NCBI RefSeq assembly: GCF_008326345.1
Contig: NZ_BJEN01000001.1
Location: 124,001 to 188,000, forward strand
Length of the DNA stretch: 64,000 nucleotides
Direction of reading: 5' to 3'
Source: Cutibacterium modestum
GTDB lineage: Bacteria > Actinomycetota > Actinomycetes > Propionibacteriales > Propionibacteriaceae
The translations under genes and the position numbers were made by a program. The notes under the pieces are model-generated. The model was not told where the DNA came from, ran no database searches, and saw only the letters and a list, made by a program, of their open reading frames with translations. Below, piece by piece: positions 1 through 64,000 of the stretch (position 1 is its first letter; every line of letters begins with the position of its first letter).

Positions 1-516
1 TGGCCTTATGACCCGGCCCGAGCGCGCAAGTTACTCGCTGACGCCGGATACAGCAATGGTCTCACGCTCAGGCTCCGTACCGCCGCATTGCCCTATGCGA
101 CGGCAGCATCCAGAGTAGTGGCTTCTGAACTGGCCCGGGTTGGTATCAACGTCGTCACTGACGAGTTGGAATTTCCCGCGCGCTGGCTCGACGTTGTCTA
201 TACGCATGCCGACTACGACTTAACTATTGTCGCCCATGTGGAGGCTCGCGACATTGTTAACTGGGCCAATCCGGATTACTACTGGCGCTACCGTAATAAG
301 GAATTTAACCGTCTCATCGAGTCGGCGCGCACTGGTCCGGCTGAGCGCACAAACGAAACTATGATGCAGGCCAGCCGGATCCTGGCCACCGACGCAGCGG
401 GTGGGTTCTTGTTCCTCATGCCGAAGATCACCATCAGTAGGGTCGGCGTCACCGGTCTGCAACGCAACTCGACGTCAATGAGTTTCGATCTGACCAAGGT
501 GAGGAGGTCGAAGTGA
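1..516 (+). CDS. ABC transporter substrate-binding protein, family 5 (partial, C-terminal end)
   Basis: Only the last 171 codons are in the window; the frame is open from base 1, so the start lies upstream. The visible protein opens with WPYDPARARKLLADAGY, a segment typical of family 5 solute-binding proteins (peptide, dipeptide or nickel binding, SBP_bac_5), in which aromatic and charged residues precede the second lobe. The protein should sit outside the membrane, probably as a lipoprotein, and deliver substrate to the permeases encoded next. Its stop codon overlaps the start of the following permease gene by 4 bases, which shows operon membership. The substrate cannot be read from this fragment; peptides are the usual ligands. 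Confidence 0.88.
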   Translation, partial: WPYDPARARKLLADAGYSNGLTLRLRTAALPYATAASRVVASELARVGINVVTDELEFPARWLDVVYTHADYDLTIVAHVEARDIVNWANPDYYWRYRNKEFNRLIESARTGPAERTNETMMQASRILATDAAGGFLFLMPKITISRVGVTGLQRNSTSMSFDLTKVRRSK

Positions 517-1490
517 CTCTCCTCAAACGTGTCCTGTTGCCCCTGGGAGAGTTGCTGGCGTGGCTGGTCGTCGCTTCCCTCGTAGTCTTTGCGCTACTCA
601 GCTTGCTCCCTGGGGATGTCGCTCAGGTCATACTTGGCGCTAATGCCGATCCAAAGGCGGCTGCTGTGGTGCGTTCACGTCTCGGGCTCGATCTTCCTTG
701 GCCTCAGCGCTACTGGGATTGGATTAGCGCCCTCGTAAGGGGTGACCTTGGTACCTCAATCGTCTCGGCCGAACCCATTGGCCCGCAGATTGCTTCTCGT
801 CTTGCCGTGACGGGTTGGTTGGTTGGGTTGTCCCTGGCGCTCGCTCTGCTGGTCTGCTTACCGGTGGGAGCGTACGCCGCGGTGCATCGTCGGGAAGGTC
901 GTGGTTTTGTGGCCTCGGCGCTGTCTCAGGTTTTGATGAGTATTCCTGCCTTCTTAGCTGGCATCCTGCTCATCTTGCTGTTTTCGGTAACTCTCGGTTG
1001 GTTGCCGGCTGGCGGCTACGTTCCTTTGCATGCGGACGTAGGTGAGTGGGCAGTCCACCTCGTCTTGCCTGTCTTGTCACTTTCAATCGTTCAGGCGGCC
1101 CTCATGACGCGGTATGTCCGTAGTGCTTTCATTGATGTGCTGGCTGACGATTACTTGCGCACCGCGCGGGCGGCCGGGTGGCGGCTGTGGCCAGCTTTGC
1201 ACCGTCACGGGCTGCGCAATGCTTCGATCAGTCTGGCTACCGTACTCGGGCTTCAGGCCAGCGCGATGCTCGTCGGTGCCATCGTCGTGGAGGAAGTGTT
1301 TGTCATTCCCGGTCTCGGCTCGTATCTTCTCGACGCGGTTAGCACCCGTGACTTGCTTGTCGTCAGCGATGTCGTCATGGTCATCGTGGCCATTGTGTTG
1401 GTCATCTCTTATCTCACAGACCTTATCGTCGTCATCCTTGATCCGCGCCTACGAACAACTGTCCGCGTTGCTCAGGAGGAACAGTCATGA
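513..1490 (+). CDS. Peptide-type ABC transporter permease (DppB/OppB family)
   Basis: This 325-residue integral membrane protein starts at GTG 513, inside the stop of the binding-protein gene, with the purine-rich stretch GGTGAGGAGG just upstream. It has an N-terminal membrane helix, a periplasmic-type loop and a block of five further helices. The EAA-type cytoplasmic loop that docks on the ATPase reads DYLRTARAAGWRLWPALHRH near residues 210-230. Length and helix order fit the DppB/OppB family, the first of two permease subunits forming the channel. It overlaps the second permease gene by 4 bases, so translation is probably coupled. Confidence 0.93.
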   Translation: MTLLKRVLLPLGELLAWLVVASLVVFALLSLLPGDVAQVILGANADPKAAAVVRSRLGLDLPWPQRYWDWISALVRGDLGTSIVSAEPIGPQIASRLAVTGWLVGLSLALALLVCLPVGAYAAVHRREGRGFVASALSQVLMSIPAFLAGILLILLFSVTLGWLPAGGYVPLHADVGEWAVHLVLPVLSLSIVQAALMTRYVRSAFIDVLADDYLRTARAAGWRLWPALHRHGLRNASISLATVLGLQASAMLVGAIVVEEVFVIPGLGSYLLDAVSTRDLLVVSDVVMVIVAIVLVISYLTDLIVVILDPRLRTTVRVAQEEQS

Positions 1491-2299
1491 GGCGAACGGG
1501 TCTGGTCATTGGGTGTGTGCTGGTTGGATTTCTCATCATCGCAGGGGCGGCTTCCGTGATATGGACCCCGCACGACCCCATTCTTGTTGTCCCAACTGAG
1601 CGGCTAATGGGGGCTAGTTGGCAACACTGGCTAGGTACCGACGGATTCGGTTCTGATATCGCCTCGCGGATGCTTGTGGGCGCCCGTACTTGCCTGCTCG
1701 TTGGTGTGGTCTCAGTGCTCATAGCAGCTGGCATCGGTGTGCCGTGGGGGGTTACCTCGGCGATGTTGCCTCGTCCGTGGTCAACAGTCGTTGGTCGAGT
1801 CGCAGACCTCCTCTATGCCTTTCCGGCACTGCTGCTTGCCATCATCCTGGCCGCTGCCGTGGGCGGATCGACGGTGACGGGAATGATTGCAATTGGGGTA
1901 TCGACGGTGCCAGTGTTCGCACGCATTACCAGAATTGCTAGCCGTCAGATCCTCGCGCAGGACTATGTGGTTGCCGCGCGCAGCTCCGGGATGCCGTGGC
2001 GATCCGTGGCTTTCAATCATGTTCTTCCCAATATTGCCCCACTGATCGGGGTACAAGCCTCTGTTTCCTATGGTATGGCGATCTTGGCTGAAGCTGCGCT
2101 GAGTTACCTCGGTTTAGCGACGCCGGCAACCGTCCCGACTTGGGGACGTATGTTGCGAGACTCGCAGGTATACCTTTTCGACTCACCCTGGTTAACCGTG
2201 GCGCCAGCGGTGGCTATCGCGGGAGCTGTGATGGGTTTCACCCTCCTTGGTGACGGATTGCGAGACTTCCTCGACCCGCGTTTGAGGGAGGTTCGTTGA
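1487..2299 (+). CDS. Peptide-type ABC transporter permease (DppC/OppC family)
   Basis: This 270-residue membrane protein is the second permease of the dpp/opp-type transporter. It starts at ATG 1487, overlapping the upstream stop, with AGGAGGAA a few bases before it. The N-terminal helix is followed by the short segment HWLGTDGFGSDIASRMLVGA, the typical start of DppC proteins, and the coupling loop VAARSSGMPWRSVAFNHVLP lies near residue 165. The final residues DFLDPRLREVR match the usual DPRLR ending of this family. It works as a heterodimer with the preceding permease in the cytoplasmic membrane. Its stop TGA shares a base with the ATG of the next gene. Confidence 0.93.
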   Translation: MRRTGLVIGCVLVGFLIIAGAASVIWTPHDPILVVPTERLMGASWQHWLGTDGFGSDIASRMLVGARTCLLVGVVSVLIAAGIGVPWGVTSAMLPRPWSTVVGRVADLLYAFPALLLAIILAAAVGGSTVTGMIAIGVSTVPVFARITRIASRQILAQDYVVAARSSGMPWRSVAFNHVLPNIAPLIGVQASVSYGMAILAEAALSYLGLATPATVPTWGRMLRDSQVYLFDSPWLTVAPAVAIAGAVMGFTLLGDGLRDFLDPRLREVR

Positions 2300-3108
2300 T
2301 GTCTCTGTTAGAGGTTAATGACCTGGTTGTGGACTTCGGACGGCACCGGCGGGTTGCCGTCGACCACGTGAGTTGGTCTCTGGACGCCGGTGAGCGCCTC
2401 GGTCTTATCGGTGAGTCTGGGTCGGGTAAATCCGTCACAGCCCTGGCGATCATGGGCCTGCTACCGGGTAACGCGCACGTGTCTGGCTCGGTGTGCTGGC
2501 GCGGTAAGGAACTGCTAGGAGCTTCGGATCATGCCATGTCAGCCCTTCGGGGCAGCAGTATTGGAATGGTTTTCCAGGAACCCATGACGGCCCTGGACCC
2601 AACTACGAAGGTCGGTCGGCAAATAGGGGAGGTGCCGCTCCTGCACCGCACCGTCAGCCGTGGCAAGGCTCGTGGGCGTGTTCTTGAAATGCTTGAGCAG
2701 GTCGGAGTCGAAGATCCAGCCAGGGTAGCGGACTCCTATCCGCATCAGCTCTCCGGCGGCCAGCGGCAGCGAGTTCTGCTAGCTATGGCGTTGGTGAATT
2801 CACCGGATCTGCTCATTTGCGATGAGCCGACGACTGCCCTGGACGTCACGGTGCAGTCTCAGGTATTGACAACTATCGACGAGGTGCTCGACTCGGTTGG
2901 CGCCGCGTGCCTATTCATTACCCACGACCTGGCGGTGGTTTCGCACATTTGTCGAGACCTCATCGTTATGACTTCGGGCAAGGTCGTCGAAGCTGGGTCA
3001 GTGCGCGATGTGTTGACTCATCCTGAGCATCCCTACACTCGTGGTCTGCTGCGAGCTGCCCGACTCGACCTTGTTGAGCCTGGGGCGACAATCGTGTTGG
3101 AGGATTGA
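2299..3108 (+). CDS. Peptide-type ABC transporter ATPase (DppD/OppD family)
   Basis: A 269-residue ATP-binding subunit. The start is taken as ATG 2299, which overlaps the upstream TGA by one base; a TTG one codon earlier is less likely. The Walker A motif GESGSGKS is near residue 40, the ABC signature LSGGQRQR near 150, Walker B LLICDEPTTALD near 170, and the H-loop FITHDLAVV near 210. The end contains the short oligopeptide-transporter extension (HPEHPYTRGLLRA) but is shorter than full DppD proteins, which often carry a longer C-terminal cluster-binding or dimer segment. It pairs with the next ATPase to power import. Confidence 0.93.
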   Translation: MSLLEVNDLVVDFGRHRRVAVDHVSWSLDAGERLGLIGESGSGKSVTALAIMGLLPGNAHVSGSVCWRGKELLGASDHAMSALRGSSIGMVFQEPMTALDPTTKVGRQIGEVPLLHRTVSRGKARGRVLEMLEQVGVEDPARVADSYPHQLSGGQRQRVLLAMALVNSPDLLICDEPTTALDVTVQSQVLTTIDEVLDSVGAACLFITHDLAVVSHICRDLIVMTSGKVVEAGSVRDVLTHPEHPYTRGLLRAARLDLVEPGATIVLED

Positions 3109-3893
3109 TGACGACTCAGATCGAGGTTGAGGACCTACACCTGCACCTAGGATCACACAGTCGGGGCACGAATGTTCTTGACAGCGTCTCGCTGCACGTT
3201 GACGAGGGTGAGCGGCTAGGTCTGGTCGGGGAATCTGGCGCTGGAAAGTCCACCCTGCTTCAGGTGATGATCGCGCTGCGACAACCAGATTCTGGAACTG
3301 TTCGTTTTAAGGGGAAATCCCTCGCGGATACCAGCGCTATCCGCGAGCTCCGGCGATCGGTTGCGATGGTATTCCAGGATCCACGGTCCTCCCTTGACCC
3401 TCGTATGAGTGTTGGAAGGGCGATCACCGAGCCGCTGCGGACGCCGGTTGCCCGGCGAACGACACGCCAACAGCGTAAGGACAGGCTGGCGAAGGTCATG
3501 GTTGATGTTGGGCTGGACCCCGACTCTGCCAGCCGGTTCCCGCACGAATTTTCGGGTGGGCAACGGCAACGCATTGCCATTGCTAGAGCCTTGATTACCG
3601 AACCCGACGTTCTGCTTGCTGATGAACCCGTGTCGGCGCTGGACGTGTCAGTGAGGGCTCAGATCCTCAACCTGCTCAATGATCTGGTGAGAGAGCGCGG
3701 CCTAACAATGGTCTTCGTCTCCCATGACTTAGGCGTTGTGCGACATCTATGTGACACGGTAGCTGTCATGAGCGTTGGGCGGGTTGTCGAGCGGGGCCGA
3801 CTTGCTGACGTGTATCGCGATCCGCAGCATGAGGTTACTCGGAAATTGTTGACAGCGATTCCACGTATCCGCGTGGGTGATTCCACCGACTGA
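3108..3893 (+). CDS. Peptide-type ABC transporter ATPase (DppF/OppF family)
   Basis: A 261-residue ABC ATPase and last gene of the transporter operon. ATG 3108 overlaps the stop of the preceding ATPase. Walker A GESGAGKS, the signature FSGGQRQR, Walker B LLADEPVSALD and switch histidine FVSHDLGVV are all present, so it should be catalytically competent. It would form an ATPase heterodimer with the DppD-like protein. A decayed fragment of this very gene is found again at about 8262-8540, directly upstream of serA. That suggests this gene and serA were once neighbours and that their junction was duplicated. Confidence 0.93.
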   Translation: MTTQIEVEDLHLHLGSHSRGTNVLDSVSLHVDEGERLGLVGESGAGKSTLLQVMIALRQPDSGTVRFKGKSLADTSAIRELRRSVAMVFQDPRSSLDPRMSVGRAITEPLRTPVARRTTRQQRKDRLAKVMVDVGLDPDSASRFPHEFSGGQRQRIAIARALITEPDVLLADEPVSALDVSVRAQILNLLNDLVRERGLTMVFVSHDLGVVRHLCDTVAVMSVGRVVERGRLADVYRDPQHEVTRKLLTAIPRIRVGDSTD

Positions 3894-3930
3894 CACGAAT
3901 GGGGTAGTCGGCTCGACGACTCTCCTAGAA

Positions 3931-4295
3931 GATGTGGGTGAGTGAAGCCTGTGATGAGGGTGACCTCATTAGTGCTCTCGGCGGGGATGACCTGTTGGAC
4001 ATCCGGTCGCGCACTCGGGTCAGGCGTCGCGTAGTGGAAGCGTGTTGCTGATCTTAGGCGGTAGGTGTCTCCTGTATTGCACGAATCAGATGGACGTTGG
4101 TGCTTTGGTTGGTGTGCCGGCGTTTAATGCCCCGTACTTGAATACCCGTTCTGCCGTTGAGTTTGCGGTGGCTGAGGTCATTGATATAGCTCGTCGTCTC
4201 AACGATCGTAACGCTCAGATGCACAATGGTGTGTGGCGCAAGTCTGAGTTTGGGTTCCACGGGATCCATGGACGCTGACGCCGGATTGTGGGCCG
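3931..4295 (+). pseudogene. Decayed duplicate of the 5' part of serA
   Basis: This stretch aligns by eye with the intact serA gene at about 8655-9022. Shared DNA includes the counterparts of DDLISALDGVDLLGIRSRTR, of NAPYSNTRSVVE (here NAPYLNTRSAVE), and of NTQMHNGVWRKS (here NAQMHNGVWRKS). It lacks the first 25 or so codons, contains an early stop and a scrambled segment around 4045-4085, and ends shortly after the codons matching HEIRGRRLGIIG. An open stretch of 78 codons survives (4042-4278), but it cannot make a dehydrogenase because both the N-terminus and the whole NAD-binding and ACT parts are missing. It starts about 40 bases after the intact dppF gene. Confidence 0.85.
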
Positions 4296-4429
4296 ATACC
4301 ACTGACCTGGAGGTAGCCATCTGAGCTCGAATTCTATGAGTCTGCTACATGCAATTTATAGCCTTGGGTGATCATGCGTTGAGTTGCACCATGTTCCAGC
4401 TGGCCGAGTTTCAAATGTAACCCAAGCTG

Positions 4430-5089
4430 TCAGCCAGTGGATTGATCTCCCTCGTCGATTTCGTTGAGGTAGTTGTAAATCGAGAACCTTGAGACCCCCA
4501 ATTCTTGGGCGGCGCGCTCGGCGGCCTCACGCAGCGAGAAAAAGCCGAGCTCCTTGAGGTTCTTGACGACTTCCACCTTGTGCTGTTTTCGCATCAGATT
4601 AACAGGAACCCCTACCTTCTTGATGGAACGAGCAAGGAACTGATCGGCTGCATCGTCGAGATCGTGGAAGAAGGACTCATTAGGTGTCGGGAACGTGGGA
4701 GTCGGGGTGGAATGACCGAGCATGAGAGATGCCACTGCTTCGATCCTCTGCCAAGCTGTGACGTCCGAGTTAAGGCAGAGGGCGGCGACCGGCTCATCGT
4801 CTGGAGCATGCACGATGATCGTTGTGGAACGCAGCAGCCGCCCATCAGGCAGACGGGACTGATAGCCCACTTGGGAGGCCAAGGTACCAGCGGCATACTT
4901 GGATAGCAGGAGATCCGTAGCTGGGCCGCCCACCTGTCTTCCCGTCAGGGATCCCTCAATGGCGACGATGGAGTTCGGCAGCATCGTGAGGTCGTGAAGA
5001 ACCACTTCGCTGTCACAGGCGAGCACATGCCTCAATGGTTCAATCAACTGTTTCAACACGGCGAAGGTCGCTTGGTAATAGTCGCTCAT
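4430..5089 (-). CDS. YheO-type PAS/HTH transcriptional regulator
   Basis: A 219-residue protein with the layout of the YheO (DauR-like) family. The N-terminal PAS-like domain (about residues 10-125) starts with a segment like LIEPLRHVLACDSEVVLHDL and contains the family stretch SVVAIEGSLTGR-like NSIVAIEGSLTGRQVGGPAT. The C-terminal helix-turn-helix (about 165-210) reads LGFFSLREAAERAAQELGV followed by SRFSIYNYL. The middle (about 130-150) looks like a variable linker. It is transcribed away from the permease and desulfidase genes at 5230-7907, so it probably controls them, perhaps sensing an amino acid. E. coli controls its cyuPA genes with an Lrp-type regulator, so this pairing is different. 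Target and ligand are inference. Confidence 0.85.
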   Translation of the reverse strand: MSDYYQATFAVLKQLIEPLRHVLACDSEVVLHDLTMLPNSIVAIEGSLTGRQVGGPATDLLLSKYAAGTLASQVGYQSRLPDGRLLRSTTIIVHAPDDEPVAALCLNSDVTAWQRIEAVASLMLGHSTPTPTFPTPNESFFHDLDDAADQFLARSIKKVGVPVNLMRKQHKVEVVKNLKELGFFSLREAAERAAQELGVSRFSIYNYLNEIDEGDQSTG

Positions 5090-5106
5090 AGCACTTCTCT
5101 CTCGAA

Positions 5107-5129
5107 CGATCGGCAGTCTGCCGCAATCG
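5107..5129. promoter_or_regulatory. Dyad in the divergent regulator/permease intergenic region
   Basis: The core CGGCA-GTC-TGCCG (5111-5123) is a perfect inverted repeat flanked by CGAT and ATCG-like arms. It lies 17 bases in front of the regulator gene start (5089) and upstream of the candidate permease promoter. It is a plausible operator for the YheO-type regulator, but no binding site for this family member is known to me. Confidence 0.4.
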
Positions 5130-5146
5130 ATCGTCTCAACTGATAG

Positions 5147-5175
5147 TTGACTCAGATCAACGATATGCTTAAGCT
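5147..5175 (+). promoter_or_regulatory. Candidate sigma-70-type promoter of the cyuPA-like genes
   Basis: TTGACT (5147-5152) and TAAGCT (5170-5175) are spaced by 17 bases. This places a transcription start near 5182 and a short leader before ATG 5230. The candidate fucI promoter at 49236-49264 has nearly the same pair of hexamers and the same spacing. Confidence 0.5.
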
Positions 5176-5229
5176 ATCACACATCATGTTGAACTTCTAT
5201 CAATGAAGGCACAAGTGAAGAGGAGTACG

Positions 5230-6522
5230 ATGCAGTACATCGCCAACCGCAGCCGGGACGGTATGTCGGAGGAGCAATGGCGTGAAGCCACTCGTTTCGA
5301 CGGTACAGACTGGGGCTGGGTCATCATGAGCATCGGCATGGCGATCGGTGCCGGGATCGTCTTCCTTCCCGTCAAGGTGGGGCTTGTCGGTTTGTGGGTG
5401 TTTTTGGCCTCCTCTGTCATCGCTTATCCTGCGATGTACCTGTTTCAGCGGTTATTCATAAACACCTTAGCCGAATCACCGGAATGCGAAGATTACCCAG
5501 GCGTAATCTCGGGATATCTGGGAAAGAACTGGGGATTCTTTCTCGGGATGCTGTACTTCATCATGTTAGTGATCTGGGTGTTCGTGTATTCGACAGCGCT
5601 CACCAATGATTCCGCATCCTTCCTCCATTCTTTCGGTATTACGAAAACTGTGTGGTCCCACAGTCCATGGTACGGGTTGGCGGTGATCTGCATCATGGTG
5701 GCGATCGCATCTCGAGCCGAAAAGGTGCTGTTTCGCATCTCGAGCTTTATGGTCCTTACGAAGTTGTCGGTGGTCGCATTACTTGGTGTCGTCATCGCGG
5801 GACACTGGAGTTTGTCCAATGTTGGTTCATTCCCCAGCATGGGATACCTACTCAAGCAGACAGTGGTGATGTTGCCTTTTACGCTCACCTCGATCCTGTT
5901 CATCCAGTCCCTCAGTCCTATGGTGATCTCTTATCGGTCTCACTATATTTCAATTGCCGTGGCTCGCTACAAGGCACTGCGGTCGATGAACATCGCCTTC
6001 GGAGTACTCTTCGTTACGGTGTTCTGCTACGCCATTTCGTTCAATTTGGCGATGGGACACGATCAAGCTGTAAAAGCCTACGAACAAAACATCTCAACCC
6101 TCGCTATGGCTGCTCAGGGTATGGGTGGAAGTACAGTAAAGGTCATGTCTTTGTTGCTCAATATTTTCGCGGTCATGACGGCTTATTTTGGCGTCTTCCT
6201 GGGTTTCCGTGAAGCTTGCAAGGGAATCGCCATGAATATGCTTCAGCGGATAATTCCTTCTGACCGTATCAATGAGAAACTCGTCAGTTGGTGCATTCTC
6301 GTTTTCGCGGTTCTCGTGTCTTGGGGTGCTATTCTACTCAATGCGCCAGTGCTGAGCTTTACCTCAATCTGCAGTCCTGTGTTCGGGATGATCGGATGCC
6401 TCATACCGGCATATCTTGTGTATAGAGTACCGGCACTGCATAAGTATAAAGGTCCAGGTTTGGTGCTTATTATCATCACTGGAGTCCTCTTGGTTGTATC
6501 ACCATTCCTAGCGTTCAGTTGA
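5230..6522 (+). CDS. HAAAP-family amino acid permease, cysteine/serine type (CyuP/YhaO-like)
   Basis: A polytopic membrane protein of 430 residues with about eleven hydrophobic segments. The opening WGWVIMSIGMAIGAGIVFLPV is typical of the hydroxy/aromatic amino acid permease family, and the length fits. ATG 5230 is chosen because GAAGAGGAGT precedes it; an in-frame ATG at 5203 has no ribosome site. The next gene encodes L-cysteine desulfidase, and in E. coli the same pair (CyuP/YhaO and CyuA/YhaM) takes up and degrades cysteine. L-cysteine import is therefore the best guess, with L- or D-serine as alternatives. It sits 32 bases before cyuA, so one transcript is likely. Confidence 0.85.
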   Translation: MQYIANRSRDGMSEEQWREATRFDGTDWGWVIMSIGMAIGAGIVFLPVKVGLVGLWVFLASSVIAYPAMYLFQRLFINTLAESPECEDYPGVISGYLGKNWGFFLGMLYFIMLVIWVFVYSTALTNDSASFLHSFGITKTVWSHSPWYGLAVICIMVAIASRAEKVLFRISSFMVLTKLSVVALLGVVIAGHWSLSNVGSFPSMGYLLKQTVVMLPFTLTSILFIQSLSPMVISYRSHYISIAVARYKALRSMNIAFGVLFVTVFCYAISFNLAMGHDQAVKAYEQNISTLAMAAQGMGGSTVKVMSLLLNIFAVMTAYFGVFLGFREACKGIAMNMLQRIIPSDRINEKLVSWCILVFAVLVSWGAILLNAPVLSFTSICSPVFGMIGCLIPAYLVYRVPALHKYKGPGLVLIIITGVLLVVSPFLAFS

Positions 6523-6554
6523 TTCTCGGATGAATTTTGCGGAAAGGACAAATC

Positions 6555-7907
6555 ATGCTGCCTGCCGAGCTCAATGATGGGCATTCCGACCGTCCAGAGT
6601 GCCGTGATGTTCCATCGACTACCGTCACCAAGCTGGCCCCAGAGGATATCGATCGGCTGCTCGACGCTCTCCATATCGGAGTGGTACCGGCTACAGGGTG
6701 CACCGAACCGGTGGCCCTTGCCCTTGCGGCCGCCCGTGCCCGACTGGCCTTGGGGCTGGCTGAGGAACTGCCTGACGATCTGCGGATTGAAGCGCGAGTC
6801 TCACGGAACATCATGAAGAATGGGATGGCCGTCATGGTGCCAGGCACCGGGTTACCTGGGCTGGAGATCGCGGCTGCGATTGGAGTGGTCGAGGGCGACC
6901 CGAATGCTGGGCTGGGGGTGCTTGCCCGGGTAACCGAGGATGGTGCTCGATGTGCTCGCCGACTGGTGGACTGCGGTGCGGTACATCTCTCGGTGGCTGA
7001 GGTGGACGACGACGTCTACGCCGAGACCGTGCTATTCGCCGGAGGGCACCGCGCCTGGGTCTGTATTGCGGGGGATCACACGAACGCCTACTTGGAGACC
7101 CGAGATGACGAGATACTGGTAAACCGGGAACGGCCAACGGCTGATCACGTGAGTCCCACGGCAAAGTTTCTCCGTACTCTCACCTTGGCCCAGTTGGTCG
7201 ATTTTGCTCGTACAGTCGATCTTGAGCGTATCGAGTTCATCGCCAACGCGGAACGTCTCAACAGCGCCTTGGTGGCTGCGGGCCGAGAGAATTCCTACGG
7301 CATTGGGGTGGGGACTGCGATGCTGGGAGCCATTGAGAACGGACTCAATTCGGATGACCTGTGTTCCATGATGACCGCCCAAGCCGCGGCCGCCTCGGAC
7401 GCCAGGATGGGTGGCGCACCGCTACCGGCAATGACGAATAGCGGATCCGGTAACCAGGGAATTGTTGCCACCGTGCCGGTGACCGTCGCGGCTGACCGTA
7501 CCCATGCTTCATGGGAGCTGCGGCTGCGTGCACTCACTCTGTCTCATGCAGTAGCGCTGTATGCGCACGCAGGTCTGCCAGTACTGTCCGCGTTCTGTGC
7601 TGCTGCCACAGCCGCGATGGGCGCGGCAGCCGGAGTGTGTTTCGTCTTGGACGGCAGCTATGAGTCCATAGAACGAGCGGTCGCGTCCATGGCTGGGGAT
7701 ACCGTCGGCATGGTCTGTGACGGCGCCGGATGCAGCTGTGCATTGAAGGTGGCGGCCTCAGTCAATGCCGCCGGGCGGGCCGTGACGCTGTCGTTGGCGG
7801 GTCGCCGAGTGCCCGGCACCAACGGGCTGGTTCACGATGACGTTGATGCCGGTCTGCGAAGCATCGGACGTTTTGGTGACCCGCGGTATGAAGGAAACCG
7901 ACTCTGA
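6555..7907 (+). CDS. cyuA: L-cysteine desulfidase (CyuA/YhaM family, former UPF0597)
   Basis: A 450-residue cytoplasmic enzyme expected to split L-cysteine into pyruvate, ammonia and sulfide using an iron-sulfur cluster. The family motifs are visible: GVVPATGCTEPVALALA near residue 45, NSGSGNQGI near 290 and CDGAGCSCALKV near 390. These supply the conserved cysteines thought to hold the cluster. ATG 6555 is preceded by GGAAAGGA at good spacing; an upstream TTG at 6537 is less likely. It follows the amino acid permease on the same strand. The product could serve as a carbon, nitrogen or sulfide source, or guard against excess cysteine. Serine dehydratase activity is an alternative that the sequence does not exclude. 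Confidence 0.88.
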   Translation: MLPAELNDGHSDRPECRDVPSTTVTKLAPEDIDRLLDALHIGVVPATGCTEPVALALAAARARLALGLAEELPDDLRIEARVSRNIMKNGMAVMVPGTGLPGLEIAAAIGVVEGDPNAGLGVLARVTEDGARCARRLVDCGAVHLSVAEVDDDVYAETVLFAGGHRAWVCIAGDHTNAYLETRDDEILVNRERPTADHVSPTAKFLRTLTLAQLVDFARTVDLERIEFIANAERLNSALVAAGRENSYGIGVGTAMLGAIENGLNSDDLCSMMTAQAAAASDARMGGAPLPAMTNSGSGNQGIVATVPVTVAADRTHASWELRLRALTLSHAVALYAHAGLPVLSAFCAAATAAMGAAAGVCFVLDGSYESIERAVASMAGDTVGMVCDGAGCSCALKVAASVNAAGRAVTLSLAGRRVPGTNGLVHDDVDAGLRSIGRFGDPRYEGNRL

Positions 7908-8261
7908 GATTTTATCGATCATGATGGCCAAATAAGGCCGCCAATCGTACTGACCGTACGCTCAAGGTGGAGAATGTGGTCATGATCTTCCGGCGTGAGG
8001 CAGGGCGCGGGCATCGAGTAGGCGACGTAGTGACTTGATGCGCGGTGGGGGCTGTGCTGGAGGTTAAGGTTTCGGGGGCGCACACTCGAGGCTGTTCACG
8101 GTCGCCGCATTGAACTCTTCGGATTTGGCCAGGTCCTCATCGAAAGCGATGCGGGACAGGCCGAAGGGGCGCACCTTGGCGTGCGATGACCCAATCGCTT
8201 TCTGGTAACGGTTTGGCGTTGCTGGAACGCCCCTGCGACGGTCTGAGTCCAGTTTGGTTTT
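7908..8261. other. Gene-free stretch upstream of the dppF remnant
   Basis: About 350 bases with no convincing gene. A short piece near 8060-8090 (GAGGTTAAGG and CGCACACTCGAG) faintly recalls the start of dppF but is too weak to claim. No clear terminator follows cyuA; only a small GGCC-AAATAA-GGCC hairpin is seen near 7927-7940. Confidence 0.4.
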
Positions 8262-8540
8262 TCGAGAAGTCTCTCACCGACTCCAACGCCATCCGCGGCC
8301 TTCTCTTGATCCTCGATGAGTGTTGGGAAGGCGATTACTGAGCCGTTGCGGACTCTGGTTACCAGCTGAAGCGTAAGGACAGGTTGGCGAGGACCAGGAA
8401 TGATGTTGGTTTGGATCCCGAGACTGCCGGTTGCTTTCCGCACGAGTTTTCGGGTGGGCAGCATCAACGTATTGCGATTGCTAGGGCTCTGATTACTCGG
8501 GAATTATACGTATCCGTGGGGGACGATTCCACCCACTGAG
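8262..8540 (+). pseudogene. Decayed duplicate of dppF (peptide ABC ATPase)
   Basis: Aligned by eye with the intact gene at 3108-3893. The remnant encodes a counterpart of KSLADTSAIREL, then [16 protein letters not shown], then KDRLAKVMVDVGLDPDSA and [21 protein letters not shown], and finally the gene's last residues (RIRVGDSTD and stop). The Q-loop piece between the first two blocks and the whole Walker B to near the C-terminus are deleted, and there are frame changes. It cannot encode an ATPase. It ends 45 bases before the intact serA gene, which mirrors the serA fragment lying just after the intact dppF. Confidence 0.88.
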
Positions 8541-8585
8541 ACAACCGCAGCGAGTCCGCCCTACCTTGTCCATACACTGACAGCT

Positions 8586-9776
8586 ATGAAGGCGCTCCTG
8601 CTCGAAAATATCCATGACGAGGCGGTTCGGACACTGAAAAAGGCCGGATACGAGGTCGAGCGAGTAAGTGAGGCCCTTGATGAGGACGACCTCATCAGCG
8701 CCCTTGACGGAGTTGACCTGTTGGGCATCAGATCACGCACCCGCATTACTCGTCGGGTCGTTGAGGCCTGTGGAGGCAAGCTCAGTGCGGTTGGTGCCTT
8801 TTGTATTGGCACTAACCAGATGGATCTTGATGCGTTAGCCGAGGCCGGTGTTCCCTCCTTTAACGCGCCTTACTCCAATACCCGTTCCGTCGTTGAGCTT
8901 GTGATGGCAGAGATCATCGCTTTGGCCCGTCATCTAGGCGATCGAAATACTCAAATGCATAATGGCGTGTGGCGTAAATCCGCCATCGGGTCACACGAAA
9001 TCCGTGGACGTCGACTGGGTATCATCGGGTACGGCAATATCGGCCAGCAACTGTCGGTCGTGGCGGAGGCCATGGGCATGCAGGTGTTTTTCTACGACAT
9101 TGCCGATGTTTTGCCTATGGGTAACGCTCATAAGTGTGACTCCATGGAAGAGCTGCTTGGGAGCGTCGAGACGGTGTCCCTTCACGTCGATGGACGCCCT
9201 AGTAACATCAACCTTATTGGCGATCGCGAATTCGCTATGATGCGGCCGCGATCCCTCTTTTTGAACTTGTCGCGAGGCAAGGTCGTCGACATCAATGCCC
9301 TCGTTGACAATCTGCGGACTGGGCATATCGCTGGTGCAGGAGTAGATGTCTACCCCGAAGAGCCAACCTCCGGTAAAGAGCCGTTTATTTCTCCGTTACG
9401 TGAGATGGACAATGTTATTTTGACTCCGCATATTGGGGGTTCCACTCAAGAGGCCCAGGTTGATATCGGTCGCTATGTCGCCGGGAAGCTCATCGACTAT
9501 GTAGAGAACGGCGCGACTGGAATGAGTGTCAATTTTCCTGAGATCACTCCGTCGCCTCGCACGGGTGCTCGTATCGGCCATCTGCATCGCAATGTCCCGG
9601 GTGTTATGGCCACCCTGAACCGACTCGTTGCTGATCAAGGGGGAAACGTCACTTACCAGGCCCTGGCGACGAAGGGGGAGTTCGGTTACTGCGTTCTCGA
9701 CATTGCGGAGACTGACGGCGGGCTGCTCGCCAACGTCACCGATCTTGACGGGACGATTCGGGCTCGCATCCTCTAA
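8586..9776 (+). CDS. serA: D-3-phosphoglycerate dehydrogenase
   Basis: A 396-residue enzyme for the first step of serine synthesis, oxidising 3-phosphoglycerate with NAD. The NAD-binding motif GIIGYGNIGQQLSVVAEAMG is near residue 145. Catalytic elements include NLSRGKVVD near 230 and LTPHIGGSTQEAQ near 280 with the active-site histidine. An ACT-type regulatory domain fills the last 80 residues (GVMATLNRLVADQGGNVTYQ), so feedback control by serine is plausible. The length matches the E. coli type rather than the roughly 530-residue mycobacterial form with an extra domain. ATG 8586 aligns with family starts. A partial dead copy lies at 3931-4295. Confidence 0.93.
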   Translation: MKALLLENIHDEAVRTLKKAGYEVERVSEALDEDDLISALDGVDLLGIRSRTRITRRVVEACGGKLSAVGAFCIGTNQMDLDALAEAGVPSFNAPYSNTRSVVELVMAEIIALARHLGDRNTQMHNGVWRKSAIGSHEIRGRRLGIIGYGNIGQQLSVVAEAMGMQVFFYDIADVLPMGNAHKCDSMEELLGSVETVSLHVDGRPSNINLIGDREFAMMRPRSLFLNLSRGKVVDINALVDNLRTGHIAGAGVDVYPEEPTSGKEPFISPLREMDNVILTPHIGGSTQEAQVDIGRYVAGKLIDYVENGATGMSVNFPEITPSPRTGARIGHLHRNVPGVMATLNRLVADQGGNVTYQALATKGEFGYCVLDIAETDGGLLANVTDLDGTIRARIL

Positions 9777-9808
9777 TTGCGGGGTGGGGGTGTGACTATG
9801 ACGCGCGT

Positions 9809-10597
9809 TCACTCCTGAGGTTGGATCATGGCCAGGGCCTGGTCATGGAGGAAACCATTCGATGCCAGTGCGTTACCCGACCACGGGCCATCCTTGCCAT
9901 CGAGACCGGTGAACTTACCGCCAGCCTCAGTGACGATGACGTCGAGGGCGGCCATGTCGTGCAAGCCAAGTTCCGGCTCGCACGCCAGATCGACGACACC
10001 TTCGGCCACCATCATGTAAGACCAGAAATCGCCGAAGGCCCGGGAACGCCACACTGACCGCATGAGTTCACCGAACCCGCGCCCTCTTCTGTTTTCCACC
10101 CAACCGTGCAAAGACGAATAGGATAAGAATGCGTCGTTAAGGCTACGTACATTTGAGACGTGGATCGGTGTCGCTGAGGCCAGGGACTTGCCTGACCATG
10201 CCCCTAAGCCACGGGCAGCCCACCAGCGTCGCTTGAGGGCAGGAGCAGAGACCACAGATGTGACAATCTGATCCTCGACGCTGAGGGCGATGAGGGTGGC
10301 CCACACCGGAACTCCCCGCAGGAAATTCGCGGTGCCGTCAATCGGATCAATGATCCACCGCCGGGGCCCATCTCCGGTATCGGCCCGCTCCTCCCCGTGG
10401 ACGGCGTCTCGGGAGCGTATCCGAGACAGGGTTCGGCGCACCGAGTCTTCGACGGCAAGGTCGGCGTCGGTGACCTCGGAATTGTCAGGCTTAGTCGAGA
10501 TCGTCAGACTTCGGGCACCGAAACGCGACATCGTCAGCGAGTCAGCGTCATCAGCGAGGATATGTGCTAGTCGGAGGTCATCAGTGTGGTCGGCCAT
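9809..10597 (-). CDS. hisN: Histidinol-phosphatase, inositol monophosphatase family
   Basis: A 262-residue protein of the magnesium-dependent inositol monophosphatase fold. The metal-binding motif WIIDPIDGTANFLRGVP is near residue 85, preceded by the GEE element (HGEERAD), and the second motif AALDVIVTEAGGKF is near 220. The segment SVEDQIVTSVVSAPALKRRWWAARGLGAW is typical of the actinobacterial HisN group, which dephosphorylates L-histidinol phosphate. ATG 10597 is chosen because AAGG lies 7 bases upstream; a GTG two codons earlier is possible. In many actinobacteria hisN lies next to rsgA and aroA, as here. A generic inositol-phosphate phosphatase cannot be excluded. Confidence 0.82.
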   Translation of the reverse strand: MADHTDDLRLAHILADDADSLTMSRFGARSLTISTKPDNSEVTDADLAVEDSVRRTLSRIRSRDAVHGEERADTGDGPRRWIIDPIDGTANFLRGVPVWATLIALSVEDQIVTSVVSAPALKRRWWAARGLGAWSGKSLASATPIHVSNVRSLNDAFLSYSSLHGWVENRRGRGFGELMRSVWRSRAFGDFWSYMMVAEGVVDLACEPELGLHDMAALDVIVTEAGGKFTGLDGKDGPWSGNALASNGFLHDQALAMIQPQE

Positions 10598-10689
10598 ATC
10601 CACACCTTACTGGGACCAAGTCGAGGAGATGAGAAACGCCAGTATCCTTATTACTGACGCTATACCGATGAGGTACTTTCGCTCCGTCG

Positions 10690-11200
10690 ATGGATAGGAT
10701 CCTAACGAGTGCACGGCTGAAGCAAAGATATCGGACTCATCCGGCTGTGGATCACCCGCTCTATCTTTTTGGCAAATCTTATGGAACGGTCCGAGCCGTA
10801 AGCGTCGCTCGGTGGTCGCAGGGCACCTTGTCTATGTACCTCAACGGCATCATCCTAGTGATGTTGGTTCTTGACTTTGACACTCAGGGTTTCGAGGACC
10901 TCGCCTGGGGTCGCGCATGCATCGGTTTGCTGCCCACGTACGTGGCGATTGCTCACTATCACGGTCACAGTTTCGATTGCAGCCTCGAGGATGTCCTTGC
11001 CGAGGCCGAGAGGTTTGCAGACGGCCCCTATCGCAAGGCGGTTAGCTTTCAGGACACCGCTTCGGCCCGGCAAAAGAGGCCCAGATGGTCCCGCTCTCTC
11101 GCGATTCGTCAATTCCAGCAGGCGCGCTGATCTTCGCATCGAGCACATGAGATTCTGCGCAGAACTGCTGCGAAGCAGGGGAAGGCCGACGGACGCTATA
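10690..11200 (+). pseudogene. Remnant of an S10-family serine carboxypeptidase
   Basis: The first open piece contains LYLFGKSYGTVRAVSVA, clearly the nucleophile region of S10 peptidases (normally GESYG, with the serine kept), then YLNGIILVMLVLDFDT, LPTYVAIAHYHG and AERFADGPYRKA, all in family order. After about 11060 the frame is lost; the next family block, RADLRIEHMRFCAELLR, appears in another frame near 11125-11175. The N-terminal third and the end carrying the catalytic aspartate and histidine are missing. It is therefore a non-functional leftover of a protein that is normally around 500 residues. Confidence 0.8.
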
Positions 11201-11341
11201 CGGGTGCTGTGCCCAAGCGAACCGACGAGACTGCCGATACAGTATCGCTACCTTTATCCGTCAGCATCCCACGGTGCTCCGCGCCTTGAGAGCCAGGACG
11301 AGCATGGCAACAAGGACTGAGCGGTGCGACTCGCCCTCCGA

Positions 11342-12343
11342 TCAGCGGGGGGCGGTGGCGCCCAACAGTCGGCGAAGCGAGTCCACCCGTGATTGCTGCA
11401 CTCGCCCCTCGGAGACGGCCTCGTCAAGTGCACACCCCGGGCTGTTATCGGTGTGGTGGCATCCTCGGGGGCAATCGGCGGAAGCGGCATCAAGTTCTTC
11501 GAATCCGGCCAGAATGTCCTCGGCGTCGACATGGGATAAACCGAAGGATCGCACCCCGGGGGTATCGATGATCCAACCGCCCTCAGGCAACGGGATCGCT
11601 TCCGCGCTGGTAGAAGTATGGCGTCCTCGCCCGGTGACGTCATTGACATGGCCAGTGACCCGGTTGACGCCAGGGACCAGAGCATTAATGAGAGTTGACT
11701 TACCGACACCCGAGTGACCGACGAGAACGCTCACTTTTCCCCCAAGCAACTGATGTAGTCCGGTGAGGTCTGTTCCCGGCTGGCTTGTAACGACGGGTAT
11801 TCCCAGCTTCAAATATATCGCGGCGAAGTTGTCACCGGATGCGAGGTCAGCCTTCGTGAGGCAAAGGATTGGGGAGACTCCCGCTGCATGGGCCGCCACG
11901 AGAATCCGATCGATCATGCCTGGACGAGGCGGGGGAGCAGCAAGAGCCGTGACGATGACCACCTGGTCGGCATTGGCGACGATAGGGCGTTCATGGGGGT
12001 CGGTGTCGTCAGCGGTACGCCTGAGTACAGTGGCACGCTCTTCGGTATGCACGATCCTGGCTAAGGACCCTTCAACCCCTGACACATCGCCGTCAAGCCG
12101 TACTTTATCGCCGACAATGACTGATTTGCGACCGAGCCGGCGAGCCTTGGCGGCAATCACTTCCACACCGTCGTCGAGACGACAGCGGTAGCGGCCACGA
12201 TCGATGGTGATAACGGTCCCGATCGGCAACGACGAGTGGTCAGGTCGCTGCTTGGTTCGCGGCTTTGTGCGGCGCCTGGGACGGTCATAGGAGGACCAGT
12301 CGCGCGTATCAATCCCAGAGGAGGCTAAGCGTCGAGGAGACAC
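11342..12343 (-). CDS. rsgA: Ribosome small-subunit-dependent GTPase
   Basis: A 333-residue circularly permuted GTPase that assists late 30S ribosome maturation. An OB-fold comes first (LPIGTVITIDRGRY onward). Then come the GTPase motifs in permuted order: the G4 element CLTKADL, P-loop GHSGVGKSTLIN and G3 DTPGVRSFGL. A zinc site (CPRGCHHTDNSPGC) follows near the C-terminus. The frame stays open upstream into aroA, but GTG 12343 is the sensible start: it has AGGAG at 7 bases and lies just after the aroA stop. It is translated right after aroA, so both probably share a transcript. Confidence 0.92.
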   Translation of the reverse strand: MSPRRLASSGIDTRDWSSYDRPRRRTKPRTKQRPDHSSLPIGTVITIDRGRYRCRLDDGVEVIAAKARRLGRKSVIVGDKVRLDGDVSGVEGSLARIVHTEERATVLRRTADDTDPHERPIVANADQVVIVTALAAPPPRPGMIDRILVAAHAAGVSPILCLTKADLASGDNFAAIYLKLGIPVVTSQPGTDLTGLHQLLGGKVSVLVGHSGVGKSTLINALVPGVNRVTGHVNDVTGRGRHTSTSAEAIPLPEGGWIIDTPGVRSFGLSHVDAEDILAGFEELDAASADCPRGCHHTDNSPGCALDEAVSEGRVQQSRVDSLRRLLGATAPR

Positions 12344-12344
12344 G

Positions 12345-13634
12345 TCAATTCTCCTGGACAAGGTCGGCCCACATCTGCGGGAATTGCGGCATAGTCTTGG
12401 ATGTGCAAGCGATATCATCGAGCTCAATTCCGTCGATGACAAGTCCAAGAAGAGCCCCGGCGTGAGCCATCCGGTGATCGGCGTAGCACCTAAACTTTGC
12501 ACCGTGGGGCTTGTCAGCGCCCTGCCCAGTGATGTCTAGGCCGTCGTCGGTTTGCTGGATCTCAACGCCGAGGTTGGCTAGTTCGTGCGCAAGAGCGGCA
12601 AGGCGGTCTGTTTCGTGGCCGCGAATATGCGCCACGCCACGGATACGCGAGCGGCCGAAAGCGACAGAGGCCACCACTGCAACAACTGGTGTAAGCTCGC
12701 TGGCTTCATGAAGGTCGACGTCGATAGGCCGCAACTCCTGCCAGCCTTGGGCGGTGATAGTCATGGAGTCGTCAGTACGGGATATCCTCGCCCCCATCTT
12801 GTCGGCGATTCCCACGAATTGGGCTCCAGGTTGGATGCTGTCCGCAGGCCAAGCCGGCACCGTTACAGACCCGCCGACCACCAAGGCAGCGGCGAGGAAG
12901 ACTGCGGCATTGGTGAGATCTGGTTCAATGGCGTCATCAAAAGCGTGTATCGGTCCGGGGCGTACGACCCAATGGCACGGCTCATCTGAAACCACAGTGA
13001 CGCCTCGGTCCGCCAGCATGGCGCAGGTCATGGCGATGTGAGGGGCCGAGGGAACCGACGCCCCATCATGACGGAGGTCGATTCCCCGCGGGAAACGAGC
13101 CCCGGCTAGCAACAGGGCCGAAATGAATTGGCTCGATGCCGCTGAATCAATCGTGACCTCAGGGCCACCGAGGCGGTCCGGGGCTCTCAGAGAAAATGGC
13201 AGTTGGTCAGAATCAACCTCGACGCCGAGCTGGCGCAACCCATTGAGAACTGGCCCGATAGGGCGTCGGGAAGCTGGCTCGTCGCCCACGAACTGGGTCG
13301 ATCCAGGCACCAAGGCTGCCACGACCGGAAGAAACCTCATGACGGTACCGGCCAATCCACACTCGATCGGACCGGCTGGACGAGCCAGACGTGGCACGAC
13401 CCGAACGGAGGATGGGCCGACAGACTGGATGTCCGCGCCGAGGCGCTGTAGACCGGCCGACATAAGAAGGGAATCTCGGGAGGTCAAAACGCCGTCAAGG
13501 ATGCTGGGCCCGTCACCGAGAGCTGCGAGGACAAGGGCACGGTTCGTCTGGGACTTTGACCCTGGGACCACAACGCGCCCCGCGAGACGGTGGTGGGCTC
13601 GTGGGGCGGTCCACAAGTGCTGGTCAGTCAGCAA
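12345..13634 (-). CDS. aroA: 3-phosphoshikimate 1-carboxyvinyltransferase (EPSP synthase)
   Basis: A 429-residue enzyme transferring enolpyruvate from PEP to shikimate 3-phosphate in the aromatic amino acid pathway. The substrate motif GSKSQTNRALVLAAL is at residues 24-38, LAGTVMRFLPVVAAL near 95, and RGHETDRLAALAHEL plus DHRMAHAGALLG near the C-terminus, all standard for the family. The start is uncertain. TTG 13634 overlaps the end of the doxX-like gene by 11 bases; a TTG a few codons downstream is also possible. No ATG lies near. The order hisN-rsgA-aroA next to sigH is familiar from other actinobacteria. Confidence 0.93.
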   Translation of the reverse strand: MLTDQHLWTAPRAHHRLAGRVVVPGSKSQTNRALVLAALGDGPSILDGVLTSRDSLLMSAGLQRLGADIQSVGPSSVRVVPRLARPAGPIECGLAGTVMRFLPVVAALVPGSTQFVGDEPASRRPIGPVLNGLRQLGVEVDSDQLPFSLRAPDRLGGPEVTIDSAASSQFISALLLAGARFPRGIDLRHDGASVPSAPHIAMTCAMLADRGVTVVSDEPCHWVVRPGPIHAFDDAIEPDLTNAAVFLAAALVVGGSVTVPAWPADSIQPGAQFVGIADKMGARISRTDDSMTITAQGWQELRPIDVDLHEASELTPVVAVVASVAFGRSRIRGVAHIRGHETDRLAALAHELANLGVEIQQTDDGLDITGQGADKPHGAKFRCYADHRMAHAGALLGLVIDGIELDDIACTSKTMPQFPQMWADLVQEN

Positions 13635-14256
13635 TCTTCTTCTGAGCCTTCTTGGCCTTTTTCTGGGCCTTCTTTTGAGATCTAGCGGCTTCCTTCTGTG
13701 CCTTCTTCAGCTTCTTACGAGCTGACCTCGATAGGTCATTGACCGACGCGGTGATGGCCTTGCGCTGGTCGCCTGCAGCTGAGGAAACGCGGCGCTGAGC
13801 GTCGGCGGCACGCCAGGCCAGGCTTGGGCGACCGGCGGTGTCGACGGAGGCCATCATCGCCCCACCAAGCAAAGCGACGTTGCGCAGCAAGACAGAGCGA
13901 GCTGCGGTGCGCTCATCCTTAGGCAAGGACTTATCAGGAATGGAGGCGAGCACATGCGGGACCATCGTCGCAGCAACGACGCCGGCACCTGCGCGACGTG
14001 CAAGGCCGGTTGCCATTCCGAGGCCACCGAAGACCTGGGCCGCACCGGTGGCGCGGACCAATGTCTTGGTGTCCTCAGGAATGTAGGCACCGACAGATGC
14101 CGGTAGTGCGCGCTGTACCAGAGGGAGGAGACGGTCAGCGACCGGCTCGGCATCCTCCACGAAAGAATCGGGCTTCATCGCGGAGTTCGTCCCCTTAACG
14201 ATGAAGTAACTGGCGAACATGGTCCGGCCCAAGCCTCGGATGATACTCATGGTCAT
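13624..14256 (-). CDS. DoxX-family membrane protein with lysine-rich tail
   Basis: A 210-residue protein. The first 130 residues hold four likely membrane helices and the DoxX-type segments ASYFIVKGTNSAMKPD and RATGAAQVFGGLGMATGLARRAG. The last 60 residues are hydrophilic and very rich in lysine, alanine and glutamine (KKAQKKAKKAQKKIAD), probably a cytoplasmic basic coiled tail. DoxX proteins in mycobacteria sit with redox and detoxification partners in the membrane; a role in redox stress is possible given the nearby sigH but is inference. It overlaps the start of aroA, suggesting cotranscription. Confidence 0.75.
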   Translation of the reverse strand: MTMSIIRGLGRTMFASYFIVKGTNSAMKPDSFVEDAEPVADRLLPLVQRALPASVGAYIPEDTKTLVRATGAAQVFGGLGMATGLARRAGAGVVAATMVPHVLASIPDKSLPKDERTAARSVLLRNVALLGGAMMASVDTAGRPSLAWRAADAQRRVSSAAGDQRKAITASVNDLSRSARKKLKKAQKEAARSQKKAQKKAKKAQKKIAD

Positions 14257-14325
14257 ATGTCTACCGCGCCAAAGGCTTCTACGGTAGCTAACTGGGCATA
14301 ATTTTCGCTAGATGATGACTGGTTG

Positions 14326-14353
14326 GGGAATACAGTAGCCTGACACATGTGTT
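14326..14353 (+). promoter_or_regulatory. Candidate SigH/SigR-type promoter before sigH
   Basis: GGGAATA (14326-14332) and TGTT (14350-14353) are separated by 17 bases. This resembles the GGAAT/GTT promoters recognised by actinobacterial SigR/SigH, so sigH may drive its own expression. Transcription would start near 14360, just before an in-frame ATG at 14362 that could give a longer, nearly leaderless form of the protein. Confidence 0.5.
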
Positions 14354-14445
14354 GACGCACCATGACCGCTGCCGTTGCCACCCCCTGTACGTTGCGGAGG
14401 CCTCCCGCATCCCGGGGCCAGCGCTGTGCGCTAAACTGGACTACG

Positions 14446-15156
14446 ATGAGCGCGCGTAAATCCGAAGCCAAGGAGGATCTTCACGCGGACGCGTCGAGCA
14501 CTGTGGACGTCACCCAAGAGACCGAGGCTCAGAGGGCGGAACGGTTCGAGCGCGACGCCCTCGAATACCTCGACCAGCTTTACGGCGCCGCGCTGCGCAT
14601 GACCCGTAACCCCGCCGACGCTGAGGATGTTGTCCAAGAGGCCTATACCAAGGCTTTCTCCTCGTTCCGCCAGTTCCGGCCTGGGACGAACCTCAAGGCT
14701 TGGCTGTATCGCATTCTGACGAACACCTACATCAACTCGTATCGCAAGGCCCAGCGTCGTCCCCAGACCTCAGATGACCAGGATGTTGAGGACTGGCAGA
14801 TCGCTAAGGCTGCTTCCCATGACAGCAATGGTTTGCGGTCTGCGGAGTTAGAAGCGCTGGGTGCGCTGCCTGACCAGCAGATTTTGGACGCTCTAGACGG
14901 ATTGTCGGATGAGTTCCGCCAGGTGGTGTTGTTGGCTGATGTCGAGGGGTTTGCATACAAGGAAATCGCCGACATCATGGGCACCCCGATTGGCACCGTA
15001 ATGAGTCGGCTGAACCGTGCTCGCAAACAGCTGCGCAAGCAGCTAGTCGACGTCGCAGGTGCCCGAGGAATCGGTCCCCGCGCCGGACAAGTAGACGAAG
15101 AGGAACTTGGTCGTCCCGCGATGACCCGTAGCGCAGTAAAGGAGGGATCACGATGA
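14446..15156 (+). CDS. sigH: ECF RNA polymerase sigma factor, SigH/SigR type
   Basis: A 236-residue group 4 sigma factor. Region 2 runs from about residue 45 to 110 ([20 protein letters not shown], then [19 protein letters not shown]). Region 4 is near 165-210 ([21 protein letters not shown], then [19 protein letters not shown]). The protein should switch on thiol-oxidative stress genes when released by its partner. ATG 14446 is used, but the frame is open to ATG 14362, which would add 28 residues; related SigR proteins are known to have an unstable longer form. The stop overlaps the start of the anti-sigma gene by 4 bases. Confidence 0.92.
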
Positions 15157-15413
15157 CGCAGTCCGCTGGCAATGAGGAATCCTGCTATTGGGTCATCGAC
15201 CACCTCCAGGAGTTTCTCCACGGAGAAATGGCTGAGCACGACGCTGACGCTTTCCGGCGCCACATCGCAGTGTGCGAAAGTTGCATGGATGAAGCCGACA
15301 TGGAAGCTGCTGTATCTCGGGCTCTCAAGCGGTGCAACTACACCGTGGCAGCTCCTATGCAGCTGAGGAGTCGTCTGGTTCAGATGCACGTCTCGTACCG
15401 CTGGCAAGAGTGA
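15153..15413 (+). CDS. rshA: Zinc-binding redox anti-sigma factor, RsrA/RshA type
   Basis: An 86-residue protein of the ZAS family. The zinc site H37-x3-C41-x2-C44 (HIAVCESC) and an additional Cys11 fall at the same positions as the essential ligands of Streptomyces RsrA. In that family a disulfide forms under oxidation, zinc is lost and the sigma factor is freed. It is translationally coupled to sigH through an ATGA overlap, giving a matched supply of both partners. A strong hairpin at 15447-15476 follows the gene. Confidence 0.92.
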
Positions 15414-15446
15414 GATCGGCGCGTGCCCACTGATCACACGACGAAA

Positions 15447-15476
15447 AAGGCCCCGCCCATATTAGGGCGGGGCCTT
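15447..15476 (-). terminator. Intrinsic terminator between rshA and the bL37 gene
   Basis: A perfect 12-base stem AAGGCCCCGCCC with a 6-base loop. Read on the minus strand the stem is followed by TTTTT, making it a good terminator for the bL37 gene. On the plus strand it ends the sigH-rshA transcript with a weaker T tract. It probably works in both directions. Confidence 0.85.
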
Positions 15477-15489
15477 GTCACCCCAAAAC

Positions 15490-15564
15490 TCAAGCATTGG
15501 GGCGCTTGCCGTGGTTGGCGCCCTTCTTGCGACGCGCACGACGCTTACGACCAGTCTTGCCCAT
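15490..15564 (-). CDS. 50S ribosomal protein bL37 (24 residues)
   Basis: A 24-codon gene encoding a very basic peptide, MGKTGRKRRARRKKGANHG followed by KRPNA. The ANHGKRPN ending and the run of arginine and lysine match the small actinobacterial ribosomal protein bL37 first seen in mycobacterial ribosome structures. Start ATG 15564 has AGGAAGGAG 6 bases upstream, and a good terminator follows the stop. It is too short for most gene finders and easily missed. It lies between the sigH-rshA pair and pdtaS. Confidence 0.88.
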   Translation of the reverse strand: MGKTGRKRRARRKKGANHGKRPNA

Positions 15565-15745
15565 GGCGCTCTCCTTCCTGAGGGGTCATAAACCTCCCTA
15601 CTGATGAAGGAGGGCCCGCGCGGATGCGCGGCAACGGCATTTAATTCTGCCGTATCGGGTGGTCTTGACCCAAATCGAAACACTCAGCTTCGCCGATCCA
15701 GGTATGAGTTGGAGGTGGGTCGATTTTTGTTACTAGAGTGACGGC

Positions 15746-17221
15746 ATGCCTGCCCTCAACCGCATTGTCGCCGACCGGACTTGTCTCGATGACGCTGATA
15801 TCACGTGGCTTGAGGACCTCGTAGACGAATGGCAAATGCTGGCGGATACGTCGTTCTCCGATCTCATCTTGTGGGTTCCGGACAGGGACCCGAATGTTTT
15901 CTGGGCCGTCGCTCAGGTGCGTCCAGATACTGGCCCGACTGCTTTGGAGGACGACGTTGTCGGTGAGTCAGTTGCCTATGACGATGAGAGCCTCGTCACC
16001 GAAGCCTTTATGAGCGCCGAGATGTGTGAGACCAGCGATAACAAACTGTCTGCTGGCATCCCGGTTGACATCTGGGCGATCCCGGTTGTTCGTCATGGGG
16101 ATGTTATCGCCGTGGTCGAAAGGCACACCAACCAAATGGGAGTGAGGGCGCCGGGCAGTACCGAGGACAACTACCTCGAAATCGCCGACATTCTCTCGGA
16201 GATGCTCCACCACGGCAGGTTTCCGCGGTTCTCAGATTCTGACCGAGCGCTCGCTCCCAAAGTGACTGACGGCGTGATTCGCGTGGCTGCCACAGGAATG
16301 ATCACCTTTGCCAGCCCGAACGCGCTGTCGGCATTTCGTCGGCTCGGGCTTGCTGGTGATTTGGATGGGGAATACCTCATTCCTACGGTGCGGGAGCTCT
16401 GCCCGAAGGTGCGTGAGGTCGGCCAGTCGCTGACCTTGGATTTGGAGGGGCGCTGGCTCACCGAAACTGATATTGAAAACTCCGAAGCCACTCTGCGAGC
16501 CCGTGTCATTCCGCTGCAGACCTGGCTTGACGATGTGGAGGTTTCGGCTGGCACGCTTATCCTGATTCGGGACCTTACCGAGTTACGAGACAGGGATCGC
16601 CAACTCGTGACCAAAGATGCCACGATCCGGGAAATCCATCACCGGGTGAAGAACAACCTGCAGACAGTTGCGGCACTGCTGCGGCTGCAGTCACGACGTA
16701 TGAGTAACCCAGATGCCAAGGACGCCTTGAAACAGGCCATGGGAAGGGTGTCGGCCATCGCCGTCGTCCACGAGATTCTCTCGCAGAACTTCGAGGAACA
16801 AGTGGCTTTTGACGAGGTTGTTGACCGCATCCTCCACATGCTGGGTGATGTGGCGGCCTCGTCCGGGTCGGTGGTAGCCCGACGGGAGGGCAGCTTCGGT
16901 GATGTCCCTGCTGAGACTGCTACCGCGCTATCGCTGACGATGACTGAATTATGTCAAAACGCCATTGAACACAGCCTGGATTCGTCCTCTGGAAAAGTCA
17001 TCGTGCGTCCGCACCGTACTGCTGACACCCTCGTCGTGGACATTGTCAACGACGGTAAGCCATTGCCAGAAGGGTTCGTGCTCGACAATCACCGCAGCTC
17101 GCTGGGGCTGTCGATCGTGACGACCCTGGTGCAGGACCTTGGAGGCACGTTCACTCTTGAGAACAACCCCGACCACGTCGGAACCTGCGCCAGGCTCGTT
17201 ATCCCGCTTCAGCGAGTGTGA
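15746..17221 (+). CDS. pdtaS: Sensor histidine kinase, PdtaS type
   Basis: A 491-residue soluble histidine kinase without membrane segments. An N-terminal GAF-like domain (about 1-150) and a PAS-like domain (about 165-285) are followed by a HisKA_2 dimerisation helix with the phosphoacceptor motif REIHHRVKNNLQTVAALLRL near residue 297. The HATPase domain carries the N-box TELCQNAIEHSL and a glycine-rich LGLSIVTTLVQDLGGTF. Its mycobacterial relative PdtaS phosphorylates the antiterminator PdtaR, binds nitric oxide and copper, and lies near sigH and whiB1 as here. No pdtaR gene is in this window. ATG 15746 has no strong ribosome site. Confidence 0.88.
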   Translation: MPALNRIVADRTCLDDADITWLEDLVDEWQMLADTSFSDLILWVPDRDPNVFWAVAQVRPDTGPTALEDDVVGESVAYDDESLVTEAFMSAEMCETSDNKLSAGIPVDIWAIPVVRHGDVIAVVERHTNQMGVRAPGSTEDNYLEIADILSEMLHHGRFPRFSDSDRALAPKVTDGVIRVAATGMITFASPNALSAFRRLGLAGDLDGEYLIPTVRELCPKVREVGQSLTLDLEGRWLTETDIENSEATLRARVIPLQTWLDDVEVSAGTLILIRDLTELRDRDRQLVTKDATIREIHHRVKNNLQTVAALLRLQSRRMSNPDAKDALKQAMGRVSAIAVVHEILSQNFEEQVAFDEVVDRILHMLGDVAASSGSVVARREGSFGDVPAETATALSLTMTELCQNAIEHSLDSSSGKVIVRPHRTADTLVVDIVNDGKPLPEGFVLDNHRSSLGLSIVTTLVQDLGGTFTLENNPDHVGTCARLVIPLQRV

Positions 17222-17268
17222 TTACCGACCAGATGGCGGCTACAGGGGAGCGCAATGCCGCGGTCGGG

Positions 17269-17520
17269 TCAGGAACGACGCACGCGGGAGCGGGACTGAC
17301 GACGCTTGATGGCGCGTCGCTCATCCTCACTCATGCCGCCCCACACACCGTGATCCTGGCCGGCTTCCAGAGCCCAAGTCAGGCAGTCGGCGCGAACCTC
17401 ACACCGGGCACAGACCTTCTTCGCCTCCTCGATCTGAGCAAGGGCCGGGCCAGTGTTCCCAATCGGAAAGAACAACTCGGGATCCTCACTCAGGCAGGCA
17501 GCCCTGTGGCGCCAGTCCAT
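17269..17520 (-). CDS. whiB1: WhiB-family iron-sulfur regulator, WhiB1 type
   Basis: An 83-residue protein with the four cluster cysteines at positions 9, 37, 40 and 46 (RAACL, then VCARCEVRADC), the same spacing as Mycobacterium WhiB1. The GVWGG turn (DHGVWGGMSEDERR) and a basic tail RRQSRSRVRRS for DNA contact follow. WhiB1 binds the housekeeping sigma factor and its 4Fe-4S cluster reacts with nitric oxide. The start is ATG 17520 with AGAGG close upstream; an upstream extension in frame is unlikely to be translated. It is convergent with pdtaS, 47 bases apart. Confidence 0.93.
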   Translation of the reverse strand: MDWRHRAACLSEDPELFFPIGNTGPALAQIEEAKKVCARCEVRADCLTWALEAGQDHGVWGGMSEDERRAIKRRQSRSRVRRS

Positions 17521-17800
17521 GCCTCTTCGACTCCTTCTCCCCGGTGTAACCCAGGGCACGTGTGATGGTGCGGGCGGATGACCCGTCGTGCCGCATGGCC
17601 GACGGAGCGGCTATACGGCAGGTAGCCATGAAAGTCTGGCAACCGTCGACTCCTTTGACAAGAGCATCCGCCGTAGGACGAACATCCTCGCACGAATCAC
17701 TCAGACATGATGAACGTTGGTCCGGATGAGCACGCTATGAGGAGTTCGCAGCCAGTTCGATTATGATACGTCCTCGGTCCACCCGCGCAGGAGCAAAACC

Positions 17801-18196
17801 ATGATTCCGTTAAGTGAACACGATGCGCGACCGTCTGTCGGTCATGGTGGGGTCCCCGCGGCCGTGTTGGTCGCCGCTGGTGGAACCTGGATCAGCTCTA
17901 TGGCTTTAGTTGTCGTGGCCGCCAGAGTAATCGCATCGGGCCGAGACGCCTTTGGTGCTGGGGTAGGGGCCATGCTCCTCATCTACGCGGGTCTCGTCGC
18001 CCTCGTTGGATGGCTAGCTATCAAAGGTCGGTCCTCGGCTCAGGGATTGCTCGTGGCGAGCGGGCTCCTGCACCTGGTGGTGTTGGTGTCGATGCAACGT
18101 TCCGGCGGGCCAGTGTGGTTCTGGGCCTTGGCTGTCCTCCCGGCGACAGTCGTCGCTTCTTTGGTGCCGCAGTCTCGGATCTGGCTCAGAGGCTGA
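17801..18196 (+). CDS. Small four-helix membrane protein, unknown function
   Basis: A 131-residue hydrophobic protein with about four membrane segments (roughly residues 20-45, 52-74, 82-100 and 105-125) and a short hydrophilic N-terminus. I do not recognise a family. ATG 17801 is preceded by AGGAGC at 10 bases. It stands alone between whiB1 and the DUF6104 gene, with about 240 bases upstream in which I see no clear promoter. Confidence 0.7.
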   Translation: MIPLSEHDARPSVGHGGVPAAVLVAAGGTWISSMALVVVAARVIASGRDAFGAGVGAMLLIYAGLVALVGWLAIKGRSSAQGLLVASGLLHLVVLVSMQRSGGPVWFWALAVLPATVVASLVPQSRIWLRG

Positions 18197-18253
18197 TGGT
18201 AGCCCCCAGGGCCAAGAGCAGGCTCAATTGGGGTGAGGCTGGGTATCTGTCGC

Positions 18254-18430
18254 TCAGTCGTCCTCGTCGTCGAGACGGGCGAGGAAAGTAGCAAAACGCT
18301 CCACGGGAACCTCAAACTCGGGGTTGAGGTCGACGAAGTGACGCAACTCGTCGGCGAGCCAGGCGAAGGTGATCTCCTCGTCTCCACGACGGTCTTCTAG
18401 TTCCTCGATACCTCTGTCGGTGAAATACAT
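18254..18430 (-). CDS. DUF6104 family protein
   Basis: A 58-residue acidic protein beginning MYFTDRGIEELEDRRGDEEI and ending LARLDDEDD, which matches the conserved small actinobacterial family DUF6104 from end to end. Function is unknown. ATG 18430 is chosen because it aligns with the family start; the frame opens 9 codons earlier, inside a strong hairpin (18437-18488). In other actinobacteria this family lies next to kgd, as here. Confidence 0.85.
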   Translation of the reverse strand: MYFTDRGIEELEDRRGDEEITFAWLADELRHFVDLNPEFEVPVERFATFLARLDDEDD

Positions 18431-18436
18431 GGCCCC

Positions 18437-18488
18437 CATCATGCACCACTGCGCCATCTCCTATTAGATGGCGCAGTGGTGCATGATG
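18437..18488 (-). terminator. Perfect 23-base-pair hairpin between kgd and the DUF6104 gene
   Basis: Bases 18437-18459 and 18466-18488 are exact reverse complements, with the loop CCTATT. The arm begins CATCATGCACCACTGCGCC. It lies 10 bases past the kgd stop and directly before the DUF6104 start. There is no T run, so it may act as a strong terminator, a 3' stability element for kgd, or an attenuator for the small gene. Confidence 0.6.
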
Positions 18489-18498
18489 TCGGGGTCGC

Positions 18499-21400
18499 TC
18501 AGGCAAGAGCCTTCTCGAGCAACTCTTGTTCTTCCCGGATATGGACGCTGTGCTGGCCCACCGAGGGAGCGGAGGACGGCGGGCGGGTGATGGCAGTCAA
18601 TCCGTCAAGGAATCCTGGCAGCTTCTCCGACATAGCCTGAGGCAGGTGGGTCAGCATGTAGTACCAGGCGCCCTGGTTCTCTGGCTCTTCTTGGACCCAG
18701 CGGACATCGGTGACGTTGGTGTAGAGCGCGAGGACCTCAGCCAACTCCTCCACCGGTAGCGGGTAAAGACGCTCCATCGGGATAATGGCGAGCTGTCCGT
18801 CAAGACCGGCGGCCTTACGCTGGCTGACCAGCCCCCACCGCACTTTGCCAGAGCACAAGATAATCTTTGTGACGGCTGATGGATCGGTAATTGATGGGTC
18901 AGGGAGAACTGGACGCCACCTACCGGTGGTGAACTCTTCCGGATCCGAGGTCGCCATCTTGTTGCGCAGCATCGATTTCGGCGTTGCGATAACGACTGGA
19001 CGATGCATATTGACGTAGGCGTGCTGACGTAGCAAGTGGCTATAGCTTGCCGGGGTCGAGGGCTGGCAGACGGCCAGCGCGTCCTCGCTGCACAGGTTGA
19101 GGAAACGTTCTAGCCGGGCCGACGAGTGGTCAGGTCCCTGACCTTCGTAACCGTGCGGCAGGAGCAACACGACTCCGGACTTTTGACCCCACTTGGAGCC
19201 GGCCGAGGCGATGAACTCGTCGATGATCGTCTGAGCATCGTTGGCGAAGTCGCCGAATTGGGCTTCCCACAGCACCAAAGAATCCGGACGGGCAACAGAG
19301 TAGCCGTACTCAAATCCCATAGCCGCGTATTCGTTGAGCGGAGAGTCGAAGATGTCGAGATGCGCCTGTTCGCCGCCGAGGTGGTTAACCGGGACGTAGA
19401 ACTCGCCGGTCTCGTGATCCACCAGCGCGGCAAAACGCTGGGAGAAAGTGCCACGACGGCTGTCCTGGCCGGCTAGTCGTACGTGCACACCGTCACGCAA
19501 TAGAGAGCCCAACGCGATCATCTCTCCGGTGGCCCAGTCAATGCCGCCTTCGCGGATGTGCTTGGCGCGCCGTGTCATCTGTGGGGCGACCTTGGGGTGA
19601 ACGTTGAAGGCCTCTGGCAAGTTCTCATGGGCCCGGGCGACGGCTTCCATCGTGTCAGGTTCGACCTTCGTCTGGTGCAGACCGCTGTGCTTGACCGGGT
19701 AGTCCGGCACACCGCTGTATGGCTTAGGCGTCGAGGTGGCCTCGCGAACCTCCTTGAACACCGTCTCCAGACGAGAGCGGAACTTTGACATTACAGCCTC
19801 GGCGTCCTCGGTAGTGATATCGCCACGACCGATCAGACTCTCGGTGTAGAGCTTACGGGTCGAGCGCTTCTCAGCGATAAGGCCGTACATATGTGGCTGG
19901 GTGAAGCTCGGATCATCACCCTCGTTATGACCGCGGCGGCGATAGCACACCACGTCAACGACGACGTCGCGATGGAAGGTCTGGCGGTAGGCGTAGGCAA
20001 TACGAGCAGCGTGAACCACCGACGCGGGGTCGTCTCCGTTGACGTGAAGAACCGGTGCGCCAACAGCCTTAGCGACATCGGTGCAGTAGGTCGAAGAACG
20101 ACCGTCGCGCGGGGATGTCGTGAATCCAACCTGATTATTGACGAGGACGTGGATGGTGCCACCGGTGCGGTACCCCCCAAGTTGGCTCATCTGCAGGGTC
20201 TCGTAGACGACACCCTGACCCGCGAACGCGGCGTCACCGTGCATGAGAATGGGCAGCACCGGGAAGTTTTCGGGGTTACCAAGGGCGTCAAGCTTGGCCC
20301 GGCAGATCCCTTCAAGAACCGGATCCACGGCCTCGAGGTGGCTTGGGTTAGCAGCCACCGATGCCTTGATAGTGCTACCCGAAGCCGCGGTGAACTGGCC
20401 CTCATCACCAAGGTGGTATTTGACGTCACCGGATCCCTGAGAATTCACCGGTTCGGCATTACCCTCGAATTCACGGAAGATCTGTCCATAAGATTTCCCG
20501 ATGATGTTGGCTAATACGTTGAGACGACCGCGGTGTGGCATGCCAATGCAGACCTCGTCGAGGCTGTCGTCGGCCGCGAGATTACACAGGGCTGCCAGTA
20601 AGACGATGGCAGACTCTCCGCCTTCAAGGCTGAAACGCTTTTGACCGACGAATTTGGTCTGTAGAAAGGTCTCAAAGATCTCGGCCTCATTGAGTTGGTC
20701 GAGAATCTGCAGATGCATCTTTCGGGAGAGCGGTTGATGCTCCTTTTCGAAACGGTCCTGGAACCACTTGCGTTGGTCGTAGTCGGCGATGTGCATGTAC
20801 TCGATGCCCATCTTCGAGGCGTACGAGTCACGCAGGATCGTGAGGATCTCGCGCAGGGACATCGTTGCGCGGTGCTGACCAGCGAAGTTCGCAATCGGGA
20901 AGGTACGGTCGAAGTCCCACAGCGTCAGCCCGTGGCTGTTAAGCATGAGGTCGTGGTGGAACCGTGGCCGGTACTCGATGGGATCCAGATCAGCAGACAG
21001 ATGGCCGAAACGACGCCACGCGTCGATGAGCTCGATGACGCGGGCTTGCTTTCCCACCTGGTCAGCACGATTAGCAAGACGGTCACTTGCCCACTGAACT
21101 GGGGCGTAGGGAATACGCAACGACTCGAAGATGTCCTCGTAGAATCGATCAGCCCCCAGCAGTAGCTGATGCATGCGGCGCAGGAACTCTCCGGACTGTG
21201 CACCCTGGATGATGCGGTGGTCGTAGGTAGAGGTGAGGGTGGTTACCTTAGAGATGCCCAGTTCCGCCATTCGAGTGGGGGAGTTGCCCTGGTAGGCAGC
21301 GGGATAGTCGATCGACCCAACCCCAAGGATCATGCCCTGGCCGGGCATGAGGCGAGCGATAGAGTGGTTGGTCCCGAAGCCTCCTGGGTTCGTCAGAGAG

Positions 21401-22278
21401 GCGGTAACCCCCTTGAAATCGTCGATGGTTAACTCGTTGGTGCGACCCTTGCGGACGATGTCCTCGTAAGCGCGCCAGAAATCGAGGAAGTCCATCTGCT
21501 CGGCGCCCTTGATAGCGGGCACGACCAGCTTGCGCGACCCGTCCGAGGCAACGACGTCGATAGCCATGCCGAGGTTGATCTGATGGTTCTCGATGAGGTG
21601 CGGTTTACCGTCAATCTCGGCATACGCATTGTTCATGGCGGGCACCGTCTTGAGAGCCTGAACCATGGCATAAGCCAGAATGTGGGTGAAGGAGACCTTG
21701 CCGCCCTTGGCCTTCTTGAGGAAGGAATTGATCATGGTGCGCTGCTCAATGACCAACTGCATGGGGACGTCGCGCACCGTCGTGGCAGTCGGCATGGTCA
21801 GTGACTGATCCATATTTTTAGCGGTGCGCATGGGCGCACCCTTCATCTTCGTCACCGTCGGCTCGACCGTCTCGAGTCTGGCCCTATGCCGTGGTGCGTC
21901 TGCCGGCATCGGAGGACGAGGAGGCTGCTGTTGGGGCTTCGGGGTCGAGTTGGATGCCATGTCCTTGGCTTTCAGGGTCGTGGTGGGCGCGGGTTTCGCA
22001 GCGGGTTTTGGTGAGGACTTCGCGGCAGGCTGCGATGTAGCGTCGGGTTTAGGGGCCGGCTCGCTCGAGTCATCCTTGCTGTTAGACTGTTCGCTAGCGG
22101 CAGACTTAGCCGCCGTGTCGCCGGACTGGGTTGCCTCCTGGTGAAAGAACGTAGCCCAGGCCGGATCGACTGAATTCGGATCGTTCTGGTATTGGTCACG
22201 CATCTCTTCGATGAGCCAGTCGTTGGCTCCAAAATCAGGAGAGCTGTTGGACTTGTCGTGTGGGGCGGGACTCACCAC
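18499..22278 (-). CDS. kgd: Multifunctional 2-oxoglutarate decarboxylase/dehydrogenase (E2 domain plus E1)
   Basis: A 1259-residue actinobacterial Kgd/OdhA protein. The N-terminal helix that binds partners comes first (DWLIEEMRDQYQNDPNSVDP), then a Pro/Ala/Lys linker to about residue 110. The E2-like acyltransferase domain (about 125-365) ends with TSTYDHRIIQGAQSGEF, and there is no lipoyl domain. The E1 part has GGESAIVLLAALCN, IGMPHRGRLNVLANIIG, HGDAAFAGQGVVYET and DSRRGTFSQRFA, the thiamine diphosphate and substrate elements. It channels 2-oxoglutarate to succinyl-CoA together with Lpd (58175-59578), and may also decarboxylate it. The start is one of two adjacent GTG codons (22278 or 22275) with GGAAGAAGG upstream. 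Confidence 0.95.
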   Translation of the reverse strand: MVSPAPHDKSNSSPDFGANDWLIEEMRDQYQNDPNSVDPAWATFFHQEATQSGDTAAKSAASEQSNSKDDSSEPAPKPDATSQPAAKSSPKPAAKPAPTTTLKAKDMASNSTPKPQQQPPRPPMPADAPRHRARLETVEPTVTKMKGAPMRTAKNMDQSLTMPTATTVRDVPMQLVIEQRTMINSFLKKAKGGKVSFTHILAYAMVQALKTVPAMNNAYAEIDGKPHLIENHQINLGMAIDVVASDGSRKLVVPAIKGAEQMDFLDFWRAYEDIVRKGRTNELTIDDFKGVTASLTNPGGFGTNHSIARLMPGQGMILGVGSIDYPAAYQGNSPTRMAELGISKVTTLTSTYDHRIIQGAQSGEFLRRMHQLLLGADRFYEDIFESLRIPYAPVQWASDRLANRADQVGKQARVIELIDAWRRFGHLSADLDPIEYRPRFHHDLMLNSHGLTLWDFDRTFPIANFAGQHRATMSLREILTILRDSYASKMGIEYMHIADYDQRKWFQDRFEKEHQPLSRKMHLQILDQLNEAEIFETFLQTKFVGQKRFSLEGGESAIVLLAALCNLAADDSLDEVCIGMPHRGRLNVLANIIGKSYGQIFREFEGNAEPVNSQGSGDVKYHLGDEGQFTAASGSTIKASVAANPSHLEAVDPVLEGICRAKLDALGNPENFPVLPILMHGDAAFAGQGVVYETLQMSQLGGYRTGGTIHVLVNNQVGFTTSPRDGRSSTYCTDVAKAVGAPVLHVNGDDPASVVHAARIAYAYRQTFHRDVVVDVVCYRRRGHNEGDDPSFTQPHMYGLIAEKRSTRKLYTESLIGRGDITTEDAEAVMSKFRSRLETVFKEVREATSTPKPYSGVPDYPVKHSGLHQTKVEPDTMEAVARAHENLPEAFNVHPKVAPQMTRRAKHIREGGIDWATGEMIALGSLLRDGVHVRLAGQDSRRGTFSQRFAALVDHETGEFYVPVNHLGGEQAHLDIFDSPLNEYAAMGFEYGYSVARPDSLVLWEAQFGDFANDAQTIIDEFIASAGSKWGQKSGVVLLLPHGYEGQGPDHSSARLERFLNLCSEDALAVCQPSTPASYSHLLRQHAYVNMHRPVVIATPKSMLRNKMATSDPEEFTTGRWRPVLPDPSITDPSAVTKIILCSGKVRWGLVSQRKAAGLDGQLAIIPMERLYPLPVEELAEVLALYTNVTDVRWVQEEPENQGAWYYMLTHLPQAMSEKLPGFLDGLTAITRPPSSAPSVGQHSVHIREEQELLEKALA

Positions 22279-22464
22279 TGCCTTCTTCCGTCAAACCGTC
22301 GTCTCGAGCGCTCGCGGGGCTTCTGGATCGGCCCTTTGAGCTGCGCTGCTCTGTCTGCGTTCATAGACCCAGACGTGATGATGGTAGCCGGATTGACCAT
22401 GCCATCCCAAGAATTTAGACACATCGGGGAACCCTCGTCCCTCATCTCTAAAATGTGATATAGG

Positions 22465-23787
22465 TCACCGCTGACTACTCATGGTGTGACGTGGACCAGT
22501 TTGGGTGACAGTCGGCTGTGCGGGTACGTGCACGCGAAGGCTCGCCACCAAGGTTGCAATGCACGCCGCAAAGGTCATGAAGACCAGCACGTTGCGACTG
22601 ATGAGCAGCCAGCCGGTACTTGATGAGCCGCTCAGGATTTTTGAATAGTGCAGCGGGTACTCCTGCTGGGTCATGAAGGCGGTGACAGCCATCAGCGCGG
22701 CGACGGTCCAGCACCATGTGCGGGCCCAGGACAGGGCATCGTGATTAACAGAGGCATCGGCTGTGGTCTCAGCCGAGACGTGATCCAGGATCATTGCAAT
22801 CGGAGCGGCCCACCAGACGAAATACTGGGGAGACAGGGTTTTATTAGCGATAATGAGGGCGCCAATGATGGTGAGGTCTGCGATGACGGCAGTACGGTGA
22901 TCGAGCCCGTTGCGGTGCCACGATACAACAGCCAAACCGACGGCCAGGGCCACCGCGAATACCATAAGGACGGAGGAGATGGACTGCCAGCCAGCTACGC
23001 TCGGGCCAAAGATCTCATAGGCGTTGTACTTCGACATTTTGACGGTGTGGTCACCGTGAGAGTTCCGAAAATAGTGGAGCATCGGAATAGTGGCGGGTAC
23101 CGACTCGATCTGCAAGCCACGGTCAGATTGCCACGTCAACGGTGAGATGAGACGCTCCCACCCTCCCGCGAGAAGTGAGGCTAGAGCGAACCCAAAACCA
23201 GTGATAGCGAAGGCGACGAGACGCCGCACGGCGGCCTTATGCCGGGAGATCATGGGCAAGATAAGGAGAGCAGGCCACAATTTTGTGGCAGCGCCCAGGG
23301 CAATCATGACGCCGCAGGCTGCTGGATGGCGCCGGTACCACAGGGCTGCAAGTCCTACGCAGATTGCGGGGACCATGTCGAAGCGGTTCCACATAATCGG
23401 TCCGAGGAAGGGCGCTAGGACAATCCACCACAGTGCACCCGTGCGGTGACCGTCATGCCACATTGCCACAGCGAGGATGGCGTCGAGTAGCAGCATCGCG
23501 GTCGAAAAGGCTATTGGGAAGTAGGCGTCTCCTCCGGCCCAATAAAGCGTCCGCATGAACCACGCAACGGGCAACGGATACTCCGGCAGAACGGACGAAT
23601 CAGGCTGTCCGCTCGACATCCACCACAAGTAGTACTGGACGTCACCGATGATGTAGCTCGATGACGGTTGGATAAAAACGTGAAGCATGACGAGTCGACC
23701 CACAGTCCAGAGCGCGATTGCACCTGTCGCGGAGAACAGGGAAGCCCGAGATCCCTGGCGGGCAACTTTGACGTCATGAGATGGCAC
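22465..23787 (-). CDS. Polytopic membrane protein, probable GT87/DUF2029-type mannosyltransferase
   Basis: A protein of about 440 residues with ten or more membrane segments. The first loop carries DVQYYLWW followed later by LPEYPLPVAWFMRTLYW, an acidic residue in the first outer loop as in GT-C glycosyltransferases that use polyprenyl-phosphate mannose. GT87 (PimE-like) proteins add mannose to phosphatidylinositol mannosides or other glycolipids. The polyprenol-phosphate mannose synthase at the window end could supply its donor. GTG 23787 is a guess; the frame opens at 23832. Family assignment rests on hydropathy and few motifs. Confidence 0.65.
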   Translation of the reverse strand: MPSHDVKVARQGSRASLFSATGAIALWTVGRLVMLHVFIQPSSSYIIGDVQYYLWWMSSGQPDSSVLPEYPLPVAWFMRTLYWAGGDAYFPIAFSTAMLLLDAILAVAMWHDGHRTGALWWIVLAPFLGPIMWNRFDMVPAICVGLAALWYRRHPAACGVMIALGAATKLWPALLILPMISRHKAAVRRLVAFAITGFGFALASLLAGGWERLISPLTWQSDRGLQIESVPATIPMLHYFRNSHGDHTVKMSKYNAYEIFGPSVAGWQSISSVLMVFAVALAVGLAVVSWHRNGLDHRTAVIADLTIIGALIIANKTLSPQYFVWWAAPIAMILDHVSAETTADASVNHDALSWARTWCWTVAALMAVTAFMTQQEYPLHYSKILSGSSSTGWLLISRNVLVFMTFAACIATLVASLRVHVPAQPTVTQTGPRHTMSSQR

Positions 23788-23845
23788 GAAGTGACACCCT
23801 ACCTGGTTAAGACAGGCACACCGTGAATTCAAGCACTTGCTTGGG

Positions 23846-23917
23846 CGCTCCCGGAGGGATTCGAACCCTCGCTCCCGCCTCCGGAGGGCGGTGCTCTATC
23901 CCCTGAGCTACGGGAGC
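23846..23917 (-). tRNA. tRNA-Arg (anticodon CCG)
   Basis: The minus strand folds into a full cloverleaf. The acceptor stem is GCTCCCG with CGGGAGC, the D arm GCTCAGGGGATAGAGC, the anticodon arm CCGCC-CTCCGGA-GGCGG with anticodon CCG, and the T arm GAGGGTTCGAATCCCTC. CCA is not encoded directly after the discriminator base. It reads codon CGG. It stands where argS precedes lysA in some other actinobacteria. Confidence 0.96.
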
Positions 23918-24039
23918 CGATAGGCCCGATGGCCCCGACCTCCCACCGACTCTAGCGCACCGGTGGGGTGCTTTGCTATTCACGGTCGCGAGTATGGACA
24001 CCCTGCGATCGTGTCGGTGGCCTCTGGCAAAGTGGAATC

Positions 24040-25476
24040 ATGACGCATATGCACGTTGCCGGCTCGGTTCATGCCGATGTCGCGGCTGCCGGCCCTCAAT
24101 GGTTGACCATGCCCGACGACGTCAACGTATTGGACCCTGCGCTCTGGTCAGCATCGGCTGATCGCGGTGACAATGGAATCGTTGACGTGGCGGGGGTGGC
24201 CGTCACCGAATTGCTACGTCAATACGGGTCTCCTCTCTACGTGCTTGACGAGTCCGATTTCCGGCAGCGTGTACGGACCTTCCGCGACGCTTTTTCTGGG
24301 TGGGACGTCTACTACGCAGGCAAAGCTTTTTTAACCCGCACGATCGCCTCTTGGATTGACCAGGAGGGCCTATGCCTGGATACCTGTACCGGTGGCGAGC
24401 TCCTGACAGCTCTGCAAGGTGGGATGGATCCTGCCCGGATCGGCCTGCACGGGAATAATAAGTCAGTTGACGAACTTAAGTTGGCTCTTAGTGCGGGGGT
24501 TGGACGGATCATCGTCGACTCCTTAGATGAAATCACGCGCATTGAACAATTGTGTCGAGAAAACGGCTGGCATGCCCGCGTCATGGTGCGAGTCACAGCA
24601 GGCGTCGAGGCCCATACCCATGAATACATCGCCACTGCCCACGAGGATCAAAAGTTTGGTTTCTCCATTACCAACGGTGCAGCGATGGTTGCCATGGTGA
24701 GGTGTCACACCAGTAACGTTATCGACCTGTTGGGCATTCACTCCCACATCGGTTCCCAGATCTTCGACACCGCTGGCTTTGAGGTGGCGGCTCGGCGCAC
24801 TATGAAACTTCTTGAGCAGTTCCGCCAGGCCACCGGGAGCGCCCTCGCTGAACTCGATCTTGGCGGCGGATTCGGTATTGCTTACACCAGCCAAGATTCC
24901 CCGGCCACCGCCGAAAGCCTCGCTGAGGCACTTCGCGAGATCGTCGCTGTGGAGGCTCGGGGGAGGGGTATGGAAATTCCTCATATTTCTCTGGAGCCAG
25001 GCCGTGCGATTGTAGGGCCGACGACGATGGCCCTGTACACCGTTGGCACTGTGAAGCCAGTTGACCTGGATACCGGCGCCCAACGGATTTATGTCTCCGT
25101 TGATGGCGGAATGAGTGACAATATTCGTCCTGCCCTCTATGCCGCCGAGTACTCCGCCGTCGTCGCTAACCGAGCGTCTAAAATCGCTCCGGTACTGTGC
25201 CGCGTAGTCGGAAAGCACTGTGAGGCTGGCGACATTCTGGTGCGTGATGTGTATCTGCCCGGTGATGTTTCTCCTGGTGACGTTATCGCTGTTCCGGGAG
25301 CCGGCGCCTATTCCAGGTCAATGGCGTCGAACTACAACCATGTGCCGCGCTCGGCTGTGGTGCGAGTTGGAACAGGGGATGATCCCGACGTCTCGGTCCT
25401 GCTACGCCGGGAGAGTATCGACGACCTCCTTGCGCTTGATCCGGGGCCTGTCCGTGCAGCTGTGCAATACCCGTGA
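24040..25476 (+). CDS. lysA: Diaminopimelate decarboxylase
   Basis: A 478-residue PLP enzyme making L-lysine from meso-diaminopimelate. The PLP lysine lies in VYYAGKAFLTRTIASWI near residue 95. The glycine-rich phosphate site DLGGGFGIAYT is near 275, EPGRAIVGPTT near 325, and DGGMSDNIRPALY near 355; the C-terminal barrel has GAGAYSRSMASNYN. ATG 24040 is used; the frame is open upstream to 23968 but the added residues look spurious. It starts the long same-strand block of aspartate-family and housekeeping genes, 70 bases before hom. Confidence 0.95.
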   Translation: MTHMHVAGSVHADVAAAGPQWLTMPDDVNVLDPALWSASADRGDNGIVDVAGVAVTELLRQYGSPLYVLDESDFRQRVRTFRDAFSGWDVYYAGKAFLTRTIASWIDQEGLCLDTCTGGELLTALQGGMDPARIGLHGNNKSVDELKLALSAGVGRIIVDSLDEITRIEQLCRENGWHARVMVRVTAGVEAHTHEYIATAHEDQKFGFSITNGAAMVAMVRCHTSNVIDLLGIHSHIGSQIFDTAGFEVAARRTMKLLEQFRQATGSALAELDLGGGFGIAYTSQDSPATAESLAEALREIVAVEARGRGMEIPHISLEPGRAIVGPTTMALYTVGTVKPVDLDTGAQRIYVSVDGGMSDNIRPALYAAEYSAVVANRASKIAPVLCRVVGKHCEAGDILVRDVYLPGDVSPGDVIAVPGAGAYSRSMASNYNHVPRSAVVRVGTGDDPDVSVLLRRESIDDLLALDPGPVRAAVQYP

Positions 25477-25546
25477 CACGTCGAAGAGCTCTATTACGCA
25501 CCACCCGTGAACTTTTATCAGCTGACAACTACGAGATGAGGACGAG

Positions 25547-26872
25547 ATGACGAATATCACCGATTCCGCGTCAGTCCAGCCGATACGCGTGGCCTTGCTG
25601 GGCTGTGGGGTCGTGGGATCCCAGGTGGCCCGAATGATTGAGTCAAGGAGGGAGGATGTTACCGCTCGAGTGGGACGTCAGGTCGAGCTTGCCGGCATTG
25701 CCGTGGCCCATCCTGATCGCCCACGCCAGGGCCTCGACTCACGCCTTTTTACCGATGATCCCACAACGCTCGTCAACCAAGACGACGTGGATATCGTCAT
25801 TGAGCTCATTGGCGGCATCGACCCTGCCCGTCAACTCTTGACAGCTGCCCTGAGTAAGGGGCATTCGGTAGTGACAGCGAATAAGGCCCTGCTGGCCGCT
25901 CATGGTACTGAGTTGCATGCAGTGGCAGAGAGCAACGGCGTTGACCTGTACTACGAAGCTGCGGTGGCCGGAGCAATTCCGATCGTCCGCCCACTGCGCG
26001 AGTCTCTTGTAGGAGACCAAATCACTCGTGTCATGGGGATCGTCAATGGCACGACCAACTACATTCTCGACCAAATGACGACCACCGGCGCTGAGTTCGA
26101 TGAGGCCCTTGCCCAGGCTAAAGCTAGGGGCTATGCCGAGGCCGATCCGACGGCTGATGTAGAGGGTTATGACGCTGCGGCTAAGGCTGCGTTGTTGTCG
26201 TCGCTCGCGTTCCATACGCGGTTGCGCGGTGACCAAGTGTATCGAGAAGGGGTTACCGCGATTACCCCAGATGACATCCGCGCTGCGCGCGACATGGATT
26301 GCGTCGTCAAGCTGTTGGCTGTGTGTCAGGCTGGCCCTGATGGTATTTCGGCTCGCGTCCACCCGGCTCTCGTTCCTGCTACCCATCCGTTGGGAGGTGT
26401 TTCAGGAGCTTTCAACGCGGTATTCGTCGAGGCTCGTGAGGCCGGACATCTCATGTTCCTCGGCCCGGGAGCCGGAGGCTCTCCCACGGCGTCAGCCGTT
26501 ATGGGAGACCTTGTCACAGTGGCACGTAACCTCGTGCGAGGGGTTGCAGGTCCGCCTCAGGACGTGTACGGGGATTTCCCGATCTTGCCCATTTCCGAGG
26601 TCCACACTAGGTTCCACCTTCGCTTGCAAGTTCGTGATGAGCCCGGTGTCCTCGCCGAAGTCGCAAAGATCTTTGCCAGCCACAGTGTGTCCCTGCAAAC
26701 TGTGCAACAGTCTGCGCTGGAGGGTACTGACCGCGGTGATGGGTGGTCAGCTACCCTCAAGATTCTCACCCACGAAGCCCGAGAGTGTGACGTCCAAATG
26801 TGCGTCAATGAACTCGCCGGCCACCATTACGTCAACTCCGATCCCCGTGTTATTCGAGTGGAGGGAATGTGA
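25547..26872 (+). CDS. hom: Homoserine dehydrogenase
   Basis: A 441-residue enzyme reducing aspartate semialdehyde to homoserine. The NAD(P) motif [15 protein letters not shown] is at the N-terminus, the substrate region has [14 protein letters not shown] near residue 165 and [19 protein letters not shown] near 190, and a C-terminal ACT domain ([17 protein letters not shown]) gives likely threonine feedback. ATG 25547 follows GAGGACGAG. The gene overlaps the start region of thrC and belongs to the hom-thrC-thrB operon. Confidence 0.95.
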
Positions 26873-26874
26873 TC

Positions 26875-27945
26875 ATGAACCAGCAGAACCGTCCCTTCGG
26901 CATCATCGAAACCTATCGTGACCGCCTCCCCACGGACGGAATTGACCAGATCGTGACGCTTGGGGAAGGGTCGACCCCATTGGTACCTGCCCCACGACTA
27001 GGCGACGCGCTTGACGCAACGGTGTGGATCAAGGTTGAAGGAGCCAACCCAACCGGATCATTCAAAGATCGTGGCATGACAATGGCCATGACGAAGGCGC
27101 TTGCCGACGGTTCGAAGGTCGTGGTGTGCGCTTCTACCGGCAATACGTCTGCCTCAGCATCGGCTTACGCATCCCGGGCCGGCATGACCTCGGTCGTGCT
27201 CCTGCCTCAGGGCAAAATCGCAGCTGGCAAACTCGCCCAGGCTGTTGTCCATGGCGGTCGGATCATCCAGGTCCGCGGTAACTTTGACGATTGCCTGCGT
27301 ATTGCCCGCGAACTGGCTGAGAATTTCCCGGTCTCCTTGGTGAACTCGGTTAACCCGTACCGCATCGAGGGACAGAAAACTGCCGCTTTCGAGGTCGTTG
27401 ACGTTCTGGGTGACGCTCCTGATATCCACGCTCTGCCGGTGGGCAACGCAGGCAATATCACCGCGTATTGGAAAGGCTACCGCGAGTATGCAGCGGACGG
27501 TCCTGCCAGCTACACCCCGCGGATGTTCGGGTTCCAAGCTGCTGGCGCGGCCCCTCTGGTGTTGGGCCACGATGTCGATGCTCCGGAAACGGTAGCCACC
27601 GCTATTCGTATCGGTCGTCCGGCATCCGGGAAGCTGGCTTTAGCCGCTCGAGATGAGTCGGAGGGACTCATCGACTCCGTCACCGACGAACAACTCCTCG
27701 ACGCTCAGGCCTTCTTGGCTGCTCAAGAGGGTATCTTCGTCGAGCCGGCATCGGCGGCCCCGGTGGCAGGTTTACTCAAGCTGAAATCCGAGGGACGCCT
27801 GGACCCTAGACAGCGCATTGTCATCACGGTAACTGGAAACGGTCTGAAAGACATTGACACTGCACTGTGCCGCACCACCCTGTCGACCGAGACCGTTGAG
27901 GCGTCGACCGATCAGGTGGCAGCCGTGCTGGACTTCGATTCCTGA
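26875..27945 (+). CDS. thrC: Threonine synthase
   Basis: A PLP enzyme of about 356 residues converting O-phosphohomoserine to threonine. The PLP lysine is in [20 protein letters not shown] near residue 60, the asparagine-serine loop in [19 protein letters not shown], and the phosphate loop in [15 protein letters not shown] near 185. The short form matches the actinobacterial and Bacillus class. Either GTG 26869, overlapping the hom stop with GGAGG upstream, or ATG 26875 is the start. It sits between hom and thrB. Confidence 0.95.
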
Positions 27946-27955
27946 GGAAGTGACA

Positions 27956-28846
27956 ATGGCCGACAGTGTGCGGGTGCGTGTGCCCGCTACTTCTGCCAAT
28001 CTCGGTCCCGGGTATGACTGCATGGGGCTAGCCCTGGATCTGTGGGATGAGGTTGGTGTCGAGGTACTCGATCGTCCCGGGGTGGTGATCGACGTGACAG
28101 GGGAAGGGGCCGACACAGTTCCTCATGACGAATCTCACCTCGTGGTGGCGACGATGCGCCAGGGGTTGGTGGAGTTCGGGTACCCCCGCCCTGATGCCGG
28201 GTTGCGCCTAGCTGCTGTCAATTCCGTCCCGCAAAGCCGTGGTCTAGGATCGTCGGCTGCGGCTATCGTTTCTGGGCTGGCATTGGCCTGGGGACTGGCC
28301 CGTCCTGGGCGCCCGCTGGATCGCACTGCGCTACTGACGATGACTGCTGCTATCGAGGGGCACCCGGACAATGCTGCTCCCGCAATTCTCGGGGGTGCGC
28401 AGCTGGCGTGGCTCGATGGCGGAATCGTCAACCACATCGGCCTAGCCGTCAACCCGTCGATCATCTTCCGGGTATGTGTTCCTGATCGCCACGTACCAAC
28501 GACTTTGGCTCGGCAGGTGCTTCCTGAACAGGTTGAGCGCGCTCATGCGGTCCATCAAGTCCTGGCGGCGTCACTGCTTATCACTGCCCTGACGACCTCG
28601 CCCGGGCATCTCCTGGCGGCAACTCAGGACTGGCTTCACCAGCCATACCGTCGCTCTCTCATGCCGGAATCGGCTACGCTCATGGATAGCTTGCGCAGAC
28701 GTGGTGTCGCCGCCGTTATTTCGGGCGCGGGGCCTACTGTCTTGGCTCTGGGGACCCGTGACCAACTCGACATGGCGTCCGACGTCGATACTGCTGGGTT
28801 CGTGGTGCATGACCTCGTTCTCGGTGAAGGAGTCCATTTCCTCTGA
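27956..28846 (+). CDS. thrB: Homoserine kinase
   Basis: A 296-residue GHMP-family kinase phosphorylating homoserine. The N-terminal VPATSANLGPGYDCMGLAL, the ATP loop VPQSRGLGSSAAAIVSGL near residue 92 and the C-terminal ISGAGPTVLALG are the three GHMP motifs. ATG 27956 lies 10 bases after the thrC stop with GAGGAAG in between. It completes the threonine pathway in the order hom-thrC-thrB usual for actinobacteria. Confidence 0.95.
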   Translation: MADSVRVRVPATSANLGPGYDCMGLALDLWDEVGVEVLDRPGVVIDVTGEGADTVPHDESHLVVATMRQGLVEFGYPRPDAGLRLAAVNSVPQSRGLGSSAAAIVSGLALAWGLARPGRPLDRTALLTMTAAIEGHPDNAAPAILGGAQLAWLDGGIVNHIGLAVNPSIIFRVCVPDRHVPTTLARQVLPEQVERAHAVHQVLAASLLITALTTSPGHLLAATQDWLHQPYRRSLMPESATLMDSLRRRGVAAVISGAGPTVLALGTRDQLDMASDVDTAGFVVHDLVLGEGVHFL

Positions 28847-29127
28847 CCTACTGTATGAACATGATCCGATGTGTGCGTTATAGTGGTGTCGTAGCGCGCC
28901 GGATGCGTGCAAATCCCCGCTGACGATCGTGATCCCCGTGTCACAGTCTTGTCCTTGGGGACCATGTCTTCGGCGTTCGAGGGCCTCGAACGCCACGCCA
29001 CGACCTCCGCAAACCATTCGGTTTTCGTGGTGTCAGCCGCCCGACCTATTGTCGATTCCGACGGCAGGCCCGATGAAACCGCGCCCACCGGACGTCATAC
29101 CGGCCGGGGCAGTTCGAAGGGATTTAC
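28847..29127 (+). other. Long leader before rho
   Basis: About 280 bases without a convincing gene. Long untranslated leaders before rho are common because Rho often controls itself. TATAGTG near 28878 could be a promoter -10 element (TATAGT) but a matching -35 is not obvious. No stable hairpin stands out by eye. Confidence 0.35.
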
Positions 29128-31023
29128 GTGACTCAGACCTCACAGCCGGATGGATCCTTGGATCTGTCCACCAAGTTGCTCCCCGAGCTCCGCTCTATCG
29201 CTACTCAGATGGGCATTAAGGGAGCTCGTGGCATGCGGAAGGCTGACCTCGTCGCGGCTATCTCCGAGGGGGGATACCTGGGAACCGGAAGGCCAACTGC
29301 GCGTCAAAATCGTAGCCAGGAATCCCACACATCTAGCGACGAGGGCCGTCCACAGCGCAGCCAGCGACGTCGTCCTTCAGAGTCTAAGGACTCCGAATCT
29401 AAACCCGCTGAGGGGGAGAAGACTCCATCAGTAGGCGACCTGCTCGCCGTCGCCGAAGCTCAGAAGCAAGCGGAAACCGTTAAGAAGCCTGACGACGAAG
29501 GTCAACGTCGCGACGATAACTCGACCGATCGCCCTAGTCGTGAGCGCGGTGACCTTAGTCATCGAGGCGATCCGCCACGGCGCCGGGCCCGCAACACCTC
29601 ACGAGACAATTCCAACGGTAGTTCTGGCGACAGCAACATCAGCGACGAGGTTGGAGCCCGTCTCGAAGCCCTATCGCGCGGTCAGCGTAATGATCGCAAC
29701 CAGTCAGACCGTGGCGCTCAGAATGACCGCATCGACGACGCTTCTTCCGATTCCGACGACGAGTACGGTCGGTTCTCGGAATACGGCAATGGCGGGCGAC
29801 GGTCTCGCCGTCGCCGTCAGCGTGACCGCCAGAACCGTCGCAAGCGTTCTAACGACCGCTACTCCGATTCCGAGCCGAATGTGCGTGAGGACGACGTGCT
29901 TGTCCCATGCTCGGGCATCCTCGATATTCGTGACCAATACGCCTTTGTGCGCACCTCGGGATATCTGCCCGGGGCCAGTGATGCCTATGTGTCGATGGCT
30001 ATGGTGCGTCGGCACCACCTGCGCAAGGGCGACGTCATCGTCGGACAGATGCGTGCCCATCGCGAGGGGGAGAGGCGGGAAAAGTTCGCACCACTGGTGA
30101 AGATTGATCAGGTCAATGGGGCTGATCCTGAGCAGATGAAGCAGCGCCCAGAGTTTTCTAAACTCACCCCGCTGTATCCGCAGGAACGGCTACGCCTCGA
30201 AGACGACCCCAAAAACATGACTGGCCGAATCATCGACCTCGTCAGCCCGATTGGTAAAGGCCAGCGCGGCCTCATCGTTTCGCCTCCGAAAGCTGGCAAG
30301 ACGATGATCATGCAGTCGATCGCAAACTCGATCACGCGCAATAACCCTGAGGTTCACCTCATGGTCGTGTTGGTCGATGAGCGTCCTGAGGAAGTCACTG
30401 ATTTCCAGCGCACTGTCAGCGGCGAGGTCGTCGCATCGACTTTCGACCGTCCTGCCGACGATCACACCCAGCTGTCCGAATTGGCCATCGAGCGCGCCAA
30501 ACGCCTCGTGGAACTTGGCCACGACGTTGTCATTTTGCTGGACGGCATCACCCGTCTGGGGCGCGCATACAACCTTGCTGCTCCAGCCTCCGGTCGAATC
30601 CTTTCTGGGGGTGTCGACTCAGCTGCCCTGTACCCGCCGAAGAAGTTCTTTGGTGCTGCCCGCAATATTGAGCACGGTGGTTCCCTGACGATCCTCGCCA
30701 CCGCCCTGGTCGAAACCGGGTCGAAGATGGACGAGGTTATTTTCGAGGAATTCAAGGGTACCGGCAATATGGAGTTGCGGCTTCGTCGCGAGTTTGCCAA
30801 TAAGAGGCTGTTCCCGGCTATCGACGTTGACGCGTCGGGTACCCGTCGCGAGGAATTGCTGCTATCACGCGAGGAGACGGCGATTATGTGGAAGCTGCGC
30901 AGAGTGCTATCTGGTCTGGAAGGCTCCCAAGCTCTCGAAATGATGGTCTCGCGGCTGCGCAAGACTCAGACGAATGTGGAGTTCTTGTACACCATTTCCA
31001 AGACAACTCCAAACCAGGATTGA
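29128..31023 (+). CDS. rho: Transcription termination factor Rho with long N-terminal insertion
   Basis: A 631-residue hexameric RNA helicase. The Rho N domain is at residues 10-50 ([20 protein letters not shown]). A charged, low-complexity insertion follows (about 55-250) rich in Arg, Asp, Ser and Glu, as in high-G+C Gram-positives. The RNA-binding cold-shock fold comes next ([20 protein letters not shown]), then the ATPase with Walker [18 protein letters not shown] and the Walker B region [15 protein letters not shown]. The C-terminal half is strongly conserved. GTG 29128 has AAGGGA upstream. The insertion adds RNA affinity in relatives such as Micrococcus Rho. rpmE follows. Confidence 0.95.
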
Positions 31024-31137
31024 GGTCGATAAGTGGACCGGAGCTGGTTGCCTGGTGTATGCTGGCACGCCGGTTCCGGTTCACGTCCGTTCTATCATTC
31101 GGGCGACCCGGGGCGCATTCAATAAGGAGATCACATC

Positions 31138-31347
31138 ATGAAGCAGGGAATTCATCCCGATTACCACGAGACGACCGTGGTGTGCACCTGCGGGAACACT
31201 TTCACTACTCGCAGCACCTCGTCGTCCGGCACCCTTAATGCTGATGTTTGCTCAAAGTGCCATCCGTTCTACACCGGCAAGCAGAAGATCCTTGACTCTG
31301 GTGGCCGCGTCGCCCGGTTCGAGCGCCGCTACGGCAAGAAGAATTGA
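31138..31347 (+). CDS. rpmE: 50S ribosomal protein bL31, zinc-binding form
   Basis: A 69-residue ribosomal protein beginning [19 protein letters not shown]. Cysteines 16, 18, 37 and 40 (CTC and CSKC) form the zinc ribbon, so this is the C+ form that can be replaced by a zinc-free paralogue under zinc starvation. AAGGAG precedes ATG 31138. It sits between rho and prfA, as in many actinobacteria. Confidence 0.96.
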
Positions 31348-31370
31348 CGTCGTCTATCAATGACGTATCG

Positions 31371-31402
31371 CCATGACGCTGGGCTGCTGCTCGGCGTCAT
31401 GG
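31371..31402 (+). terminator. Candidate terminator between rpmE and prfA
   Basis: The arms CCATGACGC and GCGTCATGG form a perfect 9-base stem with a 14-base loop, 24 bases after the rpmE stop. There is no T run, so it may be an attenuating or stability hairpin and transcription may read on into prfA. Confidence 0.4.
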
Positions 31403-31453
31403 TCGTTCCTGGGGCTACAACGCCAGACCTGGACGGGGCTGGTCAGGAGAGGC

Positions 31454-32539
31454 ATGAGCGAATCTGCGCAACACGCGATTGACGAGATCCGTCGTCGTCT
31501 TCGGGAGATCGAAATCCAGCTGGCCAATCCTGCGGTGCTATCGGACCCCTCCGCTATGGGACGGCTCGGTAAGCGTCATGCACGCCTTCGTCATGTCGTA
31601 TCGGTAGCCGATAACGTCGACCAGCTGAACGCTGATATTGAGGCAGCCGAGGACCTCGCTAACGAGGATCCTGTCTTTGTACAGGAGGCTGAGAGGTTGC
31701 GCGGCCAATTGGACCTCGCCAGAACAGAGCTCACCGAATTACTGGCTCCGTCGGACCCTCTCGATCAGGAGGATGCCTTGGTTGAGATTCATTCGGGTGA
31801 GGGTGGCGAAGAATCCGCCCTCTTCGCTGCTGATCTCTTGCGGATGTATACCAGGTACGCTGAGCGGGTGGGTTGGAGCGTCCGTGAGCTGACTAGCGAA
31901 CTGACAGATCTTGGCGGGTACCGCACGGTCGTGGTTGCCGTTGGGGGGGTTCCGTCGCGCCCGGCGTACGGTTACCTCAAGCATGAAGGTGGCGTCCATC
32001 GCGTGCAGCGGGTGCCAGTGACGGAGTCGTCAGGACGCATCCATACCTCAGCAGTTGGAGTCCTTGTCATGCCGGATGTCGACGAGACCGAGGTCGATAT
32101 CGACCCTGCTGATATCCGCGTTGACGTTTATCGGTCTTCGGGGCCTGGCGGCCAGGGGGTCAACACTACAGATTCGGCCGTTCGTCTAACTCACCTGCCC
32201 ACCGGCATTGTCGCCAGCTGTCAAAATGAGCGCAGCCAGTTGCAGAATAAAGCAGAGGCGATGCGGATGCTGCGGGCAAAAGTCGCTGCCTTGGCGGCCC
32301 AGCAAGCCGCTGATGAGAATGATCGAATGCGCCGCGACCAGGTACGTACTGTCGATAGATCGGCTCGGGTGCGCACGTATAACTTTCCCGAGAATCGCCT
32401 GACAGATCACCGTATTGGGTACAAGTCCAGGAAACTCGACCAGATCTTGGCTGGCGATCTGGGTGAGGTTCTCGACGCTCTCCATGCCGACGAGGTGCGG
32501 CGTCGGATGGCACAACAGTCAGAAGGCCGAGAATCCTGA
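31454..32539 (+). CDS. prfA: Peptide chain release factor 1
   Basis: A 361-residue class I release factor for UAG and UAA. The tripeptide anticodon region PVT ([15 protein letters not shown]) identifies RF1 rather than RF2, and the catalytic loop [19 protein letters not shown] carries GGQ. ATG 31454 has AGGAGAGG just upstream; the frame opens earlier but those residues look spurious. The last base is shared with the start of prmC, whose product methylates the glutamine of this GGQ. Confidence 0.96.
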
Positions 32540-33414
32540 TGGCAGTTCATAGCCCCTCCCTCCTGCTGGCACGTGCCACCTGTCAACTGGCCGCCGGGGG
32601 GATTGAGACCCCGGCAGCAGATGCGCGCATGTTGCTGTGCGAGGCACTCGGGATTCAACCGTCACAACTCATTCGCGTAGCAAGCGTTCATGCTGACGAC
32701 GAGGATCGCTTCAACGAGATGGTGGATCGACGTCGAGCTGGGGAGCCGGCGCAGTTTATCGTTGGCCATGCCTGGTTCCGCGGCCTTCGGGTGGAGGTCG
32801 GGCCAGGGGTGTTTATACCCCGTTTGGAGACGGAATTGGTGGCCGAGCAGGCCGTCCAAGAGGCTCAACGTTTGGTGATGGCGAGCGCATGCCCCAGCGT
32901 GGTCGATCTGTGTACCGGCACCGGTGCCATCGCCCTCGCGGTGGCTAGCGAGGTCCCGGGTTCCCGGGTCAGTGCCGTCGAAATGGATGAAGCTGCTTTG
33001 ACGTGGGCCCGACGCAACCTGTGTGATTCCGGAGTGGAGATTCTCGCGGGCGACGCTTTGCGGGTGCCTGACGATGGTCGACGGTTCGACGTTGTCGTGA
33101 CGAATCCGCCGTACCTTCGGCGTATTGACGCTTCGTCGATTCCCGACGAAGTCACCGGTCATGAACCCGACCTCGCCTTATTTTCTGGTGACGACGGTCT
33201 CGACTTACCGCGGCAGCTCGTCGGGCGGGCCGCCGAGCTGCTCACGGCGGGTGGCCTGTTCATCATGGAACACGACGAAACCCAACGTGACGAGCTCATG
33301 ACGGCGATGGCGACCTCTCACATGTGGGAGCAGATCGAGGACCATGACGATCTAGCAGGTAGACCGAGGTTCGTCACGGCTCGTCGACGGTGCAAGGATG
33401 GATGCCATGGATGA
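32539..33414 (+). CDS. prmC: Release factor glutamine methyltransferase
   Basis: A 291-residue SAM-dependent enzyme that methylates the GGQ glutamine of RF1 and RF2. The SAM motif VVDLCTGTGAIALAVASEVP is near residue 115 and the substrate-binding NPPY (VVTNPPYLRRID) near 190. The N-terminal helical domain (residues 1-80) binds the release factor. ATG 32539 overlaps the prfA stop by one base, so translation is coupled and the enzyme is made with its substrate. Confidence 0.95.
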   Translation: MAVHSPSLLLARATCQLAAGGIETPAADARMLLCEALGIQPSQLIRVASVHADDEDRFNEMVDRRRAGEPAQFIVGHAWFRGLRVEVGPGVFIPRLETELVAEQAVQEAQRLVMASACPSVVDLCTGTGAIALAVASEVPGSRVSAVEMDEAALTWARRNLCDSGVEILAGDALRVPDDGRRFDVVVTNPPYLRRIDASSIPDEVTGHEPDLALFSGDDGLDLPRQLVGRAAELLTAGGLFIMEHDETQRDELMTAMATSHMWEQIEDHDDLAGRPRFVTARRRCKDGCHG

Positions 33415-34285
33415 GTCTGACCAGATGATGGTCGATGCCGACGAGCTGACCGGGCTTGTCGCAGAGGAGCACCGTACAGAAGAGAAGCCGACAGTCACCG
33501 ACGTTGAGCCAGCAGGAGACGCCGCGGTTGAAGACTCCGGGATTTCCCCGTTCATCCTTGACGTCGCTGACCCCGATGCTTGCGAGGAGGCTTTAGTACA
33601 GGCCGCAGACGCCATCGCCGATGGCGAGTGCATCGTGCTACCGACAGACACCGTATACGGTATTGGTGCTGACGCCCTCAACCCCTTGGCAGTGCAGCGC
33701 CTACTCAATGCCAAGGAGCGTGGCCGCGATATGCCGCCGCCCGTTCTCGTCAGCGATTCAGTCGCCTTGCCCGCCCTGTGTCAGCACATACCAGCGGGGG
33801 CAAAGGCCCTTGCGGAGAAGTACTGGCCGGGAGGTCTCACCCTCATCCTGCGTGCTCAGGAATCTCTCGGCATGGATTTGGGAGAGACCAACGGCACCCT
33901 TGCCGTTCGCGTCCCCGACCAGGACCAGACCCGTGAGTTGTTGCGCATGACCGGACCAATGGCCGTCTCTAGTGCGAACAAGTCTGGCCACCCGGCGGCC
34001 TTGACTGCGCAGGAGGCCGCCGATCAACTGGGCGTCGAGGTGGCCGTTTACCTGGATGCCGGCCCTAGTCGGGTCGGGGAGTCTTCGACGATTATTGACT
34101 TCGTCTCGACGGCGGACGGAAAAGTGGTGCGTCAAGGCGCGCTATCGCTGGAGGCTATCCATGAGGTTGCCTCTGACGTTATTGGGATGGAATCGTCGGT
34201 TGCCGACCAGAAGTCGTCTGAAGACCATGATCCCGACGCTGCTCTTCCGGAGACCGAGTTGACGCAGCCAGAGATCGAGGGCTGA
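33398..34285 (+). CDS. L-threonylcarbamoyladenylate synthase with acidic extensions
   Basis: A 295-residue protein of the Sua5/TsaC family, first step of the t6A37 modification of ANN-decoding tRNAs. The YrdC-like core covers about residues 60-255, with LPTDTVYGIGADALNP, LNAKERGRDMPPPVLVS, KYWPGGLTLILRA and MAVSSANKSGHPAA. The core is flanked by acidic tails of about 55 (N) and 40 (C) residues, rich in Asp and Glu, that are not part of the enzyme. The start overlaps the end of prmC by 17 bases; a later start is possible. It keeps the rho-prfA-prmC-sua5 order seen in other actinobacteria. Confidence 0.9.
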   Translation: MDAMDESDQMMVDADELTGLVAEEHRTEEKPTVTDVEPAGDAAVEDSGISPFILDVADPDACEEALVQAADAIADGECIVLPTDTVYGIGADALNPLAVQRLLNAKERGRDMPPPVLVSDSVALPALCQHIPAGAKALAEKYWPGGLTLILRAQESLGMDLGETNGTLAVRVPDQDQTRELLRMTGPMAVSSANKSGHPAALTAQEAADQLGVEVAVYLDAGPSRVGESSTIIDFVSTADGKVVRQGALSLEAIHEVASDVIGMESSVADQKSSEDHDPDAALPETELTQPEIEG

Positions 34286-34293
34286 TACTCGAC

Positions 34294-35397
34294 ATGCGTG
34301 AATACCTTTTGGTGATGCTGACATCGGGCTTGACGACCTACTTGCTGTCTGGCCTGTGTCGGCAGGCCGCCCTCAGATGGAGGGCAGTCGCCAAAGTGCG
34401 TTCACGTGATGTCCATACCGTCCCCATTCCTTACTTTGGCGGGGTGGCCATGCTGGGGGGAGTGGCATTGGCGTGTCTGCTGGCTCGCAATATGCCTTTC
34501 CTGGGCCGTCACCTCCTGGTCGCTGACGATGCTCTCACGATCTGTTTTGCAGGTGTGGTGATCTGTGCTGTGGGTGTCGTCGATGACCTGCTTGATCTTC
34601 CCGCCATGGCCAAGGCAGCTGGCCAGGTCCTAGCGGCCGGCATCGTTGTCACAGGCGGAGTGCGAATGTTTTGGATTCCGCTGCCGAACTCCATCATTGC
34701 TTTGGGAACGCCCACCTCAATCCTGGTGACAGTGTTCTTCATTGTGCTGTGCGCCAATGCGGTGAATTTCATTGATGGCCTCGACGGCCTGGCATCCGGT
34801 GTGGTGGCCATTGGCTCCCTGGCTTTCTTCTCATACACCTACCTGCTGGCCCACGAACAGGACTTCGTCGTTGCGACGACGACCAGCCTCATCACGGCCG
34901 CGACTGCCGGCGCCTGCCTTGGTTTTCTGCCCCACAATTGGCATCCGGCCAGGATGTTCATGGGCGATTCCGGGGCTCTGTTACTTGGCCTATTGCTCGC
35001 CACCTCGACGATCTCGTTGACCGGTCAAATCGATTCGACCGCTCTGACGGCACGGGGCGGAGGATTGGTTCCGGCCTACTTGCCGATTGTTGTGCCACTC
35101 ATGGTGTTGGCCATTCCCTTCCTCGATCTTGTCATGGGCTATGTCCGGCGGACATGGCGAGGGACCTGGTTCTTCGTTGCTGACAAGCAACACCTTCACC
35201 ACCGATTGTTACAACGAGGTCACTCGCACGTGCGCGCGGTCTTGTTGATGTATCTATGGGCTGCTGTACTCACTTTTGGGACCGTGTTTATTGGCTTAGA
35301 ACAAACGTGGTGGGCGGTCGTGATCGTGGTAGCAGGATTTGCCATGTGCGTGGTCCTCACCATGGCGAATTCTCGTCATCCAGCCGCCCAGACCTGA
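34294..35397 (+). CDS. Undecaprenyl-phosphate GlcNAc-1-phosphate transferase family (WecA/TagO)
   Basis: A 367-residue membrane enzyme with about ten helices. Family motifs are clear: PIPYFGGVAMLGG near residue 45, the magnesium-binding DDLLDL near 95, NFIDGLDGLASG near 155, GDSGALLLGLLLA near 225, and the cytoplasmic histidine motif KQHLHHRLLQRGHSH near 295. It transfers a sugar-1-phosphate to polyprenyl phosphate, starting synthesis of a cell wall polymer or linker unit. ATG 34294 lies 8 bases after the previous stop. In mycobacteria the WecA gene occupies the same place before the atp genes. Confidence 0.92.
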   Translation: MREYLLVMLTSGLTTYLLSGLCRQAALRWRAVAKVRSRDVHTVPIPYFGGVAMLGGVALACLLARNMPFLGRHLLVADDALTICFAGVVICAVGVVDDLLDLPAMAKAAGQVLAAGIVVTGGVRMFWIPLPNSIIALGTPTSILVTVFFIVLCANAVNFIDGLDGLASGVVAIGSLAFFSYTYLLAHEQDFVVATTTSLITAATAGACLGFLPHNWHPARMFMGDSGALLLGLLLATSTISLTGQIDSTALTARGGGLVPAYLPIVVPLMVLAIPFLDLVMGYVRRTWRGTWFFVADKQHLHHRLLQRGHSHVRAVLLMYLWAAVLTFGTVFIGLEQTWWAVVIVVAGFAMCVVLTMANSRHPAAQT

Positions 35398-35532
35398 GAT
35401 GTCGATGTTGTTACGCCCCATGTGTTACCTTTCTCACCGAGGAGGTCCTCACCAGGCACATCACTACTCGACTCACAGCGTCGCGTCGCCGAATTCAGAT
35501 GCCCTGAGTATTCACCACAGGAATCATCGGTC

Positions 35533-36054
35533 ATGACCACGGGAAGGGATGACAAGATGATAAATCCCGCCACGGCTAGTCCTAGTCAGGCCTGCACGAG
35601 TCGTTGCGCACCGGTGACGTCCCGTGTCTTATCTCGCATCTACCGCAGTGGGTTGTTATGGGCTACGGTGGCCGGCCTGATAATGACCTGCGTGATGAGC
35701 GTATTCGTTCAGCCTCACGTGCCGTCAGCTCTTAGTGGTCTGGCCGGCACCATCGTGGCGGTGGCGTTCATGGCGTGCGGCCGTGAAGTTCATCTGCTCA
35801 ATCGCAGTGACTCCTGGCTTCTCGGCGTCGGCCTGTTCATCATTCAGATTGGTGCTCTCGGATGCCTAGGAGTTCTGGTAATCGAGTGTCACACCGGTCT
35901 TCGGCCGGTTCCGTGCGCATCGGCAATGATCGGAGCCTCTCTGGCCTGGATTGTCGGCGTGGTGGTAGCTGGCCGGCAACCGCAGCGAATTTATGAAGAT
36001 CCCGAAGATCCAACTCGTGCCGCGAGTCGTCGGACCGGTGGCGGTCTTCGATGA
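35533..36054 (+). CDS. ATP synthase protein I-like membrane protein
   Basis: A protein of about 165-173 residues with four membrane helices (roughly residues 40-60, 65-85, 95-125 and 135-155). Its position directly before the ATP synthase genes and its helix pattern fit the AtpI type protein that helps assemble the c-ring. Sequence conservation in this family is low, so the call leans on context. Possible starts are ATG 35533 or ATG 35557; the latter has GAAGGGATG upstream. The frame is open to 35422. The gene ends in a 4-base overlap with the next. Confidence 0.65.
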   Translation: MTTGRDDKMINPATASPSQACTSRCAPVTSRVLSRIYRSGLLWATVAGLIMTCVMSVFVQPHVPSALSGLAGTIVAVAFMACGREVHLLNRSDSWLLGVGLFIIQIGALGCLGVLVIECHTGLRPVPCASAMIGASLAWIVGVVVAGRQPQRIYEDPEDPTRAASRRTGGGLR

Positions 36055-36347
36055 ACACTAATGGAGCTATGGCTGCTAAAGTCGGCATGGACATGGGCAC
36101 GAACTCAATGACGCGAACGAGCACTAGCTCCGCGCCGTCTAGCAACGACGACGCGTGGGGGGTCTTGAGCTATGTCCTGGCGGGCATGCTCTTCTACGGT
36201 GGCATCGGCTGGCTGCTGTCAAGCCGTTTCCATCAGATGTGGATTTTCGTCGTTGGCATGATCGTCGGGCTTGCGGCGAGCGTCTACCTCATTGTTAAGC
36301 GGTACGGGGTCGTGCCCGACCAGAACGACGACCAGGAGGGTCAGTGA
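36051..36347 (+). CDS. AtpZ-like F0 accessory membrane protein
   Basis: A 98-residue protein with a hydrophilic, serine-rich N-terminus and two membrane helices (VLAGMLFYGGIGWLLSSRF and MWIFVVGMIVGLAASVYLIV). The pair of glycine-rich helices joined by a short loop is typical of AtpZ/AtpI family proteins that act with AtpI in c-ring assembly and possibly magnesium supply. It overlaps both neighbours by 4 bases, so it is part of the atp transcript. Confidence 0.75.
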   Translation: MNTNGAMAAKVGMDMGTNSMTRTSTSSAPSSNDDAWGVLSYVLAGMLFYGGIGWLLSSRFHQMWIFVVGMIVGLAASVYLIVKRYGVVPDQNDDQEGQ

Positions 36348-37120
36348 GCGGGATCGTGTCTCCTCTGGAGTTCCGCACTCCAGGGCTTGAGGACTTCAAG
36401 TTCGACGGGACCTTCGGAGTGGCTTGGATGGATAAGCCGTTCTGGCAGGCGGTCATTGCATTTCTTGTCGTCATCGCCTTCTGGGTATGGATGAGTCGCG
36501 GCCTCAAGGTTATGCCTGGCAAGCGTCAGGTCTTCGGCGAGTACTGCTACAACTTCATTCGTAACTCCCTGGTGCGAGACACCATCGGCCACGGATTCGA
36601 GCCGTGGCTGCCGTATCTGGTTGCTCTCTTCAGCTTCATCCTCGTCAATAACTGGTTCGGTGAACTTTTCGTCTTCATGTTCCCGACCTTCTCCCATGTC
36701 GGATACGTTTACGGCCTGGCCATCGTCTCCTGGTTTGTCTACATCATCGCTGGTTTTAAGACCAAAGGGATTCGCTACCTCAAGGATTCGATGCTGCCCC
36801 CTGGCGTGCCCTGGTATCTGTGGTGGCTCATCATTCCGTTGGAGTTCTTGTCGAACTTCATTACCCGTCCGCTGACCCTGTCGCTGCGACTATTTGCCAA
36901 CATGCTTGCCGGCCACCTCATCATCATGATCTTCGTTGTCGGTGGCGGATTCCTGCTCACCTACCCGTCCAGCATCATTTACAACGCGGCTGGCGGTTTC
37001 TCCCTGATCCTCAGCTTCGCGCTCTTCGCGTTGGAGTTGTTCGTAGGCTTCCTACAGGCCTACGTATTCACCGTGCTGTCAGCACAGTATGTTGCGTCCT
37101 CGATTTCTGAAGGACACTGA
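36344..37120 (+). CDS. atpB: F0F1 ATP synthase subunit a
   Basis: A 258-residue membrane subunit forming the proton half channels. The essential arginine lies in PLTLSLRLFANMLAGHLIIM near residue 185. The C-terminal helices contain the usual glutamate and glutamine (ALELFVGFLQAYVFTVLSAQYV). GTG 36344 overlaps the AtpZ stop and has GGAGG upstream. It contacts the c-ring encoded by the next gene. Confidence 0.95.
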   Translation: MSGIVSPLEFRTPGLEDFKFDGTFGVAWMDKPFWQAVIAFLVVIAFWVWMSRGLKVMPGKRQVFGEYCYNFIRNSLVRDTIGHGFEPWLPYLVALFSFILVNNWFGELFVFMFPTFSHVGYVYGLAIVSWFVYIIAGFKTKGIRYLKDSMLPPGVPWYLWWLIIPLEFLSNFITRPLTLSLRLFANMLAGHLIIMIFVVGGGFLLTYPSSIIYNAAGGFSLILSFALFALELFVGFLQAYVFTVLSAQYVASSISEGH

Positions 37121-37208
37121 CAGCGCATTCATCTCTAGGACCTCGTCGTCAAACCGACCGGCGACGAAGACAACGCCCCGCAAGGGGCACAATCCGGAAG
37201 GACACACC

Positions 37209-37430
37209 ATGGTTCCCATGCTCATCGGAGGTTCGCTTAACTCCCTCGGCTACGGCCTGGCCACCCTTGGTCCGGCTCTCGGCGTGGCGTGGATCTTTGC
37301 TGCCGTCATCAATGGCACCGCTCGTCAGCCCGAGGCTCGCCCGGCCATGATGTCGACGGCGTTCATCGGCTTCGCCGTGGTCGAAGCCCTCGCGCTGTTC
37401 GGCTTCGTCCTCGCCTTCATCGTTAAGTGA
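37209..37430 (+). CDS. atpE: F0F1 ATP synthase subunit c
   Basis: A 73-residue hairpin protein forming the rotor ring. The polar loop ARQPE is at 38-42 and the proton-binding carboxylate is Glu59 in FAVVEALALFGF. The helix-1 region LGPALGVAW has no acidic sodium ligand, so protons are the likely ion. ATG 37209 is preceded by GGAAGGA at 6 bases, which rules out the longer upstream frame. An 88-base gap with a possible stability role separates it from atpB. Confidence 0.96.
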   Translation: MVPMLIGGSLNSLGYGLATLGPALGVAWIFAAVINGTARQPEARPAMMSTAFIGFAVVEALALFGFVLAFIVK

Positions 37431-37440
37431 GTCTGGGCGC

Positions 37441-37995
37441 ATGAACATTCTCGAGATGGATTTGGGGCCACTCGTCCCACACCATTCCATCGAGATCATC
37501 GTCGGCATAATCCTCCTGCTGCTTCTCACCTGGCTTATTGCCAAGGCGGTTGTGCCCCGTTTTGAGAAGCTCTACGAGGAGCGCACCGAGACGATTCAAG
37601 GTGGGATCGAGAGGGCTGAGAAGGCCCAGGCTGAGGCTCAAGTGGCTCTTGAGAAGTACCAGGCTCAGCTGGCCAACGTGCGCGATGAAGCTGCTCAGAT
37701 TCGTGACGACGCGAAGAGCCAGGGTGCGCAGGTTATTGCCGAGATGCGTGCCAACGCGCAGGCAGAGGCTGATCGGATTACCGAGCGTGCCAACGCTCAA
37801 ATTCAGGCCGAGCGCGACCAGGCGGTGCGCGAAATACGTGCCGAAATCGGTGATCTTGCGACCACCCTGGCTAGTCGGATCGTGGGGGAGTCCCTGCAAG
37901 ACGACCAGCGCGTCCAGGCGACCGTTGACCGCTTCCTCGCTTCGCTCGCTGAGGAGCCCTCGGCGTCTGATTCACGGACGGTGAATCAGACATGA
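37441..37995 (+). CDS. atpF: F0F1 ATP synthase subunit b
   Basis: A 184-residue stalk protein: one membrane helix (about 20-42, IEIIVGIILLLLLTWLIAKA) then a long charged coiled coil (VVPRFEKLYEERTETIQGGI onward). It anchors the F1 head to subunit a as a dimer. It starts 10 bases after atpE and overlaps atpH by 4 bases. Confidence 0.94.
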   Translation: MNILEMDLGPLVPHHSIEIIVGIILLLLLTWLIAKAVVPRFEKLYEERTETIQGGIERAEKAQAEAQVALEKYQAQLANVRDEAAQIRDDAKSQGAQVIAEMRANAQAEADRITERANAQIQAERDQAVREIRAEIGDLATTLASRIVGESLQDDQRVQATVDRFLASLAEEPSASDSRTVNQT

Positions 37996-38783
37996 CGACG
38001 GTGGTGAGCGCATCACAACAGCTAGACGCAGTTGGTGATCGACTTGGCACAGGCACCGGGCTCGCGAGTGAGATTTTCGCGGTTGTTGACATCTTGAATC
38101 GCGAATCTGGCTTACGACGGGCTGTATCAGACACCAGTTCCGAGGCCAGGGCTCGTCAGGGGCTTATGGATGCGGTCTTTACGTCGAAGGTCTCGCCCGA
38201 TTGCAGGGAACTTCTGGGCGAGACAACCACGTGCAAGTGGCGGTCCCCCGCAGCGCTGACCCGCGCCCTGGAGCGGCAGGGAGTCCGTGCCGTGCTGCGC
38301 GGGGCCCGACAGGCTGACCGCTTTGAGGCCGTTGCCGACGAGTTGTTCCACGTGAGCCGACTCGTGCGCGGGCAAGCGGCGCTGCAAGTGGCACTGGGTG
38401 ATCCCAACCGCTCAGTGGCGGATCGCCAGGAGTTGCTGACGACGTTGGTTGGAGACTGCGTGGGTGAGGACACTCTTACGCTGGCTCGCCGAGCCGTGGT
38501 GGCATCCGATAGTACTTTCGAGCAGGAGATCGACGGCTACTTGCACATTGCCGCTGAGATGGCTGATCGCAAGCGTGCGATTGTGACGACTGCTAGGGCA
38601 CTGACCGACGTTCAGCGTGCGGAAGTGGTGAAGCAACTGGAACGGATCACGGGTAGCCCGATCGAGCTGTCTGAGGTCGTTGACCCGGCGGTGCTCGGAG
38701 GTGCGCTCATCAACCTCGGTGACGAGGTCATTGATTCGACGGTGGCCCACCGTCTGGACCAGGCCCGACGAGAACTGGGCTGA
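37992..38783 (+). CDS. atpH: F0F1 ATP synthase subunit delta
   Basis: A 263-residue peripheral stalk protein, longer than the roughly 180 residues of E. coli delta but usual for actinobacteria outside the mycobacterial b-delta fusion. The C-terminal segment ([22 protein letters not shown]) is the conserved OSCP/delta signature region. ATG 37992 overlaps the atpF stop. Here b and delta stay separate genes, unlike in Mycobacterium. Confidence 0.93.
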
Positions 38784-38839
38784 CGACACATGTGACCCCC
38801 ACCTCGGCTGCGGGATGGGGGAGCTTACAAGGAGACGCA

Positions 38840-40477
38840 ATGGCGGAACTGACGATACGTCCGGAGGAGATCCGCGACGCCCTGGACAACTTCGTCCAGA
38901 ATTACGAGCCGGAGACGGCGGTCCGTGAGGAGGTTGGCACTGTCGTCACGTCTGGCGATGGTATCGCCCACGTCGAGGGGCTTCCCTCAGCAATGGCCAA
39001 TGAGTTGCTGCGCTTTGAGAACGGGACGATGGGCATCGCCCTCAACTTGGAGGAGCGGCAGATCGGTGTGGTCGTGCTCGGCGACTCCGACGGCATTGAT
39101 GAGGGATCGACTGTTCGTGGCACTGGTGAAGTGCTGTCCGTGCCGGTCGGCGAGGGATACCTCGGTCGCGTCGTGGACGCGATGGGTAGCCCGGTTGACG
39201 GCCTCGGCGAGATTAAGGGCATTGAGGGGCGTCGTGCCCTTGAGATCCAGGCTGCCGGCGTTATGGACCGTCAAGAAGTTCGTGAGCCGCTGCAGACTGG
39301 TCTTAAAGCCATCGACTCGATGATTCCGATTGGTCGTGGCCAGCGTCAGCTCATTATTGGTGACCGCAAGACCGGTAAGACCGCCATTGCGATCGACACC
39401 ATCATCAACCAAAAGGGCAATTGGGAGTCTGGTGATCCCAAGAAGCAGGTTCGCTGCATCTACGTCGCTATTGGTCAGAAGGGCTCGACGGTTGCCGAGG
39501 TTAAGGGCGCTCTGGAGAAGGCCGGTGCGATGGAGTACACCACCATCGTTCATGCCCCGGCCTCCGATCCCGCTGGTTTTAAGTACATCGCTCCCTACGC
39601 CGGTTCGGCCATTGGTCAGCACTGGATGTACCAGGGCAAGCACGTCCTGATCATCTTTGATGACCTGACCAAGCAGGCTGAGGCCTACCGAGCTATGTCG
39701 CTGCTGCTGCGTCGTCCACCGGGCCGTGAGGCCTACCCCGGTGATGTCTTCTACCTGCATTCCCGCCTGCTGGAGCGTTGCGCGAAGCTGTCGGATGACC
39801 TGGGCGGCGGGTCGATGACTGGTCTGCCGATTATTGAGACCAAGGCCAACGACGTTTCCGCCTTCATCCCGACGAATGTCATTTCGATTACCGATGGGCA
39901 GATCTTCCTGCAGTCGGACCTGTTCAATGCCAACCAGCGACCGGCCGTCGACGTCGGTATCTCCGTGTCGCGAGTCGGTGGCGCTGCTCAGATTAAGGCG
40001 ATGAAGTCGGTCGCCGGAACGCTGAAGATTTCCCTGGCCCAGTACCGTGACATGCAGGCTTTCGCGATGTTCGCCTCAGACCTGGACGATACTTCTCGTC
40101 GTCAGTTGGATCGTGGTGCTCGCCTTATGGAGCTGCTCAAGCAGGGCCAGTTCTCGCCGTACCCGGTAGAGGAGCAGGTCATTAGTGTGTGGGGTGGCAC
40201 CACCGGCAAGTTCGATGATGTCCCGGTCGACGATGTGCTGCGATTCGAGGGTGACGTTCTTGAACACCTGCGTAGTCACAGCAACGTGCTCACGACAATC
40301 CGGGAAACCGGCAAGTTCGAAGATGACGCGAAGGATACAGTTGCTGCTTCCTTCGAAGAGGTTAAGAAGGGATTCAAGACCTCTGATGGGAAGCTGTTGG
40401 CTGGTCATGAAGAGTTCTCTCCGATGGCCGATGAGAACATCGATCAAGCCAAGATCGTTCGCGCAAAGAAGGGCTGA
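38840..40477 (+). CDS. atpA: F0F1 ATP synthase subunit alpha
   Basis: A 545-residue nucleotide-binding subunit. Walker A is [15 protein letters not shown] near residue 170, and the conserved [21 protein letters not shown] is near 310. The C-terminal tail (about 515-545) is extended and acidic/lysine rich, similar to actinobacterial alpha subunits in which a tail hinders ATP hydrolysis. ATG 38840 has AAGGAG upstream; the earlier in-frame ATG at 38792 is not convincing. Confidence 0.96.
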
Positions 40478-40480
40478 GCC

Positions 40481-42891
<2,411 letters not shown>

Positions 42892-42896
42892 GCCCT

Positions 42897-43337
42897 ATGG
42901 ACCACCCGCCGCTTCAAGTCAAGGTCGTTAGCGCCGATCGCGAGGTGTGGCAGGGGGAGTCGGTCAACATCATCGTTCGGACCACCGAGGGTGATATCGG
43001 TTTGCTCCCCGGTCACGAGCCTTTTCTTGCGGCCCTCGTGCCGTGTGCGGCGCAGATCATCACCACAGACGGTAGCCGCGAAGTCATCGCATGCGACGGT
43101 GGCTTTGTGGCTCTGGACAATGATGGAAACGTCTCGATCATCACCCAGTACGCCACTCGGTCTCAGGAGATTTCGGTTGACCAAGCACGGCGTGATCGCG
43201 ATAACCTGCGCAAGAAGCTGAATGAGCACGAGCGTTCTGAGCAAGACTCTGAGGTCGTCCAGGACGTCACTCATCGGCTGCATTTGGCCCAGGCGCAGAT
43301 CGCTGCGGCTCGGGTAGCCGGGAAGCAGCACTCTTGA
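42897..43337 (+). CDS. atpC: F0F1 ATP synthase subunit epsilon
   Basis: A 146-residue protein with the beta-sandwich domain (PLQVKVVSADREVWQGESVN, GDIGLLPGHEPFLAAL) followed by two short helices that regulate ATP hydrolysis. It starts 5 bases after atpD with GGAGG upstream, and is the last subunit gene of the operon. A hairpin follows at 43351-43379. Confidence 0.94.
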   Translation: MDHPPLQVKVVSADREVWQGESVNIIVRTTEGDIGLLPGHEPFLAALVPCAAQIITTDGSREVIACDGGFVALDNDGNVSIITQYATRSQEISVDQARRDRDNLRKKLNEHERSEQDSEVVQDVTHRLHLAQAQIAAARVAGKQHS

Positions 43338-43350
43338 GAGCAGTAGTCGA

Positions 43351-43379
43351 GGGTCGTTACGGGGCACCTGTAACGACCC
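43351..43379 (+). terminator. Candidate terminator after atpC
   Basis: The arms GGGTCGTTAC and GTAACGACCC form a perfect 10-base stem with loop GGGGCACCT, 13 bases after the atpC stop. It lacks a T run, so termination may be partial or Rho dependent. Confidence 0.55.
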
Positions 43380-43450
43380 ACACTGATGCCATATGGGAAG
43401 TTAGGCTAGCCTTCGTAGACTGTTGAGGGTGTGCTGAATAGCGTTAGAGC

Positions 43451-43963
43451 ATGCATGTGTCCACCGCTCAGTTCGGGCCTACCCTGATGCTGTCAACGTT
43501 GGCGATGGATGCTGTCATTATTGGCCTCATTGTGTGGTGTGCCGTCCTCTACATGATGTGGCTTCTTATCAGGCACCGCGTTCTCATGCGTAGACGCGGT
43601 GCTTTTTTATGTGGTCTGCGCGTTATGGGTGGTCCCAAACCGGGCGACTGGATGATTGGGAGCGCTCGCTATGTTGATGGGGCTTTCGAATGGTACCGAG
43701 CAATTGACCCCCGCCACGTTCCGACGATCGTTTTGAGGCGGGGCGGTCTGGTCATGGTGGAGCACCGCCCGCCGGTCTTGGGTGACGCCCTGGCTCTGGC
43801 TTCTAGCGCCTACGAGATTGTCACCCTTGAAACCGGGCGTAAGGGGCGGTCCTCGGTGTGTCAGGTCGCTGTCGATCCTGGGGTTGTCACCGGGCTGATG
43901 TCGTGGCTGGAGGCCGCGCCCCCTGGTGGCGTGGAATACGCCACCGAAGGGCATCTCGTCTGA
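43451..43963 (+). CDS. DUF2550 family membrane-anchored protein
   Basis: A 170-residue protein with one N-terminal membrane helix (about 18-42) and a cytoplasmic PH-like domain starting RRRGAFLCGLRV. The order RHRVLMRRRGAFLCGLR then GSARYVDGAFEWYR matches the actinobacterial DUF2550 family, which follows atpC in Mycobacterium tuberculosis as well. Function is unknown. It is convergent with the adenosyltransferase gene, with adjoining ends. Confidence 0.85.
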   Translation: MHVSTAQFGPTLMLSTLAMDAVIIGLIVWCAVLYMMWLLIRHRVLMRRRGAFLCGLRVMGGPKPGDWMIGSARYVDGAFEWYRAIDPRHVPTIVLRRGGLVMVEHRPPVLGDALALASSAYEIVTLETGRKGRSSVCQVAVDPGVVTGLMSWLEAAPPGGVEYATEGHLV

Positions 43964-44620
43964 TCATTCCTTGCCTTCATCGGTCCTCGGGTTGCGTTCC
44001 CCGCCAGGAACCCACAGCACCTCGTCGGAGGAATCTTCGCCAGCTTTATTTGCAGTTCGAGACAGGACGAATAGCAAATCGGAAAGGCGATTGAGATAGG
44101 TGATCGCGAGCTCGTTGACCCCACCAGGCATGATTTCTGTATTATTTAATGTCTCGGTTCCGTAAGCTTCGGCAGCTCGCCATGCAGCCCGCTCAGCAGT
44201 GCGGATGGCAGTTCGGCAGACATGAAGTTGGGCTCCCACAGGGTTGCCGCCGGGAAGAATGAAGGACCTGAGAATCGGCAATTTATCACCGAACTCGTCG
44301 CACCAGCGCTCTAGGCGATCAACACTCTCCTGAACCGTTCGCAGTGGTTCCCACTCTGGGCTAGCAACTAGTGGATTGGCCAAATCGGCTCCGACATCGA
44401 ACAGTTCGTTCTGGACGATGCCAAGAGCTTTCCGAACTTCCGGTGAGAGAACCTTTGTCGTGGTGTCGAGAGCAATAGCTAGACCAATGCTGGCGTTGGC
44501 CTGGTCGACAAGACCGTAAGCCTCGACGCGAAGATCTGATTTTGCTGCCACGGAATTATCGACCAGACGTGTCGAGCCATGGTCGCCGGTACGCGTGTAG
44601 ATCTTGGAAAGAATGACCAT
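43964..44620 (-). CDS. PduO-type corrinoid adenosyltransferase
   Basis: A 218-residue trimeric enzyme making adenosylcobalamin from cob(I)alamin and ATP. The ATP loop IYTRTGDHGSTRLVDN is at the N-terminus, VEAYGLVDQANASIGLA near 35, and the C-terminal active-site helix has RTAIRTAERAAWRAAEAYG and YLNRLSDLLFVLSR. Adenosylcobalamin is needed by methylmalonyl-CoA mutase, the core of propionate fermentation in this family of bacteria. The C-terminal tail is acidic and unconserved. In mycobacteria the gene is found in the same place near atpC. Confidence 0.93.
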   Translation of the reverse strand: MVILSKIYTRTGDHGSTRLVDNSVAAKSDLRVEAYGLVDQANASIGLAIALDTTTKVLSPEVRKALGIVQNELFDVGADLANPLVASPEWEPLRTVQESVDRLERWCDEFGDKLPILRSFILPGGNPVGAQLHVCRTAIRTAERAAWRAAEAYGTETLNNTEIMPGGVNELAITYLNRLSDLLFVLSRTANKAGEDSSDEVLWVPGGERNPRTDEGKE

Positions 44621-45002
44621 GATCCTAGCCTACGGTCCTTGCCAATGAGCGAGAGCAGAACCGTGTGCGGGATTGTTTACATTTGCAGTTTTCTCTTAGG
44701 TGTCGATCAGGCCGCGGATCTGGCGATGGTGCGCGGTCGGATACAAACGCATGTAAACGCATGGTTGGGATGCCAGTGGCATCGGTGACATGGCGCGCGT
44801 GTACACCATTAAACCTGGAGACGCCCGCTCCCCAGCTTGCCGCAATCACTGACTCGGGACGTTATTGTCGGAGTATAAGCGCCGGATCGGTGAGGGTTTA
44901 GTAGACGCCGTCCATGAGATGCCGGTCGGAGAACGGCGCCTCCCGGCCCTGACACATCTCGTGACAGTGCTGTGATGCACCCGCAGCGGGGGAGAGCGCG
45001 CC
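44621..45002. other. Gene-free stretch with a short direct repeat
   Basis: About 380 bases with no supported gene. A 9-base direct repeat AAACGCATG occurs at 44745-44753 and 44755-44763. No clear terminator or RNA structure was found by eye. Confidence 0.35.
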
Positions 45003-45839
45003 TCAGCTGCCCGCTAGATCCTGAAGCGTGTTGACGATGTCGTCGAGCATGGTGCGAGTGAGGCGTCCAGTGTTCGTGTTTTGACGGCTGACGTGGTAGC
45101 ACCCCAGCACGACAATGACGGCCCCGTCAGGCCGGATGAGTTGAGTGCGAGCGCCGTGACCGAAACGGGGCGCGGGGCGCGGGACTTGCCAATCAAGACG
45201 ACGGGCGGCTGCCAGGGTTGAGGTCCAGGCAATCTGCCCTAAGCACATCACTGCACGCATGGTGATTAAACGCGCCAATTCATGGTCAAACCAGATTGCG
45301 CAGGTGCGCTTCTCGTCGGGACTGGGCCAGTTGTCCGGTGGTGCGCAATGCACCGGGGCGATGATGCGACAGTCATGAAGCGTGAGGCCGTCCGCGGCGT
45401 CAATGCTCTGTGCCTGTGAGGCAATACCGGCGTCATTTAAAGCGCGGTACAGCCAATCCCCGGACTGGTCGCCGGTGAACATTCGTCCTGTGCGGTTCGC
45501 CCCATGGGCGGCGGGAGCCAGGCCGATGATAGCCATCCGAGCGGATGGGTCGCCGAATGACGGTGCGGGGCGGCCCCAATAAGGTTCGTCACGCCATTGC
45601 GCGCGCTTGGTGACGGCTGTATCCTCGCGCCACGTTACAAGGCGCGGGCATGCGCGGCATACCGAAATAGCGGCGTCGAGATCCTCAAATTTGCCGCAGT
45701 GGGCAGCAATTCTTGCCACGTCCTCGGCGTTCTTAGCGACAGGCGTGTCGGGTGATGCCGGATCTCCCGGCCACCCAGTGCCGGGAGGCACAGGTGACTC
45801 GAACAGGTCGGCAGTACGCGGATGGGGCAGGGCTGTCAT
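45003..45839 (-). CDS. Uracil-DNA glycosylase, family 5 (UdgB)
   Basis: A 278-residue DNA repair enzyme with an iron-sulfur cluster. The opening cysteine pair CRACPRLVTWRE and the active-site motif GLAPAAHGANRTGRMFTGD (GLAPA, family 5) are clear. Further cysteines come from CRIIAPVHCAPPDNWPSP, and the C-terminal loop reads CYHVSRQNTNTGRLT, equivalent to HPS-type motifs. UdgB removes uracil and hypoxanthine or other deaminated bases, useful in G+C rich DNA. It is a single gene with unclear promoter. Confidence 0.9.
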   Translation of the reverse strand: MTALPHPRTADLFESPVPPGTGWPGDPASPDTPVAKNAEDVARIAAHCGKFEDLDAAISVCRACPRLVTWREDTAVTKRAQWRDEPYWGRPAPSFGDPSARMAIIGLAPAAHGANRTGRMFTGDQSGDWLYRALNDAGIASQAQSIDAADGLTLHDCRIIAPVHCAPPDNWPSPDEKRTCAIWFDHELARLITMRAVMCLGQIAWTSTLAAARRLDWQVPRPAPRFGHGARTQLIRPDGAVIVVLGCYHVSRQNTNTGRLTRTMLDDIVNTLQDLAGS

Positions 45840-46150
45840 CGCTACTTCTCAATGATCCGGTCGTGCTGAATGAGGTTTTTGGTTGAAGTGTTTCACGTGA
45901 TGGCGTCGACTCCTCACAGCTGTAATAACGAGAATTACCCCCACTAAGACGTTAGTGACGATAAATGACATAATATGACTTATCGGCCAACTGGACTAGG
46001 TGGCCCATGCGGTTGTTCCTGCTTATGGATCCGTTGCTCCCGGTCGTTCGGTGTGCATAGTGCTATTTCAGTCACCTGTGTACGCACGAGTTTTTGTTTA
46101 GCCTGTTAACCTTGAGTAGCAGTCTTCTATCCTGCGATTGGAGATTCATC
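45840..46150. other. Intergenic region upstream of the CAMP factor pseudogene
   Basis: About 310 bases between two divergent genes, with an A+T rich part near 45950-45990. It should hold promoters for both, but I cannot name clear -35/-10 pairs. Confidence 0.35.
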
Positions 46151-46925
46151 GTGAAGAAGTCGTACCTCGTAACCCCTCTTATTGCTGGCGCACTGTTTCT
46201 GCCTACGGCACTACCTGCCACGGCCGCGCAGGCTGCTGCTCCCGCCGCCGTTTCGGCCGTGAACAAGACGGAGCTGACTACCGATCAGGCAAAGGCCGAA
46301 CTTGCTGCGGTTGACTCGCGCATCAACATGCTCCACGAGGCCCAGAAAGCCATCCCCGGGTCGCAGTATGCTGACCAGATCGAGGATCTCATTAAGACCG
46401 TTCTGGATCTCCGTGGCGCCATCGACACGATCGCTAACGGTGGCGTTCCGGTCTATGACCCGGCCACCATTGTGCCCCGTGTCCATCTTGTCATTGACGC
46501 TGCTGACGCGATCAAGATCGGCAACACGACATTGCAGCACAAAGTCAAGAAGGCCCACGTCGAGCTCGGTCTCGAGGTCGCCAACTCGTATTGACAAGGT
46601 CTCCGCCTACCCCGACCTTAGCAAGGATGATACTGCGACCATCGCTTACAAGCAGACACTGCGCAAGACGATCCACGACGTTCGCGTCGGACGCAACAAG
46701 AACATTGTTGGCAAGAAAGACAAGTCCGTCGTCGACACCCTGAACAAGGAAATCCATAAGGCCGACAAGGTTCGTGCCAACGCGAAGTCCACGGTGGCGC
46801 AAGTCGACACCGCCGTCGATCAGCTTCGTGCCGCCTACCAGACCGCTCTGAACACTCCTGACAAGACGAAGATCCGTGCCAAATGTGGGGGCAAGTGTCG
46901 TGCTGTGGTGATCGGGATACATTGA
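46151..46925 (+). pseudogene. CAMP-factor-type secreted co-haemolysin, frameshifted
   Basis: Starting at GTG 46151 the protein has a clear signal peptide (KKSYLVTPLIAGALFLPTAL, then cleavage after ATAAQA). It continues with the CAMP-factor stretches LTTDQAKAELAAVDSRINML and IPGSQYADQIEDLI and DAADAIKIGNTTLQHKV. After VELGLEVANS the frame breaks at about 46585-46592: a stop follows in the first frame, and RIDKVSAYPDLSKDD, then RVGRNKNIVGKKDKS and TVAQVDTAVDQLRAAYQTAL, run on in another frame to 46925. One missing base would rejoin the halves; a short further loss around the joint is likely compared with the family. The truncated 148-residue product would lack the C-terminal domain. Confidence 0.85.
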
Positions 46926-46963
46926 TGAGGTGCAGCTTGGTATTCGAGTGTCGGTGATGCGTA

Positions 46964-47704
46964 GTGAATGACTATTTGGTCACGCGATCCTTCAACGTTC
47001 TGTACATCTGGATTGACGCAGTCTTGCTGCTAGCCTTCCTCGGTGTGCTGGTGCGGACACGACGTCGCGCTGCTCTCATTGTCGGATTACTCGGTGGCGT
47101 CCTCTACCTCATCGTTGATTACGGTTTCTTCTACGTTCTCCTTAGAACACGGACCGTCGTCGGGATGAGCGTCCTGCCGCTGGAATTCTGGCTGTCATTC
47201 AGTTACGGCATCACGAACATGGCGTGGATGTGGCTGTGGTTCGATGAGCCGGGAAATCGCTGGGAGTGGTCCGTTCTTTTCCCCGCCGGGTGGCTCACCA
47301 GCGCTTCGGTGAGTCAGGGGCTCGGAGGTGCTTTCCATGGCGTGCAGATCGCGCGTCATGTCAGCAGTTACCACGGCATCATGGTCGTTTTTGCGCTTGT
47401 TGGGTATGGATGGCTTGCGATTCATAATTTGCGCCACCCCGATGATCGCTATTCGATTCGCTCGGCGTTGACGATCGGCATCGGCATCCAGTTTACTTGG
47501 GAGGCCGTGCTAATGATTTCAGGTATCAGGCCGTTGGCTTGGCGTCCGCTTGTCATCGATTCCCTCATCGAGACGAATCTCGGCGCGCCGTTCATGTTGC
47601 TCATCGTGAAAGCTTTGCGCGTGCGCTACCCGAGGGAATTCGTGGTCCTACCAGGTTCTACCAGCCCGCGCGCCCGACCATCGGCGGCACAGCGCGAGAT
47701 CTGA
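46964..47704 (+). CDS. Seven-helix membrane protein, unknown function
   Basis: A 246-residue protein with about seven membrane segments evenly spread from residue 10 to 225 and a short basic tail. I do not recognise the family. Charged or aromatic motifs such as YLIVDYGFFYVLL and MAWMWLWFDEPGNRWEW lie in or between helices, suggesting an integral enzyme or sensor rather than a transporter. GTG 46964 has no strong ribosome site. It stands alone between a dead CAMP factor and a dead restriction system. Confidence 0.65.
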   Translation: MNDYLVTRSFNVLYIWIDAVLLLAFLGVLVRTRRRAALIVGLLGGVLYLIVDYGFFYVLLRTRTVVGMSVLPLEFWLSFSYGITNMAWMWLWFDEPGNRWEWSVLFPAGWLTSASVSQGLGGAFHGVQIARHVSSYHGIMVVFALVGYGWLAIHNLRHPDDRYSIRSALTIGIGIQFTWEAVLMISGIRPLAWRPLVIDSLIETNLGAPFMLLIVKALRVRYPREFVVLPGSTSPRARPSAAQREI

Positions 47705-47839
47705 CCTTGGATAGACCGGTCTCTTGAGGTCGAGCAGTTCTTCACGAGACAGAGAGCAGGCGGTGTCGAAGAATGACATGAGGGCCGGCTTAGGAGGAAT
47801 GCTCGAGATTGCCAGGTTCTGTGTGTTCTTGGGTCTATG

Positions 47840-48470
47840 GGAGATAAACTTTGAGGAGCTGCTGCGGAAGTTCTCCGAGAGAGGACGGTGGAAAACTCAC
47901 ATCCAGTCAGATTCTAGTACATACTGTATATGATCCGGAGGCTGGCACTGGCGGCTTTTTCATGGTGGCGATGGACCATATTAAGCAGCTAAAGCACAAT
48001 GCCAGGGTCAAGGTGTATGTCCAGACCTTTATGGTGCAGGACATCGGCTCTGAGCGGATGCACGATGGCAATACGCTCACTAGCGACGTCTTCCAAGCCG
48101 AAAAATTTGATTTTATTATAACGAATCCTCTTCACGGGATGAACTGGAAGGTCTATGCTCAATCCATTATGAGGCTGCTTTGTTCGGTATGAGCGGGAGA
48201 CTTGGTGCCGGACTCCCCCGCGTTTCTAATGGTTCGTTATTGTTCTTCCAGCACATGCTTGGCCACATGAGCCCAGTTACTGAGGTCAGTCCGCAAGGCT
48301 CTCGGGTAGGAGTTGTGCTGTCTGGCTCTCCCCTGTTCAGTGGTCAGGCTAGTTTTGGTAAAAGGAAGATTCGACGCTGGATGTCAAGAGCGGCGTGGCG
48401 TCGTGAAGCTCGTCGAAGCCCCTGAGATGGGTACCAAGATGCGCAAGAGCCTCGATGATAAGCGCATCCA
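47840..48470 (+). pseudogene. Remnant of type I restriction-modification methyltransferase (HsdM)
   Basis: Pieces of HsdM are read in shifting frames and in the right order: FEELLRKFSE, then YDPEAGTGGFFMVAMDHIK (motif I, normally DPACGTGG), FDFIITNPLHGMNWK (motif IV, normally NPPF), GLPRVSNGSLLFFQHML, GVVLSGSPLFSGQASF and finally KMRKSLDDKRI. Several frameshifts and stops separate them and both key motifs are altered. No full-length product is possible. It is directly followed by HsdR pieces. Confidence 0.8.
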
Positions 48471-48486
48471 TGGGAACAACGATCAA

Positions 48487-49009
48487 CCCATTTTCGACAA
48501 GGTCATCGTTATTGCCGATCGCCAGGTGCTCGATACCCAGCCGTAGGCCATGGTTGACGGATGCTTTTCGAGCGAAGCTGGATCAGTTTTGCTCGGCATG
48601 CAGTTTCCTCGCGCAAGTCATGCAGTAACCGGACAGAGAAACCGTGGGGACAGCAATGCCTGGTGAAGGACTAGTGAAGACAGGCTGAGCCTGCCACCAA
48701 CAAGCTATCGGCCCTCATCGAGGTCATGAACGAGAAATTGGTGCCGACCTCAACGGGTCTGACGAGCTCACCTTCGAGCAGGCTCGGATGGATGTCATGC
48801 ATTGCGCAGACTTGCGCATCGGTGCCATGAATAATGATCGGGATCACTACCGGTTGGCCTTGGAGGATGAAGTTGACAACATCATCCTCGAGCGTGGTGA
48901 CCGCAATAGTGAGCTCATTGAGGCCTACTCTTCACGTCCTGAGGTCCATACTGCCTTCATTGGCTATCTCATGCGCACCCACGATGACTCTCGCGTTGAG
49001 ACGAAGTGA
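48487..49009 (+). pseudogene. Remnant of type I restriction endonuclease subunit (HsdR)
   Basis: IFDKVIVIADRQVLDTQ (about 48490-48540) is the helicase segment following the Walker A region in HsdR. After a large deletion the C-terminal part appears: NKLSALIEVMNEKL, then a frame change, GADLNGSDELTFEQARMDV and NDRDHYRLALEDEVDNIILE followed by RGDRNSELIEAY. Most of the motor is missing. Together with the HsdM pieces it shows that a type I system was lost here; no specificity gene is visible. Confidence 0.72.
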
Positions 49010-49235
49010 AGGCGGCAGCGATCTCGGTACTTGAGCGCGAGGGTTAGCTCTAGACTCCCACACCAAGGAGCTGCCTAGTGCACCTCATGACCTCTCGCTG
49101 AACACTGCCCTGGCAGTGTACTCCATCTGCTGCACTGGTGATATTTATCTCGGGCTGATTTGCATCTCAGGACGACCAACCTGGCGTGGGCATTTATTGA
49201 TCCGGGTGTGAATCAAAACTGAGACTGTCAAAGTC
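49010..49235. other. Gene-free stretch before the fucI promoter
   Basis: Between the HsdR remnant and the fucose promoter I see no gene. The region is likely an extension of the decayed restriction locus. Confidence 0.35.
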
Positions 49236-49264
49236 TTGACGCTTTTCAGGGGAGGACATAAGCT
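49236..49264 (+). promoter_or_regulatory. Candidate promoter of the fucIKUP genes
   Basis: TTGACG (49236-49241) and TAAGCT (49259-49264) with 17 bases between. Transcription would start near 49271, inside the operator-like palindrome that follows. Confidence 0.65.
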
Positions 49265-49265
49265 A

Positions 49266-49279
49266 TGTTAGCGCTCACA
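49266..49279. promoter_or_regulatory. LacI-family operator-like palindrome before fucI
   Basis: TGTTAGCGCTCACA is a near-perfect palindrome centred on CG, the hallmark of LacI/GalR-family operators. It overlaps the expected transcription start, so a bound repressor would block initiation. The LacI-type protein at 54645-55661 is the likely ligand-responsive repressor. Confidence 0.65.
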
Positions 49280-49324
49280 TAGAGGTGGGCCGTGGACATA
49301 GGTGCCCAGAAAGGACAGAAGAAG

Positions 49325-51112
49325 ATGTCATCCGAGTTGCTCTTACATCAGTACCCCACGATTGGGATCCGTCCTCTCATTGATGGACGCCGTCGAGGCG
49401 TCCGCGAATCCCTTGAAGGCCAGACGATGAAACTTGCCCACGACGTGGCGAAGCTCATCGAGAGCACGGTGGTCTATCCAGACGGTAGCCCCGTGCGGAC
49501 CGTTATCTCCAAGACCACTATCGGCGGAATTGCTGAATCCAACGCATGTAAGGAGCAGTTCCGCACCGAAAACGTTTGCGCCGACCTCACAGTGACCGCT
49601 TCATGGAACTACGTCACTGAAGTTCTGGACCTTGACCCGTCGATCCCCCACGCCGTCTGGGGATTCAACGGCACCGAGCGTCCTGGAGCGGTGACCCTCG
49701 CAGCGGCAACCGCTGCCTACAACATGCTGGGCGTCTCCTGCTTCGGCATCTATGGTCGTGACGTCCAGGATGCTTCGGCCAGCGGCTTGACCGACGATGT
49801 CGTCGAGGAGGTCCAGAGCTATGTTCGCGCAGCCATTGCCGTCGGCCTTATGAAGGGTCGTAGTTACCTCGCTATCGGCACCGTCGCCATGGGAATTGCC
49901 GGATGCCGTCCCCCGGAGGAGTTCCTAGCCGACTACCTTGGTATGAAAACCGAGTACATAGATATGATCGAGATCGATCGTCGGGCAACCCAGGGTATCT
50001 ACGACCATGACGAGTACGGGAAAGCGCTAGCCTGGGCGCGCGAGAATCTCACGATTGGGGAAAATCGCAACCCAAAGAAGAACCAAGTCTCACAACAGGA
50101 TTATGACGAGCAGTTCGAGTACTGCATCAAGATGATCCTCATCGCTCGCGACCTCATGCATGGAAATCCGAAACTCGCCGAGATTGGCTGGCCTGAGGAG
50201 GCCGGCGGTCACGACGCCATCGCAGCCGGATTCCAGGGGCAGCGCCAATGGACCGACTACAAACCCAACGGTGACATGATGGAGACCTTCCTTAATACTA
50301 CGTTCGACTGGAACGGCAAACGTCCCGAGTCGGTATTTGCTACAGAGGCCGATGCTGGGAACGCATTGTCAATGCTGTTCAACTCTGTGCTGACCCATCG
50401 TCCGCAGCTGTTTAGCGACGTGCGGACCTACTGGAGCCCCGAAGCCGTTAAGAGGGTTACCGGATACGAGCTCACCGGAACTGCCGCTGGTGGCTTTATT
50501 GATCTGCGCAACTCTGGTGCCACAACCCTTAACGCCACCGGCAAGGAGCGTGACGCTGAGGGCAACCCCGTCATAAAGCATTGGTGGGAGATTACCGACG
50601 AGGATATCAAGAAAGACCTCGACGCTACCTCCTTCCACGCAGCTACTCACGAGTACTTTCCGGGTGGCGGATTTTCAACCCACTTCGCGACCGAGGGAGG
50701 CATGCCGCTAACCGCTTCTCGCCTCAACTTCGTCGCGGGTCAGGGCCCAGTCTTGCAGATTGCTGAGGGCTGGACCATCAGCCTTCCCGACGAGGTACAG
50801 CACAAGATCGAGGAACGTACCGATCCGACCTGGCCGACGACGTTCTTCGTGCCGAGAGTCTCCGGTGAGGGTGCTTTCAGTTCGGTCTACGACTGGATGA
50901 TCAACTGGGGTGCCAACCACACTGCCACCGGCTACGGACACTTCGGTGCAGATCTCATCACCTTGGCCTCGATGCTGAGGATCCCAGTTTACATGCATAA
51001 CGTACCTCGCGAGAAGATTTTCCGGCCGAAGGCGTGGGCTTCATTCGGTACTACTGACCTTGAAAGCGCCGACTTCCGCGCTTGCAAGAATTTTGGGCCA
51101 ATCTATCGGTGA
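49325..51112 (+). CDS. fucI: L-fucose isomerase
   Basis: A 595-residue enzyme, close to the 591 of E. coli FucI, converting L-fucose to L-fuculose with manganese. Family stretches include YPTIGIRPLIDGRRRGVRES at the N-terminus, WGFNGTERPGAVTLAAATAA near 120, FGIYGRDVQD near 145 and the metal-ligand region near 345 (VFATEADAGNALSMLF). Further metal and substrate ligands lie in the C-terminal domain (NWGANHTATGYGHFGADLI). ATG 49325 has AAAGGA and GAAGAAG upstream; GTG 49292 in frame is less likely. It heads a cluster with fucK, fucU and fucP. Confidence 0.95.
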   Translation: MSSELLLHQYPTIGIRPLIDGRRRGVRESLEGQTMKLAHDVAKLIESTVVYPDGSPVRTVISKTTIGGIAESNACKEQFRTENVCADLTVTASWNYVTEVLDLDPSIPHAVWGFNGTERPGAVTLAAATAAYNMLGVSCFGIYGRDVQDASASGLTDDVVEEVQSYVRAAIAVGLMKGRSYLAIGTVAMGIAGCRPPEEFLADYLGMKTEYIDMIEIDRRATQGIYDHDEYGKALAWARENLTIGENRNPKKNQVSQQDYDEQFEYCIKMILIARDLMHGNPKLAEIGWPEEAGGHDAIAAGFQGQRQWTDYKPNGDMMETFLNTTFDWNGKRPESVFATEADAGNALSMLFNSVLTHRPQLFSDVRTYWSPEAVKRVTGYELTGTAAGGFIDLRNSGATTLNATGKERDAEGNPVIKHWWEITDEDIKKDLDATSFHAATHEYFPGGGFSTHFATEGGMPLTASRLNFVAGQGPVLQIAEGWTISLPDEVQHKIEERTDPTWPTTFFVPRVSGEGAFSSVYDWMINWGANHTATGYGHFGADLITLASMLRIPVYMHNVPREKIFRPKAWASFGTTDLESADFRACKNFGPIYR

Positions 51113-51126
51113 GGTCATCACGATGA

Positions 51127-52598
51127 ATGACAAGGGCCATCGCCCTCTCGCTGGGGGGGAATGGACCTGGGGGGAGTAGGGCATCGCGAGGCGATGCCCT
51201 CGCCCTCGACCTCGGGTCGAGTTCTGTGAGGGGAATCCTAGAGCTGTTTCGCGTTGGCCACGAGGTCATCAAGCGGGACGGTCACCTGGTGTGGGATATC
51301 GATAGCATCATGGCCGGGGTCCGCGAGGGCCTCGATCATGCCACCGAGGTATTGGGCCAACCTCCAGCCAGTATCGGTGTGGACGCTTGGGGAGTCGACT
51401 ATGGCCTCATCGATCATTCCGGTCATCTGCTTCGACCACCGCGAGCCTATCGAGACACTCGTATGGCCAAGTATGCCGCCGAGGTTGATCGCCGATTGCC
51501 GCCTCGGGCTGCGTGGGAATGGACGGGAATTCAGCCCCAAGAAATCAACACGGCGTATCAGGTCTTCGCGGATCTTGCCGAGCAGCCACGCTTGCGCCAA
51601 ACTGTGCACACTCTGCTACCGATTGCCGATCTGGCGGCCTATCTATTAGGTGCGACGCCAGGCATCGGAAGAGGCATCGGATCATCCACTGGGTTGGCGA
51701 TTCCCGGTGCAAGCCAGTGGTCCGCCCAGGTTCTCAATGCCCTCGACATCCCTCACGAATGGCTGCCGCACCTAGTTAGTGATTCAACAGTGGCCGGGAC
51801 AACGGATGATGGATCAGCCATCGTGCGTTGCGGTGGCCACGACACAGCTTGCGCTGTGCATTCCTTGGGCTTAGGTAGGGACGATGTGCGTCTGTTCCTC
51901 TCATGTGGGTCCTGGAACCTGGTGGGAGTGACGATCCCCGAGGCCCTGATCACCGCGGAGGCTTACGATGCGGGGCTTACCAATGAGGTGCGCACCGATG
52001 GCGGAATTCGCTTCCTACGCAACCTCACGGGCCTGTGGCTCCTCCAGGAATGCCAGAGATATTGGCGGCAGGGCGACATCGTCCGGCTATTGTCCGAGGC
52101 GTGGGGCAGCCCCTCTCTTGGAGTGGTGGTCGATCCCGATGATGAGTCCTTCGTGCGCCCGGGCGAGATGCCAGCGAAATTGGCTTGGTGGTGTCGGAAC
52201 ACTATGGGGTCGAGCCTCGTGACCGTGGCCAGATGGTCCGTCTGGTCGTGGAGTCCTTGGCATGCGCCCACGCCGATTTCGCCGAGCGTCTTGAACGAGT
52301 CGTGGGTCCCTCGCTTGACTCGACGGCTCCGATCATGGCCATGGGAGGTGGAATCCAAAACAGCATGCTCATGGCTGCCACGGCATCGGCCTGTCGACGT
52401 CCCGTCGTCAAGAGCGCGGTGGAGGCAAGCTGCCTGGGCAACCTCCTGTGCCAGTTCGAGGCGACGGGGGCCATCGAACCCGGCGGGCGCGCCGACGTCG
52501 TCGCTGCTTCGGTCCAACCCGAATCCATTGAACCCGGTGATCCGGCACCCTTCGACGCCATGCGGCAACGCCTCAACGAGGTGCGTTCAGCAAGATGA
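51127..52598 (+). pseudogene. fucK: L-fuculokinase (FGGY family), frameshifted
   Basis: The N-terminal FGGY domain is open from 51127: LALDLGSSSVRGI, GHLVWDIDSIMAGVREGL, GVDAWGVDYGLID, then GGHDTACAVHSL and FLSCGSWNLVGV. At about 52195-52205 (after LAWWCRNT) the frame is lost. The C-terminal half (YGVEPRDRGQMVRLVVESLA, IMAMGGGIQNSMLMAATASA, then PVVKSAVEASCLGNLLCQ) continues in another frame to 52598. A single base loss explains it. A dozen or so residues also seem missing after SVRGIL near the start. The kinase would phosphorylate L-fuculose (or L-rhamnulose in relatives). The first-frame product would carry about 150 junk residues. Confidence 0.85.
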
Positions 52599-52714
52599 CC
52601 GTCAAGTTCGTCGACACGGTCGCTGGGATCTTCCTGACGGCCACGTTGGCGGCCTCGTCGTGACGCCACCCAACAATCAGAAAAAATAATACGAAAAATC
52701 ACGAATCAGGTGCA

Positions 52715-53146
52715 ATGATGCTTCGCAATATTCCGAAGAGCCTATCCCCCGATCTGGTTAAGGTTCTCATGCAGATGGGACACGGCGATGAGATCGTCCT
52801 CGGTGATGCCAATTTCCCGGCCCACAGCCACTCCGATCAGGTGCTGCGCGCCGACGGCTTACATATCCCCGATCTCCTTCGCGACATCCTGACCCTCATG
52901 CCGCTGGACCGCTACTCGGATTACCAGGTCGGCTTGATGTCGACGGCCGGTGACGATCCGCGTCCCGATATCTGGAACATTTACGAGAAGATCTGGAACG
53001 AGGCTGAAAAAGAGGCGGGTTTCGTCCAGGTCAAAATGTTTGAGCGCAATGAGTTCTACCGTCATACCGGAACTGTTTACGCCGCCCTGGTTACCGGGGA
53101 AACCGCTCTCTATGGCAATGTAATCCTACGCAAGGGAGCCATCTGA
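52715..53146 (+). CDS. fucU: L-fucose mutarotase (FucU/RbsD family)
   Basis: A 143-residue enzyme interconverting the alpha and beta anomers of L-fucose. The motifs IPKSLSPDLVKVLMQMGHGD and VLGDANFPAHS, with the catalytic histidine and aspartate, and the C-terminal GETALYGNVILRKG are complete. ATG 52715 is preceded by CAGGTGCA. It overlaps the permease gene by one base. Of the plus-strand fucose genes only this and fucI are intact. Confidence 0.92.
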   Translation: MMLRNIPKSLSPDLVKVLMQMGHGDEIVLGDANFPAHSHSDQVLRADGLHIPDLLRDILTLMPLDRYSDYQVGLMSTAGDDPRPDIWNIYEKIWNEAEKEAGFVQVKMFERNEFYRHTGTVYAALVTGETALYGNVILRKGAI

Positions 53147-54434
53147 TGGCGAGGGGCCAAGCAGACTCTTCTGCAGGTAAGCGCGCACAATTCGTTAACC
53201 CGGGAATGGTATTTCCCTTTATCCTCTTGGTGTGTTGTTTCGCTGCTTGGGGGATGGCCACGGACTTAACGGCTCCCCTTGTGAAGGTCTTCAGGTCGAT
53301 CTTCTCGATGACCAACCTAGAATCGTCTCTGGTGCAATTTTCCTACTACGTTTCGTATTTTTGTCTGGCTATTCCAGCTGCCCTCATCAACAGCCGAATC
53401 GGCTATAAAGGTGGAGTCCTCATTGGGCTCTCCTTTGCCGCCTGCGGCGGATTACTATTCATCCCAGCCGCCCACATGATGACTTATGGTGCCTTCCTAG
53501 TGTCCTTGTTTGTTCTGGCTGGCGGATTGTCCATACTGGAGACAAGCGCCAACCCATTCGTCATGGTCATGGGTCCTGAGCACAACGCCACTCAGCGATT
53601 GAATTTCGCTCAGGCCTTCAACCCGATCGGGTCGAACCTAGGTGTGCTTATCGCAACCTTGTTCATCCTTCCCCACGTACACCCAGTGACTGCTGCCGAC
53701 CGTGCGTCGATGAGTGAACAGGAGATGATTGAGATGCAGAGTGGTGAGCTCCAAGCCGTTATGGGGCCCTATGTTGGCCTGAGTATCCTCTACATCATCC
53801 TGGCCGTGGGAATTTCGAGGATCAAGCTTACTGGACGCGACGAGGATGCCCCTCAAGGCGCTCGTAAAGATCGTCTGCATCGACTCCTAGGTAATAAGAG
53901 ATACAGTTTCGGCATCGTAGCGCAGTTCTTTAACATTGCCGTTCAAACCTGCATCTGGACCTATACTCTACACTATGTGACTGACGCTTTGGGAATATCC
54001 GACAGAGCTGCCGGATATTGGTTGCAGGCCAGCCTCATGACCTTCCTCGTCATGAGGTTCGTGATGGTGGCGTTGATGCCCGTAAGTTGCTGCTTACGAT
54101 GTGCCTGGTAGGTGTCTTCTTGGCAATCTTCGCCATGATCAGCGTCAACGTGGCTGGGGCCGTCGCTATCGTGCTGTTATCTGGGTGCATCTCGCTACTG
54201 TTCCCAACCATTTACGGCGAAGCTTTGAAGGGGCTGGGTTCTGACACGAAATTCGGTGCTGCAGGATTGGTCATGGCTATTATCGGTGGAGCGCTCATGC
54301 CCCCGGTTCAAGCTTGGGTGATGGACCGAACTTCAGCGTCTTTTTCGTATGTGGTCGTTGTAATCTGCTTCGCCATCGTAGCGAGCTATGGGTGGTACAC
54401 GCTCCATCGAGAGGATGTGCGGAGCGTCGTGTAG
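53146..54434 (+). pseudogene. fucP: L-fucose permease (FucP, MFS), frameshifted
   Basis: The first open part (53146-54111) encodes the FucP-type N-terminal helices with FILLVCCFAAWGMATDLTAP and the conserved GGLSILETSANPFVMVMG plus QRLNFAQAFNPIGSNLGVL. After FLVMRFVMVALM, at about 54075-54085, the frame breaks. The remaining helices continue in the 54018-54434 frame from DARKLLLTMCLVGVFLAIF to the end (GGALMPPVQAWVMD). The truncated product would lack about three helices and would not transport. The gene starts within the fucU stop codon. Confidence 0.85.
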
Positions 54435-54495
54435 CCCATGTTGCCTTGAGCCAGTCCATATCCAAAACCTAGTGACTTCCATAATCTAGTGATTG

Positions 54496-54536
54496 ACTGG
54501 ACGGAGTAGGGCGTCGCGTGCCTAATTCCGTCCGGT
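54496..54536. terminator. Candidate bidirectional terminator between fucP and the lacI-type gene
   Basis: ACTGGACGGA and TCCGTCCGGT form a 10-base stem with one mismatch, with AGGGC/GCCT pairing further in. It lies between two convergent genes and is followed on the plus strand by TCATCGTTTTG. Confidence 0.5.
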
Positions 54537-54644
54537 TCATCGTTTTGCATGTTAATGTCAAAAGATCGCGTTTGAATGGAAACGATGAAAAACATAGAGA
54601 GCACGTCTTAGTGAGTCCCTAAGAAGTTTGCCTCAAAATGTTCA

Positions 54645-55661
54645 TCATTGGCCGGTAGTGTTAGTTGACTCGCGTACGACGAGTTGAGGAGACAGACGGG
54701 CATGCGTCGGTTTGCCCCCATTCGCCAGATCGTCAGCCATCTCGAGCGCTGAAAGCCCTATCTGATTGAAGGATTGCGAGATGGTGGTGAGTGACGGAGT
54801 TGTCCATGCTGCTTGTGGAATATCATCGAATCCGACGATCGCCACGTCGTCAGGGACGCGTACCCCTGCGTCGAGGAACTCGTGGAGCAATCCGAGCGCA
54901 ATATCATCATTGGCTGCGAAGATGCCATCGGGTACGTGTCCGGACATGAGCAAACGCTGGGCCACGGCCGCCCCGTCATGCGATGACCATCCCCCGGCGT
55001 CAACCGTGGGTGATTTTAGACCTGCGTCAGCGCAAGTGGCGTGGTACGAAATCAAGCGCTCAGAAGCGTCCTGCCATGTTAAATCACCTGAGATGTGAAG
55101 GAGCTTATGGCGACCTTGGCTGATTAGGTGCTGAGTTGCTAAGCGAGCTCCTTTCGCTTGGTCGATGCCGACGGTTGCCAGGGTTGGCTCTGGGCTCCGA
55201 GTATCCATGACAACTACCATGGGTTCGTCTGCGTGCAGTTCATCAGCTAGTTGATGCAAAATAATTCCTCGACGAGCCAGCACAATAATTGAGGCTACTC
55301 GATATCCACGAAGGTTTATCAACGCTCTTCGGATCGATGATGACGAGTTCTCGTCAGCCGTCTCAAGGATCACCTGTTTCCCGCGCGAGCGAATCCTCTC
55401 AGCGAGGGTGGAGAACGTAATTCCCATGCCGTGCGTTAGCGACGCGGTGAGTAGTATACCGATACTGTCTGAGGTCCCTCGGGCGAGGGAACGGGCAGCT
55501 AGATTTGGTAGATAACCGGAACTATGCACTGCTGTCATGACTCGTTCCCTGGTTTCGGAGCGTACCGAGGGGTGGTGATTCAGCACCCTCGAGACAGTCT
55601 GAGCTGAGACATTGGCTATGGCCGCCACCTGCCCAAGGGTGACTCGGTTCCGAGAAGACAC
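54645..55661 (-). CDS. LacI-family transcriptional regulator, probable fucose repressor
   Basis: A protein of about 338 residues. The helix-turn-helix VTLGQVAAIANVSAQTVSRV with hinge helix NLAARSLA is at the N-terminus. The sugar-binding domain begins SIGILLTASLTHG and contains GIDQAKGARLATQHLISQG, FAANDDIALGLLHEF and VAIVGFDDIPQAAW. GTG 55661 is the likely start; the frame opens at 55724. It lies downstream of fucA on the same strand and opposite fucIKUP. Two palindromes of the LacI type, before fucI and fucA, fit it as their regulator. Confidence 0.88.
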   Translation of the reverse strand: MSSRNRVTLGQVAAIANVSAQTVSRVLNHHPSVRSETRERVMTAVHSSGYLPNLAARSLARGTSDSIGILLTASLTHGMGITFSTLAERIRSRGKQVILETADENSSSSIRRALINLRGYRVASIIVLARRGIILHQLADELHADEPMVVVMDTRSPEPTLATVGIDQAKGARLATQHLISQGRHKLLHISGDLTWQDASERLISYHATCADAGLKSPTVDAGGWSSHDGAAVAQRLLMSGHVPDGIFAANDDIALGLLHEFLDAGVRVPDDVAIVGFDDIPQAAWTTPSLTTISQSFNQIGLSALEMADDLANGGKPTHARLSPQLVVRESTNTTGQ

Positions 55662-55807
55662 TCTGGAGAGTCTAGCAAACAAGTTAGCCACACTTATTGA
55701 GGCTGCAGATCTTAGGCCAAGCAAAAAGGTAAGCGTGTGAGGAATCTGCCTTGATTTCTGTCGCGCGCTAATCAGCGTCTACATCTCGCACCGTGAGACA
55801 AACAGTG

Positions 55808-56473
55808 TTAATCTACTGCGGGTGCTGACTGGCCATAATTCGTGTTATGGATCTTGGAAGAAACTTCCTTAATTTGCTCGTCGGTGAGTAGTTTAATGGG
55901 GCCGGTTTGGCGAGTGCGTAAGTACAGAGCACAAACCCATTCTAATTCTTGGGCGAGAGTGTAGGTGGCAGGAAGGTTTGGCCCGGCAACGATGGATCCA
56001 TGATTGCGCATCAGGGCGGCTGTTCGGTCTTCAAGGGCACGGGCAACATTGGCTGCTAGCTCGGGTGATCCGTAGACTGCATAGTCGGCGACTCGGACGT
56101 CTGACCCGCCGAACATACAAATGTAATAGTGAATTGCGGGAAGCCTGGAGACGTCGTCTAGGCAAGCAACTGCAGTCGCTGCCGGGGAGTGTGTATGAAC
56201 GACAGATTGCCTTCCAGTTACCCGCATGGTGGTCAGATGCAGATCGAGTTCGCTGGCGGGTCGGAGCGGACCGTCGATCTGCTTGCCTGTGGAGAACTCG
56301 ACAATTGACACCAAATCTGGACGGATGTCCGCGTAGGGAAGACCGGAAGGTGTGATGGCTACGAGATCATCACTGCGAATCGAGATATTACCTGCAGTTC
56401 CTACGACTAGGCCATCGGAGACCAGTCGACCACAGGCATCGCAAATTTGCTGACGCTGAGTTTCAAGCAGCAT
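55808..56473 (-). CDS. fucA: L-fuculose-phosphate aldolase (class II)
   Basis: A 221-residue zinc aldolase splitting L-fuculose 1-phosphate into dihydroxyacetone phosphate and lactaldehyde. Motifs are GTAGNISIRSDD (phosphate site), ASELDLH with the catalytic Glu75, the zinc ligands HTH (93 and 95) and the third zinc histidine in LMRNHGSIVAG near residue 155. Ligand spacing matches E. coli FucA. ATG 56473 is used. It is on the opposite strand from the other fucose genes and precedes the LacI-type regulator with an 84-base or longer gap. Confidence 0.88.
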   Translation of the reverse strand: MLLETQRQQICDACGRLVSDGLVVGTAGNISIRSDDLVAITPSGLPYADIRPDLVSIVEFSTGKQIDGPLRPASELDLHLTTMRVTGRQSVVHTHSPAATAVACLDDVSRLPAIHYYICMFGGSDVRVADYAVYGSPELAANVARALEDRTAALMRNHGSIVAGPNLPATYTLAQELEWVCALYLRTRQTGPIKLLTDEQIKEVSSKIHNTNYGQSAPAVD

Positions 56474-56524
56474 CGTGACCCCTTGTCATTGTGGGACTCG
56501 TTCAATCGTGTTTGGGCAACCTAA

Positions 56525-56538
56525 TGGTTGCGCTCACA
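56525..56538. promoter_or_regulatory. LacI-family operator-like site before fucA
   Basis: TGGTTGCGCTCACA reads on the minus strand as TGTGAGCGCAACCA. It shares GCGCTCACA with the fucI site at 49266-49279 and has the central CG of LacI-type operators. It lies about 52 bases upstream of fucA, just after TTGTCA (minus strand), a possible -35. Confidence 0.6.
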
Positions 56539-56756
56539 TGACAATAGTAACACTCCCGATTTGAGTTAGTTCTTAACTGTAAAATAAGCGTCCAGGAGAA
56601 TTGCAATATATCTGGCCTGGCAGCCGCACTTGGGGTGCTGTTTTAGTTCAGTCAAGTCAGTGTCGGTGCTGTAGGCGTAGGCCCTTTGTGATTTTGTGGG
56701 ACGAGTCCGTGATCTGGGGTCGACAGTTACGGTAGGGGCTGGCACGCTACTCTTAC

Positions 56757-56772
56757 ATCGCTATCTGGCGAT
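56757..56772. promoter_or_regulatory. Inverted repeat before the arsR-type gene
   Basis: ATCGC-TATCTG-GCGAT, ending 11 bases before the GTG start of the regulator. Short dyads here commonly bind ArsR/SmtB repressors, so autoregulation is likely. Confidence 0.45.
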
Positions 56773-56783
56773 ATCATCGTCAT

Positions 56784-57173
56784 GTGGCGATTAAAACTGT
56801 TCATGAACCCGACGTGGAGCCTGAGGATCTCAGCCGCTTGGCGACCGTCTTCAAGTGCCTCGGTGATCCTCATCGGCTCGTCATCGTCAACCACTTGTTC
56901 CGTGGGGAACACCGTGTCACAGATCTGGTCGCGCACCTTGGGCTGGCGCAATCGACGGTCTCGTCTCACGTCGCCTCTCTTCGAGACGCAGGTCTGTTGG
57001 CAAGTCACACGCATGGTCGTGCCACGTACTACACCCTGGCGCATCCTGGATACATCCGTAACCTCGTGCGGCTAACCGCCGCCCTTGTAAGAGACGGCGA
57101 TAATTGCGCTGGGCAATGTGGTGAGTTCGATAATGACCACAACGGGCGGGACATGGAGCAGGAAGAGCATTGA
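56784..57173 (+). CDS. ArsR/SmtB-family metal-responsive repressor
   Basis: A 129-residue winged-helix protein. The DNA-binding core has FKCLGDPHRLVIVNHLF and the recognition helix LGLAQSTVSSHVASLRDAGL, then the wing HGRATYYTL. Possible metal ligands are Cys in FKCLGD and the C-terminal CAGQC with a tail rich in His, Asp and Glu. Metal binding would release the protein from DNA and switch on itself and the efflux gene. GTG 56784 starts the gene. Its stop overlaps the TTG start of the CDF transporter. Confidence 0.9.
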   Translation: MAIKTVHEPDVEPEDLSRLATVFKCLGDPHRLVIVNHLFRGEHRVTDLVAHLGLAQSTVSSHVASLRDAGLLASHTHGRATYYTLAHPGYIRNLVRLTAALVRDGDNCAGQCGEFDNDHNGRDMEQEEH

Positions 57174-58081
57174 TCAGCCACAAACATGACCACTCCCTAC
57201 GCTCCGATGCGGATCCCCGATTCCTCATCGCCGCGCTGACACTACTGATGGCCTTCATGGTCGCGGAAATCGTGACAGCCATCGTTTCCGGATCGCTGGC
57301 GCTTCTCTCTGACGCTGGCCACATGCTGTCCGATGTTGGCGCTATCGCTATCGCCCTGTGGGCCGCACGTCTGGCTCTGCGCCGTCCGCAAGGATCATGG
57401 ACCTGGGGTTGGAAGCGGGCCGAGATCATTTCGGCGGCGGTCAATGGTGTCACACTGCTCGTGGTTGGCCTCGTCGTCGGGATCGAGGCCGTTCGGCGGC
57501 TCGTCGTTCCCCCCGCTATTGGCGGAGGGCTAATCATGGTCATCGCGGCTGTTGGCGTCGTCGTCAACGTCACGGTTGCCTGGCTGGTAGCACGTGCCAA
57601 TCGCAGCAGCCTCAACGTCGAAGGTGCCTATCAACACATCCTTACCGATCTATTTGGGTTCATCGGCACCCTCGTGGCAGGCCTTGTCATCGTGGTGACT
57701 GGGTGGACCAGCGCGGACGCCATCGCCTCCCTCGTCATTTGTGGTCTTATGCTCCGCGCGGCGTGCTTCCTTCTTAGCCAAACGGGTCGGATACTCATGG
57801 AGGTTGCGCCTGCCTCTCTCGATCTCAATGAGGTGCGAAGCCACCTCACTGGCCTCGACCATGTGCGATCGGTCCACGATCTCCATGTGTGGACGGTGTC
57901 GAGCGATCTGCCGGCTCTGAGCGCTCACATCGTCGTTGAGGACTCCTGCTTCGCCGACGGACATGCCCCCACCCTCTTGGCTCAGATCCAGCAGTGCTTA
58001 TCTGGCCACTTCGACCTCGACCATTCGACACTACAGCTAGAACCGCCCCGGCATGCCGGCACCGAAAATCACACGGTGTGA
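57170..58081 (+). CDS. Cation diffusion facilitator (zinc/cadmium/cobalt efflux)
   Basis: A 303-residue membrane protein with six helices and a cytoplasmic domain. The transport site in helix 2 is SLALLSDAGHMLSDVGAIAI (the HxxxD type with two Asp and His typical of zinc) and helix 5 has the matching HILTDLFGFIG. The cytoplasmic part contains VRSVHDLHVWTVSSDLPALS and AHIVVED. The N-terminus HKHDH is histidine rich. The start is TTG 57170, overlapping the ArsR-type stop by 4 bases; no ATG lies in frame nearby. Most likely CzcD/ZitB-like metal export under ArsR control. Confidence 0.92.
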   Translation: MISHKHDHSLRSDADPRFLIAALTLLMAFMVAEIVTAIVSGSLALLSDAGHMLSDVGAIAIALWAARLALRRPQGSWTWGWKRAEIISAAVNGVTLLVVGLVVGIEAVRRLVVPPAIGGGLIMVIAAVGVVVNVTVAWLVARANRSSLNVEGAYQHILTDLFGFIGTLVAGLVIVVTGWTSADAIASLVICGLMLRAACFLLSQTGRILMEVAPASLDLNEVRSHLTGLDHVRSVHDLHVWTVSSDLPALSAHIVVEDSCFADGHAPTLLAQIQQCLSGHFDLDHSTLQLEPPRHAGTENHTV

Positions 58082-58174
58082 CACGAAGGTCCCAGCCGGA
58101 AGGCCAGGACCTCACGCTCGTTACATTGATTACCAGCCTCAGTACAGGTCTTAGGTAATCGCGCGACGGGTAGA

Positions 58175-59578
58175 TCAGAAGTTGATCATCTGCCCCTCAA
58201 CACCCTCCGCGGCATCCTTGAGAGCCTCCGATAGCGACGGATGCGCGTGGATGTTGCGGCCGATCTCCTCAGCGGTGATGTCCCATAGTTGAGCCAAGGT
58301 CAGCTCGGGAAGCAACTCAGAGACGTCATGGCCAACTAGCGAGGCACCGAGAAGCTCGCCGTGGCGGGCGTCGGCGACAATCTTCACGAAACCGCTGCCA
58401 TCTCCCAGACCCCACGCCTTGCCATTGGCGGCGAATGGGAACTTGGACACCTTGACCTCGTAGCCCTTCTCACGGGCCTGGTCCTCCGAGTAACCGAAGG
58501 AACCCACCTGCGGCTGGCAGTAGGTGGCGCGCGGGATCATGTCGTAGTTGATCGGCATGGTCTCGGCCCCGGCAATCGTCTCGGCGGCGACGACGCCTTG
58601 AGCCTCGGCGGTGTGGGCCAGCATGAGCTTGGCGGTGCAGTCACCGATGGCGTAGATGCCGTCAACGTTGGTACGCATGAAGTCGTCGATCTCGATGGCG
58701 TCACGCTCGGTGAGTTTCACGCCGGTCTTCTCCAAGCCGTAGCCCTCAACGCGCGGGGCGAATCCGACGGCCTGCAAAACACGGTCAGACTCAATGGTCT
58801 TGGAGTCTCCGCCCTTCGACGGCGAGACGGTGACCTTGACCTTCTCACCAGAGTCGTCGATGGAATCGACCTTGGTGGAGGTCAGGACCTTAATGCCGAG
58901 TTTCTTGTAAGCCTTGGCTAGTTCAGCCGAAACCTCCTTGTCCTCGTTCGGGACCATACGGTCGAGGAACTCAACGATAGTTACGTCACAGCCGTAGTTG
59001 GCCAGCACATAGGCAAACTCAGTGCCGATGGCTCCAGAACCGGCGATAACTATGGACCCGGGGACGGTGTCGGAAAGGATCTGCTCCTTGTAGGTGACGA
59101 CCCGTTCGGAGAGCTGAGTGCCTGGCAGAGTTTTGACGACCGAACCGGCCGCGATGATCGCGTTGTCGAAGGTGATCTCGTCGGTCACATTGCCGCCAGA
59201 GTCCTTAACGGAGATAGCCTTGGGACCGGTAAACTCTCCCCACCCGTTGAACTCGGAGATCTTGTTCTTCTTCATGAGGAAGTGAATGCCCTTGACCATG
59301 CGGGCAGACACCTCGCGGGAACGGCTGAAAGCTTTGCCAAAGTCGACGGTGATGTCGCCACCGATGCCAAAAGTCTTGGCGTCCTTGGTGACGATGTGGG
59401 CTAGTTCTGCGTTGCGCAAAAGTGACTTGGTGGGGATACAGCCAACATTGAGGCAAACACCACCCCAGTATTCCTTCTCGATAATGGCGGTCTTCTTGCC
59501 GAGCTGGGCGGCACGAATGGCTGCAACATAGCCACCGGGGCCGGCCCCAAGGACAACGACGTCAAAATGTGAGCTCAT
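58175..59578 (-). CDS. lpd: Dihydrolipoamide dehydrogenase (E3)
   Basis: A 467-residue flavoprotein. The FAD site is [21 protein letters not shown] and the redox disulfide [17 protein letters not shown] near residue 45. The NAD site is [15 protein letters not shown] near 180, the central motif [19 protein letters not shown] near 310, and the catalytic dyad [10 protein letters not shown] near 445. It reoxidises dihydrolipoamide in pyruvate dehydrogenase and in the complex containing Kgd (18499-22278). ATG 59578 is used; the frame opens 15 codons earlier. It is divergent from the MurA-like gene. Confidence 0.95.
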
Positions 59579-59727
59579 GGGTAACACTCTAGTGGGAAGG
59601 TCACTCTGTGATGAAGATCTCACTGAAGAGATCCTGATTGACTCACCCGACCAGTCCTCCCTGAGGGAAGGAACTCAGATCTGATATATCTTGGTCAGGA
59701 AACGAGTTGTCGTCGAAGGGATCTGCT

Positions 59728-61254
59728 GTGGACAACATCACTCCAGCTTCGGTCGGTCGCCTCATCCGCGACGCGCGCAAGCAGCATGGAATGACGCAGA
59801 ACCAATTGGCGGAGATCCTCAAGACCTCCCAGAGCGCTATTCACCGGGTGGAGTCAGGCACACAGAACCTCTCTTTGGAGTACATCAACCGCATCGCAGA
59901 GGCCTTGGAGTCCCCCATCATCACCCAACCGGGAAGCGGCACCATGAACTACCGCATCGAGGGTGGTCATCAGCTCTCTGGCTCCATCGAGGTGCGGTCC
60001 TCCAAGAACGCCGCCGTCGCGCTGCTGTGTGCCTGCCTCATCAACAGGGGCCGTACCGTGCTGCGCGGTATCGCCCACATCGAGGAGGTCAACCGCATCC
60101 TTGAGGTGCTCACCTCTATTGGCGTCACCTACGAATGGTCTGACGATGAGCGCGACCTCACCCTGACTCGTCCGGCTGAACTCAACCTCGATGATATGGA
60201 TATTGAGGCTGCTCGACGTACCCGAAGCGTCATCATGTTCCTCGGACCGCTGATGCGGTTCTACGATTCTTTCAAACTCCCCTACGCTGGTGGCTGCAAC
60301 TTGGGCGCTCGAACCGTCGAGCCCCACCTGCAGGTGCTACGCGCATTCGGCCTTGACGTCGTTGCCACCGAGGGCTTCTACCAGTGCCACGTCACTGATC
60401 GCACCGTCAAGGAGCGTCACATCGTCCTGACGGAGCGCGGCGACACTGTTACCGAAAATGCGCTGCTGGCCGCTGCCCAGACCCCTGGTATGACTGTGCT
60501 GCGCAACGCCAGCCCGAATTACATGGTGCAGGATCTGTGCGTGTTCCTGTGCCAGCTCGGCGTGCAGATTGAGGGCATCGGAACGACGACTCTGCGAATC
60601 CGCGGTGTCGAGAAGATCGACGCTGACGTCGAATACGCTCCATCCGAGGACCCGATCGAGGCGATGAGCCTCCTTACGGCGGCGGTCGTCACTAAGTCGG
60701 AGCTGACGATCACCCGCTGCCCGATCGAGTTCCTTGAAATTGAGCTGGCGATCTTGTCCGAGATGGGTCTGGACTTCGACCTTTCCCCCGAGTATGTCTC
60801 CCACAACGAGTTCACCCGTCTGGTTGACGTCACGGTGCGCTCCAGTAAGTTGCGGGCGGTGGCCGACAAGATCCATCCGATGCCCTTTCCCGGCCTCAAT
60901 ATCGACAACCTGCCGTTCTTTGCGGTTATTGCTGCCGAGGCCGACGGCCAAACCCTTATCCACGACTGGTGCTACGAGAACCGTGCCATCCACTTGCTCG
61001 ACCTGGGCAAACTCGGCGCTGACGTTCAGCTGCTTGATCCGCACCGTCTCATCGTGCGGGGCCCGACTCGCTGGCGTGGCCGCGAACTTATCTGCCCGCC
61101 AGCCCTGCGTCCTGCCGTCTGTCTGCTGTTGGCGGCTTTAGCTGCTTCGGGAGAGACGGCTCTGCGCGACGTCTACATGATCAACCGTGGTTACGAGGAC
61201 CTTCCGACCCGGCTTGGGGCGTTGGGGGCCAAAATCACCGTCTTCCACGGCTGA
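59728..61254 (+). CDS. MurA-family enolpyruvyl transferase with N-terminal XRE helix-turn-helix
   Basis: A 508-residue protein. Residues about 8-65 form an XRE/Cro-type helix-turn-helix (VGRLIRDARKQHGMTQNQLA, then TSQSAIHRVESGTQNLSLEY). From about residue 75 it is a full UDP-GlcNAc 1-carboxyvinyltransferase: SSKNAAVALLCACLINRG (Lys-Asn pair), GGCNLGARTVEPHL with the catalytic cysteine, FPGLNIDNLPF with the catalytic aspartate, CYENR and ALRPAV with the late arginine. The usual GARPVD reads GARTVE. It would make the first committed step of peptidoglycan synthesis; the HTH suggests DNA binding as well. GTG 59728 has AAGGGA upstream; TTG 59707 is an alternative. Confidence 0.88.
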   Translation: MDNITPASVGRLIRDARKQHGMTQNQLAEILKTSQSAIHRVESGTQNLSLEYINRIAEALESPIITQPGSGTMNYRIEGGHQLSGSIEVRSSKNAAVALLCACLINRGRTVLRGIAHIEEVNRILEVLTSIGVTYEWSDDERDLTLTRPAELNLDDMDIEAARRTRSVIMFLGPLMRFYDSFKLPYAGGCNLGARTVEPHLQVLRAFGLDVVATEGFYQCHVTDRTVKERHIVLTERGDTVTENALLAAAQTPGMTVLRNASPNYMVQDLCVFLCQLGVQIEGIGTTTLRIRGVEKIDADVEYAPSEDPIEAMSLLTAAVVTKSELTITRCPIEFLEIELAILSEMGLDFDLSPEYVSHNEFTRLVDVTVRSSKLRAVADKIHPMPFPGLNIDNLPFFAVIAAEADGQTLIHDWCYENRAIHLLDLGKLGADVQLLDPHRLIVRGPTRWRGRELICPPALRPAVCLLLAALAASGETALRDVYMINRGYEDLPTRLGALGAKITVFHG

Positions 61255-62069
61255 ACCGTGGCGTCCTCCGGCCACCAGTCTAACTCGTCACCGGGATGCG
61301 CCATGGTGCGCTCGAGGACTGCATGTACGACACCGGCCGTTTTGCCGAGTGCGGTATCCAGTGATTCCCCTTTCACCAACCCCGCCGTAAGAACGGCACT
61401 AGTGAGGTCTCCTGCGCCGTTGAAGTGATGGTCGAGGAGAGGGTCGTGGGTCAAAATGGCCCTCTCCCCCGTCACCCCAACCATCGCGATGCCGTCACCA
61501 TCATCATCGTGATACGGCACTGAGGTGACGACGACAAGGTGCGTTCCGGTGAGGCTTCGAGCCGCCCTGACGATGTCGTCAAGGGTGCGAGGTTCGGTCC
61601 CTGTCAGAATGCCGAGCTCGGCGAGGTTTGGCACCACGACGTCGGCGTGTTGAACAGCATCCTTCATCCATGACACGGTCTCGTCGGAGACGTAGGCCCT
61701 GAGCTGGCCGTCTGGGGTCACGTCCCCCATGACAGGATCGCAGACCCATATCGTGTCGGGGTGGTGGGCACGACACTTCTCCACGGTTCGCAGTACTGCT
61801 GGCCCGGTGCGCGGGGTGAGGTACCCTGACAGCACCGCGTCAACATGCTTGAGCTCGCCGTTGGAGTCAAGGGCGTTGACCATGGCGTCAATCTGCTCAG
61901 AATCGATGGGGATGCCAGCGACACTGGAACGGCCATTGTGGTTCGACAACAATGCAGTAGGCATCCCCCAAGCACGCACTCCCATAGCTCGCATTACGGG
62001 AACAGCGATGGTGTTACCGACGGTTCCCTGGACGACGTGGGACTGCAGCGATAAGACGGTGACACTCAC
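61191..62069 (-). CDS. Pyridoxal kinase (PdxY/PdxK type)
   Basis: A 292-residue ribokinase-fold enzyme phosphorylating pyridoxal. The N-terminal VLSLQSHVVQGTVGNTIAVP is the substrate region, YLTPRTGPAVLRTV and VCDPVMGD follow, then PNLAELGILTG, and the catalytic motif FNGAGDLTSAVLTAGLVKG near residue 225. The stop lies 64 bases inside the 3' end of the MurA-like gene on the other strand, so the C-terminus (about 20 residues) overlaps it antisense. A shorter functional C-terminus is plausible since the last residues are not conserved. ATG 62069 is used. Confidence 0.9.
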   Translation of the reverse strand: MSVTVLSLQSHVVQGTVGNTIAVPVMRAMGVRAWGMPTALLSNHNGRSSVAGIPIDSEQIDAMVNALDSNGELKHVDAVLSGYLTPRTGPAVLRTVEKCRAHHPDTIWVCDPVMGDVTPDGQLRAYVSDETVSWMKDAVQHADVVVPNLAELGILTGTEPRTLDDIVRAARSLTGTHLVVVTSVPYHDDDGDGIAMVGVTGERAILTHDPLLDHHFNGAGDLTSAVLTAGLVKGESLDTALGKTAGVVHAVLERTMAHPGDELDWWPEDATVQPWKTVILAPNAPSRVGRSS

Positions 62070-62135
62070 GGTAGAACATGGTAGTGGCCACCGTGCTCAC
62101 TCACCCAGACCATCTCAGGGGCACAATGGGCTGTT

Positions 62136-62931
62136 GTGAGAGCTACTGACTATCCGTACTGCCAGCGTCCGTTCACTGTGTTAGCCCATCGTGGTGGCGC
62201 CAGGTATGGACGTCAACAAGGGGATCGAGAACACTCTTGCTGCCTTTGGGCATGCGGTCGAGGTGGGATGTACCTATCTTGAAACCGACGTTCACGCGAC
62301 CAGCGACGGGATGTTAGTGGCATTCCACGATCCGATACTCGATCGCGTCACTGAATCGAGCGGCGTCATTGCCGCCATGCCCTGGCACAAGGTCAAACAA
62401 GCCAAGGTCGGTGGTGAACCGATCCCCACCTTGGACGAGATACTTGACGCCTTTCCCGAGGCGTTTATCAATATCGACATCAAGCATGATGGCGCCACTA
62501 TGCCGCTTATCGATGTTCTTTCCCGTCACCAGGCATGGGGTCGGGTTTGTGTTGGGTCCTTTAGCAGTAACCGTATCCGGACGTTCCGTCGACTCATTCG
62601 GGAGCGCACTGCGACCGCGGTGGGACCTGTTGGGGTTGGCTGGGCTGTCGTCGGCCCTCGTAGCATGCAAATGGCAGGGTCTTGCGGAGACGCCTACCAG
62701 GTGCCGCATCGCTTGACTCGATATGGAGCCCCCCTTGTGACACCGACCTTTATTGATGCTGCTCATCGTCTGGGGCGAGCCGTTCACGTCTGGACGGTCA
62801 ACGAGATCTCTGAGGCTCGAGAGCTGATGGACATGGGAGTTGACGGCATTGTTACAGATCGTCCTGACCTCATGTGCGAGTTTGCTCGCGTCCACCAGCC
62901 GAAGGAGGCGCCAACTCTTGTCCCGCGGTGA
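62136..62931 (+). pseudogene. Glycerophosphodiester phosphodiesterase, frameshifted after the HRG motif
   Basis: From GTG 62136 the frame gives RPFTVLAHRGGARYG, which contains the catalytic HRG histidine of GDPD enzymes at residue 18. The next family block, NKGIENTLAAFGHAVEVG with ETDVHATSDGMLVAFHD (the metal and second-histidine region), is in a different frame beginning before 62207. A one-base loss at about 62207-62213 splits them. The open part, 62191-62931, keeps the rest of the TIM barrel up to HVWTVNEISEARELMDMGVD and GIVTDRP. Without the HRG motif it should be inactive. A frame correction by sequence error cannot be excluded. Confidence 0.75.
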
Positions 62932-63090
62932 TCCACTGTGATCGCTGCTGCTAACGGTCGCCACCGTACGTCCACGGCGTGAACGCCTGTCTCGGCCGTC
63001 GGTTCTGTGCCCCGAAATTTGTTGCTTGTGGGATGCTGGGGTTGTTGAGGCCCGACCAGGGCTTGATGCCTACAAGCAGGAGGGAGCATC

Positions 63091-63423
63091 ATGGCCGACC
63101 GTGCGCTACGAGGCATGGGTTTAGGATCCAAGAGCTTCGAGGATGAAGAAGGCGTTGAGATGGCCGAACGCCAGGAGATTGGCTTTGACTGTCAAAACGG
63201 CCACCACTTTGATCTCACCTTCTCCACTGAGGCAGAACTACCGAGTTTGTGGGAGTGCCCGCGCTGTGGCGCAGAGGCGCTGCGTAGCGACGGCACAGAT
63301 CCTCAGCGGAAGAAGCAGAAGCCGCAACGTACCCACTGGGACATGCTTACTGAGCGTCGTTCGATCCCCGAACTCGAAGAACTACTTGCCGAGAGGCTGG
63401 ACGAAATCCGCAAAGAAGATTAA
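63091..63423 (+). CDS. rbpA: RNA polymerase-binding protein RbpA
   Basis: A 110-residue actinobacterial transcription factor that stabilises the housekeeping sigma factor on RNA polymerase and helps open promoters. The N-terminal tail ADRALRGMGLGSKSFEDEEG, the zinc-ribbon core with FDCQNGHHF and WECPRCG, the basic linker RKKQKPQR and the sigma-interaction helix THWDMLTERRSIPELEELL are all there. AGGAGGGAG precedes ATG 63091. It is followed by a terminator shared with the next gene on the opposite strand. Confidence 0.95.
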   Translation: MADRALRGMGLGSKSFEDEEGVEMAERQEIGFDCQNGHHFDLTFSTEAELPSLWECPRCGAEALRSDGTDPQRKKQKPQRTHWDMLTERRSIPELEELLAERLDEIRKED

Positions 63424-63447
63424 TCCTGCTGAGGCCGTGTGGCCGAT

Positions 63448-63485
63448 GTGCCCCGTGGACGTGGTCCATGGGGCACACACTTTTT
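63448..63485. terminator. Intrinsic terminator after rbpA
   Basis: GTGCCCCGTGGA and TCCATGGGGCAC pair over 12 bases with one G-U, loop CGTGG, followed by ACACTTTTTG. It ends rbpA and, on the other strand, lies just past the mannosyltransferase stop. Confidence 0.85.
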
Positions 63486-63486
63486 G

Positions 63487-64000
63487 TCAGCGGTGAGAAC
63501 GGCGCTCCTTGATGTCACCGGCGACCTTCTCGGCTCGGTCCAAGGCCACGTGGCCAAGATCTTTGAGTTGGTGAGAGCGGTAGTCAAGCCCCCACATAGT
63601 GGTACGTAGCAACGCCTCGACGACGATATCCTTGCTCATCTTGGAGTTGCCGTATTCACGCTCAATAAACTCGATCGGGACTTCCGCGACGGTCATACCT
63701 TTCTTGAGGGTACGCCAGGTGAGGTCGAGCTGGAAGCAGTAACCAGCCGAGGCGACATCCTCAAGTCCGATAGCGCGCAGAGTGTTAGCGCGGAAGGCGT
63801 TGAATCCGCCGGTGGGGTCTTTGACACTGATCCCCAGGCACATCCGGGTCCATAGGCCACCACCTCGCGAGATGAGTTCGCGATACTTTGGCCAGTTGAC
63901 CACCGATCCGCCCTTGACGTAGCGGGACCCCTTGACCATGTCGGCGCGCTTGAGGGCCTCCAGCAGTAGCGGCAATTGTTCAGGTTGGTGGGAACCGTCG
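63487..64000 (-). CDS. Polyprenol-monophosphomannose synthase (partial, C-terminal part)
   Basis: The last 171 or so codons of a GT2-family glycosyltransferase; the frame runs off the window edge (DGSHQPEQLPLLLEALKRAD at the edge). The motifs VKGSRYVKGG, WPKYRELISRGG, LGISVKDPTGGFNAFR and FQLDLTWRTLKKG, then VPIEFIEREYGNSKMS, are those of DPM1/Ppm1 synthases. These make polyprenyl-phosphate mannose for lipoglycan and protein mannosylation. A GT87-like enzyme at 22465-23787 could use the product. It is convergent with rbpA. Confidence 0.93.
   Translation of the reverse strand, partial: DGSHQPEQLPLLLEALKRADMVKGSRYVKGGSVVNWPKYRELISRGGGLWTRMCLGISVKDPTGGFNAFRANTLRAIGLEDVASAGYCFQLDLTWRTLKKGMTVAEVPIEFIEREYGNSKMSKDIVVEALLRTTMWGLDYRSHQLKDLGHVALDRAEKVAGDIKERRSHR

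Follow-up and report, generated by a model that had tools for sequence, protein, structure and literature searches.

A cysteine desulfidase island between dppF and serA of Cutibacterium modestum, bordered by broken direct repeats of its host junction and probably acquired by a single homologous crossover

How could a group of metabolic genes have settled between two housekeeping genes, with a broken piece of each neighbor left on the far side of the other? This question is raised by a locus in the 64,000-nucleotide stretch of Cutibacterium modestum DNA analyzed here (the window), which is part of a 2.63-Mb genome in nine contigs. The genes follow each other as intact dppF, a broken serA piece, a regulator gene on the minus strand, a permease gene, a cyuA-like gene, about 330 bp of noncoding DNA, a broken dppF piece and intact serA. 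The intact dppF (3108..3893, plus strand), predicted to encode an oligopeptide/dipeptide ABC transporter ATPase, lies downstream of dppB-D-like genes; its product matches ABC_tran with E 1e-36, and its top NCBIfam matches are named as dipeptide/oligopeptide ATPases, the scores against those listed being below the respective cut-offs. The intact serA (8586..9776, plus strand) encodes a D-3-phosphoglycerate dehydrogenase of 396 aa, which scores above the cut-off of the NCBIfam model PRK11790.

The regulator (4430..5089, minus strand) combines a YheO-like PAS domain (PAS_6, E 1.2e-24) with HTH_22 (E 9.1e-20). The product of the permease gene (5203..6522, plus strand), an amino-acid permease, matches TIGR00814 with E 2.8e-126, below the cut-off of that model (421.8 vs 525.8); it is placed near the serine/threonine transporter subfamily and might possibly be a cysteine importer (CyuP-like). 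The third gene (6555..7907, plus strand) encodes a CyuA-like L-cysteine desulfidase (SDH_alpha, E 3.8e-45), whose best stretch against the solved L-cysteine desulfidases 9he0 and 9fsl comprises residues 267-410 (E about 1e-20). These similarities suggest that the island genes serve the use of cysteine. The arrangement is like cyuP-cyuA of Escherichia coli in that the permease gene adjoins that of the CyuA-like desulfidase, and unlike it in the regulator, which is a PAS_6/HTH_22 protein in the island and CyuR, of the Lrp/AsnC kind, in E. coli. In the cited parts of the respective papers, the E. coli genes are described as an operon for a cysteine importer and a desulfidase (PMC9040844), and cyuPA as being regulated by CyuR in a Cys-dependent manner (PMC11408624). 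Our literature search returned no paper dealing with both Cutibacterium and cysteine desulfidase and, in the titles and abstract beginnings of the matches listed, nothing on the dppF-serA island locus.

The two broken pieces are direct repeats of the dppF-serA junction, since they and the intact genes lie on the same strand. When window positions 1-14000 were compared with the window by blastn, the serA piece (3938..4274, plus strand) aligned with serA positions 8664-9010 over 347 columns (71.8% identity, E 8e-45, same strand), and the dppF piece (8239..8542, including the dppF 3' tail and leading into the usual spacer, plus strand) aligned by its part 8291-8496 with dppF positions 3379-3598 over 220 columns (74.5% identity, E 1e-36, same strand). 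No repeat pair besides these two was found in a self-search of the whole window (E 1e-8, low-complexity filter on). The preliminary description of this DNA had noticed that intact dppF is followed by a broken serA piece and intact serA preceded by a broken dppF piece, and had suggested aligning the paired segments; blastn bears out the layout, and both alignments are significant. Its term "mirror-image" copies is apt for the gene order only and fails for the orientation, both copies being same-strand direct repeats.

By BLAST the serA piece corresponds to codons 27-142 of 396, and in the MAFFT alignment it begins at about codon 23; the alignments of this copy (3938-4274) show no recognizable serA start or plain dppF-serA spacer. 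The dppF piece comprises codons 91-164 according to BLAST, the support of which begins at 8291, or starts at about codon 60 according to MAFFT, its extension to 8239 resting on the multiple alignment. Some 265 bp of dppF are absent between the piece and the dppF 3' tail, which occupies 8508-8542 (score 38; the highest of 500 mononucleotide shuffles scored 20), and in the alignment the usual dppF-serA spacer adjoins the dppF piece. Direct repeats of host DNA border the cargo on both sides, and each border gene is present in one full and one truncated copy with complementary ends (the serA piece without 3' part, the dppF piece without 5' part). Both pieces are dead: each of the three forward frames has stops, in 3931-4320 as well as in 8239-8545. 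In 609 columns they show 39, 40, and 92 differences from the intact genes of the window at codon positions 1, 2, and 3, respectively, as compared with 14, 11, and 74 between the intact genes of the window and of C. namnetense (genome G007) in the same columns; at codon positions 1 and 2 taken together, these are 79 differences for the pieces vs 25 for the two sets of intact genes.

As comparison with related genomes shows, the ancestral order was dppF-46 bp-serA, because relatives keep the plain junction. Island-free forms, the search for which had also been suggested, do exist. In the same-genus set (the window's genome and G001-G008, n = 9, one genome per species), dppF is joined to serA across exactly 46 bp and without cyuA in five genomes (G001, G003, which we take to be probably C. 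acnes, G004, G005, and G006), and in G002 and G008 the two genes are neighbors without cyuA across longer gaps. Thus, the island is absent from this site in seven of nine genomes and present in two, the window's and G007. Among the seven neighborhoods fetched outside the genus, serA has dppF on its upstream side, again with no cyuA, in G009, G011, G017, G019, and G020, and no dppF is found in the stretch fetched for G012 and G013. The dppF-serA gap of G002 (L036) measures about 340 bp and contains repeated CCCGTCCTCGCCGAGG units.

We consider that the island probably entered by a single homologous crossover within a dppF(3')-serA(5') segment of approximately 1.0-1.1 kb carried by incoming DNA. 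This DNA would have held the regulator, permease and cyuA genes beside a segment that extended from the dppF interior through the spacer to the serA interior, i.e., from dppF codon 91 (BLAST) or 60 (MAFFT) to the gene end, and on to serA codon 142, and would have undergone one homologous recombination with the chromosomal dppF-serA junction. On a circle, a crossover anywhere in the segment would yield full dppF, a 5' serA piece, the cargo, a 3' dppF piece and full serA; as one complete copy of each housekeeping gene would be left, the insertion need harm neither of them and an integrase would be unneeded. The truncated copies would decay after the insertion, and the missing serA start and dppF interior can be read as such decay. 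Later, the locus could be moved or lost via ordinary recombination between its flanks. In the laboratory, this type of event is familiar as single-crossover (Campbell-type) integration of non-replicating plasmids with an internal chromosomal segment, which likewise leaves full gene A, truncated B, cargo, truncated A and full B and needs homology only. Unlike laboratory integration, the event proposed here would be natural and old, no carrier is seen, and the repeats are 72-75% alike and broken, so that a simple pop-out is now unlikely.

The ends that the pieces lack were searched for in the stretches adjoining them, 7992-8238 and 4275-4430. For the 5' part of dppF there was no signal in 7992-8238 (278 and 281 of 300 shuffles scored as high under strict settings, 115 and 54 of 300 under lenient ones); for the rest of serA in 4275-4430, 221 of 300 shuffles reached the strict score, and the lenient score, reached by 12 of 300 (z 2.1), was not counted as a signal. 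A dppF 5' remnant placed in 7992-8238 by the multiple alignment was discarded, the placement being forced and its scores no higher than those of shuffles. Given that no clear trace of the missing ends was found there and that the geometry is that of a single crossover, decay from two full copies need not be assumed. The earlier proposal of a duplicated dppF-serA junction around the island therefore stands, as relatives keep the plain junction, while its second half, the decay of redundant halves, is not required, since truncation at birth suffices. Erosion has affected the joints near 4275-4320 and 8239, and none of the genomes compared (one per species) shows an intermediate form with full-length repeats. 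As to a circular donor, megablast found no match of window positions 3000-9800 in plasmids; 137 plasmid records have a CyuA match, all below 60% identity, and no relatives of the permease were found in viral contigs.

None of the marks of an integrase- or transposase-borne island (a recombinase gene, a tRNA target, terminal repeats) was found. Pfam revealed no transposase among the products of the three island genes or in three peptide pieces, and PHROGs no phage family in six frames, some small frames lying outside this recombinase search; no tRNA is present in 1-14000, and there are no repeats at the ends of 3894-8585, the interior of which holds a single 14-nt direct pair and a single 15-nt inverted pair. 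The absence of any visible transposase or integrase, claimed from the outset, agrees with the searches made. Of the noncoding stretch 7908..8238, the first 80 bp or so are common to C. namnetense (81% identity, query 3-83), and the remaining 7992-8238 (about 250 bp, separating cyuA from the dppF piece) has no match in that genome. A peptide piece encoded there had raised the suspicion of an IS transposase; as a transposase remnant it was rejected, the only Pfam match being Ribosomal_S14 (E 0.07), the best match in 20 genomes besides the piece itself having E 0.08, and those in plasmids E 0.2 or worse. A mobile element that inserted here with the gene pieces as passengers and later lost its enzyme genes is thus very improbable: 7992-8238, being of obscure origin, could hide an eroded element, but the searches just described gave no sign of one, and the cargo is flanked by direct copies of the host junction.

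The other two alternatives would both produce the observed gene order. One of them, which we regard as rather doubtful, is homology-facilitated illegitimate recombination of linear DNA, with one end homologous in the dppF-serA segment and the other joined by chance inside serA. Such recombination has been reported, in the parts of the papers cited, for three competent species and for E. coli conjugation (PMC3240628, PMC3784515), and, like the event proposed for the island, it anchors foreign DNA by one homologous stretch without an integrase (PMC3240628); it differs in needing a linear molecule and a chance joint. However, the rate given for E. coli is 3e-10 per recipient cell, and linear DNA was there degraded, or circularized and integrated by single crossing-over (PMC3240628, as far as cited). 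Both routes, by circle or by linear DNA, would end in the same product, and no feature of the present sequence tells them apart. In the other alternative, a tandem duplication of dppF-serA came first, the cargo was inserted later at the new joint and one gene of each pair then decayed. Although bacterial tandem duplications are said to be common and unstable (PMC3784515, in the part cited), we find this course of events quite unlikely: it needs two events, the second of them at the joint and with no transposase trace found, clear remnants of the missing gene ends are not seen beside the pieces, and a duplication without cargo occurs in none of the eight other same-genus genomes.

The single crossover would have left a more eroded scar in C. 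namnetense, in which permease and cyuA genes also lie between dppF and serA, their products sharing 93.6% and 90.2% identity, respectively, with those of the window. Directly after dppF of C. namnetense there is a 30-bp serA match (score 35; shuffles: mean 16.4, maximum 27, 0 of 300 as high), which represents the same part of serA that begins the serA piece of the window, and before serA there is a 72-bp match to the dppF end (score 69; shuffle maximum 28, 0 of 300 as high). One event before both loci separated is the simplest account of the two scars, and, as C. namnetense shares the site with far shorter dppF and serA remnants, this event would be older than one species. The island regulator has no match at the C. 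namnetense site (L041). Regulators resembling it (47-53% identity) are encoded elsewhere, at G007:C2:235122-235784, at G000:C1:356114-356755, and at G003:C1:1137984-1138625.

With second codon positions taken for decay and third positions as the clock, the decay time of the pieces is approximately 0.80 of the half-distance between the window's genome and G007 (95% bootstrap 0.51-1.23), in rough agreement with a shared scar. The third-position distance is 0.70 (0.53-0.88) between the pieces and the window's own genes vs 0.50 (0.39-0.65) between the latter and those of G007, the intervals overlapping; a higher distance of the pieces would fit a donor of another lineage. The pieces may accordingly come from such a lineage, or else their age may be misjudged. 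Ten placements of the pieces on a fixed species tree were compared for two data sets: those beside G006 or G004 were rejected (p-AU 0.011-0.019), and eight of ten were not rejected by p-AU, including the branch between the two species groups, the stems of which are one and the same unrooted branch. Naming a donor from the tree of the pieces was abandoned, these being too short (placement support 32-65% in four trees).

The flanking genes point to a more complicated history. For 22 neighboring genes (24,498 columns; 26 genes minus three block genes and the gene 23967-25473, misaligned in G007), the tree has G003 and G007 as sisters, and each of the four alternatives tested is rejected (p-AU at most 0.0004). 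serA together with the next gene (his) rejects the 22-gene tree (p-AU 0.002), with G007 outside the window's genome, G003 and G001, while for dppF by itself the species tree is not rejected (p-AU 0.63); in these trees, a differing history is statistically shown for the serA side of C. namnetense only. A tree of dppD and serA with G007 outside was superseded. In 600-column windows, the G007-G003 identity is 82-86% from 8.3 to 10.6 kb in the coordinates of the window and 84.5-93.7%, mostly at least 87%, from 11.5 to 27.5 kb; the G007-G006 identity is not lowered near serA, which makes faster evolution a poor explanation. In addition, over positions 10758-11517, after the minus-strand gene 9809-10603, identity to relatives falls, and some columns are missing in G007.

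These comparisons suggest an unsampled lineage as the source of the serA side of C. namnetense, possibly together with the island, by a transfer that we infer. As G003 is sister to C. namnetense on 22 genes and yet has a clean junction, a loss or a transfer must be added to the account: loss from G003 and G001, or a separate transfer into the window's lineage and C. namnetense, would fit equally. Tentatively, and with more doubt than confidence, we suppose that the island is a recombinase-free allele of the acnes group, which arose near the group base by a single crossover like that of a suicide vector, was cured cleanly in the G003 and G001 lineages, either through recombination at the duplicated junction or because an island-free allele was exchanged for it, and reached C. 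namnetense from an unsampled lineage by way of flank homology.

The locus would exemplify a known outcome of recombination, and it can be read unusually well because there are both empty and more eroded versions of it. A visible mobile element is lacking next to many accessory genes; in this locus the entry scar survives and can be compared with the empty site and an eroded sister copy. If the reading as a single crossover is true, one exchange within some 1 kb of common DNA brought in a metabolic function with neither neighbor harmed, and the loci of the window and C. namnetense show as a pair how such scars fade.

A cyuA homolog is present in four of 37 relatives, namely in the window's genome, G007, G003, and G016 (marginal, E 3e-4), and in 20 of a phylum sample of 396 genomes at E 1e-30 (the window's included), the others sharing at most 43% identity. 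A second permease-cyuA cassette, that of G003, has 70.5% DNA identity and lies at a different site (L092, G003:C1:263000-280000, at about 5.9-8.7 kb of the reverse complement). Its cyuA is split between two frames, and the cassette adjoins a large reverse-strand gene, which we assume to be ileS.
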